NCBI GenBank assembly: GCA_022773945.1
Contig: JALFNS010000001.1
Coordinates: 1-50,595, forward strand
Origin: Clostridiales bacterium
GTDB taxonomy: Bacteria; Bacillota; Clostridia; Peptostreptococcales; Anaerovoracaceae
Length of the DNA: 50,595 nucleotides
Direction: 5' to 3'
The notes beneath the pieces are model-generated. The model was not told the DNA's origin, did no database searches, and worked only from the letters and a program-made list of their open reading frames with translations. Positions 1-50,595 of the stretch are shown here, in pieces. Position numbers and translations under genes: made by a program. How positions within the stretch are numbered: position 1 is the first letter of the stretch; every line of letters starts with the position of its first letter.

Positions 1-27
1 AGGATCCAGGTTCAGTTTACTTTTCAT
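1..27 (-). CDS. kamD: Start of lysine 5,6-aminomutase alpha subunit (partial)
   Basis: Only the first nine codons (MKSKLNLDP) are inside the window; the rest lies beyond base 1. A good ribosome site (AAGGAG on the minus strand, about 8 bases before the ATG) precedes it, and it follows the MutS-like gene by 11 bases in the same operon. The start resembles the MxSKLNLD beginning I recall for KamD proteins, the adenosylcobalamin- and PLP-dependent aminomutase subunit that shifts the amino group of beta-lysine. The identification rests on nine residues plus operon context, so it is an inference. Confidence 0.6.
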
Positions 28-38
28 CCTTTGTCTCC

Positions 39-1673
39 TTAGTTAATGTACTTCTTAGCGTTTTCTATTATTTCTCTGTCTATGCCCAGCATCTTGGCGA
101 TGTTCAGGGCGTCCTTCGGGATTTCGCCGCCGCTTCCCACTCTGACCAGCCTGTAATCCATATGACTCTGGATTATGCCGATTCTCTCCTTCCTGCCGGC
201 ATAGCGAATTTCCCTGTTCAGCATGTCGAAATCAACCTCCGCGAGTCCCCTGACCTGCATATTCACCACGTCCTCATCCTCTGTCACCTGCTCGAAATGA
301 GTTGTGATCAGAGAGATGTACTCTCGCGTCTTCAGGTAATCGACTATGCTCCTTGTCAGTGCCAGTCCCTCCACCGGGTTCGTTCCCGATGCTATCTCGT
401 CCACAAGAATCAGAGAACGGTCCCTCGCATTGTCCATAATCTCCTTCAGTTCCTCCATCTCACTTCCGAAGCTGGAGAGTCCTCTCTCTATGGACTGACT
501 GTCGCCTATGAGAATCTGCATGAAGGACGACAGTCCCACTCTGGCCGAATCACAGGGAACGAAGTATCCGTACTGTGCGAGAACGGCAACCATTCCCACC
601 AGCTTCAGGGAAACGGTCTTCCCTCCCATGTTCGCTCCCGTTATGCATGTGACGCCGTCTCTGAGACTTATGCTTACGGGACAGTAGGCGCCGCCTTTTC
701 TCTCAACAATCTGCTCTACCTGCAGATGGCGCCCGTTCTCGAATTCAACAATGTGTTCCTGTACTATCTCCGGTTTCACGCATCTGCGCGTCCGGGCGAA
801 GACAGCCTTGGCCAGAGACACGTCAAGCCGGCCGATTGTCTCGCAGTTCTCGAGCAAAAGCCTGCCGCGCGCCGCTATCTCCTTAGACAGGATTTCACGA
901 ACCTTGTACTCCTCATCCTCTATCTCCGCCAGAATAATATCCTTCTTCTTAATAAGTGCGTTCACTTCCTCTGTCGGAGCCAGGACGTAGGTCACTGACA
1001 TATAGTCCTCATCCGACCTTCTCAGGTCGCTAATCTCTTCTATCATTTTTATACGCCGGTCATCGCTCTTTGACACTGTAATGTCAAATTTCGGAGTAAG
1101 AACGATGCCGAAATTCTCTTTTATCTCTTTTTTTCTGAGCTTCTGCTCACGTCTGACGGCCGTTTCCAGCTCCTTCTTCTCCTTCCTCAGGAGAGCCAGT
1201 CTTTCCGAAAAGGAATCGTAGATGTAGAAGGTGTTGAGACGTTCTCCTCCCGGATCGAGAATATCCAGAAGCTCCTCTGTGTCCTCAGGAACAAACTCTT
1301 TGGGGAAACCTCCCTCCAGAGTCAGTTTTCTGATTTTCCCCATAAGAAGGAGAAGGCTCTTAAGCTCAAAAATCTCCACTGTTGTTAGGGTGCTCTTCTC
1401 GCTTCTCTCTATGGTCAGGCTGTTGTCCTTGATCATCATGAAGCATTCCTGCAGCATGCCGATATCTTTAACACGTTCTCCGGCGAGTTTCACGAGAGTT
1501 TCAATCCTGGTCAGCTCTTCTCTGAGCTCTTCCTCCTGACCGGGAAAATATGGCTTCTGTTCTCTGATAAGGCTTTTGCCGAAGGGAGTCAGAACCTCCA
1601 GGGCGGCAACGACATAATCCAGCCCTGTCTCTCTCCTCGTCTTCACATTTGCCAGTCTTCCTGTTACAGCCAT
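39..1673 (-). CDS. MutS-like ATPase of the lysine aminomutase operon
   Basis: A 544-aa protein with only the ATPase (domain V) part of MutS. A MutS-type Walker A is visible near residue 350 (ANMGGKTVS), followed by a Walker B (LILVDEIASGTNP) and a TTHFEQV switch. The N-terminal half is long charged helices and lacks the mismatch-recognition domain, so it is not a mismatch repair protein. Proteins of this type are known beside lysine and ornithine aminomutase genes in fermenting anaerobes, where they are suspected of reactivating the B12-dependent mutase; that role is inferred from context. It lies 9 bases after the P-loop gene and 11 bases before kamD, so it is co-transcribed. Confidence 0.85.
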   Translation of the reverse strand: MAVTGRLANVKTRRETGLDYVVAALEVLTPFGKSLIREQKPYFPGQEEELREELTRIETLVKLAGERVKDIGMLQECFMMIKDNSLTIERSEKSTLTTVEIFELKSLLLLMGKIRKLTLEGGFPKEFVPEDTEELLDILDPGGERLNTFYIYDSFSERLALLRKEKKELETAVRREQKLRKKEIKENFGIVLTPKFDITVSKSDDRRIKMIEEISDLRRSDEDYMSVTYVLAPTEEVNALIKKKDIILAEIEDEEYKVREILSKEIAARGRLLLENCETIGRLDVSLAKAVFARTRRCVKPEIVQEHIVEFENGRHLQVEQIVERKGGAYCPVSISLRDGVTCITGANMGGKTVSLKLVGMVAVLAQYGYFVPCDSARVGLSSFMQILIGDSQSIERGLSSFGSEMEELKEIMDNARDRSLILVDEIASGTNPVEGLALTRSIVDYLKTREYISLITTHFEQVTEDEDVVNMQVRGLAEVDFDMLNREIRYAGRKERIGIIQSHMDYRLVRVGSGGEIPKDALNIAKMLGIDREIIENAKKYIN

Positions 1674-1682
1674 TTGTCTCTC

Positions 1683-2699
1683 CTAAAGCATCACATCGAT
1701 TACAGGTATGTCCGGTACAGCTTCCTGTACAGCTTCCATCATTTCACGGTGGTCGAAGGAATATCCTGCAGGAGCCACAGGGTTGACAGTTATTGCCGCC
1801 ACCCTGATATTCTCCAGCACCTGCACTCTCATCCCCCGCTTGCTCAGCCTACCCCACGCGGTCTTATCAATAAAGATCTTGGTCGGGTCCCTGAGTACGA
1901 AGGTAATATTCTTCAGCTTCCGAGGATTTATATCCTCCACCACACTGTTTGTGAAAGCTCCCGGCACATATATGTGAGTAGTTTTCTCGTCTATCTCGCC
2001 GTCAAGATATCTTCCGGCACCCAGGCCTGTTGCCCGCTGCAGCTCCCGGCCCTCGCCGTCTCCGACTAATATTATCCGGTCACCCTCATGCTCCTCTTCA
2101 AGTATCTTTCTCTCCGGTCCATCCTCGAGAACAGGGAGGCGGTAGAGGGCGGCGGTATGCGCCGTCTCCTCCACAACCTTACTGAGTTTTCTCGATAATA
2201 CCGCTCCGGTGGACAGGATTATCGCATCCGACGTTCCCGGTGCTGCGATGGATTTCCGGTCTATCGCGCCGTCAATGAGCACCAGATCCGCCCCAAGAGC
2301 GAGCATTTCCTCGCACATATCAATGTGCTGAGCATTTATTACCGGTCCGGCAACCTGCACATATCCCGACGAGGCGACTCTGCAGAGCATTATCTGCCCC
2401 AGGGATGTGCCGTATTCCGTCATCCTGACTATTTCCAGACCGGCATCGGCCAGCTCATAGAGCTGGGTGGGCACCGATACGATAGTGCCCGTATCCAGAA
2501 ACACGCGAGGCTTCTCAGTACCCGTCACCAGGTCCGTACTTTCGCCGTCTCTTCCCGTGGAGGTCACCCCCAGGGTCAGGCCCTCATCCATGGCTTCCTC
2601 TATAAGGTAGTTGAGGGCGGTGGTCTTACCTGCGTTCTTGGCCATTCCCACGATCGATATACGTTTATACTTGTCAGCTAGTTCCTCAAGCAGGTACAT
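1683..2699 (-). CDS. P-loop NTPase-like protein of lysine aminomutase operon
   Basis: A 338-aa protein with an N-terminal phosphate-binding loop (GMAKNAGKTTALN, residues 18-30), so it probably binds ATP or GTP. The rest is an alpha/beta protein with a central VLIDGAIDRKS stretch resembling a Walker B region and no membrane segment. It sits 21 bases after kamA and 9 bases before the MutS-like gene. In lysine-fermenting bacteria a pair of such genes accompanies the 5,6-aminomutase genes, and the pair is thought to serve maturation or reactivation of the cobalamin enzyme. I recognise the family by context and P-loop; the biochemical activity is not visible from sequence. Confidence 0.75.
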   Translation of the reverse strand: MYLLEELADKYKRISIVGMAKNAGKTTALNYLIEEAMDEGLTLGVTSTGRDGESTDLVTGTEKPRVFLDTGTIVSVPTQLYELADAGLEIVRMTEYGTSLGQIMLCRVASSGYVQVAGPVINAQHIDMCEEMLALGADLVLIDGAIDRKSIAAPGTSDAIILSTGAVLSRKLSKVVEETAHTAALYRLPVLEDGPERKILEEEHEGDRIILVGDGEGRELQRATGLGAGRYLDGEIDEKTTHIYVPGAFTNSVVEDINPRKLKNITFVLRDPTKIFIDKTAWGRLSKRGMRVQVLENIRVAAITVNPVAPAGYSFDHREMMEAVQEAVPDIPVIDVML

Positions 2700-2720
2700 G
2701 ATAATCCTCTCCGGTGTTTC

Positions 2721-3983
2721 CTATTTCTTCTTGTTTCTCTCGTGTCTGAGAAGGTGAGCCGGTTCCATGGACATTCTCTCGCCCTGTGCCAGTCCGGCAA
2801 CGCCTTCATAGTGATAGTCCTCTACGCTCTTGCAGTTCTCATAGCTGCACTGGAGCGGAGGAAGCATCGTAGGCTCGGTGTAGGTCGTGATAACGCCTTC
2901 GTAATTTCTCAGGATAACCTTGTCCGGTGTCTGTGAAATCACGTACTGCGGCATTACAGGAGTCTTGCCGCCGCCTCCCGGAGCGTCCACTACGAATGTA
3001 GGAACGGCATATCCGGATGTATGGCCTCTCAGTCCCTCGATAATCTCGATACCCTTTGATACAGGTGTTCTGAAGTGCTCGATTCCCAGGGAAAGGTCGC
3101 ACTGATAGATGTAGTAAGGGCGAACTCTGTTCTTGCAGCAGAGCTGAACCAGGTTTCTCATAACGTGCACGTCATCGTTAACACCTCTTAAGAGAACCGA
3201 CTGGTTGCCCAGAGGAATACCTGCATCTGCAAGCTTCCTGCATGCTTCCATTGCCTCCGGAGTAACTTCCTTAGGATGGTTGAAGTGAGTGTTCAGCCAT
3301 ATAGGGTGATACTTCTTCAGCATGTCACAGAGCTCATCTGTGATTCTCTGCGGCATTACTACAGGAACTCTCGATCCGATTCTCACGATTTCAACGTGGT
3401 CGATCTTTCTCAGTTCGCTGATAATGTACTCGAGAACATCGGTTTCAACGAGAAGAGCATCTCCGCCGGAAAGCAGAACGTCTCTTACTACAGGAGTTCT
3501 TCTGATGTAGTCTATGCAGGCATTGATATCCTCCATGCTTCTGGCGCCGTCAGTCTCTCCTGCCAGTCTTCTTCTGGTGCAGTGTCTGCAGTACATTGAG
3601 CACTGGTCTGTTATCAGGAAGAGCACTCTGTCAGGATATCTGTGAGTCAGTCCCGGTGCCGGAGAATCCTCGTCCTCGTGAAGAGGGTCGAGCATGTCCG
3701 ATTCGGATCTGTGAGTTTCTGCGATTGTAGGAACCGCCTGCATTCTTACAGGGCAGTGAGGATCGTCCGGATCCATCAGTGATGCGTAATACGGTGTGAT
3801 TCCAACTCTGAAGCCTGTCATTACCTTGGCAATGTCAGCTTCTTCTTCAGGGGTAAGGTTTACAACCTGTTTGATTGCCTCAACCGAGTCCAGTCTGTTG
3901 GCAACCTGCCAATGCCAGTCATTCCACTGTTCGTCAGTTACATCCTTGAATAGAGGGATGTCTTTCCAGTTTCTGATAGCCAT
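2721..3983 (-). CDS. kamA: L-lysine 2,3-aminomutase
   Basis: A radical-SAM, PLP-dependent enzyme converting L-lysine to L-beta-lysine, the first step of lysine fermentation. The 420-aa length fits clostridial KamA. The radical-SAM cluster motif CSMYCRHC is clear, followed by an SGGDALL SAM-binding stretch and the PLP lysine motif GGGGKTPV. The C-terminal CSYENC cysteines fit the family's metal site. I chose the ATG at 3983 because AAGGAG lies just upstream of it; an ATG six codons earlier (4001) lacks that spacing. It is 33 bases downstream of kdd and belongs to the operon driven by the sigma-54 promoter at 5155-5171. Confidence 0.96.
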   Translation of the reverse strand: MAIRNWKDIPLFKDVTDEQWNDWHWQVANRLDSVEAIKQVVNLTPEEEADIAKVMTGFRVGITPYYASLMDPDDPHCPVRMQAVPTIAETHRSESDMLDPLHEDEDSPAPGLTHRYPDRVLFLITDQCSMYCRHCTRRRLAGETDGARSMEDINACIDYIRRTPVVRDVLLSGGDALLVETDVLEYIISELRKIDHVEIVRIGSRVPVVMPQRITDELCDMLKKYHPIWLNTHFNHPKEVTPEAMEACRKLADAGIPLGNQSVLLRGVNDDVHVMRNLVQLCCKNRVRPYYIYQCDLSLGIEHFRTPVSKGIEIIEGLRGHTSGYAVPTFVVDAPGGGGKTPVMPQYVISQTPDKVILRNYEGVITTYTEPTMLPPLQCSYENCKSVEDYHYEGVAGLAQGERMSMEPAHLLRHERNKKK

Positions 3984-4016
3984 AATTCTTCTCCTTATCA
4001 ATGGGGCTTATCGCAC

Positions 4017-5084
4017 TTATGCGTACATTTCCTCAAATAACTTCTTGATTCCTTCATGCTCTCTGAGAACCTGAAGAGTGATTTCTGCGTGGCCCTTAGT
4101 GTAGCCGTTTCCTACCATCATGTTTACGTCCTTGCCTACGCCTTCTGCTCCGAGAGCTGCCTTAGTGAAGTCTGTAGCCATTGAGAAGAAGTAAACTGTT
4201 CCGTCATCCTTGCAGGAGAGGATTGAAGCCATCTCAGTGTTAGGGATGTTAACGCAGTTGATTACCAGGTCGCAGAGCTTGCCGTCTGTGAGCTCCATGA
4301 TCTTGTTATACATTCCTACTGCATCTGTAGCGTCCATGTGGAAGTACTCGTCTGCCAGGTCGAGAGCTCTGGCTCTGTCTTCTGACTTCTGTGATCCTGC
4401 TGCGCAGATAACCTTACCTGTAACGCCTGCTCTCTTCTTAGCCTCATACAGGCAGAGGAGTCCGGACTTGCCGCCGCCGCCGATTACCAGAATAGTGTCT
4501 CCAGGGTGGGACAGCTTAGCAGCCTGTGCAGGTGCTCCTGCTACGTCCAGTGCTGAGAGTGCCAGTCCTTCAGGCATGTCATCCGGAAGTACTGCGTAGA
4601 TTCCGCTCTGGAAGAGGATAGCCTGTCCTGTGATATCAACCTGGTCGATTCCCGGTCTCATCTCGTGAATCTCCTCGATTACCAGCGGAGTCAGTGAGAG
4701 TGATACCAGTGTGGCAATCTTGTCACCAACCTTCAGGTCGCCAACGTATGCAGGTCCAATTTCCTTAACTGTTCCGATGAGCATTCCGCCGGAACCTGTC
4801 CAAGGGTTCTTGTGCTTACCTGCATTCTTAACGATTTCCATCATTGTCTTCTTAACTTTTTCCTGATCTTCAGGGCTGTTGTCGATATCTGTAGGCTTCT
4901 TGCCGTCGCAGGATCTCTTAACGATTTCAGTGAATGAAGCTGAGTCTATGTTCAGTGTCTGAACATCGATAAGAACTTCGTTATCGTAGATTTCCATAGT
5001 GTTGTCGATCTTATCTGCCGGCTGTGGCAGTACTCCTTTTGGCTCCAGTACTCTGTGTGTTCCGTAAGGGCATCCTTTTTTCAT
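4017..5084 (-). CDS. kdd: L-erythro-3,5-diaminohexanoate dehydrogenase
   Basis: NAD(P)-dependent deaminating dehydrogenase that turns 3,5-diaminohexanoate into 3-keto-5-aminohexanoate after the two aminomutase steps. The 355-aa protein has the family start (CPYGTHRVLEPKGVLPQP), a medium-chain-dehydrogenase-like fold and an intact dinucleotide-binding glycine loop (VIGGGGKSG, residues 200-208). An AGGAGG site lies upstream of the ATG. It is the first gene of the leftward operon, 71 bases from the sigma-54 promoter. Its sequence is also the parent of the sensor half of the adjacent regulator, which shares the N-terminal motif and colinear blocks to the end. Confidence 0.95.
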   Translation of the reverse strand: MKKGCPYGTHRVLEPKGVLPQPADKIDNTMEIYDNEVLIDVQTLNIDSASFTEIVKRSCDGKKPTDIDNSPEDQEKVKKTMMEIVKNAGKHKNPWTGSGGMLIGTVKEIGPAYVGDLKVGDKIATLVSLSLTPLVIEEIHEMRPGIDQVDITGQAILFQSGIYAVLPDDMPEGLALSALDVAGAPAQAAKLSHPGDTILVIGGGGKSGLLCLYEAKKRAGVTGKVICAAGSQKSEDRARALDLADEYFHMDATDAVGMYNKIMELTDGKLCDLVINCVNIPNTEMASILSCKDDGTVYFFSMATDFTKAALGAEGVGKDVNMMVGNGYTKGHAEITLQVLREHEGIKKLFEEMYA

Positions 5085-5154
5085 AGTTTGTTTCCTCCTG
5101 ATAAAATAATTATTGAATAAAAATTGATAACTTTTTCATGCGCCCTTAATTAAA

Positions 5155-5171
5155 AGCAATTTGCGTGCCAA
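5155..5171 (-). promoter_or_regulatory. Sigma-54 (-24/-12) promoter of the kdd-kamA operon
   Basis: On the minus strand the sequence reads TTGGCACG, CAAA, TTGCT: the GG (5169-5168) and GC (5157-5156) are separated by exactly ten bases, matching the RpoN consensus TGGCACG-N4-TTGC. It points leftward, ends 71 bases before the kdd start codon, and predicts a transcription start near 5145. It lies next to a gene for a sigma-54 activator, so the assignment is strong. Confidence 0.92.
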
Positions 5172-5232
5172 GGGCATTTCGGGGGATATTACAGGGTTTT
5201 TTAAGGTTTATTCGGGATTTTCAGAAAAATAC

Positions 5233-5248
5233 GAACACAATTCGGTTC
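5233..5248. promoter_or_regulatory. Activator-site palindrome 1 (kdd side)
   Basis: GAACACAATTCGGTTC, an imperfect palindrome of form GAAC-N2-AATT-N2-GTTC. It is repeated at 5266-5281 and, in related form, at 7413-7428, always near a sigma-54 promoter of the lysine genes. Its centre is about 95 bases upstream of the predicted kdd transcription start, a usual distance for an enhancer bound by an AAA+ activator. The Fis-type HTH of the adjacent regulator is the likely partner (inference). Confidence 0.75.
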
Positions 5249-5253
5249 GGAAG

Positions 5254-5285
5254 CAAAAAGCCCGCGAACACAATTCGGTTCACGG
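5254..5285 (-). terminator. Terminator of the sigma-54 regulator gene, overlapping an activator site
   Basis: On the minus strand, 20 bases after the regulator's stop codon, CCCGTGAAC and GTTCGCGGG form a 9-bp stem (one wobble pair) around a short loop, followed by CTTTTTG. This is a normal intrinsic terminator. The stem bases are the same ones that form the 5266-5281 palindrome. Confidence 0.7.
5266..5281. promoter_or_regulatory. Activator-site palindrome 2 (kdd side)
   Basis: The same 16 bases as at 5233-5248, with start-to-start distance 33 bases, close to three helical turns. Its centre is about 128 bases upstream of the predicted kdd start. A pair of such sites on roughly the same face of the helix would suit an oligomeric sigma-54 activator. 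It is embedded in the terminator hairpin of the regulator gene. Confidence 0.75.
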
Positions 5286-5304
5286 GTTTTTGTCCCTGTT
5301 TCTT

Positions 5305-7374
5305 CTATAATCCGTACTTATTCTTCTTTCTGACCAGCTGGGTCTGGGATATGCCCAGAGCCTTCGCTGCCTTACGGGTGGTGCCGTGTTTCTCACAGGC
5401 GTATCGTATCATTTCCTTCTCATATGCTTCAACGGCTCCCGTCAAATCTATGTCGCGGCCTTCGGAAATCGCCTGTGCCGATTCCATCCGGCTCGTATCC
5501 ACTGCATCTCCCTCCAGCTCCTTCATCACATCTATTATGGTGATGCCGTCATTGGCGCTGGCTATCATCAGTCTCTGGATAACGTTCTCCAGCTCTCTGA
5601 TATTTCCCGGCCAGTTCCTCCCCGCCAGGTAGTTTTTGGCATCTTCATCAATATACTTGTCAACGCCGAACTTGTCGTTGTACTTGTTGATGAAGCTGTC
5701 CACCAGAGGAGGGATATCTTCAGGACGCTCGTCCAGAGCGGGCACTTTCAGAGGGAAAACGTTCAGCCTGTAGTAGAGATCCCTCCTGAAGGTCTTCTGC
5801 TCCACAAGCTCCTCCAGATCCCTGTTCGTGGCAGACAGAATTCTCACATCAGTCTTAACAGGGCTTGTGCCTCCAACCCGCAGGAACTCGCCCTCCTGTA
5901 TCACTCGCAAAAGCTTGGCCTGGATGTCAAGAGGAAGCTCTCCGACTTCATCGAGGAATATTATTCCCCCGTCCGCCACTTCGAAGTAGCCCTTCTTGCC
6001 TCTGGAATCGGCCCCTGTGAAGGCGCCCTTCTCATAGCCGAAGAACTCTGATTCCATAAGGTTCGGCGCTATGGAGGCGCAGTTTATCTTGACAAAAGGC
6101 TGCAGCTTCCGCCCGGAGTTCTTCTGAATTATGTTCGCCACCTTCTCCTTGCCTACACCTGTTTCTCCCGTAATCAGCACGTTGCAGTCATACTTGGACA
6201 CGCTCATTATCTCGTCAAGCAGGTTGTGCATTTTATCGCTGACCGCCACGAAGCCTTCCGCCATGGATATGTCATAATGGTTATAGTGGTCGAATATCTG
6301 CTTTTCCGTTTCCGACTTGTAGCCTTTGCGCTTCATCTTGTCACGGCTGACCAGTGCACCCTCCACGTAAGGCGCCAGCTCCCGCACCAGCCGGAAGTCG
6401 AATTCGTCGTAGGCCTCCAGATACCCGTCGGCGCAGAGAATCTTCAGATCCTTCGGGATGGACTCGGTGACGTAGAGAGCTATGTTGTAGTTGCTTATGA
6501 AATTGGCGAAAATCACCGTTCCTCCTGATTCCGCAGCTATGACGCTCACCGTCTCCGAGCCGGGAATGTCGGCGCAGTTAACGATCATGTCCATGCGAGG
6601 AAAGGTGTTGAACCGCTTCAGGCATGCCACGGGACGCAGGAGATTCTGATACTCGACCAGGTTGAAGACTTCCTTCATGAGGCCGTCTATCTTCTCCCCC
6701 TTGAGGAGAACCTCCGTATTCCTGTCGAAAAGGCAGTAAATCTCAGCATCTTCCCCGGCGGTAATCCTGATGGTGTACCCGTAGAGCAGGTTCATGAGCA
6801 TGTTGTTGCCGATTACTGCGAATTTTTTCTTGCCTGCCGCGTTTTTGCTCACGGTGTATATGGTTCCCGATTCGTTAAGAGAGAAGAGCAGCAGGTCCGC
6901 CGGTATCCCTTCAGGTTTCCTGACTACGGGCACTCCAGGCAGCATTATGGCATAACCCTCCGCCTCAATCTGAGGATAGCATTTGTCTATAGCTGTTATC
7001 CTGTTGATGCACAGAGGAGTTCCCGCCAGCGAGGCATTGCAGACAACTTCGTCGCCCACCTTGAAGCCTTTCTCGTTGTCATAGCCGGTGCCGATTTCCT
7101 CCACAACGCCGTATAGCAGGCCGCCCGTATCAGTTACCGGGTTATGAAGTTTACCCCGCTTGATAACGATGTCCATTATCTTCTCCCGGATAAGCTCCTC
7201 GTCGTTGGCCGCTTCGTGGCATATCTGCTTGAAACTTGTTCCCTCTATGTGGATTCGTCTGAGAGAGACTCTCATCTCCCCTTTTCTCAGTTCTCTGCTG
7301 TTGTCAAGCTTCCATGCCGACGCAGGGAAAACCTGTTCCGGCGAAACCACTCTGTCAAGTCCGTATGGAGCCAT
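5305..7374 (-). CDS. Sigma-54-dependent activator with a Kdd-derived sensor domain
   Basis: A 689-aa bacterial enhancer-binding protein. Residues about 2-335 are colinear with Kdd: PYGLDRVVSPEQVFP matches PYGTHRVLEPKGVLP, and blocks such as NCADIPGSETVSV match NCVNIPNTEMASI. The dehydrogenase glycine loop is lost (VIGNNM at 187-192 replaces VIGGGG), so the domain is probably a non-catalytic ligand sensor. Residues about 375-610 are the AAA+ domain: Walker A GETGVGKE (403-410), GAFTGA (450-455) that contacts sigma-54, Walker B GGIIFLDEVG. A Fis-type HTH ends the protein (GTTRKAAKALGISQTQL). The start codon follows GAGG. It lies between the two sigma-54 promoters it probably controls; the inducer may be a lysine-pathway intermediate (inference). 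Confidence 0.93.
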   Translation of the reverse strand: MAPYGLDRVVSPEQVFPASAWKLDNSRELRKGEMRVSLRRIHIEGTSFKQICHEAANDEELIREKIMDIVIKRGKLHNPVTDTGGLLYGVVEEIGTGYDNEKGFKVGDEVVCNASLAGTPLCINRITAIDKCYPQIEAEGYAIMLPGVPVVRKPEGIPADLLLFSLNESGTIYTVSKNAAGKKKFAVIGNNMLMNLLYGYTIRITAGEDAEIYCLFDRNTEVLLKGEKIDGLMKEVFNLVEYQNLLRPVACLKRFNTFPRMDMIVNCADIPGSETVSVIAAESGGTVIFANFISNYNIALYVTESIPKDLKILCADGYLEAYDEFDFRLVRELAPYVEGALVSRDKMKRKGYKSETEKQIFDHYNHYDISMAEGFVAVSDKMHNLLDEIMSVSKYDCNVLITGETGVGKEKVANIIQKNSGRKLQPFVKINCASIAPNLMESEFFGYEKGAFTGADSRGKKGYFEVADGGIIFLDEVGELPLDIQAKLLRVIQEGEFLRVGGTSPVKTDVRILSATNRDLEELVEQKTFRRDLYYRLNVFPLKVPALDERPEDIPPLVDSFINKYNDKFGVDKYIDEDAKNYLAGRNWPGNIRELENVIQRLMIASANDGITIIDVMKELEGDAVDTSRMESAQAISEGRDIDLTGAVEAYEKEMIRYACEKHGTTRKAAKALGISQTQLVRKKNKYGL

Positions 7375-7412
7375 AGAATTTCCTCACTTTCTCTTCAACC
7401 CGATAAACTCGC

Positions 7413-7428
7413 GAACCGAAATCGGTTC
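7413..7428. promoter_or_regulatory. Activator-site palindrome 3 (kal/regulator side)
   Basis: GAACCGAAATCGGTTC, a near-perfect palindrome sharing GAAC and GGTTC ends and length with the two kdd-side sites. Its centre is about 63 bases upstream of the predicted kal transcription start and 46 bases upstream of the regulator's start codon, inside the regulator's probable leader. It could serve both kal activation and autoregulation (inference). Confidence 0.7.
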
Positions 7429-7445
7429 AAACTTCGCTTTTTTCA

Positions 7446-7474
7446 ATGATATACTATTGGCACTTAATTTGCAA
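7446..7474 (-). promoter_or_regulatory. Probable housekeeping promoter of the regulator gene
   Basis: On the minus strand TTGCAA (7474-7469) is separated by 17 bases from TATCAT (7451-7446), a fair sigma-70 type pair. It points towards the regulator gene. It overlaps the sigma-54 promoter of kal on the other strand base for base at its -35 end. Confidence 0.5.
7457..7474 (+). promoter_or_regulatory. Sigma-54 (-24/-12) promoter of kal
   Basis: TTGGCAC, TTAAT, TTGCA: GG at 7459-7460 and GC at 7471-7472 are exactly ten bases apart, as required for RpoN promoters. It points right to kal, with a predicted start near 7484, about 50 bases before the kal ATG. Together with the matching promoter of kdd it puts both parts of the pathway under sigma-54 control. 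Confidence 0.9.
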
Positions 7475-7534
7475 TAATATAGTTCAAGGCAAAAGCCGTT
7501 AATTTGACCTGTTAATTTGAAAAGGAGATTTACT

Positions 7535-7924
7535 ATGGAAAAGATAACTTCAACTTTAAGAATGAGAATGTCAGCCAAGGATGCACACTACGGCGGAGAG
7601 CTCGTTGACGGAGCTCATATGGTTCACCTCTTCGGTGATGTTGCCACAGAGCTGCTCATCAAGCTGGACGGAGACGAGGGTCTCTTCTGCGCTTATGACA
7701 ACGTTGAATTCCTGGCTCCTACATATGCCGGCGACTACATCGAAGCCTACGGCGAAATCGACAAGATCGGCAACACTTCCAGACACATGAAGTTCGAAGC
7801 CAGAAAGGTTATTGTTTCAAGAAAGGATATCAACGCTTCAGCAGCCGACTTCCTGGAGGAGCCTATCGTTGTTGCCAGAGCTACGGGAACCTGCGTAACT
7901 CCTAAGGAGATGAAGAGGAAGTAA
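7535..7924 (+). CDS. kal: 3-aminobutyryl-CoA ammonia-lyase
   Basis: A 129-aa hotdog-fold enzyme that removes ammonia from L-3-aminobutyryl-CoA to give crotonyl-CoA, a late step of lysine fermentation to butyrate and acetate. Recognisable stretches are [19 protein letters not shown] near the start and the conserved region [12 protein letters not shown]. An upstream TTG at 7517 keeps the frame open, but AAAGGAG at 7520-7526 sits directly before the ATG at 7535, so I use that start. The gene is alone, with a sigma-54 promoter before it and a long hairpin terminator after it. The cleavage enzyme kce that acts between Kdd and Kal is not in the window. Confidence 0.92.
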
Positions 7925-7969
7925 GCACGCTAAGTCCTCGCGTCAGACAACCATAGATACTCATTCGAC

Positions 7970-8036
7970 GAAAACAGAATCCCGGACCGAACTCGAGACA
8001 TCGTCTCTCGAGCAGGTCCGGGATTTAGCTGTTTTC
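7970..8036 (+). terminator. Long hairpin terminator after kal
   Basis: An extended inverted repeat: GAAAACAG and CTGTTTTC at the outside, AATCCCGGACC and GGTCCGGGATT in the middle, and CTCGAGA and TCTCGAG near the tip. The stem ends in TGTTTTCTTG, so it can terminate kal transcripts. The rest of the gap to the next gene (about 180 bases) shows no other clear feature besides the leader of the pseudouridine synthase gene. Confidence 0.75.
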
Positions 8037-8218
8037 TTGTCAGGAAATCCCGAGAATATAGAGGCCGTGCATAACCATACTATACAAAATTTATGCATGA
8101 TTATTGTTTTCGTCCCGGCGGCACGGAACCGGCAGCCTTCCCGGTTTTTAATATTCCAAGTTTTCTAGTATTATGATAGAATTATGACTATCAAAAATCA
8201 GGAGGACACAAGCTCATC

Positions 8219-8923
8219 ATGAGACTCAACAAATACATCGCCTCCGCCGGAATCTGCTCCAGGCGAAAGGCGGACGAACTTATAGCCAATGGTAACGTTA
8301 GAATCAACGGGGCCCTCATGAGGACCCCCGGTTATATAGTCGAGGAGGGCGACAAAGTCTCTGTCAACGGCAAGGTCATCGAAGGCGAGACCCGAAAGGT
8401 CTACATAGCCCTCAACAAGCCGACAGGATATATAACCTCAATGAAGGACGAGCACGACAGGCTCACCGTAGCCGATCTCATAACGGACATCCCGGAGAGA
8501 ATCTTCCCTGTGGGCAGACTCGACTACAACACTTCGGGACTTCTCCTTCTCACCAACGACGGAGACCTGGCCCAGAAGCTGGCGCACCCCGGCCACGAGG
8601 TAACCAAGACTTATTTGGCCACAGTTGAGGGGGTCATATCGGACGCTCGTCTCAACCGGCTGAGAAAGGGCGTGGATATCGGAGGCTTCGTGACCTCCCC
8701 CGCCAGAGTCCGCGTAGCTAAACAGATGCCGCGCTCCACCGTCGTCGAGATAACCATCCATGAGGGCAAAAACCGCCAGGTGCGAAAGATGTTCGCAGCA
8801 GTAGGCAACAATGTCCAGAAACTGGAGCGAGTGTCTATCGGCGATATACGCCTGGGCCGGCTTCTGCAGGGTCACTACAGGAAGCTGACCCGTCAGGAGA
8901 TTGATTATCTCAAAAGCCTTTAA
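8219..8923 (+). CDS. rluB: RluB/RsuA-family rRNA pseudouridine synthase
   Basis: A 234-aa enzyme that isomerises uridine in ribosomal RNA. It begins with an S4 RNA-binding domain (MRLNKYIASAGICSRRKADELI) and continues with the synthase domain; the catalytic aspartate lies in GRLDYNTSGLLLLTNDG, and the family motif GKNRQVRKMF is present near residue 185. Length and order of domains are standard. The ATG follows an AGGAGG-type site closely. The gene is convergent with, and only two bases from, the DUF4097 gene. RsuA, RluB and RluE subfamilies are hard to separate by eye; RluB-like is most usual in Firmicutes. Confidence 0.9.
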   Translation: MRLNKYIASAGICSRRKADELIANGNVRINGALMRTPGYIVEEGDKVSVNGKVIEGETRKVYIALNKPTGYITSMKDEHDRLTVADLITDIPERIFPVGRLDYNTSGLLLLTNDGDLAQKLAHPGHEVTKTYLATVEGVISDARLNRLRKGVDIGGFVTSPARVRVAKQMPRSTVVEITIHEGKNRQVRKMFAAVGNNVQKLERVSIGDIRLGRLLQGHYRKLTRQEIDYLKSL

Positions 8924-8925
8924 TA

Positions 8926-9738
8926 CTAATCGTCATGATTATCATGATCATCGTGGTGGTCTTCCCGGGATGTTCCCGTGAAGGCCATTTCTATATCTCC
9001 GCTGCCGGTCGAAATCGTCAAACGGCGATTACCTGTCCCGGCTGACCATCTGCCGCCGCATTCGGCGCAGTCCGTCCCGTCTATTTCAATATCCCCCGTT
9101 TCGCTTTCAGCGAGAATCGCAAAGAGGCTTCTGTCCTCAGAAGAATAGAACTCCACATCGCCTGTTTCGCTCACTATCTCCAGACTAGCCACCGCACAGT
9201 CATTCATCTCTATGTCACCGTTGCCCTGTTCAATCTTCACCGCCGCATCCGGAAGGCCTGTGCACTCCACATCACCGGTTCCCGCCGTTACGCTTATCTT
9301 CTCAATTTCATCGCCGCAGACAACCACAAGAGCAGGCTCCGAGTCCCCGAAGTTCAGAGATATCCCGTTAAAATTATCGGGAAAACTGATATTGAGAACT
9401 CCATCTCCGCCGCTACATGCAGGCACCGCCGAATCCTCCGGATACATCATATGCACCATGCCCGCAGTTGCATTCTCAACCCCGCGCAAAGCCCCCGCAT
9501 AGTCTTCATGCACAACAATCACATCCGCATCGCATGTCTCTATATTGAGCTCCTTAATCTCTCCCCATTCCTCATTCTTAACCTCCATATCCCCCATGTT
9601 GCTCTGTATCCATGAGTGGTCCTCGGCCACATTCGCTACGCCGTCAAGAGCGCCCCCTGCCAGACCGGCTATGAACAGTACCGCACCGACTGCGAAGACA
9701 ACAGCGCACACTATAAGAAACTTCGATCTCTTTTTCAT
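8926..9738 (-). CDS. DUF4097-type membrane-anchored beta-repeat protein
   Basis: A 270-aa protein with one N-terminal membrane segment (residues about 7-31, IVCAVVFAVGAVLFIAGLAGG) followed by an extracellular region built from repeating beta strands, with recurrent GDVE/GDIE turns (TGTGDVECTG, GNGDIEMND, ETGDIEIDG, GSGDIEMAF). This is the DUF4097 beta-helix-like pattern. The last 15 residues are almost only His and Asp, a possible metal-binding tail. It is the last gene of a PadR-DUF1700-DUF4097 operon, a common envelope-stress arrangement in Firmicutes. No enzymatic function is suggested. Confidence 0.8.
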   Translation of the reverse strand: MKKRSKFLIVCAVVFAVGAVLFIAGLAGGALDGVANVAEDHSWIQSNMGDMEVKNEEWGEIKELNIETCDADVIVVHEDYAGALRGVENATAGMVHMMYPEDSAVPACSGGDGVLNISFPDNFNGISLNFGDSEPALVVVCGDEIEKISVTAGTGDVECTGLPDAAVKIEQGNGDIEMNDCAVASLEIVSETGDVEFYSSEDRSLFAILAESETGDIEIDGTDCAECGGRWSAGTGNRRLTISTGSGDIEMAFTGTSREDHHDDHDNHDD

Positions 9739-10374
9739 CTATTTCACCACCTTATTCTTCCTCTTATTCCCTAATCCGGCGAAAAACCTGCCTGTAGCCT
9801 TTGCGAGAAAACGGGTGCCTGCGATGACGCCGTAACCTGCAGCCGCCGTGAAGGCCAGTCCCCCGAGTGCCGCTCCCAGGAACATGGCTCCCGCCGCCGC
9901 GGAGCTTCCCATGGATACAACTGCCAGAGCCAGCGCCAGAAGTCCCGTCAGACCTACGCCCACAAGAGCCGCATACGCACAGATTACCAGGCTTATAACA
10001 ACCGCCAGCAGACAGACAACAACGGCAATCGTCGCAGCCGCAACGGGCAGGGAAACAGGTGCCGAACACACCCCAAGAATAATCCACCACAGGGCGGACA
10101 GCCTGTTCTTCGGGCCGCTGCCGCCGGAAGTCTCCTCATCGTCTTCGAGAATACGCGCCGCATACTCTCCCCTGATTCGAGCCGCTATTGCTGCCGGTCT
10201 GCCGGCCTCCTCTATCAGCTCCTTCTCGCGAGCCTCCCTTTCTTCGTCGGTTTCACATTCATCGAGAGCTTCATCGAAATACTCCTCATAGAACTCCACC
10301 GCCGCATCCACTTCATCGGCAGGAAGTTTGGACAGATTCTTTCGCAGCTCTTCCAGAAATTCTCTCCTATTCAT
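9739..10374 (-). CDS. DUF1700 family membrane protein
   Basis: A 211-aa protein with a cytoplasmic acidic helical N-terminus (MNRREFLEELRKNLSKLPADEVDAAVEFYEEYF pattern typical of DUF1700) and four or so Ala/Gly-rich membrane helices from residue about 90 on. An upstream in-frame ATG exists at 10389, but GGAGG lies between the two ATGs, so the start at 10374 is preferred. Its start overlaps the end of padR and its stop abuts the DUF4097 gene. DUF1700 proteins are usually co-transcribed with PadR regulators; the molecular role is unknown. Confidence 0.82.
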   Translation of the reverse strand: MNRREFLEELRKNLSKLPADEVDAAVEFYEEYFDEALDECETDEEREAREKELIEEAGRPAAIAARIRGEYAARILEDDEETSGGSGPKNRLSALWWIILGVCSAPVSLPVAAATIAVVVCLLAVVISLVICAYAALVGVGLTGLLALALAVVSMGSSAAAGAMFLGAALGGLAFTAAAGYGVIAGTRFLAKATGRFFAGLGNKRKNKVVK

Positions 10375-10693
10375 CCTTACCTCCTTCATCTTCCGTAAGT
10401 AACATCTCTATTCCCGCCATGTACTCGGCCCACATGGTTCTGTACTCCTGCAGCTGCTGCCGGCCCGTGTCAGTTATGGAATAATACCGTCTGTTGCGCC
10501 CCTTGTAGGGTTCGTCGTATGTAACGCAAAAGCCTTCCTTCTGAAGTCTGTGCAGGACGGGGTACAAGGTCGACTCGGAGAGAGAAATTGCTTTTTTCAT
10601 TTCCCGGGTGATCTCGTATCCGTAAGTGTCACCTCTGTCGAGTATGGCCAGAGCGCAGGCGTCCAGAATTCCGGACTCGATTTTGAATGCCAT
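10367..10693 (-). CDS. PadR family transcriptional regulator
   Basis: A 108-aa winged-helix repressor. The PadR signature is clear: LDACALAILDRGDTYGYEIT followed by the recognition part SESTLYPVLHRLQKEGFV and the wing YKGRNRRYYSITDTGR. The frame is open for 19 codons further up, but AAAGGAGGT directly precedes the ATG at 10693, so that start is used. It heads an operon with DUF1700 and DUF4097 genes and probably represses its own promoter at 10719-10747, which contains a TATACGCTGTATA dyad. Confidence 0.88.
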   Translation of the reverse strand: MAFKIESGILDACALAILDRGDTYGYEITREMKKAISLSESTLYPVLHRLQKEGFCVTYDEPYKGRNRRYYSITDTGRQQLQEYRTMWAEYMAGIEMLLTEDEGGKDE

Positions 10694-10718
10694 AAAATAC
10701 CTCCTTTCGTCGTATAAT

Positions 10719-10747
10719 ACTATACGCTGTATAATATTATTTGTCAA
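10719..10747 (-). promoter_or_regulatory. Promoter and probable operator of the padR operon
   Basis: On the minus strand TTGACA (10747-10742), 17 bases, TATAGT (10724-10719): an almost ideal housekeeping promoter. An AT-rich dyad (TATAC-GCT-GTATA, 10721-10733) overlaps the -10 box and is the natural place for PadR autorepression. Confidence 0.75.
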
Positions 10748-10795
10748 CAAGGAGATTTATTTTTTTGTTTGCGTTAAAAAAATAACGATTTTCTA

Positions 10796-10824
10796 TTTAC
10801 ATTGGAGGCTTTTGCATTTACAAT
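10796..10824 (+). promoter_or_regulatory. Promoter of the CoA-transferase gene
   Basis: TTTACA (10796-10801), a 17-base spacer, and TACAAT (10819-10824) form a good housekeeping promoter 42 bases before the CoA-transferase start codon. A sigma-54 reading of the nearby TTGGAGGCTTTTGC fails because the GG-GC spacing is eight, not ten. Confidence 0.65.
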
Positions 10825-10866
10825 GGGTATGATTTGTTTTAAGAGTAATTCTGGAGGAAATTTAAC

Positions 10867-12225
10867 ATGTACAAAACTTCAATGTTACAGCAGGAATACA
10901 AGAAAAAGCTCATTACAGCCGATGAAGCGGCTGCCATGATTCCCAACGACAGTCGTATACATTTCGGTCTGGGACTGGGAACCGTCAAGGACATTGACAA
11001 AGCTTTGGCAAAGAGAGCCTCGGAACTGAGGAATATTGAGATTGTCAGCACGGTTGGTGTGAGAAGCACACCTTTTGAAACTTATCTGGCTACGGACAGC
11101 AACGATCAGGTGCGTTTCGCCTCTGCTCACTTCAATTCCTTCGACAGAGGCATGAGCAAAAACGGCAGATGCTGGTACATTCCTATGATGTTCAACGAGC
11201 TGCCGGTATACTGGCAGCACAACAACAGCGGAGTTGATATCGCCTGCTTCCAGGTTGCTCCTATGGACAAGCACGGTAACTTCAACATAGGGCCTCAGGT
11301 TGCGGATATCTGGGGAGTTATCAAGAGTGCCAAGAAGATTATAGTGGAAGTAAACGAGAATATGCCTATCGCTCACGGTCATCAGACCCAGCTGAATCTC
11401 TACGGAGTTGACTATGTTGTTGAAGGCAGCAACTCACCTATGGACGAGCTCCATACTAAGCCGCCTACAGAGACTGACAAGAAGATAGCCGAGTACGTAG
11501 TGTCACAGATTAAATCACACAGCACTCTCCAGCTTGGAATCGGCGCACTTCCGGGCTGCATCGGAAGCATGCTGGCAGAATCCGATGTTAGAAACATCAA
11601 TGCTCATACGGAGATGTTTGTTGACGCTTACGTGGACCTCTTCGAGGCAGGCAAGCTCACAGGCAACAAGCCGGTTGACAAAGGCAAGGCGGTGTACACC
11701 TTCGCCGGCGGAACCAAGAGGCTTTATGATTTCATAGACGATAACCCTATTTGCTGCAGCGCTCCTGTAGATTATGTCAACAGCATCGCAACAGTAGCTC
11801 AGATTGATAATTTTGTATCAATCAATAGCTGCATTCAGGTTGACCTCTACGGTCAGGTCTGCTCGGAGACAGCAGGCGCTCAGCAGATAAGCGGCACGGG
11901 AGGACAGCTCGACTTCGTCCTCGGAGCCTATGCTTCCAAAGGAGGAAACAGCTTCCTCTGCACTCCGTCCACTAGAAGGAGAAAGGACGGCAGTCTGGAA
12001 TCCCTTATCAAGCCTATGCTTACCGAGGGCAGCATCGTAACCACACCGAGAACGGCCACCAACTTCGTCGTTACGGAGTACGGTATCGCCAACCTGAAGG
12101 GCAAGAACACCTGGGAGAGAGCCGAACTTCTCATCAACATTGCCCACCCGGATTTCAGAGACCAGCTTGTCAGAGATGCCGAGAAGATGGGAATCTGGAA
12201 GAACACATCGAAAATTACATATTAA
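10867..12225 (+). CDS. Butyryl-CoA:acetate / 4-hydroxybutyrate-type CoA-transferase
   Basis: A 452-aa member of the acetyl-CoA hydrolase/transferase family, which moves CoA between short acids through a glutamyl-CoA intermediate. Visible family features are the N-terminal helix-turn region LITADEAAAMIPNDSRIHFG, the loop LQLGIGALPG, the likely catalytic glutamate in NAHTEMFVD, and the C-terminal GSIVTTPRTATNFVVTEYGIANLKGK. It is monocistronic, with a good ribosome site (GGAGG), promoter and terminator. Because lysine fermentation ends in butyryl-CoA and acetate, a butyryl-CoA:acetate transferase role is plausible; the exact acid pair cannot be read from sequence. Confidence 0.85.
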   Translation: MYKTSMLQQEYKKKLITADEAAAMIPNDSRIHFGLGLGTVKDIDKALAKRASELRNIEIVSTVGVRSTPFETYLATDSNDQVRFASAHFNSFDRGMSKNGRCWYIPMMFNELPVYWQHNNSGVDIACFQVAPMDKHGNFNIGPQVADIWGVIKSAKKIIVEVNENMPIAHGHQTQLNLYGVDYVVEGSNSPMDELHTKPPTETDKKIAEYVVSQIKSHSTLQLGIGALPGCIGSMLAESDVRNINAHTEMFVDAYVDLFEAGKLTGNKPVDKGKAVYTFAGGTKRLYDFIDDNPICCSAPVDYVNSIATVAQIDNFVSINSCIQVDLYGQVCSETAGAQQISGTGGQLDFVLGAYASKGGNSFLCTPSTRRRKDGSLESLIKPMLTEGSIVTTPRTATNFVVTEYGIANLKGKNTWERAELLINIAHPDFRDQLVRDAEKMGIWKNTSKITY

Positions 12226-12242
12226 TAATACTACCTCATAAA

Positions 12243-12278
12243 GAGACTCGTCGCGTTAGCGGCGGGTCTTCTTTTTTT
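12243..12278 (+). terminator. Intrinsic terminator of the CoA-transferase gene
   Basis: GACTCGTCGC and GCGGCGGGTC form a 10-bp stem with wobble pairs around GTTA, followed by TTCTTTTTTT. It starts 18 bases after the stop codon. Confidence 0.9.
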
Positions 12279-12355
12279 ATCATATTCATATCTTTATCTT
12301 AGCTGAATTTTTATGCATTAATTATATGCCCTTAAATGCTACATTCCAAGTTTTT

Positions 12356-12391
12356 CTGACAAAATGCTGAATATGCGAGTATGATTGTCAG
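12356..12391. repeat. Constant-length inverted-arm element, unit 1
   Basis: CTGACAA (12356-12362) and TTGTCAG (12385-12391) face each other across 22 bases, 36 bases in all. The arms extend to TCTGACAA/TTGTCAGA. The interior is unrelated to that of the other five units. The unit is in the 392-base gap between the convergent CoA-transferase and dusB genes; apart from this unit, unit 2 and the terminator I see nothing else in that gap. Confidence 0.75.
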
Positions 12392-12531
12392 ACACTTTAG
12401 TATGAAAAGCCGGATTTCCGAATAACAGAAGTTCTCAAGGAAATAACCCAGCACTAAATTACCATATATTTGTAATTTGGCATGTATATTCCTCGCATGT
12501 TCATTCATTTAATGGTTGCACCGAATAATTT

Positions 12532-12567
12532 CTGACAAAGCATTCTAATATACAAATTCCTTGTCAG
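12532..12567. repeat. Constant-length inverted-arm element, unit 2
   Basis: CTGACAA (12532-12538) and TTGTCAG (12561-12567), again exactly 36 bases outside to outside with a 22-base interior. The arms extend to ATTTCTGACAA and TTGTCAGAAAT, 11 matching bases. The unit ends 51 bases before the dusB stop codon. Confidence 0.78.
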
Positions 12568-12617
12568 AAATCGTTAGAAGTATAGCTGTTATACGCGCTT
12601 CTATGGCGAAAACGAAG

Positions 12618-13613
12618 CTAACCCTGCGCTGTCCGAAAATCGTCGATAAGCGATTTCATCTCTTCCGTTGTGTCAGCCGTGTTCATTTCGCGGCGCATGG
12701 CGGCTGCACCTTTCATTCCTTTGATGTACCAGCCTACGTGCTTGCGCATTTCTCTGGCCGCCTGTCTGTCACCTTTGTCCTCGGCAACCAGACTTATGTG
12801 GTGGCGAAGTATGTTCAGGCGCTCGTCCGTGTCAGGCGGCGGCGGAAGCTCCTCTCCTCTGAAGAGGCATGCCGCATCCCTGAATATCCAGGGATTTCCG
12901 AGAGCGCCACGAGCTATCATGACTCCGTCGCAGCCTGTCTCCCGGAGCATTCTCATGGCATCTTCGCCGCTCATGACATCTCCGTTTCCTATAACGGGAA
13001 TCTTAAGCTCCGCTTTGACGCGACCTATTACTTCCCAGTCCGCCTTCCCTTCGTAATACTGCTCCCTGCTTCTGCCGTGCACCGTCACTGCAGCCGCGCC
13101 GGCCGCCTGAGCAGCCAGAGCCGCCTCCACTGCGATATCCTCATCACGGGCGAAGCCTTTGCGAATTTTGACGGTTACGGGTTTAGGAGAAACTCCCAGC
13201 TTGCGGGCACCCTCAGCTGCGCCCTTGACCATGGCGCTGATTACGTCGTAGAGCAGGTCCGGATTTTTGAGCAGTGCGGAGCCTTCGCCGTTTTTGACTA
13301 TCTTCGGCACGGGGCAGCCGCTGTTCAGATCCAGAATGCAGTTGCCGTTACCGGCCAGGGTTTCGGCCGCATGCCTCATGATCTCCGGCTCACTTCCGAA
13401 CAGCTGGTAGGCTACCGGGCCTTCATTCTCGCCGATCTCCAAGAGTCTGCCCGTGTTTTTATCGCCGTACCAGAGGCCTTTGCCGCTGACCATTTCCGTA
13501 TACGTTAAAGAAGCCCCGGCTTGTGAGCAGAGACTTCTCATTGTTTTATCAGTTATTCCTGCCAGGGGTGCCAGCAGGAAAGGTATGTCGAATCGTAAAT
13601 TGCCTATTTGCAT
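12618..13613 (-). CDS. dusB: tRNA-dihydrouridine synthase
   Basis: A 331-aa FMN-dependent TIM-barrel enzyme reducing uridine to dihydrouridine in tRNA. Typical features are the N-terminal FLLAPLAGITDKTMRSLC, the DLNSGCPVPKIVKNGEGSALL stretch containing the catalytic cysteine of the family, TVHGRSREQYYEGKADW and the FMN-phosphate region VIGNGDVMSGEDA with GVMIARGALGNPWIF. Length and order fit DusB of Firmicutes. Its start overlaps the last bases of coaX by ten, so the two are translationally linked. Confidence 0.93.
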   Translation of the reverse strand: MQIGNLRFDIPFLLAPLAGITDKTMRSLCSQAGASLTYTEMVSGKGLWYGDKNTGRLLEIGENEGPVAYQLFGSEPEIMRHAAETLAGNGNCILDLNSGCPVPKIVKNGEGSALLKNPDLLYDVISAMVKGAAEGARKLGVSPKPVTVKIRKGFARDEDIAVEAALAAQAAGAAAVTVHGRSREQYYEGKADWEVIGRVKAELKIPVIGNGDVMSGEDAMRMLRETGCDGVMIARGALGNPWIFRDAACLFRGEELPPPPDTDERLNILRHHISLVAEDKGDRQAAREMRKHVGWYIKGMKGAAAMRREMNTADTTEEMKSLIDDFRTAQG

Positions 13614-14413
13614 TTCTTGTTCTTTCTGTATATTATCTCCAGTCCTTCCAGTGTCAGAAGCTTGTCCACGTAGTCTATGCAGTCCACGCCGCCTTCGATG
13701 AGATTGGCCAGACCGCCTGTGGCGATAACCTTGACATCTTCGGCCTTTGCGTCAATCCCTTCGGCGATGCTGTACTCCACCAGCTCTTTCTTCATCTTGC
13801 CGGTTATATATTCCACGACGCCCATGTGGCCGTAGACGAGTCCCGACTGCATGCTGCTGTTGGTGTTTCTGCATATCACCTGACCCGGTTCCTCCAGCTC
13901 AACCTTAGGCAGGATTGCCGTCTTCTCAAAAAGAGCGTCGGATGAAATCTTGAGTCCCGGAGCGATGGTTCCGCCGATATACTCACCCTTGGCCGTCACG
14001 GCGCAGAAGGTTGTGGCGGTTCCGAAGTCGATTATTATGAGGGGGCCGCCGTACTTGGCTCTGGCCGCCACCGCGTTAACTATTCTGTCCGCACCGACCT
14101 GCTTGGGATTGTCGTACTTGACTATGAGGCCTGTCTTGATTCCCGGCCCTATAACAAGTGCCTTCCTGTTGAAATACTTCTGTGAAAGATGCTGAAGCGT
14201 ATAGAGTATGGATGGCACAACCGTGGATATGATGACGTCCTTCACTTCCGCCGGATCGAGCTTCTCGTATCTGAACAGGTTGTGAATTATCATTCCGTAT
14301 TCGTCCGCGCTCTTACCGTTGTCCGTCGCCAGTCGCCAGTTGGTTATCATCTCTCCGTCGCGGAACACCCCCAGTACTATGTTGGTGTTCCCCACATCAA
14401 AAGCAAGTAGCAT
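13604..14413 (-). CDS. coaX: Type III pantothenate kinase
   Basis: A 269-aa ASKHA-fold kinase that phosphorylates pantothenate, the first step of coenzyme A synthesis. The phosphate-1 motif MLLAFDVGNTNIVLGVF is at the N-terminus, followed by VGADRIVNAVAA, the IIDFGTATTF motif and GGTIAPGLKISSDALF. The frame is open for 22 more codons upstream, but AAAGGAG directly precedes the ATG at 14413 and the protein begins with the conserved motif there. It is transcribed with dusB, downstream of the decarboxylase genes. Confidence 0.95.
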   Translation of the reverse strand: MLLAFDVGNTNIVLGVFRDGEMITNWRLATDNGKSADEYGMIIHNLFRYEKLDPAEVKDVIISTVVPSILYTLQHLSQKYFNRKALVIGPGIKTGLIVKYDNPKQVGADRIVNAVAARAKYGGPLIIIDFGTATTFCAVTAKGEYIGGTIAPGLKISSDALFEKTAILPKVELEEPGQVICRNTNSSMQSGLVYGHMGVVEYITGKMKKELVEYSIAEGIDAKAEDVKVIATGGLANLIEGGVDCIDYVDKLLTLEGLEIIYRKNKKCK

Positions 14414-14469
14414 ATTTTTCTCCTTTGCTTTACCGCTGCCCGAGGCAGTCGCCCTACAATATCGAAACA

Positions 14470-14497
14470 GCAGAGGCATGATAATTCACGCCTCTGC
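14470..14497 (-). terminator. Hairpin after the biotin carrier gene
   Basis: GCAGAGGC and GCCTCTGC form a perfect 8-bp stem with a 12-base loop. On the minus strand it is followed by TGTTTCG, only a weak U run, so it may act as a partial terminator between the decarboxylase genes and coaX. Confidence 0.5.
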
Positions 14498-14524
14498 CTC
14501 TATCTGATTATCCAAAATACTTGT

Positions 14525-14917
14525 TTACTTTAATGTTACAAGAACATCTCCCGAATTAACTGAAGCGCCCTTGCCTGCAACAATCTTATCTACGGTTCCG
14601 TCTGCAGGTGCTGTGATATCGTTCTCCATCTTCATGGCTTCGAGTACGAGAACAACGTCTCCGGCCTTGACAGCCTGCCCCTCTGAAACCTTAATGTCGA
14701 GAACTGTTCCCGGCATTGGTGCTGTTATTGAGCCTGCGCCGCCTGCAGGTGCAGGTGCTGCCGCAGGAGCCGGTGCCGCAGGTGCAGGAGCCGGTGCAGG
14801 CGCTGCCGCCGGTGCCGGTGCAGGAGCCGCAGCTGCTGCAGGAGTAGGTGCTCCGCCTGCTTCTTCAACTTCAACCGCATATACTGTTCCGTTTACAGTG
14901 ATGTTATATTTTTTCAT
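14525..14917 (-). CDS. Biotin carrier (gamma) subunit of a sodium-pump-type decarboxylase
   Basis: A 130-aa protein with an N-terminal strand ([19 protein letters not shown]), a long flexible Ala-Pro linker (residues about 22-60) and a C-terminal biotinyl domain with the acceptor lysine in EAMKMEN. It carries the carboxyl group between the carboxyltransferase and a membrane decarboxylase in enzymes such as methylmalonyl-CoA, glutaconyl-CoA or oxaloacetate decarboxylase. It follows the small membrane delta subunit and the alpha subunit in the same operon. The linker is encoded by a strongly GC-rich, repetitive stretch, which can vary in length between strains. Confidence 0.9.
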
Positions 14918-14954
14918 TTTATCGTGTTCCTTTCATCAATTATCAACGTGACCG

Positions 14955-15377
14955 TCAGATTCTTCTGGTCTCCATGCGAGCGTTAATTCCTGCTGCAGTC
15001 CAAGGGGTCTCCTCACCCGAAAGTCTTGTTATCTTCTTAACAACCAGATTGTTGGTTCCCGTTCCCTGATATGCCGCTACCGCAGCCGCGATAACTGCAA
15101 TCAGAGCATCATCGGACTGTGGCGCTGCCGCCGGCGTTACCTGTGCTGCTGAGGGCGCCGCGGCGGCTGCAACCGGTGCCTGCGCCTCTGTCTCCTTCTT
15201 CTTACCGGTGCCGTCTATGCACTTACCCATGATAGCTATGAATATCCATATGAGTATGAGCACGAGGAATGTTATACCAAGACCCAGACACATCGTTATG
15301 AGTGAGCCCTCCATCTTCTGTCCGAAGGTCAGGCTGTCAATCGTTTCCGGGTTTGAAAATATGTCCATCAAACTCAT
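14955..15377 (-). CDS. Small membrane (delta/OadG-like) subunit of the decarboxylase
   Basis: A 140-aa protein with one membrane helix (residues about 28-50, ITMCLGLGITFLVLILIWIFIAIMG), a basic segment, an Ala-rich linker and a conserved-looking C-terminus that ends WTAAGINARMETRRI, as in MmdD/OadG family delta subunits that hold the soluble carboxyltransferase and carrier at the membrane. It lies 15 bases after the alpha-subunit gene and 37 before the carrier gene. The residues 75-100 are low complexity. Confidence 0.8.
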   Translation of the reverse strand: MSLMDIFSNPETIDSLTFGQKMEGSLITMCLGLGITFLVLILIWIFIAIMGKCIDGTGKKKETEAQAPVAAAAAPSAAQVTPAAAPQSDDALIAVIAAAVAAYQGTGTNNLVVKKITRLSGEETPWTAAGINARMETRRI

Positions 15378-15391
15378 GGTTTCACCTCCAA

Positions 15392-16939
15392 TTAAAGCGG
15401 AATGTTACCGTGCTTCTTGGCCGGTAATGTTTCCTTCTTAGTCTTGAGCATATCCAGAGCACTGATGATTCTCTGTCTGGATGTTGCCGGCTCGATAACG
15501 TCGTCAACATATCCCAGGCTTGCAGCGTAATAAGGGTTATTGAAGTTCTCCTCGTATTCCGCGATTCTCTGCTGTCTCAGTTCTTCAGGATTCTCAGCTT
15601 CCTTAAGCTCCTTCTTGACGGATGACATGATGTTGACAGCTCCGTCTGCTCCCATAACGGCAATCTGTGCCGACGGCCATGCCATAACCATGTCGGAACC
15701 CAGTTCCTTGTTGCACATTCCGATGTATGCTCCGCCGTATGCCTTCCTCAGAATCATTGTAATCTTAGGAACCGTGGCTTCACAGTAAGCGTAGAGCATC
15801 TTGGCTCCGTGTCTGATTATGCCGCCGTGCTCCTGAGTGGATCCCGGCAGGAATCCCGGAACATCCTCGATTGTCAGGAGCGGAATGTTGAAGCAGTCAC
15901 ATCTTCTGATAAATCTGGCAGCCTTGTCCGATGCGTCAATGTCCAGGCATCCTGCACCTGCCATCGGCTGGTTGGCTATAACACCTACAGTGCTGCCGCC
16001 CATTCTGATGAAGCATGTAATCATGTTCTTGGCATAGAGAGGCATTACATCGAAGATCTTGCCGTCGTCGGCAAGCTTCGTGATAATGTCATACATGTTA
16101 TATGCCTTATTAGGGTTTTCAGGAATAATATCGTTAAACTCTGGAATGAGTCTGTTAACATCGTCGGCACATCCATATGCAGGAGGCATCTCCTGATTGT
16201 TGGATGGCAGATATGAGAGCAGTTCTCTTACCATGAGAAGGGTCTCTCTGTCGTCGGCTCCCATGAAGTGGGCAACTCCACTGGTGGTGTTGTGGGATCT
16301 GGCTCCGCCCAGTGCCTCCGCGGTTATCTGCTCGCCCGTTACTGTCTTGATTACGTTAGGACCTGTAATGAACATCTGAGATGTCTGGTCAACCATGAAT
16401 ATGAAGTCGGTTATAGCCGGTGAATATACGGCTCCGCCTGCACATGGTCCCATGATTACCGAAATCTGAGGAATTACGCCTGAAGAAATCGTATTGTTGT
16501 GGAATATCTTACCGAATCCGGAAAGTGCCGCAACACCTTCTTCGATTCTGGCGCCGCCCGAATCCTGCAGTCCTACGATAGGGGCTCCCATCTTAAGGGC
16601 CATTCCCTGCACCTTGACGATTTTCTCAGCATGGTATTCGCCGAGAGATCCGCCGCTTACGGTGAAGTCCTGCGCAAAGGCAAAAACAAGTCTTCCGTCA
16701 ACCTGACCATAGCCTGTTACAACACCGTCCCCCGGCAGTTCCTTCTCGTCCATTCCGTAGAATCTGCATCTGTGGGTCACGAAGGTGTCGATCTCAACAA
16801 AGCTGTTTTCGTCAAAAAGAATCGCCAGCCTCTCTCTTGCCGTAAGTTTACCCTTACTGTGCTGAGCTTCTATTCTTTTTTCTCCTCCGCCTAAAGCCAG
16901 TTTTTCTTTCTTTTCGAGGAGTTGTTCAAGCTTGTTCAT
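15392..16939 (-). CDS. mmdA: Carboxyltransferase alpha subunit, methylmalonyl-CoA decarboxylase type
   Basis: A 515-aa acyl-CoA carboxyltransferase with the two crotonase-like halves of the family. Visible motifs are SKGKLTARERLAILFD, the N-domain oxyanion loop LQDSGGARIEEGV with MGPCAGGAVYSPA, and in the C-domain MIGVIANQP-like GVIANQPMAGAGCLD, EDVPGFLPGSTQEH and ILRKAYGGAYIGM. The length matches MmdA and propionyl-CoA carboxylase beta rather than the larger GcdA. With the following delta and gamma genes it forms a decarboxylase set, but the membrane beta subunit is absent here. Substrate (methylmalonyl-CoA or similar) is inferred from length and gene order. Confidence 0.88.
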   Translation of the reverse strand: MNKLEQLLEKKEKLALGGGEKRIEAQHSKGKLTARERLAILFDENSFVEIDTFVTHRCRFYGMDEKELPGDGVVTGYGQVDGRLVFAFAQDFTVSGGSLGEYHAEKIVKVQGMALKMGAPIVGLQDSGGARIEEGVAALSGFGKIFHNNTISSGVIPQISVIMGPCAGGAVYSPAITDFIFMVDQTSQMFITGPNVIKTVTGEQITAEALGGARSHNTTSGVAHFMGADDRETLLMVRELLSYLPSNNQEMPPAYGCADDVNRLIPEFNDIIPENPNKAYNMYDIITKLADDGKIFDVMPLYAKNMITCFIRMGGSTVGVIANQPMAGAGCLDIDASDKAARFIRRCDCFNIPLLTIEDVPGFLPGSTQEHGGIIRHGAKMLYAYCEATVPKITMILRKAYGGAYIGMCNKELGSDMVMAWPSAQIAVMGADGAVNIMSSVKKELKEAENPEELRQQRIAEYEENFNNPYYAASLGYVDDVIEPATSRQRIISALDMLKTKKETLPAKKHGNIPL

Positions 16940-16990
16940 TATTACGTCCTCCTTAGTATTTTGGATATTGGTATCTTAAACACCACAATT

Positions 16991-17019
16991 ACTATATCTC
17001 AAGAATTCTGCGATTTCAA
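16991..17019 (-). promoter_or_regulatory. Promoter of the decarboxylase operon
   Basis: On the minus strand TTGAAA (17019-17014), 17 bases, TATAGT (16996-16991). It lies 52 bases before the alpha-subunit start codon, which has a strong AAGGAGG site. The signal is close to consensus. Confidence 0.7.
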
Positions 17020-17050
17020 CCAAAAAACTCTTGTATACATTATATTTCCA

Positions 17051-17082
17051 AAGCAAAAGAGGTGCCTTCAAGCGGGCACCTC
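17051..17082 (-). terminator. Intrinsic terminator of glyA
   Basis: GAGGTGCC and GGCACCTC form a perfect 8-bp stem. On the minus strand the stem is followed by TTTTGCTTT, 21 bases after the glyA stop codon. Confidence 0.85.
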
Positions 17083-17102
17083 ATGTGTCTCATGTCCGGT
17101 GA

Positions 17103-18353
17103 TTAATAAGGGAAATTCTTGTGAAGAGGATACTTGTCGGTGAGGCTCTTGACGATTTCTCTGGCCTCTGCCATCTTCTCCTCGTTCTCAGGATTGTCTA
17201 TTACCAGTGCGATGGCATCCGTTACCAGTTTAACGTCGTCTTCCTTGAATCCTCTGGATGTCATGGCCGGTGTTCCCATTCTCAGTCCCGATGTAACCAT
17301 AGGCTTCCTAGGATCGTTCGGGATAGCGTTCTTGTTTGTTGTTATGTTGGCTTCGTCGAGAAGTCTCTCTGCCTTCTTGCCGGAGATTTCCTTATTAATC
17401 AGCTTAACCAGAATCAGGTGGTTGTCCGTTCCTCCGGATACCAGCTCGAAGTCATGATCGTTCATGCCCCTGGCCAGTGCCTGAGCATTGTTTATAACCT
17501 GCTGCTGATATTCCTTGAACTCAGGCTCCATAGCCTCCTTAAGGCATACTGCCTTGGCTGCGATTATGTGCATGAGCGGTCCGCCCTGAAGTCCCGGGAA
17601 TATAGCGGAGTTTATAGCCTTCTTGTACTCTTCTGTGCAGAGAATCATGCCGCCTCTAGGTCCTCTCAGTGTCTTGTGAGTAGTAGTGGTTACGATATCT
17701 GCATAAGGTACCGGATTCTCATGGAGGCCTGCTGCCACAAGACCTGCGATATGAGCCATGTCAACCATCATGATAGCGCCCACTTCGTCGGCGATTTCCT
17801 TGAATGTCTTGAAATCTATAGCTCTAGGATATGCTGATGCTCCTGCCACGATAAGCTTAGGCTGGTGCTTCTTGGCCATCTCTCTCACGTTGTCATAGTC
17901 GATTCTCTCGTCATCACCCAGTCCGTATGCCACGAAGTTGTATGACTTGCCGGAAATGTTAACAGGGGATCCGTGTGAAAGATGTCCGCCGTTGGAGAGA
18001 TCCATTCCCAGAACAGTATCCCCGTAGTTGAGTACGGCCTGGTAAACAGCTGTATTGGCATTGGCGCCGGAATGCGCCTGAACGTTGGCGTGATCTGCGC
18101 CGAAGAGTTTGCACGCTCTGTCGATTGCCAGCTGCTCAACTTCGTCCACGAACTCGCATCCTCCGTAGTATCTCTTGCCCGGATAACCTTCGGCATACTT
18201 GTTTGTCAGTGCGCTGCCTGCAGCCTCCATGATCTCGTAGTTAACGAAGTTCTCAGATGCGATCATTTCGATCTTTGTCTCCTGACGATTGATTTCCTTC
18301 TTTATCGAAGCTGTAATCTCAGGATCCGCTTTTTCCAGATAATTGAAATACAT
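17103..18353 (-). CDS. glyA: Serine hydroxymethyltransferase
   Basis: A 416-aa PLP enzyme that interconverts serine and glycine with transfer of a one-carbon unit to tetrahydrofolate. Clear landmarks are [20 protein letters not shown], the [17 protein letters not shown] region, and the PLP-lysine motif [16 protein letters not shown]. Full family length. It has its own terminator, and the upstream 114-base gap holds a TATAAT box (18403-18398) with only a weak -35 (TTAAAA). No riboswitch structure is apparent in that gap. Confidence 0.97.
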
Positions 18354-18397
18354 ATCCTTACTCCTTGTCTCGTTGATTTCGTTCCGTTTATTCTACA

Positions 18398-18426
18398 ATT
18401 ATACACAAAAGGCGATGCTTTTTTAA
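18398..18426 (-). promoter_or_regulatory. Probable glyA promoter
   Basis: On the minus strand TATAAT (18403-18398) is preceded at 17 bases by TTAAAA (18426-18421). The -10 is perfect and the -35 weak. It is the only good promoter-like signal between the PucR-type gene and glyA. Confidence 0.45.
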
Positions 18427-18467
18427 CCCTTAATGCAATATTTGTACAAAACTGAGCCGGCGCATTC

Positions 18468-20039
18468 CTAGCTGACTGTCCTCTCCAGCCGCTTCAGCGC
18501 CAGTGCCATGGTGAGCCCCGGGATAACCCTGTTTCCCGTAACCTCAACTCCCAGCATTTCGTTGATCTTCTTGAGTCTGTACTGCACCGTGTTGGCATGG
18601 ATATCCATGAACTCCGCCGTCTTGCCGCTGTTCATCCCCGCGTCGAGAACGAAGGTCTCCAGAGTGTCCAGAAGCTGGCGGCCTTTGTTCTCTCCCGCCT
18701 TCTTGAAGGGCTCGAGAAGCTCCATGTAATTCTTCTTGACAAAACCGCTCTGAATGTGAATGTTGATGCAGTTGTTCACCAGAGTAAGCTCGTACTTGGT
18801 GAACACCCTCTTGTACGGGAACACGTTCTGCACCAGATTCCAGCTCTCACCTATAAGCTTGTAGGCGTCGCCGGCACCCTCGATGCCGTTTATCCCCGTA
18901 ACGTGGAATATCCTGGCGCCCTTGACTTCCTTCATCTTGTTGAAGAGAGCGGTGCAGTCCTGCTGCTGTTCGGTCGTCGGCTCTCCCTCGGACATGTTGA
19001 GAATCATACCGTAGGTCTCATCCTCCTCCACGATTCTCATTACCTCCAGGTCCGTCTTTTTCTCAAAGTCCGAAAGTATCTGAGTTTCCGTCTCCTTAGG
19101 CACATCCTTGATGAAGAAGGCGCTGACTATGTCCTCTCCGCTTATGCGGGCCTCGTCCTGCAGTGTGTAGGCCAGACTCTTGTTGCCGCGAATCAGCGCC
19201 TTGAGAAACTCCGATTTGGCATCCCTCTCCGGCGTGTACTTCCACATTCCCATTGCCAGCTCGATTATCTCGGCAAGCTTGGTTATCTCGCCCGGCGAAT
19301 AGGAATCCTCATTGTCCACAATCAGCATGTAGTACTTCTCTCCGCCGATGTTGACCAGTCCCCAGTAGGTGAGAGCTCCGTCAACGTCTATGAGAGTGTA
19401 CACCTTGTTGGCTTCTCTCTCCAGGTTCTTCTCCTTGCCCTGTCTGATAGCCTCTGCCAGTGAAACTTTGTGTCTGGTCTCCACAGTGAACACCGGATTA
19501 AAGTCCTCACTGAGAAGAACCATCTGAAAATCATTGTTTATTGCCGCTTCAGTGGCTGCCGACTGGAAGCTGCTGTGCTTCTCGAAATTCAGCAGGTGAA
19601 AAACGGTGTTGTTTATCAGAGTGTTTCTGAAGTTATCCCCGTAGAGAACTCTGTCGATGACCTGATTTATCACCTGTGAGTAGCGGATTCCCTCCGGCAT
19701 CTTAATCAGAGGCAGCCCGCACTCCTCGGCGGCGCTTACGAGGCTCTCGTCAATGTGACCTATTCCCTCATCAACGAAGCACACAGCCAGAGCTGCACAC
19801 CCTGCCGTGGCAACCGTTTCCAGCACCTCCACCTGACGTTTGACATCGTCTCTGATTCCCAGAAATCCGGTCAGTAGAATCTCCGTCCTGTCGCCTGTGA
19901 AGAGCTTCATGTACTCTTCATCACAGGACTCGAGGACCGATATCCCTTTCACAGCGTTTCTGGTTGCCAGCTTCCCGGCTACGACTTCGGCTCCCTCAAA
20001 GGCTTCAAGCTCCAGGCAATCTGCTACTGTTACCTTCAT
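18468..20039 (-). CDS. PucR family transcriptional regulator
   Basis: A 523-aa regulator. Residues about 5-125 form the N-terminal PucR-type ligand domain ([25 protein letters not shown], with [20 protein letters not shown]), a GGDEF-like central part follows, and the C-terminal HTH_30 region is clear ([42 protein letters not shown]). Such proteins often control purine or amino-acid catabolism or envelope functions. Its ATG overlaps the ftsH stop codon (ATGA), so it is translationally coupled to ftsH. Its target genes are not evident. Confidence 0.85.
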
Positions 20040-22246
20040 CGCTCTTTCCTCCCGGAATCTTCCTCTTCGTCTTCGCTGTCATCGCTCATGTAGTCTGTAT
20101 CATATACTGCCAGTTCCTCTTCTGAAGGAAGATCGTCGTCCTCCTCCGGCTCGAGATCCGGCTGTACCGGTTTCTCCTCAACATCTACCGGTTCTGCAGT
20201 GTTGGTCACGTCATTGTACGTCATGACTCTGGGCTTGAACCTGGCGTTCTTGCCCTGCTCCTCTATAGTCTTCGAAAGCTCCTGAAGAGCATCCTGCTTC
20301 AGCTCCTCTTCGGCCTTCTTCTTAGCTTCTCGCTCCTGCTTGCGCTTGCGGGCTGCGGCCTTTGCTTCTTCTTTGTCGCGAACCTTCCGCTCCTCCGCAC
20401 GGATTCTGGTCTCCTCCTCCATCTCTGCCGGAGTCTTCTCTCCGTTATAGAGCTGCAGGAACTGTTCTCCGTCGAGGGTCTCGATTGCCAGCAGTCCTTC
20501 GGCAACGGCAGTGAGCTGCTCCTTGTGCTCCTCGAGTATGCTGACTGCTCTGTCGTAGGCCTCCTCGATGATAGTCTTGACTTCCTCGTCTATCTCATTG
20601 GCCGTCTCCTCGGAGTATGCCTGCTTGGACGTGAAATCCTTACCCAGGAACACTTCATCCGATGAGCTGTAGTTCACCGGTCCAAGCTTCTCGCTGAAGC
20701 CGTACTTGGTAACCATTTCTCTGGCTATGTCCGTAGCTCTCTGGATATCGTTGCTGGCTCCTGTGCTTATGTCGTCCAGAGTCAGCTTCTCAGCCACACG
20801 ACCGCCCAGGAGATGGATTATCTGTTCCTTCATCTCTTCCTTGGTGCCGTAGTACTTGTCCTCCTTAGGAAGAATCATGGTGAATCCGCCGGCTCTGCCT
20901 CTAGGTATTATGGTTATCTGGTGAACAGGATCCGTCTTAGGCAGGCAGTGGGCCACAACTGCGTGTCCCGCCTCGTGGAAGGCCGTAAGCTTCCTCTCGT
21001 CCTCACTGATGACTCTGCTCTTCTTCTCAGGTCCCGCTATCACCTTGGTTATAGCTTCCTCTATTTCCTCCATGCGGATTATCATGCCGTTTCTTCTGGC
21101 TGCCAGAAGGGCCGCCTCGTTAAGCATGTTTTCTATGTCCGCAGGGGTGAATCCCGGCGTTCTTCTCGCCAGCACCTTGGCGTCTACGCCTTCGTCGAGA
21201 GGCTTGTTTCTGGAGTGAACCTTGAAAATCTCCTCTCTTCCTGTTATATCCGGCACACCTATTACAATCTGCCTGTCGAATCTGCCCGGTCTGAGAAGTG
21301 CCGGATCCAGAACGTCAGGTCTGTTGGTTGCCGCCAGTATGATAATTCCCGAATTTTCGGCGAATCCGTCCATTTCAACAAGCAGCTGGTTGAGCGTCTG
21401 CTCTCTCTCGTCGTGTCCGCCGCCGAGGCCTGCGCCTCTCTTCCTGCCGACAGCGTCTATCTCGTCGATGAAGACGATACATGGCGCGTTCTTCTTGGCC
21501 TGATCGAAGAGGTCTCTGACTCTGGAGGCTCCCACGCCCACGAACATTTCAACGAAGTCGGAACCGCTTATAGTGAAAAACGGCACTCCGGCTTCTCCCG
21601 CCGTGGCCTTGGATATATAAGTCTTACCTGTGCCCGGAGGGCCCACCAGAAGAATTCCCTTAGGGATTCTGGCGCCAAGGCTGTTGTACTTGGCCGGATG
21701 CTTGAGGAAGTCCACGATTTCCTCTAGCTCTTCCTTCTCCTCCTTAAGTCCGGCCACATCCTTGAAGGTTATCTTCTTCAGGTCGGACTGCTTCTGAAGC
21801 TTGGCCCGGCTCTTCCCGAAGGACATGGCCTTGCCTCCGCCGCCCTGCTGCCGGATAATAAACACAAAGAAGAATACCATCAGGCCCACCATTATCAGTG
21901 TAGGCAGCAGAGACACCCATATGGATTCCTCCTGAGGCGGATCGCTGTCAAGTTTCAGCGTCTTGTCCTCCACCTGTGGCATGATGTATTCTCCGTAAAT
22001 ATACTCCATGTCAACTATACTGTTGACGTATGCGTAGACTGTCTCTCCTGATGTGAGCTTCGCCGTCAGCTTGGTCTCCGTGACGTTGATGCTCTCCACG
22101 TCTCTGTCCTTGAGATGGGTTATCATGGTAGATGTCTTGATTTCCTTCATGGCCGGCTCCTTCTCGCCGCTCATGAACCAGAATACAAGAAGGGCTACCG
22201 TGATGATAACCAGATAGACAGTTAAGTTCTTGCTAAATTTTTTCAA
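20036..22246 (-). CDS. ftsH: ATP-dependent zinc metalloprotease FtsH
   Basis: A 736-aa membrane AAA+ protease degrading unassembled or damaged membrane and regulatory proteins. Two N-terminal membrane helices flank an extracytoplasmic loop. The AAA+ part shows GPPGTGKT, the pore motif region [19 protein letters not shown], Walker [15 protein letters not shown] and the second region of homology; the protease has HEAGH. After the usual family end (about residue 610) there is a tail of more than 110 residues: a Lys/Arg/Glu-rich coiled coil followed by a very acidic segment. It lies between tilS and the coupled PucR-type gene, the conserved tilS-ftsH order of Firmicutes without hpt. Confidence 0.97.
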
Positions 22247-22304
22247 GCTCTATGCCCTCCCGCTGTTTTTTGTGTTTCACCAACAAATTTTAGAGTTAAT
22301 TTTA

Positions 22305-23351
22305 TCATGATTCACATCTTTTATCAAGGGCATGTTTACCTATATGGACTTTGCCCGCGGCCACCTTCAGCCTGTAACCGCCGGGAAATTCCACGGTCTT
22401 CGGTCCCTGTTTCTTCATTATTATCCTGTCAGCTGCCGCCAGCCTCTCCGCCGTGATGTCGCTGGTGAGACCGACCTCACCGAAGGACTTCATCACAACT
22501 CTGTGGCGAATCGATTCATGAAGCTCCGCCAGTCCCTGTCGTTCCAGGACAATCTCTCCTTCTCCCTCCAGGCGCAGTCTCTCCGCGGCCTCCTCAACGG
22601 ACTGCCAGATGAACTCCTTGTCCGAAGCGGCTATATCCCTGAGCCTGAGCAGTGCTCCGGCGATATTCTCGTTGTACTCTCTCTCCAGATAGGGCAAAAG
22701 CTCCAGTCTTATTTTGTTCCGGGCATATATGGCCTCCTCGTTGGTGTGGTCCCGTGCCGGATTCAGGCCTTTGCATTCGCAGTACTCCTCGATATCCTCT
22801 CGCCTCACATCGAGCAAAGGCCTCACCACGGAATACTCGCCCTCCCGGCGGCTGTACTCCATGCCGGTAAGTCCGTCCGTCCCCGTACCGCGCAAAATCC
22901 TGAAGAGAACGGTTTCAACCTGATCGTTGGCGTTGTGCGCAACTGCGATTTTGATCTTCTGCCGGTCGACGCCTTCCTCCGCCAGCCTGCGGCATCTGTC
23001 ATAAAAGGCATCGTACCTGGCCTTTCGTCCGGCCTCCTCTGAGGTCATGCCCAGCTCAGAGGCCATGGCGCTGCAGTCCACCACCCGGCTCTCACAGGGA
23101 AAGCCCCTGCCGGCGGTGAATCGCTCCGTGTAGTCCTGATCCGCTTCAGCGGCCCCCGGCCGGAAGCAGTGGTTGATGTGCACCGGATAGAGCTTGAGCT
23201 CCCACTCCGGCGCCAGATCCGCCAGCACATCGAAAAGGCATATGGAATCCGGCCCGCCGGAGACGCCCATGACGATGCTGTCTCCCCGGGCCAGAAGTCC
23301 CTGCCTGTTTATGGTTTCCTTAATGATGTTTCTGACTTTGTTATACTTCAT
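22305..23351 (-). CDS. tilS: tRNA(Ile)-lysidine synthase
   Basis: A 348-aa enzyme that adds lysine to C34 of the AUA-reading tRNA-Ile, using ATP. The PP-loop SGGPDS is at residues about 30-35, and the HNANDQVETVLFRILRGTG and DHTNEEAIYARNKIRLELLPYL motifs are typical. At 348 residues it is shorter than many TilS proteins (about 430-460): the C-terminal tRNA-binding domain is reduced, ending soon after GPKTVEFPGGYRLKV. The start overlaps the end of the preceding membrane-protein gene by 11 bases, so it is part of the same operon, upstream of ftsH. Confidence 0.94.
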   Translation of the reverse strand: MKYNKVRNIIKETINRQGLLARGDSIVMGVSGGPDSICLFDVLADLAPEWELKLYPVHINHCFRPGAAEADQDYTERFTAGRGFPCESRVVDCSAMASELGMTSEEAGRKARYDAFYDRCRRLAEEGVDRQKIKIAVAHNANDQVETVLFRILRGTGTDGLTGMEYSRREGEYSVVRPLLDVRREDIEEYCECKGLNPARDHTNEEAIYARNKIRLELLPYLEREYNENIAGALLRLRDIAASDKEFIWQSVEEAAERLRLEGEGEIVLERQGLAELHESIRHRVVMKSFGEVGLTSDITAERLAAADRIIMKKQGPKTVEFPGGYRLKVAAGKVHIGKHALDKRCES

Positions 23352-24219
23352 CTGATGAACCTTCCGGGTTATTTCTCTTCAGCAGTTTCGAAGCTTTCAG
23401 TTCCCTTGGCAGTCTGATCTGTGCATTTGGCGCTATACACACTTTGGCAATCCACAGCATGAGTGCCATAACTGCTATCGGAATAACACAGGTCGTTACA
23501 ATCATAACTGCCAGCCCTTCAATCATGTTGTTAAGAGCGGCTTCGAATTCCTTAACCTTCTTTGTTACAGAAGTCTTGGTATCCGTAGCCTTATCCGCCA
23601 GATTGTCGTAAATCCTGACGAAGATATTCTTGTCCTCAGACTCCTCCGCTTTTTTCTTTTCAGCCTCCTGCTCCAGCTTCGCGTTTTCCTCCTGCACCTG
23701 TTCCATCTCGGCTTCCGCCGATGCCGTATAGGTGTCGTATATTGTTCCGGAAATCGTCATGCTTACAGGAACAAGAAGCCACAGAACAAGTCCTACAGCC
23801 AGGATTTTAGCTAATATATAGTGAAGATTTCTGCTTCTTTCCCAGCCTTCAATCAGCAGTCCCGCTGCCGCCAGAAGTGCGATTACGGGGATCATAATCT
23901 TGAACAGTAGAAGCCCCGTTAACGTTGTAATGTACTTTTCTGCGGTAATGGCCACATATACAATCACCATATATCCTGCTACGTCGGCCAGCTTATTGGC
24001 AACCGGTGTTGTAGCATCCCCCGGAATAACCGCAGCCGCTGTAGCCGCCGCCGTAGCTCCTGCTGTGAGCGCCAGCGCATTGTCCTGAAGTCTGTTAAGT
24101 TCCTTATATGTACCCTTGTAGGAGTCCTCTGTTGTTGCCCATCCGCTTAGTGCGAAAAAGCTCAACGCCCCCACGGCTACTATCACTGCTGTTGCTATTA
24201 TACGTTTAGTTAAATTCAT
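23341..24219 (-). CDS. Unknown four-helix membrane protein with a coiled coil
   Basis: A 292-aa protein I do not recognise. Residues 7-27 form a signal-anchor-like helix; further hydrophobic helices lie near 75-100, 105-125 and 138-160; residues about 165-200 are a charged coiled coil (QVQEENAKLEQEAEKKKAE), then a helical stretch and a last membrane helix near 235-262. The start overlaps the stop of the STAS-kinase gene by four bases (ATGA) and its own end overlaps tilS. Tight coupling to the STAS-kinase suggests the two act together at the membrane (inference). Confidence 0.7.
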   Translation of the reverse strand: MNLTKRIIATAVIVAVGALSFFALSGWATTEDSYKGTYKELNRLQDNALALTAGATAAATAAAVIPGDATTPVANKLADVAGYMVIVYVAITAEKYITTLTGLLLFKIMIPVIALLAAAGLLIEGWERSRNLHYILAKILAVGLVLWLLVPVSMTISGTIYDTYTASAEAEMEQVQEENAKLEQEAEKKKAEESEDKNIFVRIYDNLADKATDTKTSVTKKVKEFEAALNNMIEGLAVMIVTTCVIPIAVMALMLWIAKVCIAPNAQIRLPRELKASKLLKRNNPEGSSDEV

Positions 24220-25304
24220 AGTCTTCTCTCCTCATCATCTACAAACGGAATCAACTTTTCACGGAGCAGGCCGAGCGCCTTATTTCTCATTTCTTCTCCC
24301 CAGCGGTCGCCCTTCAGCAGGCTCGTACAACACCTGAACCACGCCAGCGGATGAAGCCATCTGACCTCGGGATTTTCTTTTTGTGCCTCCTCGATGGTAT
24401 CACATCCGAAATATCCGCGAAAAAACTTTTCATATATCTCCCTGACGGTCGCTGCCGGCATTTTGTAGAAGGCATTGTATTCCTCATGTTCAGGTGCGGC
24501 ATAGATCATAGAAAACAGGATTCTCGAAATATCAAACATAGGTGTTCCCGTGCTGAGTTCTTCCATATCAATCAGGCAGCATTCATCGCCCTGAACCATG
24601 ACATTGTTGATATTGAGGTCACCGTGAACACAGGTGTCAGCTTCGGGAACAAGGTCAAGAAAACGGTTCAGATACTGCCTTTCTTCCTCGGTGATGCCCG
24701 TGATATTCGCGATATCCGCACGGTTTATTTCCTTGAAGGACGGGATATCCGGATCGGATGTATGTATAGCGTGAACCCTTTTGCAGGTATCCGCATACAT
24801 TTTCACATACTCGTCGATCTTTGTGTAATCGGCACGGATCAATTCTCCCAGCGTTTTGGACTTGATAAGTTCATACACGACACCTTTTCGTCCGTTCGCC
24901 TCCACAATGTCATAGGAGATTGCCGTGGGAATCCCCATGACAAATGCCTTTTTAGCAAGCAACTTTTCATGTTCAATCCTGTCAATGTCGGCATTGCCAT
25001 AGTAAAGCTTGATGATGGTTTCATCGTTGATACGGTAACATTCCCCACACGCGCCACTTCCGATGACCTCACAGCCGTCAATGCTGATTTTGCGGCAGGC
25101 AGGCTCGATTTTCATGATCTCCGAAAAGCCTGTCATGTTAAATACATCCATCACTTCGCTTTTTGCGTTGATCACACGAAACGGCTTTTTCCCGCATCTT
25201 TTTTTCAGGCTGAGAAGCACGCGAAGTCCTGCACTGGATATATAGTCAAGCCCTTCGATGTCGAGCGTAACGCTCTCCGCCTCGCCCGGCAATACGGCAG
25301 TCAT
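24216..25304 (-). CDS. STAS domain fused to an aminoglycoside-phosphotransferase-type kinase
   Basis: A 362-aa fusion. Residues about 10-75 are the second part of a STAS (anti-anti-sigma) domain with the phosphorylatable-serine motif DYISSAGLRVLLSLKKRC. From about 80 a protein-kinase-like fold of the aminoglycoside phosphotransferase family follows: VIGSGACGECYRI glycine loop, KLYYG lysine, catalytic CVHGDLNINNVMV and metal-binding LIDMEE. The first strand and helix of the STAS fold are missing: only ten residues precede SVTLDIEG, and an in-frame TGA lies just upstream, so the start is fixed by sequence. Related fusions occur in gut anaerobes; the substrate is unknown. Confidence 0.8.
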   Translation of the reverse strand: MTAVLPGEAESVTLDIEGLDYISSAGLRVLLSLKKRCGKKPFRVINAKSEVMDVFNMTGFSEIMKIEPACRKISIDGCEVIGSGACGECYRINDETIIKLYYGNADIDRIEHEKLLAKKAFVMGIPTAISYDIVEANGRKGVVYELIKSKTLGELIRADYTKIDEYVKMYADTCKRVHAIHTSDPDIPSFKEINRADIANITGITEEERQYLNRFLDLVPEADTCVHGDLNINNVMVQGDECCLIDMEELSTGTPMFDISRILFSMIYAAPEHEEYNAFYKMPAATVREIYEKFFRGYFGCDTIEEAQKENPEVRWLHPLAWFRCCTSLLKGDRWGEEMRNKALGLLREKLIPFVDDEERRL

Positions 25305-25351
25305 TGTATCCCTCTCTATATGTCAGTAATAAATTTCACACACTTCAATTA

Positions 25352-25386
25352 TAAAAGCACCTCGATGTTGTATCAAGGTGCTTTTA
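25352..25386. terminator. Bidirectional hairpin terminator
   Basis: TAAAAGCACCT and AGGTGCTTTTA form a perfect 11-bp stem around a 13-base loop, with A/T runs on both sides. It follows the secreted Ig-like protein gene on the minus strand and precedes the STAS-kinase gene. Confidence 0.85.
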
Positions 25387-25412
25387 GGTCAAGCTATGCA
25401 CCGCCGCTGCGG

Positions 25413-26915
25413 TTAATAGGCATATCTCGTATATTTCTTCCCCTCATACTTGAACTTCATTCGTATTTTCTTATCATCTATTCCCGGCCAGGTGGCGCTA
25501 CCGCGGATCTTGTACACGATGTCCTTCGACTTGCCCGGTTTTATCTTGATGTACTTCTTGCCGCCGTATAGCTTAAGATTTCTGTCGTAGCATTTGTAGT
25601 CGAAGTCAATAAGCTTGGAGCCGCTGGAATATACATAGAGAGGGGCCTGCCCCTTGTTCTTAACCCATACGTAGACTTTGCCGGAGCGGGTTCTGTAGTC
25701 ATAGAACTCCGCCTCATATGACGGCTTATGGTGCGGAACAACCAGCTTAGAAGTATAGGTTTTGCCTCTGTAGGTCGCGTAGATTTTGCAGGTGCCGTAT
25801 TTCTTCGCCTTCACCTTACCGGAGGAAGATACAGTCGCAACTTTCTTGTTACTGCTCTTCCACTTTATCGTGCCTTTGGCGTCGCTCCGCTTCACGCTCT
25901 TGGTCTTGCCCTTGTACATGTCGATCTTCGTAGAGATTATCGGGCTGGCGTAGACATTGTAGTACTTTGACAGAGTTCCGGAATATGCATCCTTGAATTT
26001 TACCGTCACCTTGTACTTGCCCGCTTTGACGCCGTCACCGCTGTATGTTATGTCGTAATATTTTTCAGGGAGTTTGTGCTTGGAACTGATTCCATATTTA
26101 AGATTTACCGGATCTCCCCATTCGTCTTCTTCCCAGCTTTCAACACTATAGTAGCATATATACACCGTCGCTTTCGGTTTGTGTGTTTCTCCGTTAGCCG
26201 TGAAGCTGGTGCCGCTCAAAGATACTACAGCTCTAAAGTAACCATCACATGTCGGATCACCATAATCACAGTAACCCTCGCAATTTCCGAAGAATTTATC
26301 GTCTTCCTCGCTCTCTCCTCCCTGATATACTGCGTCACAGTTTGAACATTTAGGAGTCCATACAGATCCATCCCATCCATCGACATAAGCAACATAATGG
26401 TGACCGGTCATCGATGTGTATTTAGTTTCTGTCTTTCCGCAAACCTGACAAGCTCTGCGTATATCTCCTCCCCAACAATTAATATCTTCCATAGAGTAAT
26501 CTGAATTTGCCGGATACCACTCACCCCAGTCGTGAGTCTCCATGGAATAATGCATGCGTCCTTCATCGACTATGCCCTGAAGTCTGCTGTCCTTAACGCT
26601 GACAGACTTCCACTGCTCTTCACTTCCTTTATAAAAGGCATAATATGCCGAAGTGTTCGCGATGGAGCCGGCGCCGATTCCCGTGATTCCTTCTCCTATA
26701 ACTACTTCCTTGATTTCGCTGCCGGAATCGCTCCATGGTGCAGGGTCGGAGGAATCGTATTCAGCCACTTCTCCGCTACCCTCCAGGTAGAGTGTCTCTC
26801 CCTCCACTCTCCATGTTACACTATTCTCTGCCGGCTCCTCCTCCGCCATTACCGATGCCGGTATCAGAGTAACCGCCATCATCAAAGTCATAATACACGC
26901 AAAGATTTTTCTCAT
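25413..26915 (-). CDS. Secreted protein with bacterial Ig-like (Big2) domain
   Basis: A 500-aa exported protein with a signal peptide (MRKIFACIMTLMMAVTLIPASVMA, cleavage after VMA). A leucine-rich/BspA-like short segment follows (VVIGEGITGIGAGSIANTSAYYAFYKGSEEQWKSVSV), then a Cys/Trp-rich part with CxxC pairs (CQVCGKTE, CSNCDAVY), a beta-sandwich part, and a Big2 domain near residues 325-400 (GTIKWKSSNKKVATVSSSGKVKAKKYGTCKI). The C-terminus is a Lys/Tyr-rich beta domain. No sortase signal or membrane anchor is visible. The start overlaps the stop of the MerR-type gene by four bases, which is unusual for a surface protein and suggests direct co-regulation. Confidence 0.8.
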   Translation of the reverse strand: MRKIFACIMTLMMAVTLIPASVMAEEEPAENSVTWRVEGETLYLEGSGEVAEYDSSDPAPWSDSGSEIKEVVIGEGITGIGAGSIANTSAYYAFYKGSEEQWKSVSVKDSRLQGIVDEGRMHYSMETHDWGEWYPANSDYSMEDINCWGGDIRRACQVCGKTETKYTSMTGHHYVAYVDGWDGSVWTPKCSNCDAVYQGGESEEDDKFFGNCEGYCDYGDPTCDGYFRAVVSLSGTSFTANGETHKPKATVYICYYSVESWEEDEWGDPVNLKYGISSKHKLPEKYYDITYSGDGVKAGKYKVTVKFKDAYSGTLSKYYNVYASPIISTKIDMYKGKTKSVKRSDAKGTIKWKSSNKKVATVSSSGKVKAKKYGTCKIYATYRGKTYTSKLVVPHHKPSYEAEFYDYRTRSGKVYVWVKNKGQAPLYVYSSGSKLIDFDYKCYDRNLKLYGGKKYIKIKPGKSKDIVYKIRGSATWPGIDDKKIRMKFKYEGKKYTRYAY

Positions 26916-27322
26916 ACTGTCTCCTCCTCATTCCTCAAAACTTCCGAAATCAGCCGGTACCGCAGATTGCCGTCCAGTTCTCCCAGGCCCTCCATTATTA
27001 TTATCATCTCCGTCACCGAAATCTGCCGGTCCTGCTCGTTGCGGGCGAGCCGCAGCCGCGTCAGATGCTGACGAAGCTTCTCAACCTTGACCTGCACCTC
27101 TTCGCCGAGTATCTCGCCGATGCATTCCACCGGTATCCCGGCGCGCCGGTAAATCATCAGCTCTTCCAGCCTTCTGACCGCGCTTTCGTCATACAGCCAT
27201 TCGCGGCGGCCCGTCGCCTTCTTCTCCGTGGGCTGCAAAATCCCCTTCCTGTCATAATATCTGAGGGCGCTTTCAGTCACGCCCGTCATTTCGGCCAGCT
27301 CTTTAATGGTTTTGTACGCCAT
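26912..27322 (-). CDS. MerR family transcriptional regulator
   Basis: A 136-aa regulator with the MerR winged helix at the N-terminus (TIKELAEMTGVTESALRYYDRKGILQPTE), a dimerisation helix and a short C-terminal region without the Cys pattern of metal sensors. The first gene of a two-gene unit with the secreted Ig-like protein (ATGA overlap). It may control that unit; the effector is unknown. Confidence 0.85.
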   Translation of the reverse strand: MAYKTIKELAEMTGVTESALRYYDRKGILQPTEKKATGRREWLYDESAVRRLEELMIYRRAGIPVECIGEILGEEVQVKVEKLRQHLTRLRLARNEQDRQISVTEMIIIMEGLGELDGNLRYRLISEVLRNEEETV

Positions 27323-27423
27323 GGTCCACCTCTTTCCTTACTATACATCTCGCTCTTACGACGAGGTCAATTGGTTTCTGTAAGAGGCTTTGTAAATGGC
27401 GCGAGGTTGGATTGTCGAAGGCA

Positions 27424-27497
27424 TAAAAAAATAGCCGCATGTACGGCTAAAACAGTTTCGTGGATTTTTGCGTCTTCATCCTGCAAAAATCCACGAA
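27424..27497 (-). terminator. Two hairpins ending the phosphate transporter operon
   Basis: On the minus strand, after the pit stop codon, a perfect 15-bp inverted repeat (TTCGTGGATTTTTGC at 27457-27471 with its complement at 27483-27497) is followed by TAGCCG-CATGTA-CGGCTA (27432-27449) and seven U. The second hairpin is a classic terminator. Confidence 0.85.
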
Positions 27498-27517
27498 TCG
27501 AAAAATCCCTCACTAAC

Positions 27518-28513
27518 TCAGGCGAAGAACTGCTCCACAACGAGGACGACCAGGCCGCCCAGTGCCATGGTTACAGGCAGGGTCACGATCCAGGCTGTGA
27601 AGATGTTTCCTGCCACGCCCCACTTGACTGCGGATTTGCGGCGGGCTGTACCTGTTCCCATTATTGAAGTGGTGATTACCTGAGTTGTGCTGACCGGTGC
27701 TCCCAGGAAGGTCATGAGCTCTATTACCAGAGCCGATGAGGTCTGTGCCACGAAGCCTGAAGCCGGCTGAATCTTGGTCACGCCGCTTCCCATGGTTTTC
27801 ATTACCTTCCAGCCGCCCAGGGAAGTTCCCAGAGCCATCACGCATGCGCAGGTGAGCTTTACCCAGAACGGCACGCCGTGGTCGGCGGAAATAAGGCCGC
27901 CGGTTACGAGAGCCAGAGTTATGATTCCCATCGTCTTCTGGGCGTCGTTGTTACCGTGGCTGAAGGCCACTATCGCCGAGGAGACGACCTGAAGCTTCAG
28001 GAACACCTTGTTAACTCTGGTCTGAGACCACTTCACGAAGAGCTTGTATATGAGCTTCATTCCCATGAATCCGATGAACAGACCGAGCACAGGGGAAGTG
28101 AAGAGAGGTATTACCACCTTGCTCATAACTCCGCTCCAGATAATGTGCTCTCCCGACATGGTGTAGACCATTACCGCTCCCACGAGACTTCCGATAAGCG
28201 CGTGGGATGAACTGCTCGGAATGCCCTTCCACCAGGTGAAAAGATTCCATATTATAGCCCCGATAAGTGCGGAGAGTATAACGTACTGCTCCAGCTCAAC
28301 GTCCACCAGTCCCTTGGATATTGTAGATGCAACCTTCTCACTTGCCATGGCTCCCAGAAGGTTCATGGCGGCCGCCAGAGCTATGGCTCTGCCGGGCGTG
28401 AGGGCATTGGTGTACACGGCGGTTGCTATGGCATTGGCCGTATCGTGGAAACCGTTGATGAACTCGAAGAGGAGGGCGAAGCCTATAACGAAAATCAGAA
28501 CTGTACTAAGCAT
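27518..28513 (-). CDS. pit: Low-affinity inorganic phosphate transporter
   Basis: A 331-aa PiT-family permease. The signature GFHDTANAIATAVYTNAL is at the N-terminus and repeated in the second half as SHGNNDAQKTMGIITLAL, as expected for the duplicated fold; about ten membrane helices are present. It imports metal-phosphate with protons or sodium. Its start overlaps the end of the DUF47 gene by eight bases, and the response regulator lies upstream, so phosphate control is likely. Confidence 0.93.
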   Translation of the reverse strand: MLSTVLIFVIGFALLFEFINGFHDTANAIATAVYTNALTPGRAIALAAAMNLLGAMASEKVASTISKGLVDVELEQYVILSALIGAIIWNLFTWWKGIPSSSSHALIGSLVGAVMVYTMSGEHIIWSGVMSKVVIPLFTSPVLGLFIGFMGMKLIYKLFVKWSQTRVNKVFLKLQVVSSAIVAFSHGNNDAQKTMGIITLALVTGGLISADHGVPFWVKLTCACVMALGTSLGGWKVMKTMGSGVTKIQPASGFVAQTSSALVIELMTFLGAPVSTTQVITTSIMGTGTARRKSAVKWGVAGNIFTAWIVTLPVTMALGGLVVLVVEQFFA

Positions 28514-29129
28514 TTTTCACCATCACTCCTCTGACTGTATCTGCCAGATGCTCGCAGGCATCCAGCGTCTCCTCAAGATTCTCGTAGAGATCCTTCCACT
28601 TGATAACTTCGATAGGATTCTCCTCTTCCTTGAAGAGTTTGCCGATGGCGCGTCTGTATACGGCGTCTCCCAGATTCTCCAGACGGTTGATTTCTATAAC
28701 TGCGGTCTGAGCCGAATCATCCTTGCTGCCGTTCGGCAGGGCATCGAAGAGAATCTTAACTTCCTTTGTGGCATCCACGATGAGGTTTCCCATCTCCACA
28801 GCATCATTTCTCATTGCGTCCACGCCGTATATCTGGAATTTGCTGGTCGTGTCCTCCATGTAGTCCGCCAGATCGTCCATCTGATTTACGATAGTGAATA
28901 TATCCTCCCTGTCAAAAGGAGTCACGAAGGAGGCGTTGAGCACCTCGAGAATCTTGTGGGACTTGACGTCGCACTCGGATTCGGTGATCTTCATGTCGGC
29001 GATGGCTCTCTCTACATTGTGATAGTTATTGATTATTTTGCCGAAATCCTGGCCCATCTTGTCGAGAATATTCGCAAAATCCTTAAACATAGTGAAGAAC
29101 GTATCTTCCTTCTTTTTACCAAATGCCAT
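28506..29129 (-). CDS. DUF47 family PhoU-like phosphate transport regulator
   Basis: A 207-aa all-helical protein of the DUF47 (PhoU-like) family: MAFGKKKEDTFFTMFKDFANIL at the start, the metal-binding ESECDVKSHKILEVLN and the second EINRLENLGDAVYRRAI motif. Such proteins are encoded beside pit genes and modulate the transporter. It is coupled to pit by an eight-base overlap and lies 16 bases after the response regulator gene. Confidence 0.92.
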   Translation of the reverse strand: MAFGKKKEDTFFTMFKDFANILDKMGQDFGKIINNYHNVERAIADMKITESECDVKSHKILEVLNASFVTPFDREDIFTIVNQMDDLADYMEDTTSKFQIYGVDAMRNDAVEMGNLIVDATKEVKILFDALPNGSKDDSAQTAVIEINRLENLGDAVYRRAIGKLFKEEENPIEVIKWKDLYENLEETLDACEHLADTVRGVMVKNA

Positions 29130-29145
29130 AAACGCTTCCTTTCTT

Positions 29146-29856
29146 CTACTCGAACTTGTATCCTATTCCTCTTATTGTCTTAATATGCTTACCACAGGCG
29201 CCCAGCTTGGTGCGCAGGGTTCCCATGTGAACATCAACCGTCCTCGTCTCTCCCATGAAATCCACTCCCCATACATCGGACAGAAGCTCATCTCTGGAGA
29301 AAACCTTCCCCGGGTGGAGCAGCAACATGTGAAGTATCTCGAATTCCTTGAGTGTCAGCTGAACCTGTTTCCCTTCTGCGGAAACCTGATGTTTCCCTAT
29401 GTCCATCTCTATTCCTCCGCCGCTTATAATCTCCTCAGGTTCACGCTCGCTCTCTCCCGAGCGCCTGAGCACAGCCCTGACTCTGGCCACCATCTCCATC
29501 ATGCCGTAAGGCTTGGCCAGATAATCATCCGCCCCCAGATCCAGACCGTTGACCTTGTCGAATTCTGTCCCCTTGGCGCTGGCCATTATAATAGGAATGC
29601 CGCATGTCTTCTCATCATCACGCAGCCTGCGCAGAATAGACAGGCCGTCCTCTCCCGGCAGCATTATGTCCAGAAGTATGAGCTCGGGCATCTCCTCGCG
29701 GGCTGCGGTTCGCCGCTCGAGCTCCTCGAAGAGCCCCTCGCCGTCGTCGAATCCGTCTGCCTCGAAACCGGAAGCCTTGAGGGTGTATATTACCAGCTCC
29801 CTTATGGAAGCATCGTCTTCAACACAAAAAATCATGTCTTTTCTCCCTTTGTACAC
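29146..29856 (-). CDS. OmpR/PhoB-type response regulator
   Basis: A 236-aa two-component regulator. The receiver domain has the acidic pair EDD near the start, the phospho-acceptor aspartate in LILLDIMLPGEDG, and the switch lysine in DDYLAKPYG. The C-terminal winged helix (VQLTLKEFEILHMLLLHPGKVFSRDELLSDVWG) is of the OmpR/PhoB type. It heads an operon with the DUF47 and pit genes; the cognate histidine kinase gene is just upstream but separated by a terminator. A phosphate-starvation role is inferred from the neighbours. Confidence 0.9.
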   Translation of the reverse strand: MYKGRKDMIFCVEDDASIRELVIYTLKASGFEADGFDDGEGLFEELERRTAAREEMPELILLDIMLPGEDGLSILRRLRDDEKTCGIPIIMASAKGTEFDKVNGLDLGADDYLAKPYGMMEMVARVRAVLRRSGESEREPEEIISGGGIEMDIGKHQVSAEGKQVQLTLKEFEILHMLLLHPGKVFSRDELLSDVWGVDFMGETRTVDVHMGTLRTKLGACGKHIKTIRGIGYKFE

Positions 29857-29884
29857 TACCCTCTATGATAACGCAAAAACATTG

Positions 29885-29922
29885 AAAAATCACCCTTGAA
29901 ATAATTTTCAAAGGTGATTTTA
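29885..29922 (-). terminator. Hairpin between kinase and response regulator genes
   Basis: AAAATCACC and GGTGATTTT, with further pairing of CTTGAAA and TTTCAAA inside, form a long A/T-closed stem. On the minus strand it follows the kinase stop codon by about 24 bases and ends in UUUUUC. Confidence 0.75.
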
Positions 29923-29945
29923 CTTAGATTTTACATTTCTCCCGT

Positions 29946-31250
29946 TTACTTACGGGGAAGCTTGACGGTTATCACTGTTCCTATTCCCGGTGTGCTTGTT
30001 ATATCGATTTCACCCTTCAGGAAGGAAGCCGCATTCTTGACTATGGACAGGCCGAGTCCCGTTCCGCCTGTGGCTTTTGAGTGGCTCTTGTCCACTCTGT
30101 AGAATCTCTCGAATATCCTGTCGATGTGTTCCTGCTCGATTCCTATGCCTGTGTCGCTGACGGTAATCGTCACATATTCCGGCTCTCCCGCCAGACCCAG
30201 GGTAACGCTTCCCCCTGCCTTGTTGTACTTTATTCCGTTGTCGCAGAGATTGTACATTATCTCACGCACAAGCTGGTATACACTCTCAATCTCCAGGTAT
30301 TCCATACCTGTCTTCTCCACCTTCAGGCTCACCTGCCTGCCGGCAGCGATTTCTCTGAGAGATGCTTCCACTTCGTCGGCAACGGCGGCCACATTGAAGG
30401 TCTCTCTCGGCAAAGGCTCTTTCTCATCCAGCTTGGAAAGACTGATAATATCGTTCACCAGATTGAGAAGATTTGTCGACTCTCTCCTTATTCGTCCCGC
30501 GAACTCCGGCACATCTTCAGCCTTCACTGCCCCGGCCTCCAGAAGCTCCGCGCTTCCCATTATGGACTGAAGAGGTGTCTTCAGCTCGTGGGAAACATTG
30601 GCGGTGAATTCCTTTCTCATCCGCTCTCCCGTGTGCTTCTCCGAGTGCTCTATCATAGGCCCCAGCTCGCGGAATATGCCTTCATCGTCCGTATCGTCGA
30701 AGCTTATCTCATTGATATTCTTAACTATCTTAACCGCAGCACGTCTGGCCATGAGAGCCGCACCGATAACCGCTATAACGAGCACCACGCACATAGGCTG
30801 AAGCATTACCAGTATGTATGACACTATAGTCAGGTGCGTTGCCGCCACTCTGATAATCGTGCCGTCGCTGAGCTTTTTGGCTATGTAGTCCGTCTTCTCG
30901 GTCAGGGTCTTGGAGAATCTGGTGGACTTGCCTTCTCCCGTCTCCATGGCTTCCCTTACCTCTTCTCTGTCAGCGTGATTTTCCAGCTTGGCAGGATCGG
31001 CGAAGGTGTCCTCGAGAACCTTACCCTTCCCGTCAATAAGTGTGTATCTGTAGTCTCCTGTATCCACGTCATCCAGATAGGACCATCCCTCCTGATCCAC
31101 GGCCTTTGCGACTACACCGAACTGGTTGTTGAGAGCCGCCTTCTGCTCGTTGACGAAGTAGCCGTACATGCAGGCCAGTATTATGGCGAAACTGGCCACT
31201 AGAACTATCAGGGTAACGGATAATATTGATGTGAAAATTTTCCTGGTCAT
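29946..31250 (-). CDS. PhoR-like membrane sensor histidine kinase
   Basis: A 434-aa kinase with two membrane helices (residues about 9-32 and 145-167) enclosing an extracellular sensor region, a short HAMP-like linker, a HisKA domain with the phospho-acceptor in NVSHELKTPLQSIMG and a HATPase domain with N box (YNLCDNGIKYNKAGG), G1 (VSDTGIGIEQEH) and G2 (ATGGTGLGLSIVKNA). It lies upstream of a PhoB-like regulator and a Pit transporter, which suggests a phosphate sensor role. Its gene ends in its own terminator, so kinase and regulator may be uncoupled. Confidence 0.9.
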   Translation of the reverse strand: MTRKIFTSILSVTLIVLVASFAIILACMYGYFVNEQKAALNNQFGVVAKAVDQEGWSYLDDVDTGDYRYTLIDGKGKVLEDTFADPAKLENHADREEVREAMETGEGKSTRFSKTLTEKTDYIAKKLSDGTIIRVAATHLTIVSYILVMLQPMCVVLVIAVIGAALMARRAAVKIVKNINEISFDDTDDEGIFRELGPMIEHSEKHTGERMRKEFTANVSHELKTPLQSIMGSAELLEAGAVKAEDVPEFAGRIRRESTNLLNLVNDIISLSKLDEKEPLPRETFNVAAVADEVEASLREIAAGRQVSLKVEKTGMEYLEIESVYQLVREIMYNLCDNGIKYNKAGGSVTLGLAGEPEYVTITVSDTGIGIEQEHIDRIFERFYRVDKSHSKATGGTGLGLSIVKNAASFLKGEIDITSTPGIGTVITVKLPRK

Positions 31251-31320
31251 AGCTCTGTCTCCTTATACAGACATTATATGACCTGCCGGCCGGTTTTTAT
31301 ATCAAGTTAATGTAAAATTT

Positions 31321-34300
31321 TTATTTCCCGGCAACTGATGTTCTGTAAACGAAGCTTACTGAGCTGTCAGTACCCTCGGCCTTGTCGGAGAATATGCTGT
31401 AGCTGTCGCCGCTGTCGAGGATATTCTGCATGCTGTCCGTCAGGCCTTTGAGGTCGTTTTCGTAGAGGTCTTTGATCTTCTCGATCGCCTGACTGTAGAA
31501 CTGCTGCATCCCTCTGTTCAGCCTGTACGCTCCCGCATCCAGTTCTCCCACACCTTCGAGGAGGCTTCCGGAGCCCTCATCCATTGACTCCATGGCCGTT
31601 GCCAGCTGCGCGGCTCCCGCATTCAGGCTCTCCGCTCCGCCTGCCAGGGTTTCGCCTTCAGCGGCCGTTCCGCCTATACTCTCCGTCAGGGAGTTCATTC
31701 CTGCTGTCAGAGCTCCCGCTCCGCCGACGAGAGTCTCACTGCTCTGCGAATCCGCAGATCCCACAGCTTCCTGAAGGGCATCTATTCCGCCGCTCACCTG
31801 CTGCGCTCCCGCCTCTATGGTGCCGACACTCTTCAGCAGTTCGGCCTGCTGCGCCTTCTGTGCCGCAGCCTGCTCCTGCAGGGCGCTCGCCAGCTTATTG
31901 TAGCCTTCCTCACTGAGATCTCCCGATTCCTTCAGTTCCTCTAGCAAATCCATAAGCCCCGCATCCGCGGAAGCGGACTCCATGGCGCTTTTGAGCTGTG
32001 AGATTCCGCCGGCTACTGAATCCGCGCCCTGACTCAGAGTCTCCAGATTGGATGACACGCTCTTCGCGCCGGCATAGAGCCTGCTGCTTCCCGCCGAAAG
32101 CTCCTCGGCGGCAGGAACCAGCTTGCTGTTTATCTTCTGAGTGAGGGCTTCCGTCCCGGCAGCCAGAGCCCTGCTGCCTTCAGCCGCCTGAGCTGCTCCG
32201 TCCTTCATTGTGCCCGAGCCCTCCTCGAGAGCTTCAAGTCCGTTGTAGAGCCGGTCCGTTCCGCTCATAAGCTGTTTTGCCGCGCTGTCCATGGCGCCGA
32301 TCTGTCCGTCGAGATCCAGGCTTCCCAGGTCGCCTGCGTCAAGATCCTTGAGCAGGTCGCCGGTAACAACTGTCATAATGTCCTCCACATCAAACTTGCG
32401 GGCAGTTCCCGTTATCTCCACCCTGTCACTTATTCCGGCGGCCTCTGCAATTTCCGGAGCCATCCCGGTCAGACCGGGAGCCGCTGCAGCGACCACAATG
32501 CGGCGGTCGCCGTCATCGATGACTTTGCCGCTCGAAACCTTCACGTTCTTCATTGTGCTGTCATCCAGAAGCATTGCCGACATGGCCACGAAGGGCGCAT
32601 CCTCTGTGCAGCTGTAGTCGATGCTTATCTTCACCTTGCCAGATTTGCCCTGAAGGTCCGCTCCCGATATCTCCTCACCGTCAAGGTAATATCTGATATC
32701 CATGGTCACGGGCACTTCCCTGTCCGTGGTCCCCTGATAGTATATGTCCTCACCGGCGGCGTTCCATACAAGCCTGTTCCCGTCGCGGGTGAACTTCTCA
32801 TCGCCCTTTGTGTTCTCTATATTCTTCAGGGAGGTCACATCCTCCAGCTTCCCGGCACCGTCACTGTTAACCAGCCGGTCCGACACTATGACGTCCTGCT
32901 GCTCTCCTGCGGCATCCGTCACAACATACACGGTCTCATCCTTCTCGGGAACCGTCGCTCCGTGAACGCTGACCGTTCCCGCTCCCATGGATACTGCCAT
33001 GAGTCCTGCAGTAATCACGGCAGTCACCTGCCTGTTTCTTTTTTTCATTTTTCCTTGTCCCCCGTTTCTGTCAAATATCATGAGCATGGACGGCAGTATG
33101 AACATTACCACCAGCATGCTGACTATAGCTCCTCTGGCCATGAGGCTGCAGAGAGAACTTATAATATCTATGTCCGAGTAGATTCCCACGCCGAAGGTGG
33201 CCGCGAAGAATCCCAGCGCGCTCACCGCTACCGACGGCATAGTCGCACTGTGAGCTATACGCACGGCAGCCTCTCTGTCTCTGCCCGATGCGCGTTCTCG
33301 CCTGTAGCGCACCGTCATCAGTATGGCGTAGTCCACCGTGGCTCCCAGCTGAATCGTGCTTATGCATATGGATGCTATAAACGGCAGCACGGTGCCCGTA
33401 TAATACGGAATTCCCATATTGATGAATATGGCCAGCTCTATTACCGCCACGAGTATTACCGGCAGCCCCGGCGACCTGAGCACCAGTCCTATTATTATAA
33501 ATATAGCCAGAATTGAAATCAGGCTTACGACCTTGAAATCCCTGTCCGTTATGTCTATGAGGTCCTTGGTGCACGGAGCCTCTCCTATGAGCATTCCGCC
33601 GGAATCGTATTTGTCCACAATCTCGTTGATGGCATCTATCTGTCCGTTCACCTTGTCCGATGCCACCTTGTACTCCGAATTTATGAGGATGAGCTGATAG
33701 TCGTCGCTCTTCAGCGTGCTCTCAAGGCCGGTCGGCAGAATCTCGTCAGGCACTGCAGGTCCCAGCGCGCTCTCCATTCCCAGAGTGAACTTGACTCCGT
33801 CCACCTCGTCGATTTCCTTCATCATCGCAGCGACTTCCTTCTTGTCCATCTGCGAGTCCACCAGAAGCATGTGGGTTGTGTTCATATCGAATTCATCCCC
33901 CAGCTTCTCGTTGGCCACCGCGAAAGGCAGGCTCTGAGGAACGCTCCTGTCCAGATTGTAGTACACGTCCGCCTTCTGGTACCCGATAAAGGACGGCACG
34001 AGCAATATCACGAAGAGCAGTGCGAAGGCCTTGTGATGCCTTGTAACGAAGGATGAAACCCTGTCGAAACGCGGCATTATCTCAGTGTGCCTTGTCTTCT
34101 CAATAAGCCTGTCGAAGGTGAGAAGAAGTGAAGGAAGTATGGTGACGCTCCCGATAACTCCCAGCAGCACGCCCTTGGCCATCACTATACCAAGGTCCAT
34201 TCCCAGAGTGAATGTCATGAAGCAGAGCGCCAGAAATCCGGCTATAGTCGTTATAGAGCTTCCGGCTACAGAGGAGAGGGTCTTGGCTACGGCCTTTGCC

Positions 34301-35097
34301 ATGGCTTCATTGTTGTCCTCCGGGCTTTTGTGCCGTTCCTCGCAGTAGCTGTGCCACAGGAATATGGAGTAGTCCATGGTGACGCCCAGCTGAAGCACTG
34401 CGCTGAGGGCTTTGGTTATGTACGATATTTCGCCCGTGAATACGTTGGAGCCCAGGTTGTAGAGTATTGCCATGCCGATGCCCGCCAGGAATATGAACGG
34501 CACCGCCCACGAGTCCATGAAGATGGACAGTACGATACATGCCAGAAGCACCGCCAGTCCCACGTATATCGGCTCCTCCGCTTCAGCCAGCTCCTTAAGA
34601 TCCTCAACGAAGGCCGTCATGCCGCTGACGAAGCACTGTTTCCCTCCAATGGACCGGATCTCCGACACCGCCTGCAGACTCTCGTCCTCGGATACACCCG
34701 TGTCGAAGAACACCGCCATTAGAGTGGTGTCGCCGCTGTTGAAGCCGTCCACTATACTGTCAGGTAAAATCTCATAAGGCACGGACACGTCCATGATGCT
34801 GTCATACCAGATGACACTGTCGACATGATCCACATCCTCGATGCGCGACTTGACCTTTGCCACGTCCTTCTTCTCCATGTCTTCAATCATCACCATGGAG
34901 AAGCCGCCCTTGCCGAAATCCTCCTGCAGTATCTCCTGGCCCTTCATAGTCTCTATGCTGTCGGGCAGGTAACTGAGAACGTCGTAGTTTATCCTCGTTG
35001 CCATGATTCCCATGATGGATGGGATAAGGAGAATCACTGCCACAGCCAGTATCAGTTTCCGTTTTTTTGTAACCGCTTTACCGAATTTCAAAAGCAT
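31321..35097 (-). CDS. MMPL/RND transporter fused to a YhgE/Pip-like heptad-repeat domain
   Basis: About 1258 aa. Residues 1 to about 680 form a complete MMPL-type RND pump with two six-helix bundles and two extracytoplasmic domains (TMDYSIFLWH and TVDYAILMTVRY are the equivalent helix-4 motifs). After the last helix comes a short basic linker and then, at 33048, an in-frame Met followed by what reads as a signal peptide (KKRNRQVTAVITAGLMAVSMGAG). The remainder is an extracellular domain with a long region of heptad-like repeats rich in AAEGSRALAAGTEAL-type units, as in YhgE/Pip proteins. The start at 35097 begins at MLLKFGKAVTKKRK; the ribosome site is weak and the frame is open 38 codons upstream. 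Confidence 0.85.
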   Translation of the reverse strand: MLLKFGKAVTKKRKLILAVAVILLIPSIMGIMATRINYDVLSYLPDSIETMKGQEILQEDFGKGGFSMVMIEDMEKKDVAKVKSRIEDVDHVDSVIWYDSIMDVSVPYEILPDSIVDGFNSGDTTLMAVFFDTGVSEDESLQAVSEIRSIGGKQCFVSGMTAFVEDLKELAEAEEPIYVGLAVLLACIVLSIFMDSWAVPFIFLAGIGMAILYNLGSNVFTGEISYITKALSAVLQLGVTMDYSIFLWHSYCEERHKSPEDNNEAMAKAVAKTLSSVAGSSITTIAGFLALCFMTFTLGMDLGIVMAKGVLLGVIGSVTILPSLLLTFDRLIEKTRHTEIMPRFDRVSSFVTRHHKAFALLFVILLVPSFIGYQKADVYYNLDRSVPQSLPFAVANEKLGDEFDMNTTHMLLVDSQMDKKEVAAMMKEIDEVDGVKFTLGMESALGPAVPDEILPTGLESTLKSDDYQLILINSEYKVASDKVNGQIDAINEIVDKYDSGGMLIGEAPCTKDLIDITDRDFKVVSLISILAIFIIIGLVLRSPGLPVILVAVIELAIFINMGIPYYTGTVLPFIASICISTIQLGATVDYAILMTVRYRRERASGRDREAAVRIAHSATMPSVAVSALGFFAATFGVGIYSDIDIISSLCSLMARGAIVSMLVVMFILPSMLMIFDRNGGQGKMKKRNRQVTAVITAGLMAVSMGAGTVSVHGATVPEKDETVYVVTDAAGEQQDVIVSDRLVNSDGAGKLEDVTSLKNIENTKGDEKFTRDGNRLVWNAAGEDIYYQGTTDREVPVTMDIRYYLDGEEISGADLQGKSGKVKISIDYSCTEDAPFVAMSAMLLDDSTMKNVKVSSGKVIDDGDRRIVVAAAAPGLTGMAPEIAEAAGISDRVEITGTARKFDVEDIMTVVTGDLLKDLDAGDLGSLDLDGQIGAMDSAAKQLMSGTDRLYNGLEALEEGSGTMKDGAAQAAEGSRALAAGTEALTQKINSKLVPAAEELSAGSSRLYAGAKSVSSNLETLSQGADSVAGGISQLKSAMESASADAGLMDLLEELKESGDLSEEGYNKLASALQEQAAAQKAQQAELLKSVGTIEAGAQQVSGGIDALQEAVGSADSQSSETLVGGAGALTAGMNSLTESIGGTAAEGETLAGGAESLNAGAAQLATAMESMDEGSGSLLEGVGELDAGAYRLNRGMQQFYSQAIEKIKDLYENDLKGLTDSMQNILDSGDSYSIFSDKAEGTDSSVSFVYRTSVAGK

Positions 35098-35184
35098 AAA
35101 ATATAGTTTGTTCCGCCTTTCCGTAAAATTTCTCCACCATAATGATATGCGCCTTTTCAGGCTCCTGCCATGGACAATAAAAGA

Positions 35185-35209
35185 GCCGTGCACAAATTTT
35201 GTGCACGGC
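35185..35209 (-). terminator. Perfect hairpin after the TetR-type gene
   Basis: GCCGTGCAC and GTGCACGGC form a 9-bp perfect stem extended by A/T pairs. On the minus strand it follows the tetR stop by about 18 bases and ends in TCTTTTATTG, so it is a likely terminator. Its symmetric core could also be an operator in front of the MMPL gene. Confidence 0.7.
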
Positions 35210-35226
35210 ACAGGTTTTGTATAAAT

Positions 35227-35796
35227 TCAGATGGTCTCCACAACCTTCTTGGCGCTGCTCACGGCCGCATCAACCGTTCCGCGGAACATGATATCGCATA
35301 TCTTCGCCAGCCGGTCCGCCGGCATGTCCATATCATTCTCTATCCATCGCATTATAACCCCGATGAAGGCGTTCTTGTAGAAGTCGGCAACGAGATGCTC
35401 CGCCCTCTCATCCGCATCATGCCGGGCTGTATGCATCCGCAAAAGCCTCAGCGCATAAAATCCCACCACCTTGTCCAGGTAGCTGTCCAGATGCTCCCTG
35501 CTAACGGACTTGCATATATGGTTAACCGCCGCCTTATTCTCCTGGAGAAACAGGATTCCCTTCTCAAAGCCTTCCTGCCACTCTTCCTCCTTGCCGAAGT
35601 TCTCCAGAATCTCGTCCGCACTGCTGACGAACATCCATCCCAGCAGCTCATACACATCGCTGAAATGATAGTAGAAGGCGTTTCTCGTCAGACCGCAGCG
35701 GTCGGTTATATCTTTAATGGTTATACGGTCCAGGGGTTTATCCTGCAGAAGCTCCCCCAGGGCTACCGCCAGAGCTTTCTTGGTAAGTTTTGACAT
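35227..35796 (-). CDS. TetR/AcrR family regulator
   Basis: A 189-aa regulator with the TetR HTH (SKLTKKALAVALGELLQDKPLDRITIKDITDRCGLTRNAFYYHFSDVYELL) and a helical C-terminal domain of the type often seen in regulators of MMPL/YhgE exporters. It lies just upstream of the MMPL-YhgE-like gene on the same strand, so it probably controls it. Confidence 0.9.
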   Translation of the reverse strand: MSKLTKKALAVALGELLQDKPLDRITIKDITDRCGLTRNAFYYHFSDVYELLGWMFVSSADEILENFGKEEEWQEGFEKGILFLQENKAAVNHICKSVSREHLDSYLDKVVGFYALRLLRMHTARHDADERAEHLVADFYKNAFIGVIMRWIENDMDMPADRLAKICDIMFRGTVDAAVSSAKKVVETI

Positions 35797-35955
35797 ATTA
35801 TCTCCTCCCTCGCCCCCATTTTAAAGCAAAGTTGTTATAAAATCCACCCTTTTTGCCGCAAATTTTAACATGTTTTTAAGGCACACAGCCCGTAATCCAG
35901 CCGCTCCAGGGGTTTCAGCCCTTTTAAATACCGCAAACTAATACGGTTTAGCCTC

Positions 35956-35983
35956 TTGAAAACCGCAAATTAAATGGTATAAT
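35956..35983 (+). promoter_or_regulatory. Promoter of the 28-codon gene
   Basis: TTGAAA (35956-35961), 16 bases, TATAAT (35978-35983). Two ACCGCAAA copies (35928-35935 and 35961-35969 region) flank it in a T/A-rich context and might be operator half-sites. The transcript would start near 35990, about 20 bases before the small gene. Confidence 0.65.
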
Positions 35984-36010
35984 AATAATTGTCAAGGGGG
36001 TGAAATACAC

Positions 36011-36097
36011 ATGACAAAGACACTTAACAACCTTAAGCAGGACTTAAAGAACTACGTAGAACTTTATGTCAAGCTTAACCAGAGAGTACACTGGTAA
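36011..36097 (+). CDS. Unrecognised 28-aa basic amphipathic protein
   Basis: A 28-codon gene (ATG 36011, TAA 36095-36097) with a strong ribosome site (AAGGGGGTG, about 9 bases before the ATG), a good promoter upstream and an intrinsic terminator 40 bases downstream, so it is a complete transcription unit. The product begins MTKTLNNLKQDLKN and ends NQRVHW; Leu, Tyr and Val recur at positions 5, 8, 12, 15, 19, 22 and 26, giving an amphipathic helix with Lys/Asn/Gln on the other face. It has no signal peptide or full membrane span. I do not recognise it; it may be a regulatory microprotein or peptide. Confidence 0.6.
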   Translation: MTKTLNNLKQDLKNYVELYVKLNQRVHW

Positions 36098-36137
36098 ACA
36101 GAACTAAATAACAAATACGAGAGAGTATTTTTTTCGT

Positions 36138-36163
36138 CGGTGGGCTGTGGCCCGCCGTTTTTT
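36138..36163 (+). terminator. Terminator of the 28-codon gene
   Basis: CGGTGGGC and GCCCGCCG (one wobble pair) form an 8-bp stem around TGTG, followed by six T. It separates the small gene from the next gene, whose ATG is only 20 bases further. Confidence 0.9.
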
Positions 36164-36182
36164 ATGCTAAAATTGTCCCATT

Positions 36183-36896
36183 ATGAAATCACACAGAGAA
36201 AATAACGAATCGTGCCCCATATGCGGCGCGCCCATACACTATATAGATTATCAGGTTTTCATGACATGTGAGATATGCGGCAGATCCTTCATGTCCAATT
36301 CCAGATGTGAAAACGGCCATTTCGTATGTGACGAATGCCACTCGAAGAAGAGTCTGGATATTCTCATCGGCAAGTGTGCCGCCATGGACAGCTCCAATCC
36401 TCTGGAAATCGAAGACGCTCTCTTCAGAGAAAAAGCCGTGCACATGCATGGTCCGGAGCACCACACCATCGCCGGTGCGGCAGTTCTCACCGCCTATCGC
36501 AACGCGGGCGGTAATCTCGATTTAAGCAAAGCCCTCAGGGAAATGATTTCCCGTGGCAGACAGGTTCCCGGCGGAACCTGCGGTTTCTGGGGATGCTGCG
36601 GCGCAGCTCTCAGCTGCGGAATCGCCTTAAGCATAATAGAAGGCATAACACCACTGAGCGAGGAACCCTGGGGCGCAGCCAACATGCTTACATCCCGCAT
36701 ACTGGCCGAACTGGCCCGCTACGGCGGCCCTCGCTGCTGCAAGCGAGTATCCTACCTGGCAGCCACAGTCACAGCCGCCTTCATCGAAGAGAGGCTCGGC
36801 GTAAGCATGAGCCTGCCGGAGAACCACAAATGCTCATTTCACGAGAACAATAATGAGTGTCTGGGGATAAAGTGCCCATTTTTCCCGGGAGTATGA
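36183..36896 (+). CDS. Cys-rich DUF5714-like protein
   Basis: A 237-aa cytoplasmic protein with many cysteines: an N-terminal zinc-ribbon-like part (CPICGAPIHY, CEICGRSF, CENGHFVCDECHSKK) and a second part with HGPEHHTIAGAAVLTAYRNAGG, GGTCGFWGCCGAALSCGIALSII and GGPRCCKRVSYLAA, ending CSFHENNNECLGIKCPFFP. The pattern agrees with the family I know as DUF5714, found in anaerobes and suspected of metal or Fe-S binding. The function is unknown. No ribosome site is strong: the gene begins 20 bases after the preceding terminator, so its promoter must lie inside or before that hairpin. Confidence 0.75.
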   Translation: MKSHRENNESCPICGAPIHYIDYQVFMTCEICGRSFMSNSRCENGHFVCDECHSKKSLDILIGKCAAMDSSNPLEIEDALFREKAVHMHGPEHHTIAGAAVLTAYRNAGGNLDLSKALREMISRGRQVPGGTCGFWGCCGAALSCGIALSIIEGITPLSEEPWGAANMLTSRILAELARYGGPRCCKRVSYLAATVTAAFIEERLGVSMSLPENHKCSFHENNNECLGIKCPFFPGV

Positions 36897-36912
36897 TATA
36901 AAGAGGCGATTT

Positions 36913-36948
36913 CTGACAAAATCCCTGCCCTCACAAATATTTTGTCAG
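36913..36948. repeat. Constant-length inverted-arm element, unit 3
   Basis: CTGACAA (36913-36919) and TTGTCAG (36942-36948), 36 bases with a 22-base interior. The pairing continues inward (CTGACAAAAT/ATTTTGTCAG). Preceded by GCGATTT, the mirror of the AAATCG that follows the right arms of units 2 and 6. The 342-base gap holding units 3-6 has no other feature. Confidence 0.75.
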
Positions 36949-36974
36949 ACTCCGCGACTAAGCCAGTGAGTTTT

Positions 36975-37011
36975 CTGACAAGAATCGTGAAATTTCAGTA
37001 TGCTTTGTCAG
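36975..37011. repeat. Constant-length inverted-arm element, unit 4
   Basis: CTGACAA (36975-36981) and TTGTCAG (37005-37011), 37 bases with a 23-base interior. The arms extend to TTTTCTGACAA and TTGTCAGAAAA, 11 perfect pairs. It starts 26 bases after unit 3. Confidence 0.78.
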
Positions 37012-37089
37012 AAAATCCAATCTGAGGTATTGTTGAAAAACGAATCGCGCGAGAGTTAGGAGGAATCTGCCATGTTGTCTTCCGCTGTT

Positions 37090-37126
37090 CTGACAATACA
37101 TCTCCTTATCATTAGGATTTTGTCAG
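37090..37126. repeat. Constant-length inverted-arm element, unit 5
   Basis: CTGACAA (37090-37096) and TTGTCAG (37120-37126), 37 bases, 23-base interior; arms extend to TTCTGACAA/TTGTCAGAA. It starts 78 bases after unit 4. Confidence 0.75.
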
Positions 37127-37152
37127 AATTCGACGGAACCTAGCCTAGGGCT

Positions 37153-37189
37153 CTGACAAGAAGGGCGTCGACTTTGTTGTTCTTGTCAG
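37153..37189. repeat. Constant-length inverted-arm element, unit 6
   Basis: CTGACAA (37153-37159) and TTGTCAG (37183-37189), 37 bases, 23-base interior; pairing continues inward (CTGACAAGAA/TTCTTGTCAG). It starts 26 bases after unit 5, the same gap as between units 3 and 4, so units 3-4 and 5-6 form two modules of 99-100 bases. Confidence 0.76.
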
Positions 37190-37238
37190 AAAATCGAGAT
37201 GGTACTATGCAATCAAAACATCTCTAAGCTGCGCGACA

Positions 37239-37847
37239 TTACCCGGACTTTGCCCCGGTGTGCTTCCTCCTGATTCTTCTCTTCATGATACCCACAAAGG
37301 TCCAGTAAGAGCACACTATCAGCGCTGCCACCAGGTCGGACAATAACAGAATCTCATTAGTACCGATAATCAGCTGAAGGATGAAACATATTGTCATCAC
37401 CGTAATGGCAAGCCACTGCAGCTTCCCGAACAGATCGGGAATATGCAGCTCTTCTTCTATTTCCTGCTTTTCCTTCGCCTCATAGTAATCCGGTTCAGTC
37501 AATATGTCTAAGAAAACTGCAAGCTTCTTTCTGTCAGATAATCCCATCTCCGGTTCCACCGTAACTCTAAGGCGTTTTGCGCGAAAATCCAGATGCACCT
37601 TAAGATCCAGATTCTCGTAGCGCACCAGAAACTCGCAAAATCCAATAAGAGGCCTCCTCTCGCTGTTGACTGTCCTCTCGAATTCCTCTCTTGAAGCGAC
37701 TGCCGCACCGTCCATGACGACAGCGGCAATCTTCATGTCCTCGTAGCGCTCCATATCGTACAACCTGTCGCCGTACGCCTCCGGCAGATTCCCCATGTAA
37801 TATGTCGCCGTCCCCGCGACCTCGCCCGGTATATTCACTCTGTCCAT
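37239..37847 (-). CDS. Unknown protein with two C-terminal membrane helices
   Basis: A 202-aa protein I do not recognise. The first 135 residues are soluble alpha/beta (YENLDLKVHLDFRAKRLRVTVEPEMG), then a charged stretch and two membrane helices near residues 143-163 and 167-186, ending in a strongly basic tail (MKRRIRRKHTG). It is monocistronic, convergent with the DUF5714-like gene across the repeat units. Cytoplasmic location of the large N-terminal part is expected. Confidence 0.6.
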   Translation of the reverse strand: MDRVNIPGEVAGTATYYMGNLPEAYGDRLYDMERYEDMKIAAVVMDGAAVASREEFERTVNSERRPLIGFCEFLVRYENLDLKVHLDFRAKRLRVTVEPEMGLSDRKKLAVFLDILTEPDYYEAKEKQEIEEELHIPDLFGKLQWLAITVMTICFILQLIIGTNEILLLSDLVAALIVCSYWTFVGIMKRRIRRKHTGAKSG

Positions 37848-37961
37848 CTCTGCATTGCCTCCACTATAAGGATAAGCATAATAATTCCTATTATTATAAC
37901 AGCTATTGAAACGTATAATATTCCGTTGATTTAATACAGTATACCATATTTATCACTTCTT

Positions 37962-38120
37962 ATGGCGCTGAGAAGAGGGCTGCACTTACATGTAGCAGAA
38001 ACGGTTAAGGGATATTATAAGACGAGCAAAAAAATAAGCAGGCTTTCGAAGAAGAGCCACTATTACATGAGAGTGAGAACCTATATGAAGACGGGAGGAT
38101 CGACATACCCCTGCAGATAG
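37962..38120 (+). pseudogene. Remnant of a fibronectin-type-III-like secreted protein
   Basis: A 52-codon open stretch in the 319-base gap. The part VKGYYKTSKKISRLSKKS followed by HYYMRVRTYMKTGG has the pattern of the last strands of the Fn3-like modules common in secreted clostridial proteins (tandem K/S-rich strand, then Y-Y-x-R-V-R-T-Y). There is no signal peptide, no convincing ribosome site and the frame stops soon after, so it is most likely a decayed fragment. The rest of the gap shows nothing else. Confidence 0.55.
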
Positions 38121-38166
38121 CTAAGTTAACAGCTACTCTTTGAGACAAAGATAATAGCGAGTTAGT

Positions 38167-38493
38167 TTACGCGTCTGTTGTTGTATCCTCAAACAGAATA
38201 CGCATGTAATCTCGGCGGGAATAAAGAAGACGATCAATATAAACCTCTGTACCATAGGCACGGTAAAAGCTTATATATTTGCCGCTTACGATAAAACGGT
38301 AGTCACTCTCCATGTTCGTTATGGATGAGAGTGGAGTTCCTATCTCTGCAAAGGTCTGCAAGATATGAAGGCTTTTGGTAATTTTGCGTACGGTTGCAAG
38401 TGCTGCAGATGGGTTTAACAGTTCGTCCTCGATATATGCCTTTATTTCAACAAGATCATTTTGTGCCTCCTTGGAAAAATGCAGGTTATTCAT
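38167..38493 (-). CDS. RelE/ParE family toxin
   Basis: A 108-aa protein of the RelE/ParE fold: MNNLHFSKEAQNDLVEIKAYIEDELLNPSAALATVRKITKSLHIL, then SDYRFIVSGKYISFYRAYGTEVYIDRLLYSRRDY. The ending IDRLLYSRRDYMRIL is the usual C-terminal core. These toxins cleave ribosome-bound mRNA or inhibit gyrase. It is translationally coupled (eight-base overlap) behind its antitoxin. It lies just outside the integrated element's left repeat. Confidence 0.88.
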   Translation of the reverse strand: MNNLHFSKEAQNDLVEIKAYIEDELLNPSAALATVRKITKSLHILQTFAEIGTPLSSITNMESDYRFIVSGKYISFYRAYGTEVYIDRLLYSRRDYMRILFEDTTTDA

Positions 38494-38740
38494 GGATAAT
38501 CCCGAGGCTCTCCTCCACGGCGTTCAAAGACAACCAGCCTTTCTCTTCTCCTGATTTGCGACCCTTTTCCAGCTCGCTTATTAATCGGAGCGTGGCTTGC
38601 GTTTTTTCGAAGTCCTGAATATCAAGAATGGCATATCTGCCGCGTCCGTTTTTTGTTAGAAATACAGGAGCGCCGACATCAACATCGCGAAGCACTTCGC
38701 TGTAGTTGCGCAAATCTGAAATAGGTTTGATGTTTGGCAT
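38486..38740 (-). CDS. Phd/YefM family antitoxin
   Basis: An 84-aa antitoxin with the Phd/YefM pattern IKPISDLRNYSEVLRDVDVGAPVFLTKNGRGRYAILDIQDFEK at the N-terminus (DNA binding) and an acidic helical C-terminus that should wrap the toxin. The promoter upstream contains two inverted repeats, fitting autorepression. Confidence 0.9.
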   Translation of the reverse strand: MPNIKPISDLRNYSEVLRDVDVGAPVFLTKNGRGRYAILDIQDFEKTQATLRLISELEKGRKSGEEKGWLSLNAVEESLGIIHE

Positions 38741-38763
38741 TTAGTTCAACTCCTTTCAATCAT

Positions 38764-38806
38764 AGCATATCTCAATATGCTGTAAAATTCAACATCATAT
38801 TTTACA
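38764..38806 (-). promoter_or_regulatory. Promoter and operators of the toxin-antitoxin pair
   Basis: On the minus strand TTGAAT (38792-38787), 17 bases, TATGCT (38769-38764). Two inverted repeats overlap it: AGCATA-N6-TATGCT (38764-38781) and TGTAAAAT-N10-ATTTTACA (38781-38806), likely binding sites for the antitoxin complex. Confidence 0.65.
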
Positions 38807-38854
38807 GCAACACTTTCATTCTTATGGGCCACGTCTCTTGGGGCAAATGACGGT

Positions 38855-38965
38855 CAAAAAGTCGGGAGAGAGTCGGGAGAAACCGATTTTCAGCTGGATT
38901 TCGAGACATTAAAAAAGCTCGGAATCGTTGAAATTCCAAGCAGCAATACACGTTCGGGCTGCTAG
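38855..38965 (+). pseudogene. Fossil C-terminus of a second, related integrase
   Basis: Translated in this frame the stretch reads QKVGRESGETDFQLDFETL followed by KKLGIVEIPSS, colinear with the end of the intact integrase (QKVGRKSGNEEFSLDSEQI, KKLETVEISS). No integrase body precedes it; the upstream bases belong to the toxin-antitoxin promoter. It ends at a TAG (38963-38965). It is the trace of an earlier element that used the same attachment site, lying outside the present element's left repeat. Confidence 0.7.
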
Positions 38966-39059
38966 CTGTTCATCCTGCGCTTCGCTTGAATTCACAGGCA
39001 TCCCTTGCGTAAATTCTGTCACGCCGCTCGCACTTGCGTGCTTGCGGGACAGAATGTTC

Positions 39060-39098
39060 TGGCACCCCCACTCGGAATCGAACCAAGAACTAATCTTT
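39060..39098. repeat. Left attachment repeat (att core) of the integrative element
   Basis: A 39-bp sequence identical to 50517-50555. It is the 3' part of the tRNA-Arg(CCU) gene on the minus strand, from the anticodon arm to CCA (TTCGATT T-loop visible). No tRNA 5' half follows here, so it is a partial tRNA copy generated by integration and marks the left end of the 11.4-kb element. Confidence 0.93.
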
Positions 39099-39227
39099 CA
39101 AAATCTGAAATCATTGAAACCCTTTGCAATTACTTGCTTTCGCTTCTGGACGATTGAAATTTCAATGTTTGTAGCACTTGGACAGCGTTGGTTGCTTTAT
39201 GTTGTTTTAGGTAGTAAGTGGTAGAAA

Positions 39228-39246
39228 AGTCGGGAAAAAGTCGGGA
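39228..39246 (+). repeat. Putative left arm-type integrase sites
   Basis: Two AGTCGGGA copies exactly 11 bases apart (39228 and 39239). The same tandem pair occurs near the right end (50431 and 50442) and in the fossil integrase end (38860 and 38871). At both ends a TTGAAATTTCAA palindrome lies between the pair and the core (39154-39165, 50499-50510). The placement suggests binding sites of the integrase N-terminal domain (inference). Confidence 0.5.
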
Positions 39247-39311
39247 AAAATAAAAGCATCTGACTTATAACCGGCAGCTCTAATTTCGTTCTCATGTTCC
39301 GTCACCCTTCC

Positions 39312-39342
39312 GCCCTTTCAGGGCAACTCCCCTCAAGGGGAG
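39312..39342. repeat. Double hairpin at the end of the cargo operon
   Basis: GCCC-TTTCA-GGGC (39312-39324) and CTCCCC-TCAA-GGGGAG (39327-39342) follow each other with two bases between. Located 21 bases after the stop of the last small ORF on the minus strand; there is no strong U run, so it may be a 3'-end stabilising structure or a dispersed repeat rather than a typical terminator. Confidence 0.45.
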
Positions 39343-39362
39343 GAAGATTAGAAGATTCATAA

Positions 39363-39473
39363 TTAAAGATTAGAAATATCAACCCACAAAGCGGGACGAA
39401 TACCACGACTATCGATGCGTCTCTCTTCAAATTCTATTGTGCCGCCACACATCTTGCATTTTATTGCTGCCAT
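39363..39473 (-). CDS. 36-aa microprotein or deletion relic of a zinc-ribbon/TIR/DUF6273 gene
   Basis: Starts MAAIKCKMCGGTIEFEE, the zinc-ribbon start of the two TIR proteins, and runs in frame straight into RGIRPALWVDISNL, the last strand of the DUF6273 domain, with four residues between. It has a good ribosome site (AAAGGAG) and lies 12 bases after the HEPN-like gene, as the last gene of the operon. It looks like a third paralog from which about 700 codons were deleted in frame. Only one CxxC remains, so a full zinc ribbon cannot form in the monomer. Whether it is expressed for a purpose is unknown. Confidence 0.5.
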   Translation of the reverse strand: MAAIKCKMCGGTIEFEERRIDSRGIRPALWVDISNL

Positions 39474-39485
39474 GGTCTGCTCCTT

Positions 39486-40112
39486 TTATTTTTCTACTAC
39501 AAGGTTTGCTGCTTTGCGTACTTTATTTCCTTTTTTCAGGATTCTAATCTGACTGTCAATATAATCAGCATACTGTTTGCCTTCGACAGCTTTTTCCTCT
39601 AAATCACTGTAAAGACTTTCAATGTTCTTGTTCAGTGCGGCATGTATTACTTCGTTTCTGTAATCGCACCATTCTCGAATGTGATCAAGTGTCTCAAGCA
39701 AAGCCTGGGCATCCAGACTTTCGCATTGATTTTTAAGTGCTTTTGGGTATCTTTCTTCATAAACCTCGGCTGTTTCGCTGCTCCATCGAAGTATGGAGCG
39801 TACTACTTTTATCTTGCCAGAAATGTTCACAATACCTATAGAATCATTTTCTCCATCCCTTTTGTATTTACGCAAAATATCTTTTATTACAGTTTTTGTC
39901 CTTTGAGCATTAATTTTAAATGATTCCCTGTTAGCCAGTGCACCGGCATGGTACAGAAATGATCTGAGTCTATCTTCCAAAAGTGCATAGTCAATAAGCA
40001 TTGCTTCAAAGTAAAATCCATAATGCATGGCTTTCGCATAACGACCCTTCAGAGCTCTGTATGTTTCGTATTTCTCCTGATTGTTTTCAACCGGTTTTAT
40101 TTGTCTTGTCAT
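39486..40112 (-). CDS. HEPN-like domain protein
   Basis: A 208-aa all-helical cytoplasmic protein. The N-terminal helix pair (GFYFEAMLIDYALLEDRLRSFL) and, near residue 152, the motif RNEVIH within a helix (EWCDYRNEVIHAAL) fit the HEPN superfamily, whose RX4-6H motif forms an RNase active site in many toxins and defence effectors. No second domain is present. It lies 9 bases after the TIR-DUF6273 gene, so it is in the same operon. RNase activity is inferred from the motif; structural, non-catalytic HEPN proteins also exist. Confidence 0.7.
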   Translation of the reverse strand: MTRQIKPVENNQEKYETYRALKGRYAKAMHYGFYFEAMLIDYALLEDRLRSFLYHAGALANRESFKINAQRTKTVIKDILRKYKRDGENDSIGIVNISGKIKVVRSILRWSSETAEVYEERYPKALKNQCESLDAQALLETLDHIREWCDYRNEVIHAALNKNIESLYSDLEEKAVEGKQYADYIDSQIRILKKGNKVRKAANLVVEK

Positions 40113-40121
40113 TTGTTACCT

Positions 40122-42323
40122 CTATTTCAGCTTGCTTGTATCAATCCACAAAGCGGGGCGAATGCCATAGACATCGTGGTAGACCATGTCGCCGGGCGCA
40201 TAGACACCGCCACCACTAAGGACAGTGGCAGCGTCAGAAGCATCCCTGCCCGGCGACCGCAGCCACCACCAGCTATAACCACAATTGTCTACACATAGTG
40301 CTGTTGTCTTGGCATATTTTGTTCCTTCTGACTGTCTGTCATTATCTGATGAAAAATATTTTTCTACTTCTTCAATGGAAAGGAGGAACACTTTATCTTT
40401 TGTATTTTTACCACCATTCGTTCCGTATCCCTGGTTGTCTTCATTCTTTATGTTTGTCTCAAGAACTGCCTCCTTTTCTTTTTCAGTGAATGCGGTGCTT
40501 ATGAATTCTTCATTTAGCCATTTTCTCAGTGAGCAGTTTTCCCAAGTAATGCCACTCCATTCATCATTGTATGGCTTTGCATCAATGATTTTATCAGTGA
40601 TGATCAGTACTTTATTTCCATCTTTATCAAGCACTCTCCACTCAACAGGTTCTCCGCCGTATTCTCCGAAGGTGCCAATCGCTCCTGCTTCAAGATTAAT
40701 ATTTTCGAGTTTCTTACTGTTCGGTATTACTACCTGCGTAACAACCAGTATTGCGGCAACAATCACTACCAGCGCAGGAATCACAATTGCCAGTGCCTTC
40801 TTTGTTTTCTTTTTCTTTAGTTCCTTGGCTAGTCGTTTCTCTTCAGCTTCGCGCTCTGCTGCAATACGTTCTTCTTCAGCCTTGCGCTCTGCTGCAATAC
40901 GCTCTTCTTCGGATTTGCGCGCTTCTTCGACCTTGATGCCCTTAATTTTTTCCTGATACTTGGTTATAAGGTTATCTGTATCTTTGTATCCTCTGATTTC
41001 GCGTAGCTTCTTTATTGCCGTTTCGTAAGCTTCAACAGAATTATCTCTCGCAAGATTAACTGCCTCCGTATATATTTCATTCTTTCGTGCTTTTTCATTT
41101 CTGTCTTTTATATGTTTAATATATCCATCCAGTTCAGCTTTTAATTCTTCGCTGCCGAAGCGAACCACCTTAGCATAATTTCCACTGTAGTCATAAGGCT
41201 GTGAGCATTCTTTTAAGAGCGTCTTTTTCTTCGCCCTTTGCTCTGCCATAAGTTTTCCAAGATACGCCTCTGCATTTTCCGGATCCTGGTCGAGAACCTT
41301 TTCACAGTATTCATCAGCATCTTTCCAGTTTCCATCTTCTAAGAATATGAATGCACGCTTGAGGAGAGCTGCTGTGTTTGCATTTCCGCCGCCTACAACG
41401 ATCTCTTTGTTTTCCTCTTTCTTTTCCTCCGGTACAATTACCTTCTTGATTCCTCGAACCACATCGTTAATAAAACCGATCTTGCTCATGTCCTGTGCCT
41501 GCAGATGTGCAAATTCTTCAGGAAGTTCATAAGGATCCATGTCTCTGTAGCACGGGATAAGAAGTTTTGAACGGTCTTTACTCATAATCTTCAGGTATCT
41601 TGACCATTCATTCTTAACCCATACTGCGTTGAAGTATTCAGGCCTTGTTCCAATTGCCAGCATTACCTTGGCCGAATTTAGTGCGGCAAAAATATACGGT
41701 TCGTACTCCTGACCCAGCTTATCTTCCAGTGTTATTGCCGCATAGAACACCTTGAATCCCTCCTGCGTCAGCTGGTGATAGATATCGTTTGCAATTGCGC
41801 TGTCTACTGTTCTCTGACCTGCATCGTCGGTTTCCTTGTAGCAAATGAAGACATCATATGGCTTCTCATTCTGTGAGATTGCTATAATGCCTTTCTGGAT
41901 TTCTTCTATTGCCTTTGCTTCTGCCTCATAAATTGCCTGCTGTGAGATATCTGCATTTGCAATAGCTGCCTTGTAGTCCTCATCTGCCGTTACTGCATCA
42001 TAAGATGCCCTGTGACAGGTCGGAACTCTTTTAAATGTTGCCGGATCTTCAACATATTCGATGCCGTATTTACAGAGAACCATGCCCCAGTATGCCTCAG
42101 GATCTTTTGTCCTTACTGATGCGATTTTCTCATATATTTCACCGGCTTTATCAAACTCGCCTTTCATTCTCAGAACATTTGCTCTGTTATAGAGGCCCTG
42201 CACCTGTTCATCATTTTCGGAAGGCAGAGTCTGTTTCGTTCCACAGAACTCGCACTCACAGACTTTCGCGTTTTCTTCTACTTCCAGTGTGCCGCCGCAC
42301 ATCTTGCATTTGAATACTGCCAT
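40122..42323 (-). CDS. Zinc ribbon-TPR-TIR protein with membrane anchor and DUF6273 domain
   Basis: A 733-aa multidomain protein. Residues 5-33: zinc ribbon (CKMCGG, CECEFCG). 40-75: TPR-like helices. 155-285: TIR domain, beginning YDVFICYKETDD, with the likely catalytic glutamate E239 in WVKNEWSRYL. 315-365: TPR. 465-505: Lys/Glu coiled coil with repeated EERIAAER units. 509-533: one membrane helix. 548-731: DUF6273 domain (FGEYGGEPVEWRVL, CSLRKWLNEEF, WWWLRSPG, GIRPALWID), expected outside the cell. TIR domains of this class cleave NAD+ or signal through it. Topology suggests an outside sensor and an inside TIR effector (inference). Confidence 0.85.
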   Translation of the reverse strand: MAVFKCKMCGGTLEVEENAKVCECEFCGTKQTLPSENDEQVQGLYNRANVLRMKGEFDKAGEIYEKIASVRTKDPEAYWGMVLCKYGIEYVEDPATFKRVPTCHRASYDAVTADEDYKAAIANADISQQAIYEAEAKAIEEIQKGIIAISQNEKPYDVFICYKETDDAGQRTVDSAIANDIYHQLTQEGFKVFYAAITLEDKLGQEYEPYIFAALNSAKVMLAIGTRPEYFNAVWVKNEWSRYLKIMSKDRSKLLIPCYRDMDPYELPEEFAHLQAQDMSKIGFINDVVRGIKKVIVPEEKKEENKEIVVGGGNANTAALLKRAFIFLEDGNWKDADEYCEKVLDQDPENAEAYLGKLMAEQRAKKKTLLKECSQPYDYSGNYAKVVRFGSEELKAELDGYIKHIKDRNEKARKNEIYTEAVNLARDNSVEAYETAIKKLREIRGYKDTDNLITKYQEKIKGIKVEEARKSEEERIAAERKAEEERIAAEREAEEKRLAKELKKKKTKKALAIVIPALVVIVAAILVVTQVVIPNSKKLENINLEAGAIGTFGEYGGEPVEWRVLDKDGNKVLIITDKIIDAKPYNDEWSGITWENCSLRKWLNEEFISTAFTEKEKEAVLETNIKNEDNQGYGTNGGKNTKDKVFLLSIEEVEKYFSSDNDRQSEGTKYAKTTALCVDNCGYSWWWLRSPGRDASDAATVLSGGGVYAPGDMVYHDVYGIRPALWIDTSKLK

Positions 42324-42353
42324 GGTTTCCTCCTTGAAATACTGTTTATTGCT

Positions 42354-45050
42354 TTAATAAAGTGCGGCGGGTTTGCAGATATTGATACATTGACGGCAAC
42401 CATCGCAGTCTACACTTACAGATACAGCTTTTTTTGTTATATTGCGGGAATTCTCAACAAATGATATGGCATTTCTGGGACACAACTTGATACATGCTCC
42501 GCACCCGATGCATTTATCCAGATCAACATCAATAGCATTATTTTTTTCTGCAAGTTCATATAATGCTCCTCCGTATGCATCAAAATCGGCCTTTTGCAAA
42601 TCCACATACAATACGGGGTAAAATGCTTTTTCCAAAGTTACATGATTTCTTTCCCCTCTTTCAGCTTTATGTTGTTCAACAAGGTGTTCGCGTGATTTAG
42701 GAAATCCGATCATTTTGTATTGCCCCAATTTTGAATTATCAGACACATAGTCACTGTTCGGAATAGCACTATCTCTTAACCAGATTGCGTTATCATTATT
42801 AAATGTTCTACGTGAAGTATAACTTAGAAATTCCTGTTCGCTGAAAATTGCAATTTCTCGGATTATCATTTTCTTTTCTGAGTCGCTGAATGCTTCTTCA
42901 TAGAATTCGCCATTAAGCCAGTCATGTAATGTACTTGCCCGCCAATCTACAGATTCTGCTTTTTCATGGTACTGCATAGGTCCGAGGTGCCAATTTAAGA
43001 CAAGTTTCAGTTTATTTTTGCACTCTCCGCCTTGTTCCAGAATTTTCCACTCCAGAGTTCTATCATTATATTTCCCAAAATAAAATTTGGAAAAAGCAAT
43101 GCAGCCGCGACCTTCCCAAACCATTTTTTCCACAGGGAAATTGGCGGAAAACAATTTTGTGATTTCTTCTTCTTCTATTCTTTCTTCACACCAGGAAAGA
43201 GTACCGTTACATTGACTGATTCCCGGAATTGCATTCATTATTATCTCCACCCTGTTTTCGTTCTCTTTGATTTCCTTTTCTTTTACCGCTATAGATATAA
43301 TGTTTTTAAATGTCTGCAGTCGATTTGTTTTTTCGTTTAGCTGCTTACGTTTGTATTCTTTTTCCTTTTTTGCGAAAATGCCTAAAGTACTTATCTCCTC
43401 TTTAAGCAATGATATTTCCCGGAGCAGTTTTTTCGTTTCCTCATTTACTTCCTGAATGCTGCACTCATTTATCGAATGCCCCTTCAAACTATTTCGCAAT
43501 TCCGTTATTTCCTGCCTAAGTGAATCATTTCGCTCTTTTACTGCATCAATTGTATTGTTCATCTTGAGCAGTACTTTTTCTTTTCCTCCAAACGCTTCCA
43601 ACTGAACGGTTTCTCGTATCACATCAAGAGTTTTCCTTTGTTCCTGTTCTCTTTCCAGTATTTTTTCGTCACATTTTAAAGCCATCTCTTGGCAATCCTT
43701 GAAATCGCGCAGCCTTTCAAAATATTGTTTTGCATTTACATAATCCTTCTCTTCAAAGAGTTTCTTGCCAAGAGCGTAACCATTGTACTGTCTACAGTAA
43801 TCCGCATATTTGTTTATCTCTTCAATGTAGTTATTTCCACCAAATTTGGCTATCTTCTTATAATCCGGATCATCTTTTATCGAATCAATAGAATATATTT
43901 TTTTACTTCTAGGTTTTTCGCAAGTCTTAAACTCCATGACGGAATTCACCTGATAATGCGCCATGAATTTGTACAGATACGCCTCCCCGCTTTCAGGATT
44001 GATATTCAGTGCTTCTTCTGCAAACCGGTCAGCTTTTTCAAAATCCAGATCTTCCAGTGCCATGGCTGCCCTTTTCAGGAAAACACTAATATTTGCTCCT
44101 CCGACAACCTCTGCGGGCAGAACATCTGAGCCTTGATTTGGTTTCTTCCCCGCTTTATCAAGAATCTTATCAAGTCCTCGCATCAGGTCCTGAGTTGCAC
44201 CAACTTTGCCCATATCCTGAGCCTGGAGTTTTGCAAATTCCTTTGGCATGTCATATGCGTCAATATCTTTGAAACAAGGTATCAGGTATCTGTCCTTGTT
44301 CTTTGCCATTATTTTCAGGAATCTGCTCCATTCATTTTTTACCCACACAGCATTGTAATTATCATAAGATGTTCCAAATGCAAGCATAACTTTTGCTGAA
44401 TTCAATGCAGCAAAAATATACGGTTCATACTCTGTTCCAAGTTTGTCCTCAAGGCTGATGCGTGAAAAGAATACCCTGTATCCTTTTGCAGTCAGCGCAT
44501 CGTAAACGTCCTGAGCAATTACACTGTCAACTGTTCTCTGTCCGAGATCATCGGTTTCTTTATAGCAGATGAAAATATCGTACGGAGCTTCTTTGCCGGA
44601 TATCTCTATAATGCCCTTTCGTATTTCTTCAATCTGCTTAGCCTGTTCGCGATAAACAGTTCTGGAATATGTATCGGCATTTTCCATTACCATATCAAAA
44701 TCCTCATCCTCCATTATGCTGTCAAAGGATGAGCGATGGCATGTTGGCACTTTATCCCCTGTTACAGGATCGTCAACATATTCAATTCCATATTTGCAAA
44801 GCATAAGCCCCCAGTAAGCTTCTGCTTCCATGTCTGATTCTTCAATTATTCCTTCATATACTGTCGCAGCTTTGTCAAATTCACCGGCTATACGAAGCCT
44901 GTTTGCACGCTGATAAAGTTTTGCCATTTTCTCATTATCAACTTTAGGAACAGTCTGCTTAGACCCGCAGTATTCACATTCGCAGACAGACTGTTCGCCG
45001 TCTATGATATTAAGATCTCCGCCGCACATCTTGCATTTAAATACTACCAT
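42354..45050 (-). CDS. Zinc ribbon-TPR-TIR protein fused to a two-cluster ferredoxin domain
   Basis: An 898-aa paralog of the following gene. Residues 5-33: zinc ribbon. 45-75: TPR. 156-286: TIR domain starting YDIFICYKETDD, with E240 in WVKNEWSRFL as the probable catalytic glutamate. 320-365 and 425-460: TPR-like helices. 460-610: long coiled coil. 650-820: a degenerate DUF6273 domain (FGKYNDRTLEWKIL, STLHDWLNGEF, YPVLYVDLQK). 843-898: ferredoxin with CIGCGACIKLCP (C847, C850, C853, C857) and CDGCRQCINICKP (C882, C885, C888, C892), enough for two [4Fe-4S] clusters. No membrane helix. The redox domain on a TIR protein is unusual; a redox-sensing or electron-accepting role is inferred. Confidence 0.85.
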   Translation of the reverse strand: MVVFKCKMCGGDLNIIDGEQSVCECEYCGSKQTVPKVDNEKMAKLYQRANRLRIAGEFDKAATVYEGIIEESDMEAEAYWGLMLCKYGIEYVDDPVTGDKVPTCHRSSFDSIMEDEDFDMVMENADTYSRTVYREQAKQIEEIRKGIIEISGKEAPYDIFICYKETDDLGQRTVDSVIAQDVYDALTAKGYRVFFSRISLEDKLGTEYEPYIFAALNSAKVMLAFGTSYDNYNAVWVKNEWSRFLKIMAKNKDRYLIPCFKDIDAYDMPKEFAKLQAQDMGKVGATQDLMRGLDKILDKAGKKPNQGSDVLPAEVVGGANISVFLKRAAMALEDLDFEKADRFAEEALNINPESGEAYLYKFMAHYQVNSVMEFKTCEKPRSKKIYSIDSIKDDPDYKKIAKFGGNNYIEEINKYADYCRQYNGYALGKKLFEEKDYVNAKQYFERLRDFKDCQEMALKCDEKILEREQEQRKTLDVIRETVQLEAFGGKEKVLLKMNNTIDAVKERNDSLRQEITELRNSLKGHSINECSIQEVNEETKKLLREISLLKEEISTLGIFAKKEKEYKRKQLNEKTNRLQTFKNIISIAVKEKEIKENENRVEIIMNAIPGISQCNGTLSWCEERIEEEEITKLFSANFPVEKMVWEGRGCIAFSKFYFGKYNDRTLEWKILEQGGECKNKLKLVLNWHLGPMQYHEKAESVDWRASTLHDWLNGEFYEEAFSDSEKKMIIREIAIFSEQEFLSYTSRRTFNNDNAIWLRDSAIPNSDYVSDNSKLGQYKMIGFPKSREHLVEQHKAERGERNHVTLEKAFYPVLYVDLQKADFDAYGGALYELAEKNNAIDVDLDKCIGCGACIKLCPRNAISFVENSRNITKKAVSVSVDCDGCRQCINICKPAALY

Positions 45051-45059
45051 GGGTTCCTC

Positions 45060-45776
45060 CTACACTCTGTTTCTCTTATTCGCCATGCATTTCTGATTTC
45101 TCTCTTCAATCAGGCTGAGAAGTTCGCCGGTTTTACTTTCTATTGTTTCACCAGTTGCTCCGTTATCCATCAACACTCCAAGCTCGCTGATCTGCTTCAT
45201 TATCGCCCGTTCTTCCTGTGCAAAAGCCTCATCGCTTGTCAGGTCACTATACCTGATTGCATCATATATTTTCTTTGCTGCTGCTTTTGATTCTGCGGTT
45301 TGTGCTTTTGCCTGAAGGTGCTGCGCGTCATCAATCAGTTCCCGCATGAAACCTGTCTTTCTATTCAGTTCAGCGTTTGCTGCGACTGCGTTTTCTCCTG
45401 CTGCCTTTGTGCCAATCATAAATATTATTGAAAATACGAGAATTACCGCACATACGATAATTCCGATCCATGCCGGTACAAACGGAATTGCCATGCAAAT
45501 ACCGCCTGCTGCAGCCATAAGCAAAAGCTCAATAAAGCTGACCAGTACCATGGATGTTCTGATACGGCTCTGTTGCTTTTGCATAATGATAATCATGAAG
45601 ATCAGGTGTATGATGAATGCTGCGGTGATGAATCCGTAGCAGGGCCAGAATGCTCCGCTGTATTTATTGATACCGCCGACTTCTGACGGTATAACAAAGC
45701 ATATTACGTTAAACAGTGCCAGTAGGAGTACCCAGCATATAAGATAATATTTTCGTTCTTTATTCATTGTATTCAC
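45060..45776 (-). CDS. Four-helix membrane protein with cytoplasmic coiled coil
   Basis: A 238-aa protein with four membrane helices (residues about 11-29, 44-66, 76-96, 101-124) followed by a soluble helical tail that starts with Ala/Glu-rich repeats (AAGENAVAANAELNRKTG) and ends in a basic segment. Its helices resemble those of small membrane partners encoded next to SPFH proteins. It lies 12 bases after the SPFH gene and 9 before the TIR-ferredoxin gene, so it probably works with them at the membrane. I do not recognise a named family. Confidence 0.65.
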   Translation of the reverse strand: MNTMNKERKYYLICWVLLLALFNVICFVIPSEVGGINKYSGAFWPCYGFITAAFIIHLIFMIIIMQKQQSRIRTSMVLVSFIELLLMAAAGGICMAIPFVPAWIGIIVCAVILVFSIIFMIGTKAAGENAVAANAELNRKTGFMRELIDDAQHLQAKAQTAESKAAAKKIYDAIRYSDLTSDEAFAQEERAIMKQISELGVLMDNGATGETIESKTGELLSLIEERNQKCMANKRNRV

Positions 45777-45788
45777 CCCTTCTGTGAT

Positions 45789-47243
45789 TTACAGTTTGGT
45801 TCCGCATTCCGGACAGAATTTGGCCCCTGCTGCAATGTCTGCTCCGCAGTTAGGACACGTACTTGCCAGTGCCTGTCCGCAGTTTATACAGAACTTGCCG
45901 TTAGGAGTTTTCTGACCGCATGCCGGACATACAATTTCTGCTGCTGCAGGAGCCTCAATCTTTGTGCCGCATTCCAGGCAGAACTTGGCATTCGGAGGAA
46001 GCTGATTACCGCAGTTAGGACAGGTTTCTGCCTGCTGGGCTGCCGGTGCTCCCGGGGTCGCGTCTGATGCTCCCGGTGCAGGTGATGCCGGCATGGCCGG
46101 TGTTTCTCCTCCGAGGCCTTTCATCATGTTGCCCATTTGCGGAGCAATGTTATTCATTGCTGCCATGCCTACTCCAAGACCCATGAGGTCGCTCATCATT
46201 GAACCGCCACCGCCGCCGGATACGCTGTCAGGTCCCATATTTCCTATTCCTTCTGCATATGCTTTCTGTACTTCTGCCTGCAGTACATCTCTCTTGTTGT
46301 AGCCCTGAGCCTGCATAACTGCCGCTTCAGCCAAGCCTTCGAGCTGTGCAGCCTGAGCTTCTGCCTGAGCCTGTATAATCTTTCGCTCAGCTTCACGCTT
46401 CATAACCTCTGTCTCAGTTGTCTGTCCTTCAAGGATTGCCTCTCTCTGTGCAACTGTAATTTTTGCCTGAGCTTCTGCTTGTGCAGTCTTAACTTCAGCC
46501 TCTGCCTGAGCCATTCTCTGCTGGAATGAAATAGTGTGCAGTTCACGGAGTTTACGGAAGTTCGGATCGTCTTCAGGAAGAACAATGTTTGTCATATAAA
46601 GCTGAGGGATTGTCAGACCGTATTCCTCGAATCCCGGAATGATACATTCTCGCAGTCCTTCCGAAAGTTCTTCCAGATGCTGGTCAACGTCAACTATGTC
46701 TATGTTCTTGTTCTTGATTGCCACCGGCAGATTTGATTTTACTGCTGTAGTAATCAGCGGTCTAAATGATGCCTGCAGTGATTTTGTGAAGTCTGCAGGT
46801 TCTGCGCCCCATGCGATTCCCTTCATTGTTCCGACGAGGGTTATGAGCATTTTGCGTCCGTCTGAAATTGCCAGATTCATTTCACCGGAAGCTCCCAGTT
46901 CTACAGGAACTCCCATGGTTGGTTCTACAAATCTAACCTTCGAATCTGTTCCCCACTTCACTGCCATCTGTACGGTCTTGTTGATGAAGTAAACTTCGCA
47001 GTGGAATACACTTACTCCTGTAACAACGTTTATCATCTTGGACAGGAACGGAATATTCTCTGCGTCGAGTTTATATCGTCCGGGACCGAATGTATCGGCG
47101 GCCTGTCCATTTGCAAAGAATACAGCTTCCTGATTCTCATGAACAATCAGCTCTGTCATGTTGTTGAAATCTTCATTTGGATATTTCCAGATGAATGTTG
47201 AGTTATCGCCTTCGTATTTTATTGTTTCCGATATAATTCCCAT
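45789..47243 (-). CDS. SPFH (stomatin/flotillin-like) protein with C-terminal zinc ribbons
   Basis: A 484-aa protein of the YdjI-like 'virion core' SPFH type. Residues about 25-235 form the SPFH/band-7 domain; 240-330 is a long Ala/Glu/Gln coiled coil (AEAEVKTAQAEAQAKITVAQ) driving oligomers; a Gly/Met-rich linker follows; three double-CxxC zinc-ribbon modules end the protein (CPNCGNQLPPNAKFCLECG, CPACGQKTPNGKFCINCG, CPNCGADIAAGAKFCPECG). SPFH proteins scaffold membrane domains. As first gene of the operon with TIR and HEPN proteins it is likely the membrane platform or sensor. Ribosome site AGGAGG precedes the ATG. Confidence 0.88.
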   Translation of the reverse strand: MGIISETIKYEGDNSTFIWKYPNEDFNNMTELIVHENQEAVFFANGQAADTFGPGRYKLDAENIPFLSKMINVVTGVSVFHCEVYFINKTVQMAVKWGTDSKVRFVEPTMGVPVELGASGEMNLAISDGRKMLITLVGTMKGIAWGAEPADFTKSLQASFRPLITTAVKSNLPVAIKNKNIDIVDVDQHLEELSEGLRECIIPGFEEYGLTIPQLYMTNIVLPEDDPNFRKLRELHTISFQQRMAQAEAEVKTAQAEAQAKITVAQREAILEGQTTETEVMKREAERKIIQAQAEAQAAQLEGLAEAAVMQAQGYNKRDVLQAEVQKAYAEGIGNMGPDSVSGGGGGSMMSDLMGLGVGMAAMNNIAPQMGNMMKGLGGETPAMPASPAPGASDATPGAPAAQQAETCPNCGNQLPPNAKFCLECGTKIEAPAAAEIVCPACGQKTPNGKFCINCGQALASTCPNCGADIAAGAKFCPECGTKL

Positions 47244-47274
47244 TGTTTATTCCTCCTGGTTATTTCAAATCAAA

Positions 47275-47311
47275 AAGCACCGGGAAATGGACATTCCATC
47301 TCACAGTGCTT
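47275..47311 (-). promoter_or_regulatory. Terminator-like hairpin in the leader of the SPFH-TIR-HEPN operon
   Basis: On the minus strand AAGCAC pairs with GTGCTT at the base and GATGGA with TCCATTTC at the tip; the stem is followed by UUUUUG. It lies about 30 bases before the SPFH start codon and downstream of the predicted promoter, so it could work as an attenuator. Confidence 0.55.
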
Positions 47312-47360
47312 GTGTCAACACGTATATATTTCCGCACAGAAAAACTTGCTTCTTAAAGCG

Positions 47361-47396
47361 TCTGTCTGTCTGTCTATCTGTCTGTCTATCTGTCTA
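47361..47396. repeat. Tetranucleotide repeat tract (TCTG/TCTA)n in the operon leader
   Basis: Nine consecutive four-base units, TCTG or TCTA, in the pattern TCTG x3, TCTA, TCTG x2, TCTA, TCTG, TCTA. Such tracts change length by slippage. It lies in the predicted untranslated leader of the SPFH operon, between promoter and start codon. Confidence 0.85.
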
Positions 47397-47452
47397 AACA
47401 TTGCCACTACTGGTTTCGCATTTGTCAATATGTTGTTACAATTTACATGTTT

Positions 47453-47481
47453 ATTTTACCTTATGTGAACAACGTTTACAA
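47453..47481 (-). promoter_or_regulatory. Probable promoter of the SPFH-TIR-HEPN operon
   Basis: On the minus strand TTGTAA (47481-47476), 17 bases, TAAAAT (47458-47453). A dyad formed by GTTGTTACA and TGTGAACAAC surrounds it and may be an operator. It would give a leader of about 200 bases. An alternative -35 (TTGACA at about 47437-47432) has no good -10 at the right spacing. The 427-base gap holds only this promoter, the repeat tract, the leader hairpin and the dnaC terminator. Confidence 0.55.
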
Positions 47482-47625
47482 TTTTTTTCGCGTTTCCGTT
47501 TTTATTTCAGGTCTAAGGGCAGAGCCCTTGTCAATCTGCTCGCATCTTAAGCAGCTTGATTGCGTTTCTCTCCAACGGGAGTAGAAAGGCAGTGCTTGCT
47601 ATTCCAATACTATCAGGTTTTCTTC

Positions 47626-47664
47626 AAAAAAATCAGAGAGGCAATCGCATTGTGACCGCCTCTC
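47626..47664 (-). terminator. Terminator of the replication genes
   Basis: GAGAGGC (47636-47642) and GCCTCTC (47658-47664) form a perfect stem; on the minus strand it is followed by TGATTTTTTT. It begins 7 bases after the dnaC-like stop codon and isolates the replication genes from the cargo operon. Confidence 0.85.
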
Positions 47665-47670
47665 CCACAT

Positions 47671-48528
47671 TTAGTAATAGAGTTTTTTGAGCCTGTAGTT
47701 AATTCCCTGCATCTTTACAGCTTGACATATACATACCAACCGCGAGAAAACTGCTTCACCCATGCTCTCGTAAAGGAAGTCCAGATCGGCATTTGTCGTA
47801 GTTACTATCGGTAATTTTTCCTTATATCTGTAATTTATTACCCTATAAAGAACTTCGGTTGAAAATACCGAGACCTTCTCTTTGCCGAGATCATCGATTA
47901 CAAGCAAGTCCGCGTTGCACATCTTACTTTCGAGATTCTTATCTTTAGTTTCGTCCCAGAAAGCCGCTCTCATTTCTGCAAGTACTTCTGAATAGTTCCA
48001 AAACTCTACGCTGCATGCGAACTTGTCAACGATGTAGTTCGCAATAGCAGCTGCTAAATGTGTTTTTCCTGTTCCGACATCTCCTATGAATATGATGTTT
48101 TCTCCTTCGTTCTCGCCAAAACTTTGTGCGTATTCCAAGGCTCTTTCATACGCATTCCTATCTGAGTCTTTATCAAAGCTGTCGAATGTTGCTTCAAGAA
48201 ACCTTTTGCCAATGCCGGTATTCTCAAGCCGTGCTCTCGCTTTTTTCTTTCTTAGCTCGAAGGATTGAGATAATTCATCATATTTTTGTTTCAGAAAATC
48301 CAAGTTGTTCAGTTTGTCTCTATGCTCTCGCATCGCATCACAAGAGCAGTAATTATAGACATTCTGCCTAACAAGTATTTCTATTTTCGGCCGAGTCTGT
48401 TCTGCGCCGCAGAACGGGCAGTAATTCTGATGGATATTAACTTCCTCAATAGAGTCTGTTAAGGTCGATATTTGGGCCTCCATATCTTCCATCATTTTCT
48501 TTAAGGTTATTCCTATCTGTCTCTCCAT
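47671..48528 (-). CDS. DnaC/IstB-like AAA+ helicase loader
   Basis: A 285-aa protein. An N-terminal part has a zinc-binding pattern (CPFCGAEQ ... CSCDAMREH) and a coiled coil; the AAA+ domain has Walker A GDVGTGKTHLAAAIANYI, Walker B LLVIDDLGKEK and sensor-1 TTNADLDFL. This is the DnaC-type loader carried by phages and satellites to put the replicative helicase on their origin. It overlaps the preceding gene by 83 bases; a second ATG at 48495 would shorten the overlap but has a poorer ribosome site. The element can therefore probably replicate after excision. Confidence 0.85.
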   Translation of the reverse strand: MERQIGITLKKMMEDMEAQISTLTDSIEEVNIHQNYCPFCGAEQTRPKIEILVRQNVYNYCSCDAMREHRDKLNNLDFLKQKYDELSQSFELRKKKARARLENTGIGKRFLEATFDSFDKDSDRNAYERALEYAQSFGENEGENIIFIGDVGTGKTHLAAAIANYIVDKFACSVEFWNYSEVLAEMRAAFWDETKDKNLESKMCNADLLVIDDLGKEKVSVFSTEVLYRVINYRYKEKLPIVTTTNADLDFLYESMGEAVFSRLVCICQAVKMQGINYRLKKLYY

Positions 48529-48880
48529 TCTCCATTTCCTTCTCCTTATCCTTTTCCTTCTCCGTTAGTTTTGAATTCAACCCAGCGGTTGTTTCTTCTC
48601 TCGGATATTTCCTGGCATTCTGATTTCCAATAGGCGCCCCGCCTTTTTTACCGTTTTCACGACTCGTAATCTGCCGTTTTATAGATCGGTCAATAACCGG
48701 GCGTATTGCGGTAAACAGCGCAACTGCACTGCCTTTGTTTTCTATGGGCAACTCCCAATTAAACGCATACCGCAAAATATAATCATAAAATGCCAGCCTC
48801 TCGGGATCAGGAAGTATTTCACCCGACTCAAAGAAAGACTTGAAGAAATAGAACTGACTTACCTCCTCGTGCTTCTCCAT
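48446..48880 (-). CDS. Phage-type replication protein (small DnaD/DUF6291-like)
   Basis: A 144-aa protein with a helical N-terminus (FYFFKSFFESGEILPDPERLAFYDYILRYAFN), then DRSIKRQITSRENGKKGGAPIGNQNA, a basic Gly-rich stretch common in small replication-initiation proteins of phages and islands, and a Lys/Glu-rich tail. It directly precedes the DnaC-like gene, the usual order of initiator then loader. Family name is tentative. Confidence 0.6.
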   Translation of the reverse strand: MEKHEEVSQFYFFKSFFESGEILPDPERLAFYDYILRYAFNWELPIENKGSAVALFTAIRPVIDRSIKRQITSRENGKKGGAPIGNQNARKYPREETTAGLNSKLTEKEKDKEKEMENGETDRNNLKENDGRYGGPNIDLNRLY

Positions 48881-48883
48881 AGG

Positions 48884-49078
48884 CTATGCCCTCACATTAA
48901 AGTAATCAAGTAATGCATCCAGATTGAATACGTATTTGCTCCCAACACGTCTGCTGGGGACAAACCCTTCAGTAACAGCCTTCCTGATTGCCCATTTCGT
49001 GATTGCTGTTCCTGGATCCATTTCCTTAATTTCTTTATACGCCGTCTCCATTGTTCTTATTCGTAATGTGTTGCTCAT
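48884..49078 (-). CDS. Excisionase-like HTH protein
   Basis: A 64-aa protein with a MerR/excisionase-type winged helix: KWAIRKAVTEGFVPSRRVGSKYVFNLDALLDYF. Such proteins bind next to att sites and steer the integrase towards excision, or act as small repressors. It is divergent from the integrase gene and starts the leftward replication operon with three bases before the next gene. Confidence 0.75.
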   Translation of the reverse strand: MSNTLRIRTMETAYKEIKEMDPGTAITKWAIRKAVTEGFVPSRRVGSKYVFNLDALLDYFNVRA

Positions 49079-49175
49079 GTTCCTGTCCTTTCACTCGAAA
49101 GTTGCGATGTTAGTGAAAATACGTATATGTAATGAGTTATTCGAATCAAGAACATACATTCGGATTTGCCCAATA

Positions 49176-49204
49176 TTGACGAACTGGTGTTCTTCAATTA
49201 TAAT
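49176..49204 (+). promoter_or_regulatory. Promoter of the integrase gene
   Basis: TTGACG (49176-49181), 17 bases, TATAAT (49199-49204): near-consensus, 58 bases before the integrase start codon, in the 183-base divergent gap between the excisionase-like and integrase genes. Confidence 0.8.
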
Positions 49205-49261
49205 TGTGGTAAGCATTGTTGTAAAGCAGTATTTTTAAATTTTGTTTGTGAGGTTTAAATT

Positions 49262-50557
49262 ATGGGATGGATTGAGAAGGATGGAACTAGATATTTCAGA
49301 TTTACGAAGACTGTAGGTCGCACCTTGAATAAAAATGGCGTTGAGGTTCCTGTTAAAAAGGAATTCTATGGTCGAACCAGGAAAGAAGCTGAGCAAAAGT
49401 ATCATGACTATGTTTCAAAGGCAACTGCCGGCTTATCAACAGACCGCCTGTATTTTGGAATACTGTCTGAAGAATGGATCAGCAGCTTTTTCATGCATGA
49501 CCCTAACTTGAAAGGCAGTACGAAAGCTCAATACCTGGCAAACTGGAACAGGATTATCAAGTCGGCCCCGTTCTATAATTATCCTTTGGATTCTGTTAAA
49601 CCCAAAACTATTCAAAGTCATTATAACAATTTAGCGGCTCAAGGCGTGCCTGGTGATTCTATTCGGCTGGCCAATCTCCTTATGAAACGTTTTTATAAAT
49701 ATGTGGAGGTTGAATCGCTTGGAAGAAATGTAACTGCCAGTCTTGTGATACCAAAAGCACAGCACACCGGTGAAAGTCAGGATATTGTTGTATGGGATGA
49801 TGATGAGATTCTTAAGATTTTTAATGGTTTTGATAAGGCAGATTCGCGGTTCAGATTCAAGCTGCTGATTGTTATTGCTTACTATACAGGCTGCAGAATC
49901 GGTGAGATACTCGGACTTACTTATGATGACATATCTGATAATACTCTGAGTGTTTCCAAACAACTTTCAAGAGATTTTGAACTGCTGGACGATGGAACGA
50001 CTAAGACTGTGTATAAGATTAACACACCTAAAACCAGAAATTCCATTCGCTTGATTCCACTTAATGAAAATGTCACAGCCGCACTTAATGAACATAAGGC
50101 ATGGCACTTTGAAGAACAGCTTAAGAACCACTACAAATCAGACTATATTTTCACTACTGCATCAGGCAAGCTTTATGATCCTACAAATATCCGCACAGCC
50201 CTAAACAGGTACTATAAGAAAATTGGTGTAGAGGCAAAGACAATTCATGCATACAGACATACTTTCGGTACAAATTTATGCCGTCAGGGTGTCCCGATTC
50301 AGACAGCTTCAAAGCTAATGGGACACGAGAGTATCAGTACGACTGCGCGATATTATGTTAATGTTTCACTGCCCGAAAAGGCGGCAGCTATTGCTGCTTT
50401 GCGTTCTCCTGAGGAAAACTGTGCTCAAAAAGTCGGGAGAAAGTCGGGAAATGAAGAATTTTCTCTCGATTCCGAGCAAATAAAAAAGCTTGAAACCGTT
50501 GAAATTTCAAGCTTATTGGCACCCCCACTCGGAATCGAACCAAGAACTAATCTTTAG
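49262..50557 (+). CDS. int: Tyrosine-type site-specific integrase
   Basis: A 431-aa recombinase. Residues 1-60: arm-binding N-terminal domain (IEKDGTRYFRFTKTVGR). 65-165: SAM-like core-binding domain. 175-380: catalytic domain with R212 (TGCRIGEIL), H329 and R332 (IHAYRH), H355 (LMGHES) and the nucleophile in TTARYYVNV (Y364). The last codons run through the att core, giving LAPPLGIEPRTNL, which is antisense to the tRNA-Arg 3' half; the stop codon is contributed by the tRNA sequence. It is located next to the tRNA, as usual for tRNA-targeting islands. The ribosome site is GTGAGG. Confidence 0.95.
   Translation: MGWIEKDGTRYFRFTKTVGRTLNKNGVEVPVKKEFYGRTRKEAEQKYHDYVSKATAGLSTDRLYFGILSEEWISSFFMHDPNLKGSTKAQYLANWNRIIKSAPFYNYPLDSVKPKTIQSHYNNLAAQGVPGDSIRLANLLMKRFYKYVEVESLGRNVTASLVIPKAQHTGESQDIVVWDDDEILKIFNGFDKADSRFRFKLLIVIAYYTGCRIGEILGLTYDDISDNTLSVSKQLSRDFELLDDGTTKTVYKINTPKTRNSIRLIPLNENVTAALNEHKAWHFEEQLKNHYKSDYIFTTASGKLYDPTNIRTALNRYYKKIGVEAKTIHAYRHTFGTNLCRQGVPIQTASKLMGHESISTTARYYVNVSLPEKAAAIAALRSPEENCAQKVGRKSGNEEFSLDSEQIKKLETVEISSLLAPPLGIEPRTNL
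50431..50449 (+). repeat. Putative right arm-type integrase sites
   Basis: Two AGTCGGGA copies 11 bases apart (50431 and 50442), inside the last codons of the integrase, 68 bases from the core. They match the left-end pair in sequence, spacing and strand. Function is inferred. Confidence 0.5.
50487..50514 (+). terminator. Hairpin next to the att core
   Basis: AAGCTTGAAA and TTTCAAGCTT form a perfect 10-bp stem. In the fossil copy at about 38917-38941 the equivalent bases change on both sides (GGAAT with ATTCC), keeping the pairing. It may be a structural part of the att site; it is inside the integrase reading frame, so a terminator role is uncertain. Confidence 0.4.
50517..50555. repeat. 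Right attachment repeat (att core), overlapping the tRNA 3' end
   Basis: Identical over 39 bases to 39060-39098. It spans the tRNA-Arg(CCU) gene from the 3' side of the anticodon loop to CCA. It is both the end of the integrase reading frame and the end of the tRNA gene, on opposite strands. Confidence 0.93.
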
Positions 50558-50591
50558 GAGAGATTTGTTATATCCATTTAACTATGAGGGC
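50517..50591 (-). tRNA. tRNA-Arg (anticodon CCU)
   Basis: On the minus strand a complete 75-base tRNA: acceptor GCCCTCA with TGGGGGT, D arm GTTA-AATGGATA-TAAC, anticodon arm AATCT-CTCCTAA-AGATT (anticodon CCT), four-base variable loop, T arm CTTGG-TTCGATT-CCGAG, discriminator G and encoded CCA. First acceptor pair is a G-U wobble. It decodes the rare AGG codon. The integrated element ends in its 3' half, restoring the gene. Confidence 0.95.
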
Positions 50592-50595
50592 ATAT

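Follow-up and report, generated by a model that had tools for sequence, protein, structure and literature searches.

To our knowledge, bacterial TIR immune systems sense infection inside the cell. In Thoeris, a TIR protein (ThsB) stands beside a separate effector gene (ThsA), an arrangement echoed in the operon described here and in the SIR2-like partners of its sister operons; it differs in that our TIR proteins are of a zinc-ribbon/TPR/TIR type, mostly with a membrane helix and a head, and in the presence of SPFH and membrane proteins. The DGR-diversified conflict systems of multicellular bacteria, as described in the accessible text of two reports (PMC10907252, PMC7159879), also have DGR-made C-type-lectin sensors and some TIR-bearing targets, but they employ MoxR/vWA or STAND NTPase partners, whereas the host of the present operon is a gut anaerobe and TIR would lie across the membrane from the head. 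The term SPFH occurs in the reference list only of one of these sources and nowhere in the accessible text of the other, and no MoxR, vWA or STAND NTPase is among the Pfam matches of our operon proteins. The Bacillus subtilis pspA-ydjGHI operon likewise has a soluble zinc-finger SPFH protein that relies on the operon's membrane proteins, but in the available portion of its description (PMC8581546) it lacks TIR, HEPN and SIR2, while our operon has no PspA among its Pfam matches. Tentaclins and other phage DUF6273 proteins share the C-type-lectin-fold DUF6273 head and the DGR variable repeat, although these are, in the accessible part of the source, phage receptor-binding proteins without TIR (PMC10743442). 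Finally, animal Toll-like receptors have the single-pass layout proposed here, with a cytosolic TIR domain and a binding ectodomain, but in reversed order, TIR here being at the N-terminal side, and we do not suggest that the two architectures share an ancestor. We found no prior description of this operon in the literature searched, and we lean, by a modest measure, toward regarding it as a receptor system of the cell surface that serves immunity or self/non-self discrimination.

The window, by which we mean the whole 50,595-nucleotide stretch that was analyzed, carries a minus-strand operon of five ORFs encoding an SPFH protein, a membrane protein (MEM), two zinc-ribbon/TIR proteins and a HEPN-like protein:

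45789..47243, minus strand: SPFH (Band_7_1) protein, 484 aa, with C-terminal zinc ribbons and without a membrane helix (Pfam)
45060..45776, minus strand: MEM, membrane protein, 238 aa, about four helices, conserved C-terminal region
42354..45050, minus strand: TIR-A, 898 aa, with a zinc ribbon, TIR at aa 159-282 (E240), a truncated DUF6273 and a C-terminal 4Fe-4S dicluster
40122..42323, minus strand: TIR-B, 733 aa, with a zinc ribbon, TPR, TIR at aa 158-280 (E239), TPR, a membrane helix and a DUF6273 head
40740..40796, minus strand: TIR-B membrane helix, aa 510-528, nine K/R before and two after
40140..40616, minus strand: TIR-B DUF6273 head of C-type-lectin type, aa 570-728, presumed outside (Pfam; fold from the accessible part of PMC10743442)
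40146..40268, minus strand: TIR-B counterpart of the relatives' retroelement variable repeat, 12 of 14 mutable positions NNY
39486..40112, minus strand: HEPN-like protein, 208 aa, R152-N153-x3-H157, presumed RNase effector
39363..39473, minus strand: remnant of a third TIR/DUF6273 gene, 36 codons
47360..47395, no strand: GTCT tandem repeat, nine copies, separating the operon start from promoter-like sites upstream of it

Intergenic gaps in operon order are 12, 9, 30, 9 and 12 bases. The initial annotation had counted six co-directional genes separated by 9 to 30 bases; the five-gene operon is confirmed, and the sixth ORF begins as a TIR-type zinc ribbon, ends as a DUF6273 and is therefore a remnant, which we rejected as a functional gene. 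Pfam recovers Band_7_1 (121.9 bits against a cut-off of 24, placing the protein in the SPFH/Band 7 family) together with zinc ribbons, TIR_2 above cut-off in both TIR proteins, a full DUF6273 in TIR-B and a partial one in TIR-A, and the 4Fe-4S dicluster at the TIR-A end; neither MEM nor the HEPN-like protein has a Pfam family above cut-off. The conserved C-terminal region of MEM reads RYSDPVS...ERNxxC, and our script finds three helices in the window copy and four in the eight relatives examined. Hairpins resembling terminators are present at 47635-47665 and 38917-38941, although such hairpins are only modestly more frequent than in shuffled sequence (13 versus 8.3, sd 2.7). The island begins at 39060, the start of 39363 given in the initial annotation being that of the remnant.

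One scan returned 374 relatives, and 77 loci were read. Their common core is SPFH-MEM-TIR, while the extra gene (HEPN, SIR2-like and others) and the C-terminal head of the TIR protein are exchanged. SPFH and MEM both lie within 6 kb of TIR in 46 of 76 loci, MEM adjoins TIR in 15 of the 24 genomes with TIR in a sample of the class (counted from match lists, partial MEM matches included), and TIR and MEM occur together in 16 of 393 genomes against 1.9 expected (hypergeometric 1e-14); both core genes are absent at 13 of 48 loci with sufficient upstream DNA. Co-conservation of SPFH and MEM with TIR proteins, as the initial annotation would predict, is thus borne out, whereas the exact gene set was seen again only in a single near-identical island (L028, 99.4% identical to the window). 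HEPN is one among several interchangeable partners, and the TIR-A-like ferredoxin tail is found in no other locus (regex on 108 proteins, Pfam on 50 heads). A search for relatives with the whole of TIR-A was swamped by ferredoxins. The partner genes include HEPN and SIR2 families, with 15 of the 20 scanned having no Pfam family above cut-off; one sister operon (G033), whose SPFH copy is 77% identical to ours, encodes a SIR2-like protein that falls short of the Pfam cut-off.

Some kin have an SPFH-MEM-zinc-ribbon arrangement with no TIR (L108-L112), and B. subtilis YdjI is itself soluble, an SPFH protein that carries a C-terminal zinc finger and depends on two membrane partners (according to the accessible text of PMC8581546). 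Both would fit a PspA/YdjI-like system for envelope stress or surface sensing, in which TIR is a non-enzymatic scaffold, the SPFH, MEM and zinc-ribbon proteins watch the envelope, and the heads bind cell-wall or dietary ligands. We consider this unlikely, given an invariant TIR glutamate, HEPN and SIR2-type partners, hypervariable heads and a window operon in which Pfam detects no PspA.

The glutamate in question (E239 and E240 in the window), which the initial annotation had singled out as potentially catalytic, is invariant in 112 of 112 sequences, and its column lines up with the WxxxE of the TIR domain of flax L6, a plant TIR. The TIR profile compared to solved structures matched a TLR15/TLR2 entry best (E=2.7e-6). 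The TIR domain is presumed to be an NAD-processing enzyme.

From 130 TIR protein matches we retained the 110 that were 480 aa or longer and covered a long part of the profile. A hydropathy script placed a single membrane helix after the TIR domain in 76 of these and no helix in 30, among them TIR-A, which is presumably cytosolic. More K/R residues occur on the TIR side of the helix in 74 of 75 proteins (L028 excluded), and in each of the 46 DUF6273 proteins with one helix, that helix comes before the head; four ORFs with one helix end less than 60 residues past it. One helix with positive charge on the TIR side argues that TIR would lie inside and the head outside, as in TIR-B. The initial annotation envisioned SPFH and MEM at the membrane with TIR proteins responding; it missed the TIR-protein helix, by which the DUF6273 head would come to lie outside, as well as the lectin character of DUF6273 and the relatives' retroelement signature. 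In two loci (L115 and L116) MEM is fused to DUF6273, with an extra helix ahead of the head.

Heads in the relatives include DUF6273, RCC1 and LRR, all binding-type repeats or lectins. Excluding L028 left 108 proteins, 57 with DUF6273 and 51 without; in a Pfam scan of 50 of the latter (L058, which contains X, was left out), RCC1 was present in 14 and LRR in 2. LRR_5 and Flg_new, both found among the heads, are usually surface domains. The DUF6273 head has a C-type-lectin fold according to the available portion of PMC10743442, and a PDB search with our copy recovered only an IgA protease at E=0.01.

These heads and the charge bias also bear on whether the family is a Thoeris-kind cytosolic TIR defense that is merely membrane-anchored, with the DUF6273 head inside sensing phage proteins and HEPN or SIR2-like proteins as effectors. 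TIR beside such partners, soluble members such as TIR-A and the predicted cytoplasmic location of DGR targets (in the accessible text of PMC10907252) all speak for it, as do weak matches to NCBIfam Thoeris type III ThcB4 (E=1.3e-4 and 20.9 bits for TIR-B, 2.5e-7 and 29.9 bits for L065), which are well under the 220-bit cut-off. Against this, positive charge on the TIR side of 74 of 75 helices and the LRR_5 and Flg_new heads point outward, and we judge the cytosolic alternative to be rather improbable, a little more so than envelope monitoring. Membership in Thoeris itself was rejected: ThcB4 scores are far under cut-off, PADLOC reports no Thoeris match for the window proteins, and the operon holds no ThsA-type effector, its HEPN-like partner having no ThsA match.

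The HEPN motif highlighted by the initial annotation (RNEVIH) is retained: R152-N153-x3-H157, which conforms to the RX4-6H motif of HEPN ribonucleases, is invariant in five homologues that share 15 invariant columns. We base the HEPN assignment on this invariance and on a PADLOC match to Csx1/Csm6 that is weak (E=0.003); a PDB search for remote homology gave a chance match only (E=0.11), and an hhalign comparison with HEPN_RiboL-PSP kin was not significant. The protein is presumed to be an RNase effector.

For the anatomy of the family the case is strong. The sequences directly show which genes are present and conserved together, the exchange of heads and partners, a helix with charge bias, the invariant glutamate and the relatives' DGR repeats. 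A surface receptor system built from these parts might work as follows. SPFH and MEM would build a membrane platform for TIR-B, a putative single-pass receptor with its zinc ribbon, TPRs and NAD-processing TIR in the cytosol, one helix, and a lectin head outside that may bind a ligand on phages or cell surfaces. Relatives fill this slot with RCC1, LRR or further repeats, and where it holds the lectin, a DGR would be able to hypermutate it. Bound ligand may gather receptors on the platform, whereupon the gathered TIR domains would use up NAD or produce a nucleotide signal and an exchangeable effector would then act, here the HEPN-like RNase and in sister operons SIR2-like proteins. TIR-A, cytosolic and with a ferredoxin tail, could form a second, internal TIR branch. 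We thus envision a family of cell-surface TIR receptors with heads diversifiable by retroelements, probably defensive, with an anti-phage role as a candidate function. A fuller version is more tentative, and we would put it at somewhat less than even: Toll-like-receptor-style bacterial surface immunity in which single-pass receptors join a cytosolic enzymatic TIR to a head that binds antigen outside the cell (a C-type lectin, a propeller or LRR) and that a retroelement can hypermutate, and in which these receptors, gathered by SPFH, are linked to interchangeable effectors, HEPN RNases and SIR2-like NADases among them, coupling an anticipatory, antibody-like repertoire to cell suicide. If true, bacteria would gain a surface pattern-recognition layer with a diversifying receptor repertoire, a mobile-island-borne counterpart of Toll-like receptors; the role of cellular DGRs in gut Clostridia would become testable, as would a bacterial origin of receptor-type TIR signaling besides the animal one. 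The SPFH-MEM core offers a handle for finding further members.

The retroelement signature rests on two relatives in which a variable repeat is paired with a template repeat and all mismatches fall at template adenines (20 of 20 in L065, 21 of 21 in L141), as in a DGR target. Both repeats sit in DUF6273 genes, one of which is surely a TIR receptor; a first scan had found a template repeat for only 1 of 64 DUF6273 matches. Of these 64, the alignment kept 56, L028 and the short matches being removed, and 55 entered an entropy test that left out L065, in which the template AAY codons coincide with the hypervariable columns of the other proteins (3.55 versus 1.51 bits, p=1e-6). Pyrimidines occupy 84% of third positions at the 14 AAY columns versus 62% at 31 other columns, a few of which lie beyond the template end. 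Part of the excess belongs to the variable repeat as a whole, so that the 12 of 14 NNY codons in the window have P=0.002 against the gene's 45% and P=0.05 against 62%. This codon mark in TIR-B is all that the window genome displays: no DGR RT matched at 1e-50, and the window's own copy has no retroelement at present. The sole RT gene (on C39) was rejected as a DGR component and judged a group II intron maturase, with 21.5% identity to a DGR RT and RVT_1 only.

Most cellular DGR targets appear to be membrane-anchored and to bind outside, according to the available portion of PMC8144416. Many relatives of the operon are titled gut or rumen, and the variable heads could serve contact, adhesion or kin recognition among gut bacteria, binding other bacteria or the host surface, with the TIR/HEPN arm directed at strain competition and not at phages. 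Partners of the HEPN and SIR2 types are more typical of anti-phage systems, and we hold this reading to be very improbable beside a surface immune receptor.

The putative surface receptor operon is mobile in its setting, as the initial annotation recognized in calling it a tRNA-borne island; exact 39-bp repeats at a tRNA-Arg gene and an integrase substantiate this:

39060..39098, plus strand: att repeat, left island end, exact 39-bp repeat
50517..50555, plus strand: att repeat, right island end, exact 39-bp repeat, within the tRNA-Arg gene
49262..50557, plus strand: tyrosine integrase of the island (ORF, Pfam)

The second att copy is held by tRNA-Arg(CCT) at 50517-50591. Viral contigs yielded 43 pattern stretches, none confirmed as a phage-borne relative, and plasmids and phages gave two records each, matching the DUF6273 end of TIR-B only. 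Within the genus the family is patchy, present in 2 of 49 genomes, and both this distribution and the island location count against a role in monitoring envelope stress.

The island of the window is bounded by exact 39-bp repeats, one copy of which lies inside tRNA-Arg(CCT), in agreement with the initial annotation, which had called it tRNA-borne. That annotation had also described six co-directional genes with gaps of 9 to 30 bases; five of these and the gaps stand (12, 9, 30, 9, and 12 bases from the SPFH gene to the last frame), but the sixth is a 36-codon ORF that we take for a putative remnant of a third TIR gene, because it begins like the zinc ribbon of a TIR protein and ends like DUF6273. 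The features are as follows.

50517-50555, right island end: exact 39-bp att repeat, within tRNA-Arg(CCT)
47440-47481, promoter-like sites upstream of the GTCT repeat
47360-47395, GTCT tandem repeat, 9 copies, upstream of SPFH; a possible phase-variation tract
45789-47243, minus strand, SPFH protein: Band_7_1 and zinc ribbons (Pfam)
45060-45776, minus strand, membrane protein (MEM)
42354-45050, minus strand, TIR-A: TIR_2, truncated DUF6273, 4Fe-4S dicluster (Pfam)
40122-42323, minus strand, TIR-B: TIR_2, DUF6273 (Pfam)
39486-40112, minus strand, HEPN-like protein
39363-39473, minus strand, 36-codon ORF, last in the series
39060-39098, left island end: exact 39-bp att repeat

Between the right repeat and the operon lie an integrase, a small ORF with a subthreshold HTH match, DUF6291, and an IstB-like ATPase. 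Just outside the island (38167-38740) are two small overlapping genes that resemble, by eye, a ParE/RelE-type toxin and its antitoxin.

A scan of genome contigs recovered 374 relatives, and we read 77 of these loci, most of them labelled as Clostridia-type and some as Erysipelotrichaceae or Solobacterium. One locus, L028, almost duplicates the window island (99.4% identity across 11.8 kb) and was excluded, leaving 76 loci chosen by TIR similarity; SPFH is present in 50, MEM in 49, and both in 46 (within 6 kb, same strand), and among the 48 loci with at least 4.5 kb upstream the counts are 35, 32, and 32, with neither in 13. In an evenly drawn class sample of 393 genomes, the TIR profile matched 24 and the MEM profile 31, with both in 16 genomes versus 1.9 expected (hypergeometric 1e-14); by a hand count, MEM and TIR share a contig and lie no more than about 10 kb apart in 15 of the 24 TIR-bearing genomes. 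The proposed co-occurrence of five families therefore holds for SPFH and MEM with TIR, but the HEPN slot is exchanged among relatives. Within the genus, the TIR family occurs in 2 of 49 genomes, and the second of these (G033) encodes SPFH-MEM-TIR/DUF6273 followed by a SIR2-like protein in place of HEPN (SIR2_2, 17.8 bits, below the 24.5 cut-off). The window and L028 differ by 59 substitutions, 48 in TIR-B (all in its N-terminal half, 41460-42267), 10 in TIR-A, and 1 in the remnant, with none in SPFH, MEM, HEPN, or the variable repeat; the TIR-B cluster resembles a patch left by recombination between TIR genes.

The partner, an extra exchangeable gene of the operon, exceeded a Pfam cut-off in 5 of 20 cases scanned: HEPN_RiboL-PSP (L029), RCC1 (L030, L045), SIR2_2 (L049), and DUF4760 (L057). 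Those of L070 and L085 matched HEPN pEK499_p136 below cut-off, and the remainder of the 20 had no Pfam family over cut-off. The HEPN family of the window recurs in L030, L033, L072, and L074, and a SIR2-like family in L044, L048, L063, and L099. The head, or exchangeable C-terminal domain of the TIR protein, is DUF6273 in 57 of 108 proteins, a fold that models in the available text of PMC10743442 assign to C-type lectins. Among 50 non-DUF6273 TIR proteins, Pfam identified RCC1 repeats in 14, BspA-type LRRs in 2, and WG, Flg_new, MORN, YARHG, and RHS models in one member each; the others have TPRs only or no match. Stand-alone RCC1-repeat proteins also occur inside operons (L030, L045, and kin), as if heads were also made separately.

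The TIR glutamate and the HEPN motif pointed out initially both proved to be conserved. All 112 TIR domains in the alignment keep the glutamate (E239 in TIR-B, E240 in TIR-A), which corresponds to the WxxxE motif of flax L6 TIRs, where it is the catalytic residue; among solved structures, the TIR profile matched a TLR15/TLR2 entry best (E=2.7e-6). In the HEPN-like protein, R152, N153, and H157 are invariant across five homologues; no family model exceeded its cut-off for this protein, PADLOC gave a best E of only 0.003, and profile comparison was nonsignificant.

Of 110 long TIR proteins, 76 have exactly one helix according to a hydropathy script, while 30 have none and 4 have two. The single helix is C-terminal of the TIR domain in all 76 (directly at the TIR end in L074|5), with fewer than 60 residues beyond it in four ORFs, and precedes the head in 46 of 46 single-helix DUF6273 proteins. 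Within the 15 residues flanking the helix, K/R are more numerous before than after in 74 of 75 proteins and equal in one (means, 6.6 and 1.8; L028 excluded), which, by the positive-inside rule, would put the TIR side in the cytosol and the head outside. TIR-B follows this pattern (helix at residues 510 to 528; 9 K/R before, 2 after). TIR-A has no membrane helix by the script and should be cytosolic, given its truncated DUF6273 and ferredoxin tail. For MEM, the script found four helices in each of eight relatives examined and three in the window's copy; MEM-head fusions carry an extra helix ahead of the head (five helices in L116, four found in L115), which fits an outside head, provided that MEM proper has four.

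Common to the DUF6273 heads is a conserved frame (WWLRSPG...AA.V...G.V...G..V......VRPALWI) interspersed with hypervariable positions, and some heads adjoin a diversity-generating retroelement (DGR). In L065, a TIR-helix-DUF6273 gene is followed by the accessory protein Avd (bAvd, E=9e-9; at 36.2 bits slightly short of its 40-bit cut-off), a template repeat, and a reverse transcriptase (RT) frame that is open and 87% identical to the L037 RT, which matches RVT_1; variable and template repeats differ at 20 of 96 bases, 20/20 at template adenines. The L141 pair (genome G093) has 21 mismatches over 110 positions, likewise 21/21 at adenines; its DUF6273 gene is truncated by the contig end, the same genome carries a truncated SPFH-MEM-x-TIR on a separate contig, and the target is likely linked to a TIR protein. 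Avd and RT adjoin the TIR/DUF6273 gene in L037, where the variable repeat reads N, and are broken or partial (one or the other) in L060, L088, L093, and G033 (L048).

With the L065 template as a guide to the columns of 55 other DUF6273 proteins, mean entropy is 3.55 bits at its 14 AAY codons versus 1.51 bits across another 31 columns (p=1e-6 by Mann-Whitney test). Pyrimidine third positions make up 83% at 19 hypervariable columns versus 44% at 27 columns that vary but lie outside the repeat, although they reach 62% at other columns inside it. On both grounds, the whole family carries the mark of DGR diversification. Few members adjoin a DGR; a first scan found a template repeat for 1 of 64 DUF6273 matches. 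Of the 393 class genomes, 17 carry the RT clade, in several cases next to DUF6273 genes lacking a TIR match in short loci. In L123-L125, L129, and L130 it adjoins such genes, with no TIR match within roughly 4 kb, and it apparently serves other targets too. TIR-B has NNY at 12 of 14 mutable positions (P=0.002 or 0.05, depending on background), at most a weak fossil DGR mark, and RT searches found no DGR RT in the window's own genome.

The platform is conserved, heads and partners are swappable, the helix has a charge bias, the glutamate is conserved, and relatives show retroelement-made variability. We lean modestly toward a surface receptor, in which the head would lie outside the membrane and the TIR domain, on the cytosolic side, would process NAD and pass a signal to a HEPN or SIR2-like partner, acting against phages or other cells; the TIR-A ferredoxin might, speculatively, supply redox input. 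The immune role is suggested by the kinds of partner, the hypervariability, the position on an island, and the patchy occurrence. Thoeris would work alike in part, but the Thoeris membership features tested are absent from the window operon. In multicellular bacteria, DGR conflict systems have lectin targets, some of them TIR-bearing, and MoxR, vWA, or STAND partners, as far as the available text goes (PMC10907252, PMC7159879); there, "SPFH" is absent from the former and confined to the reference list of the latter. Cellular DGR targets mostly look membrane-anchored according to the available portion of PMC8144416, in whose main text "TIR" does not appear. Literature searches covered SPFH with TIR and defence, DUF6273, receptor-type bacterial TIR, and DGR with TIR, SPFH, or Toll-like receptor; among the matches listed, no title or abstract start described an SPFH-MEM-TIR receptor system, non-PMC preprints and most subscription journals being outside this scope.

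Some relatives have the SPFH-MEM core but no TIR: in L108-L112 it stands alongside three-helix zinc-ribbon proteins, and in L115 and L116, whose short contigs have no TIR match, SPFH is followed by a fusion of MEM with a DUF6273 head, which we read as a TIR-less version of the platform. Such kin resemble envelope sensors, and this counts against immunity. The nearest studied SPFH platform, to our knowledge, is pspA-ydjGHI of B. subtilis (PMC8581546). Divergent zinc-ribbon/TIR proteins of 1478 and 933 aa in L120 (G416) and L121 (G376), whose operons contain additional zinc-ribbon, coiled-coil, or weakly SPFH/MEM-like genes, perhaps belong to a wider family.
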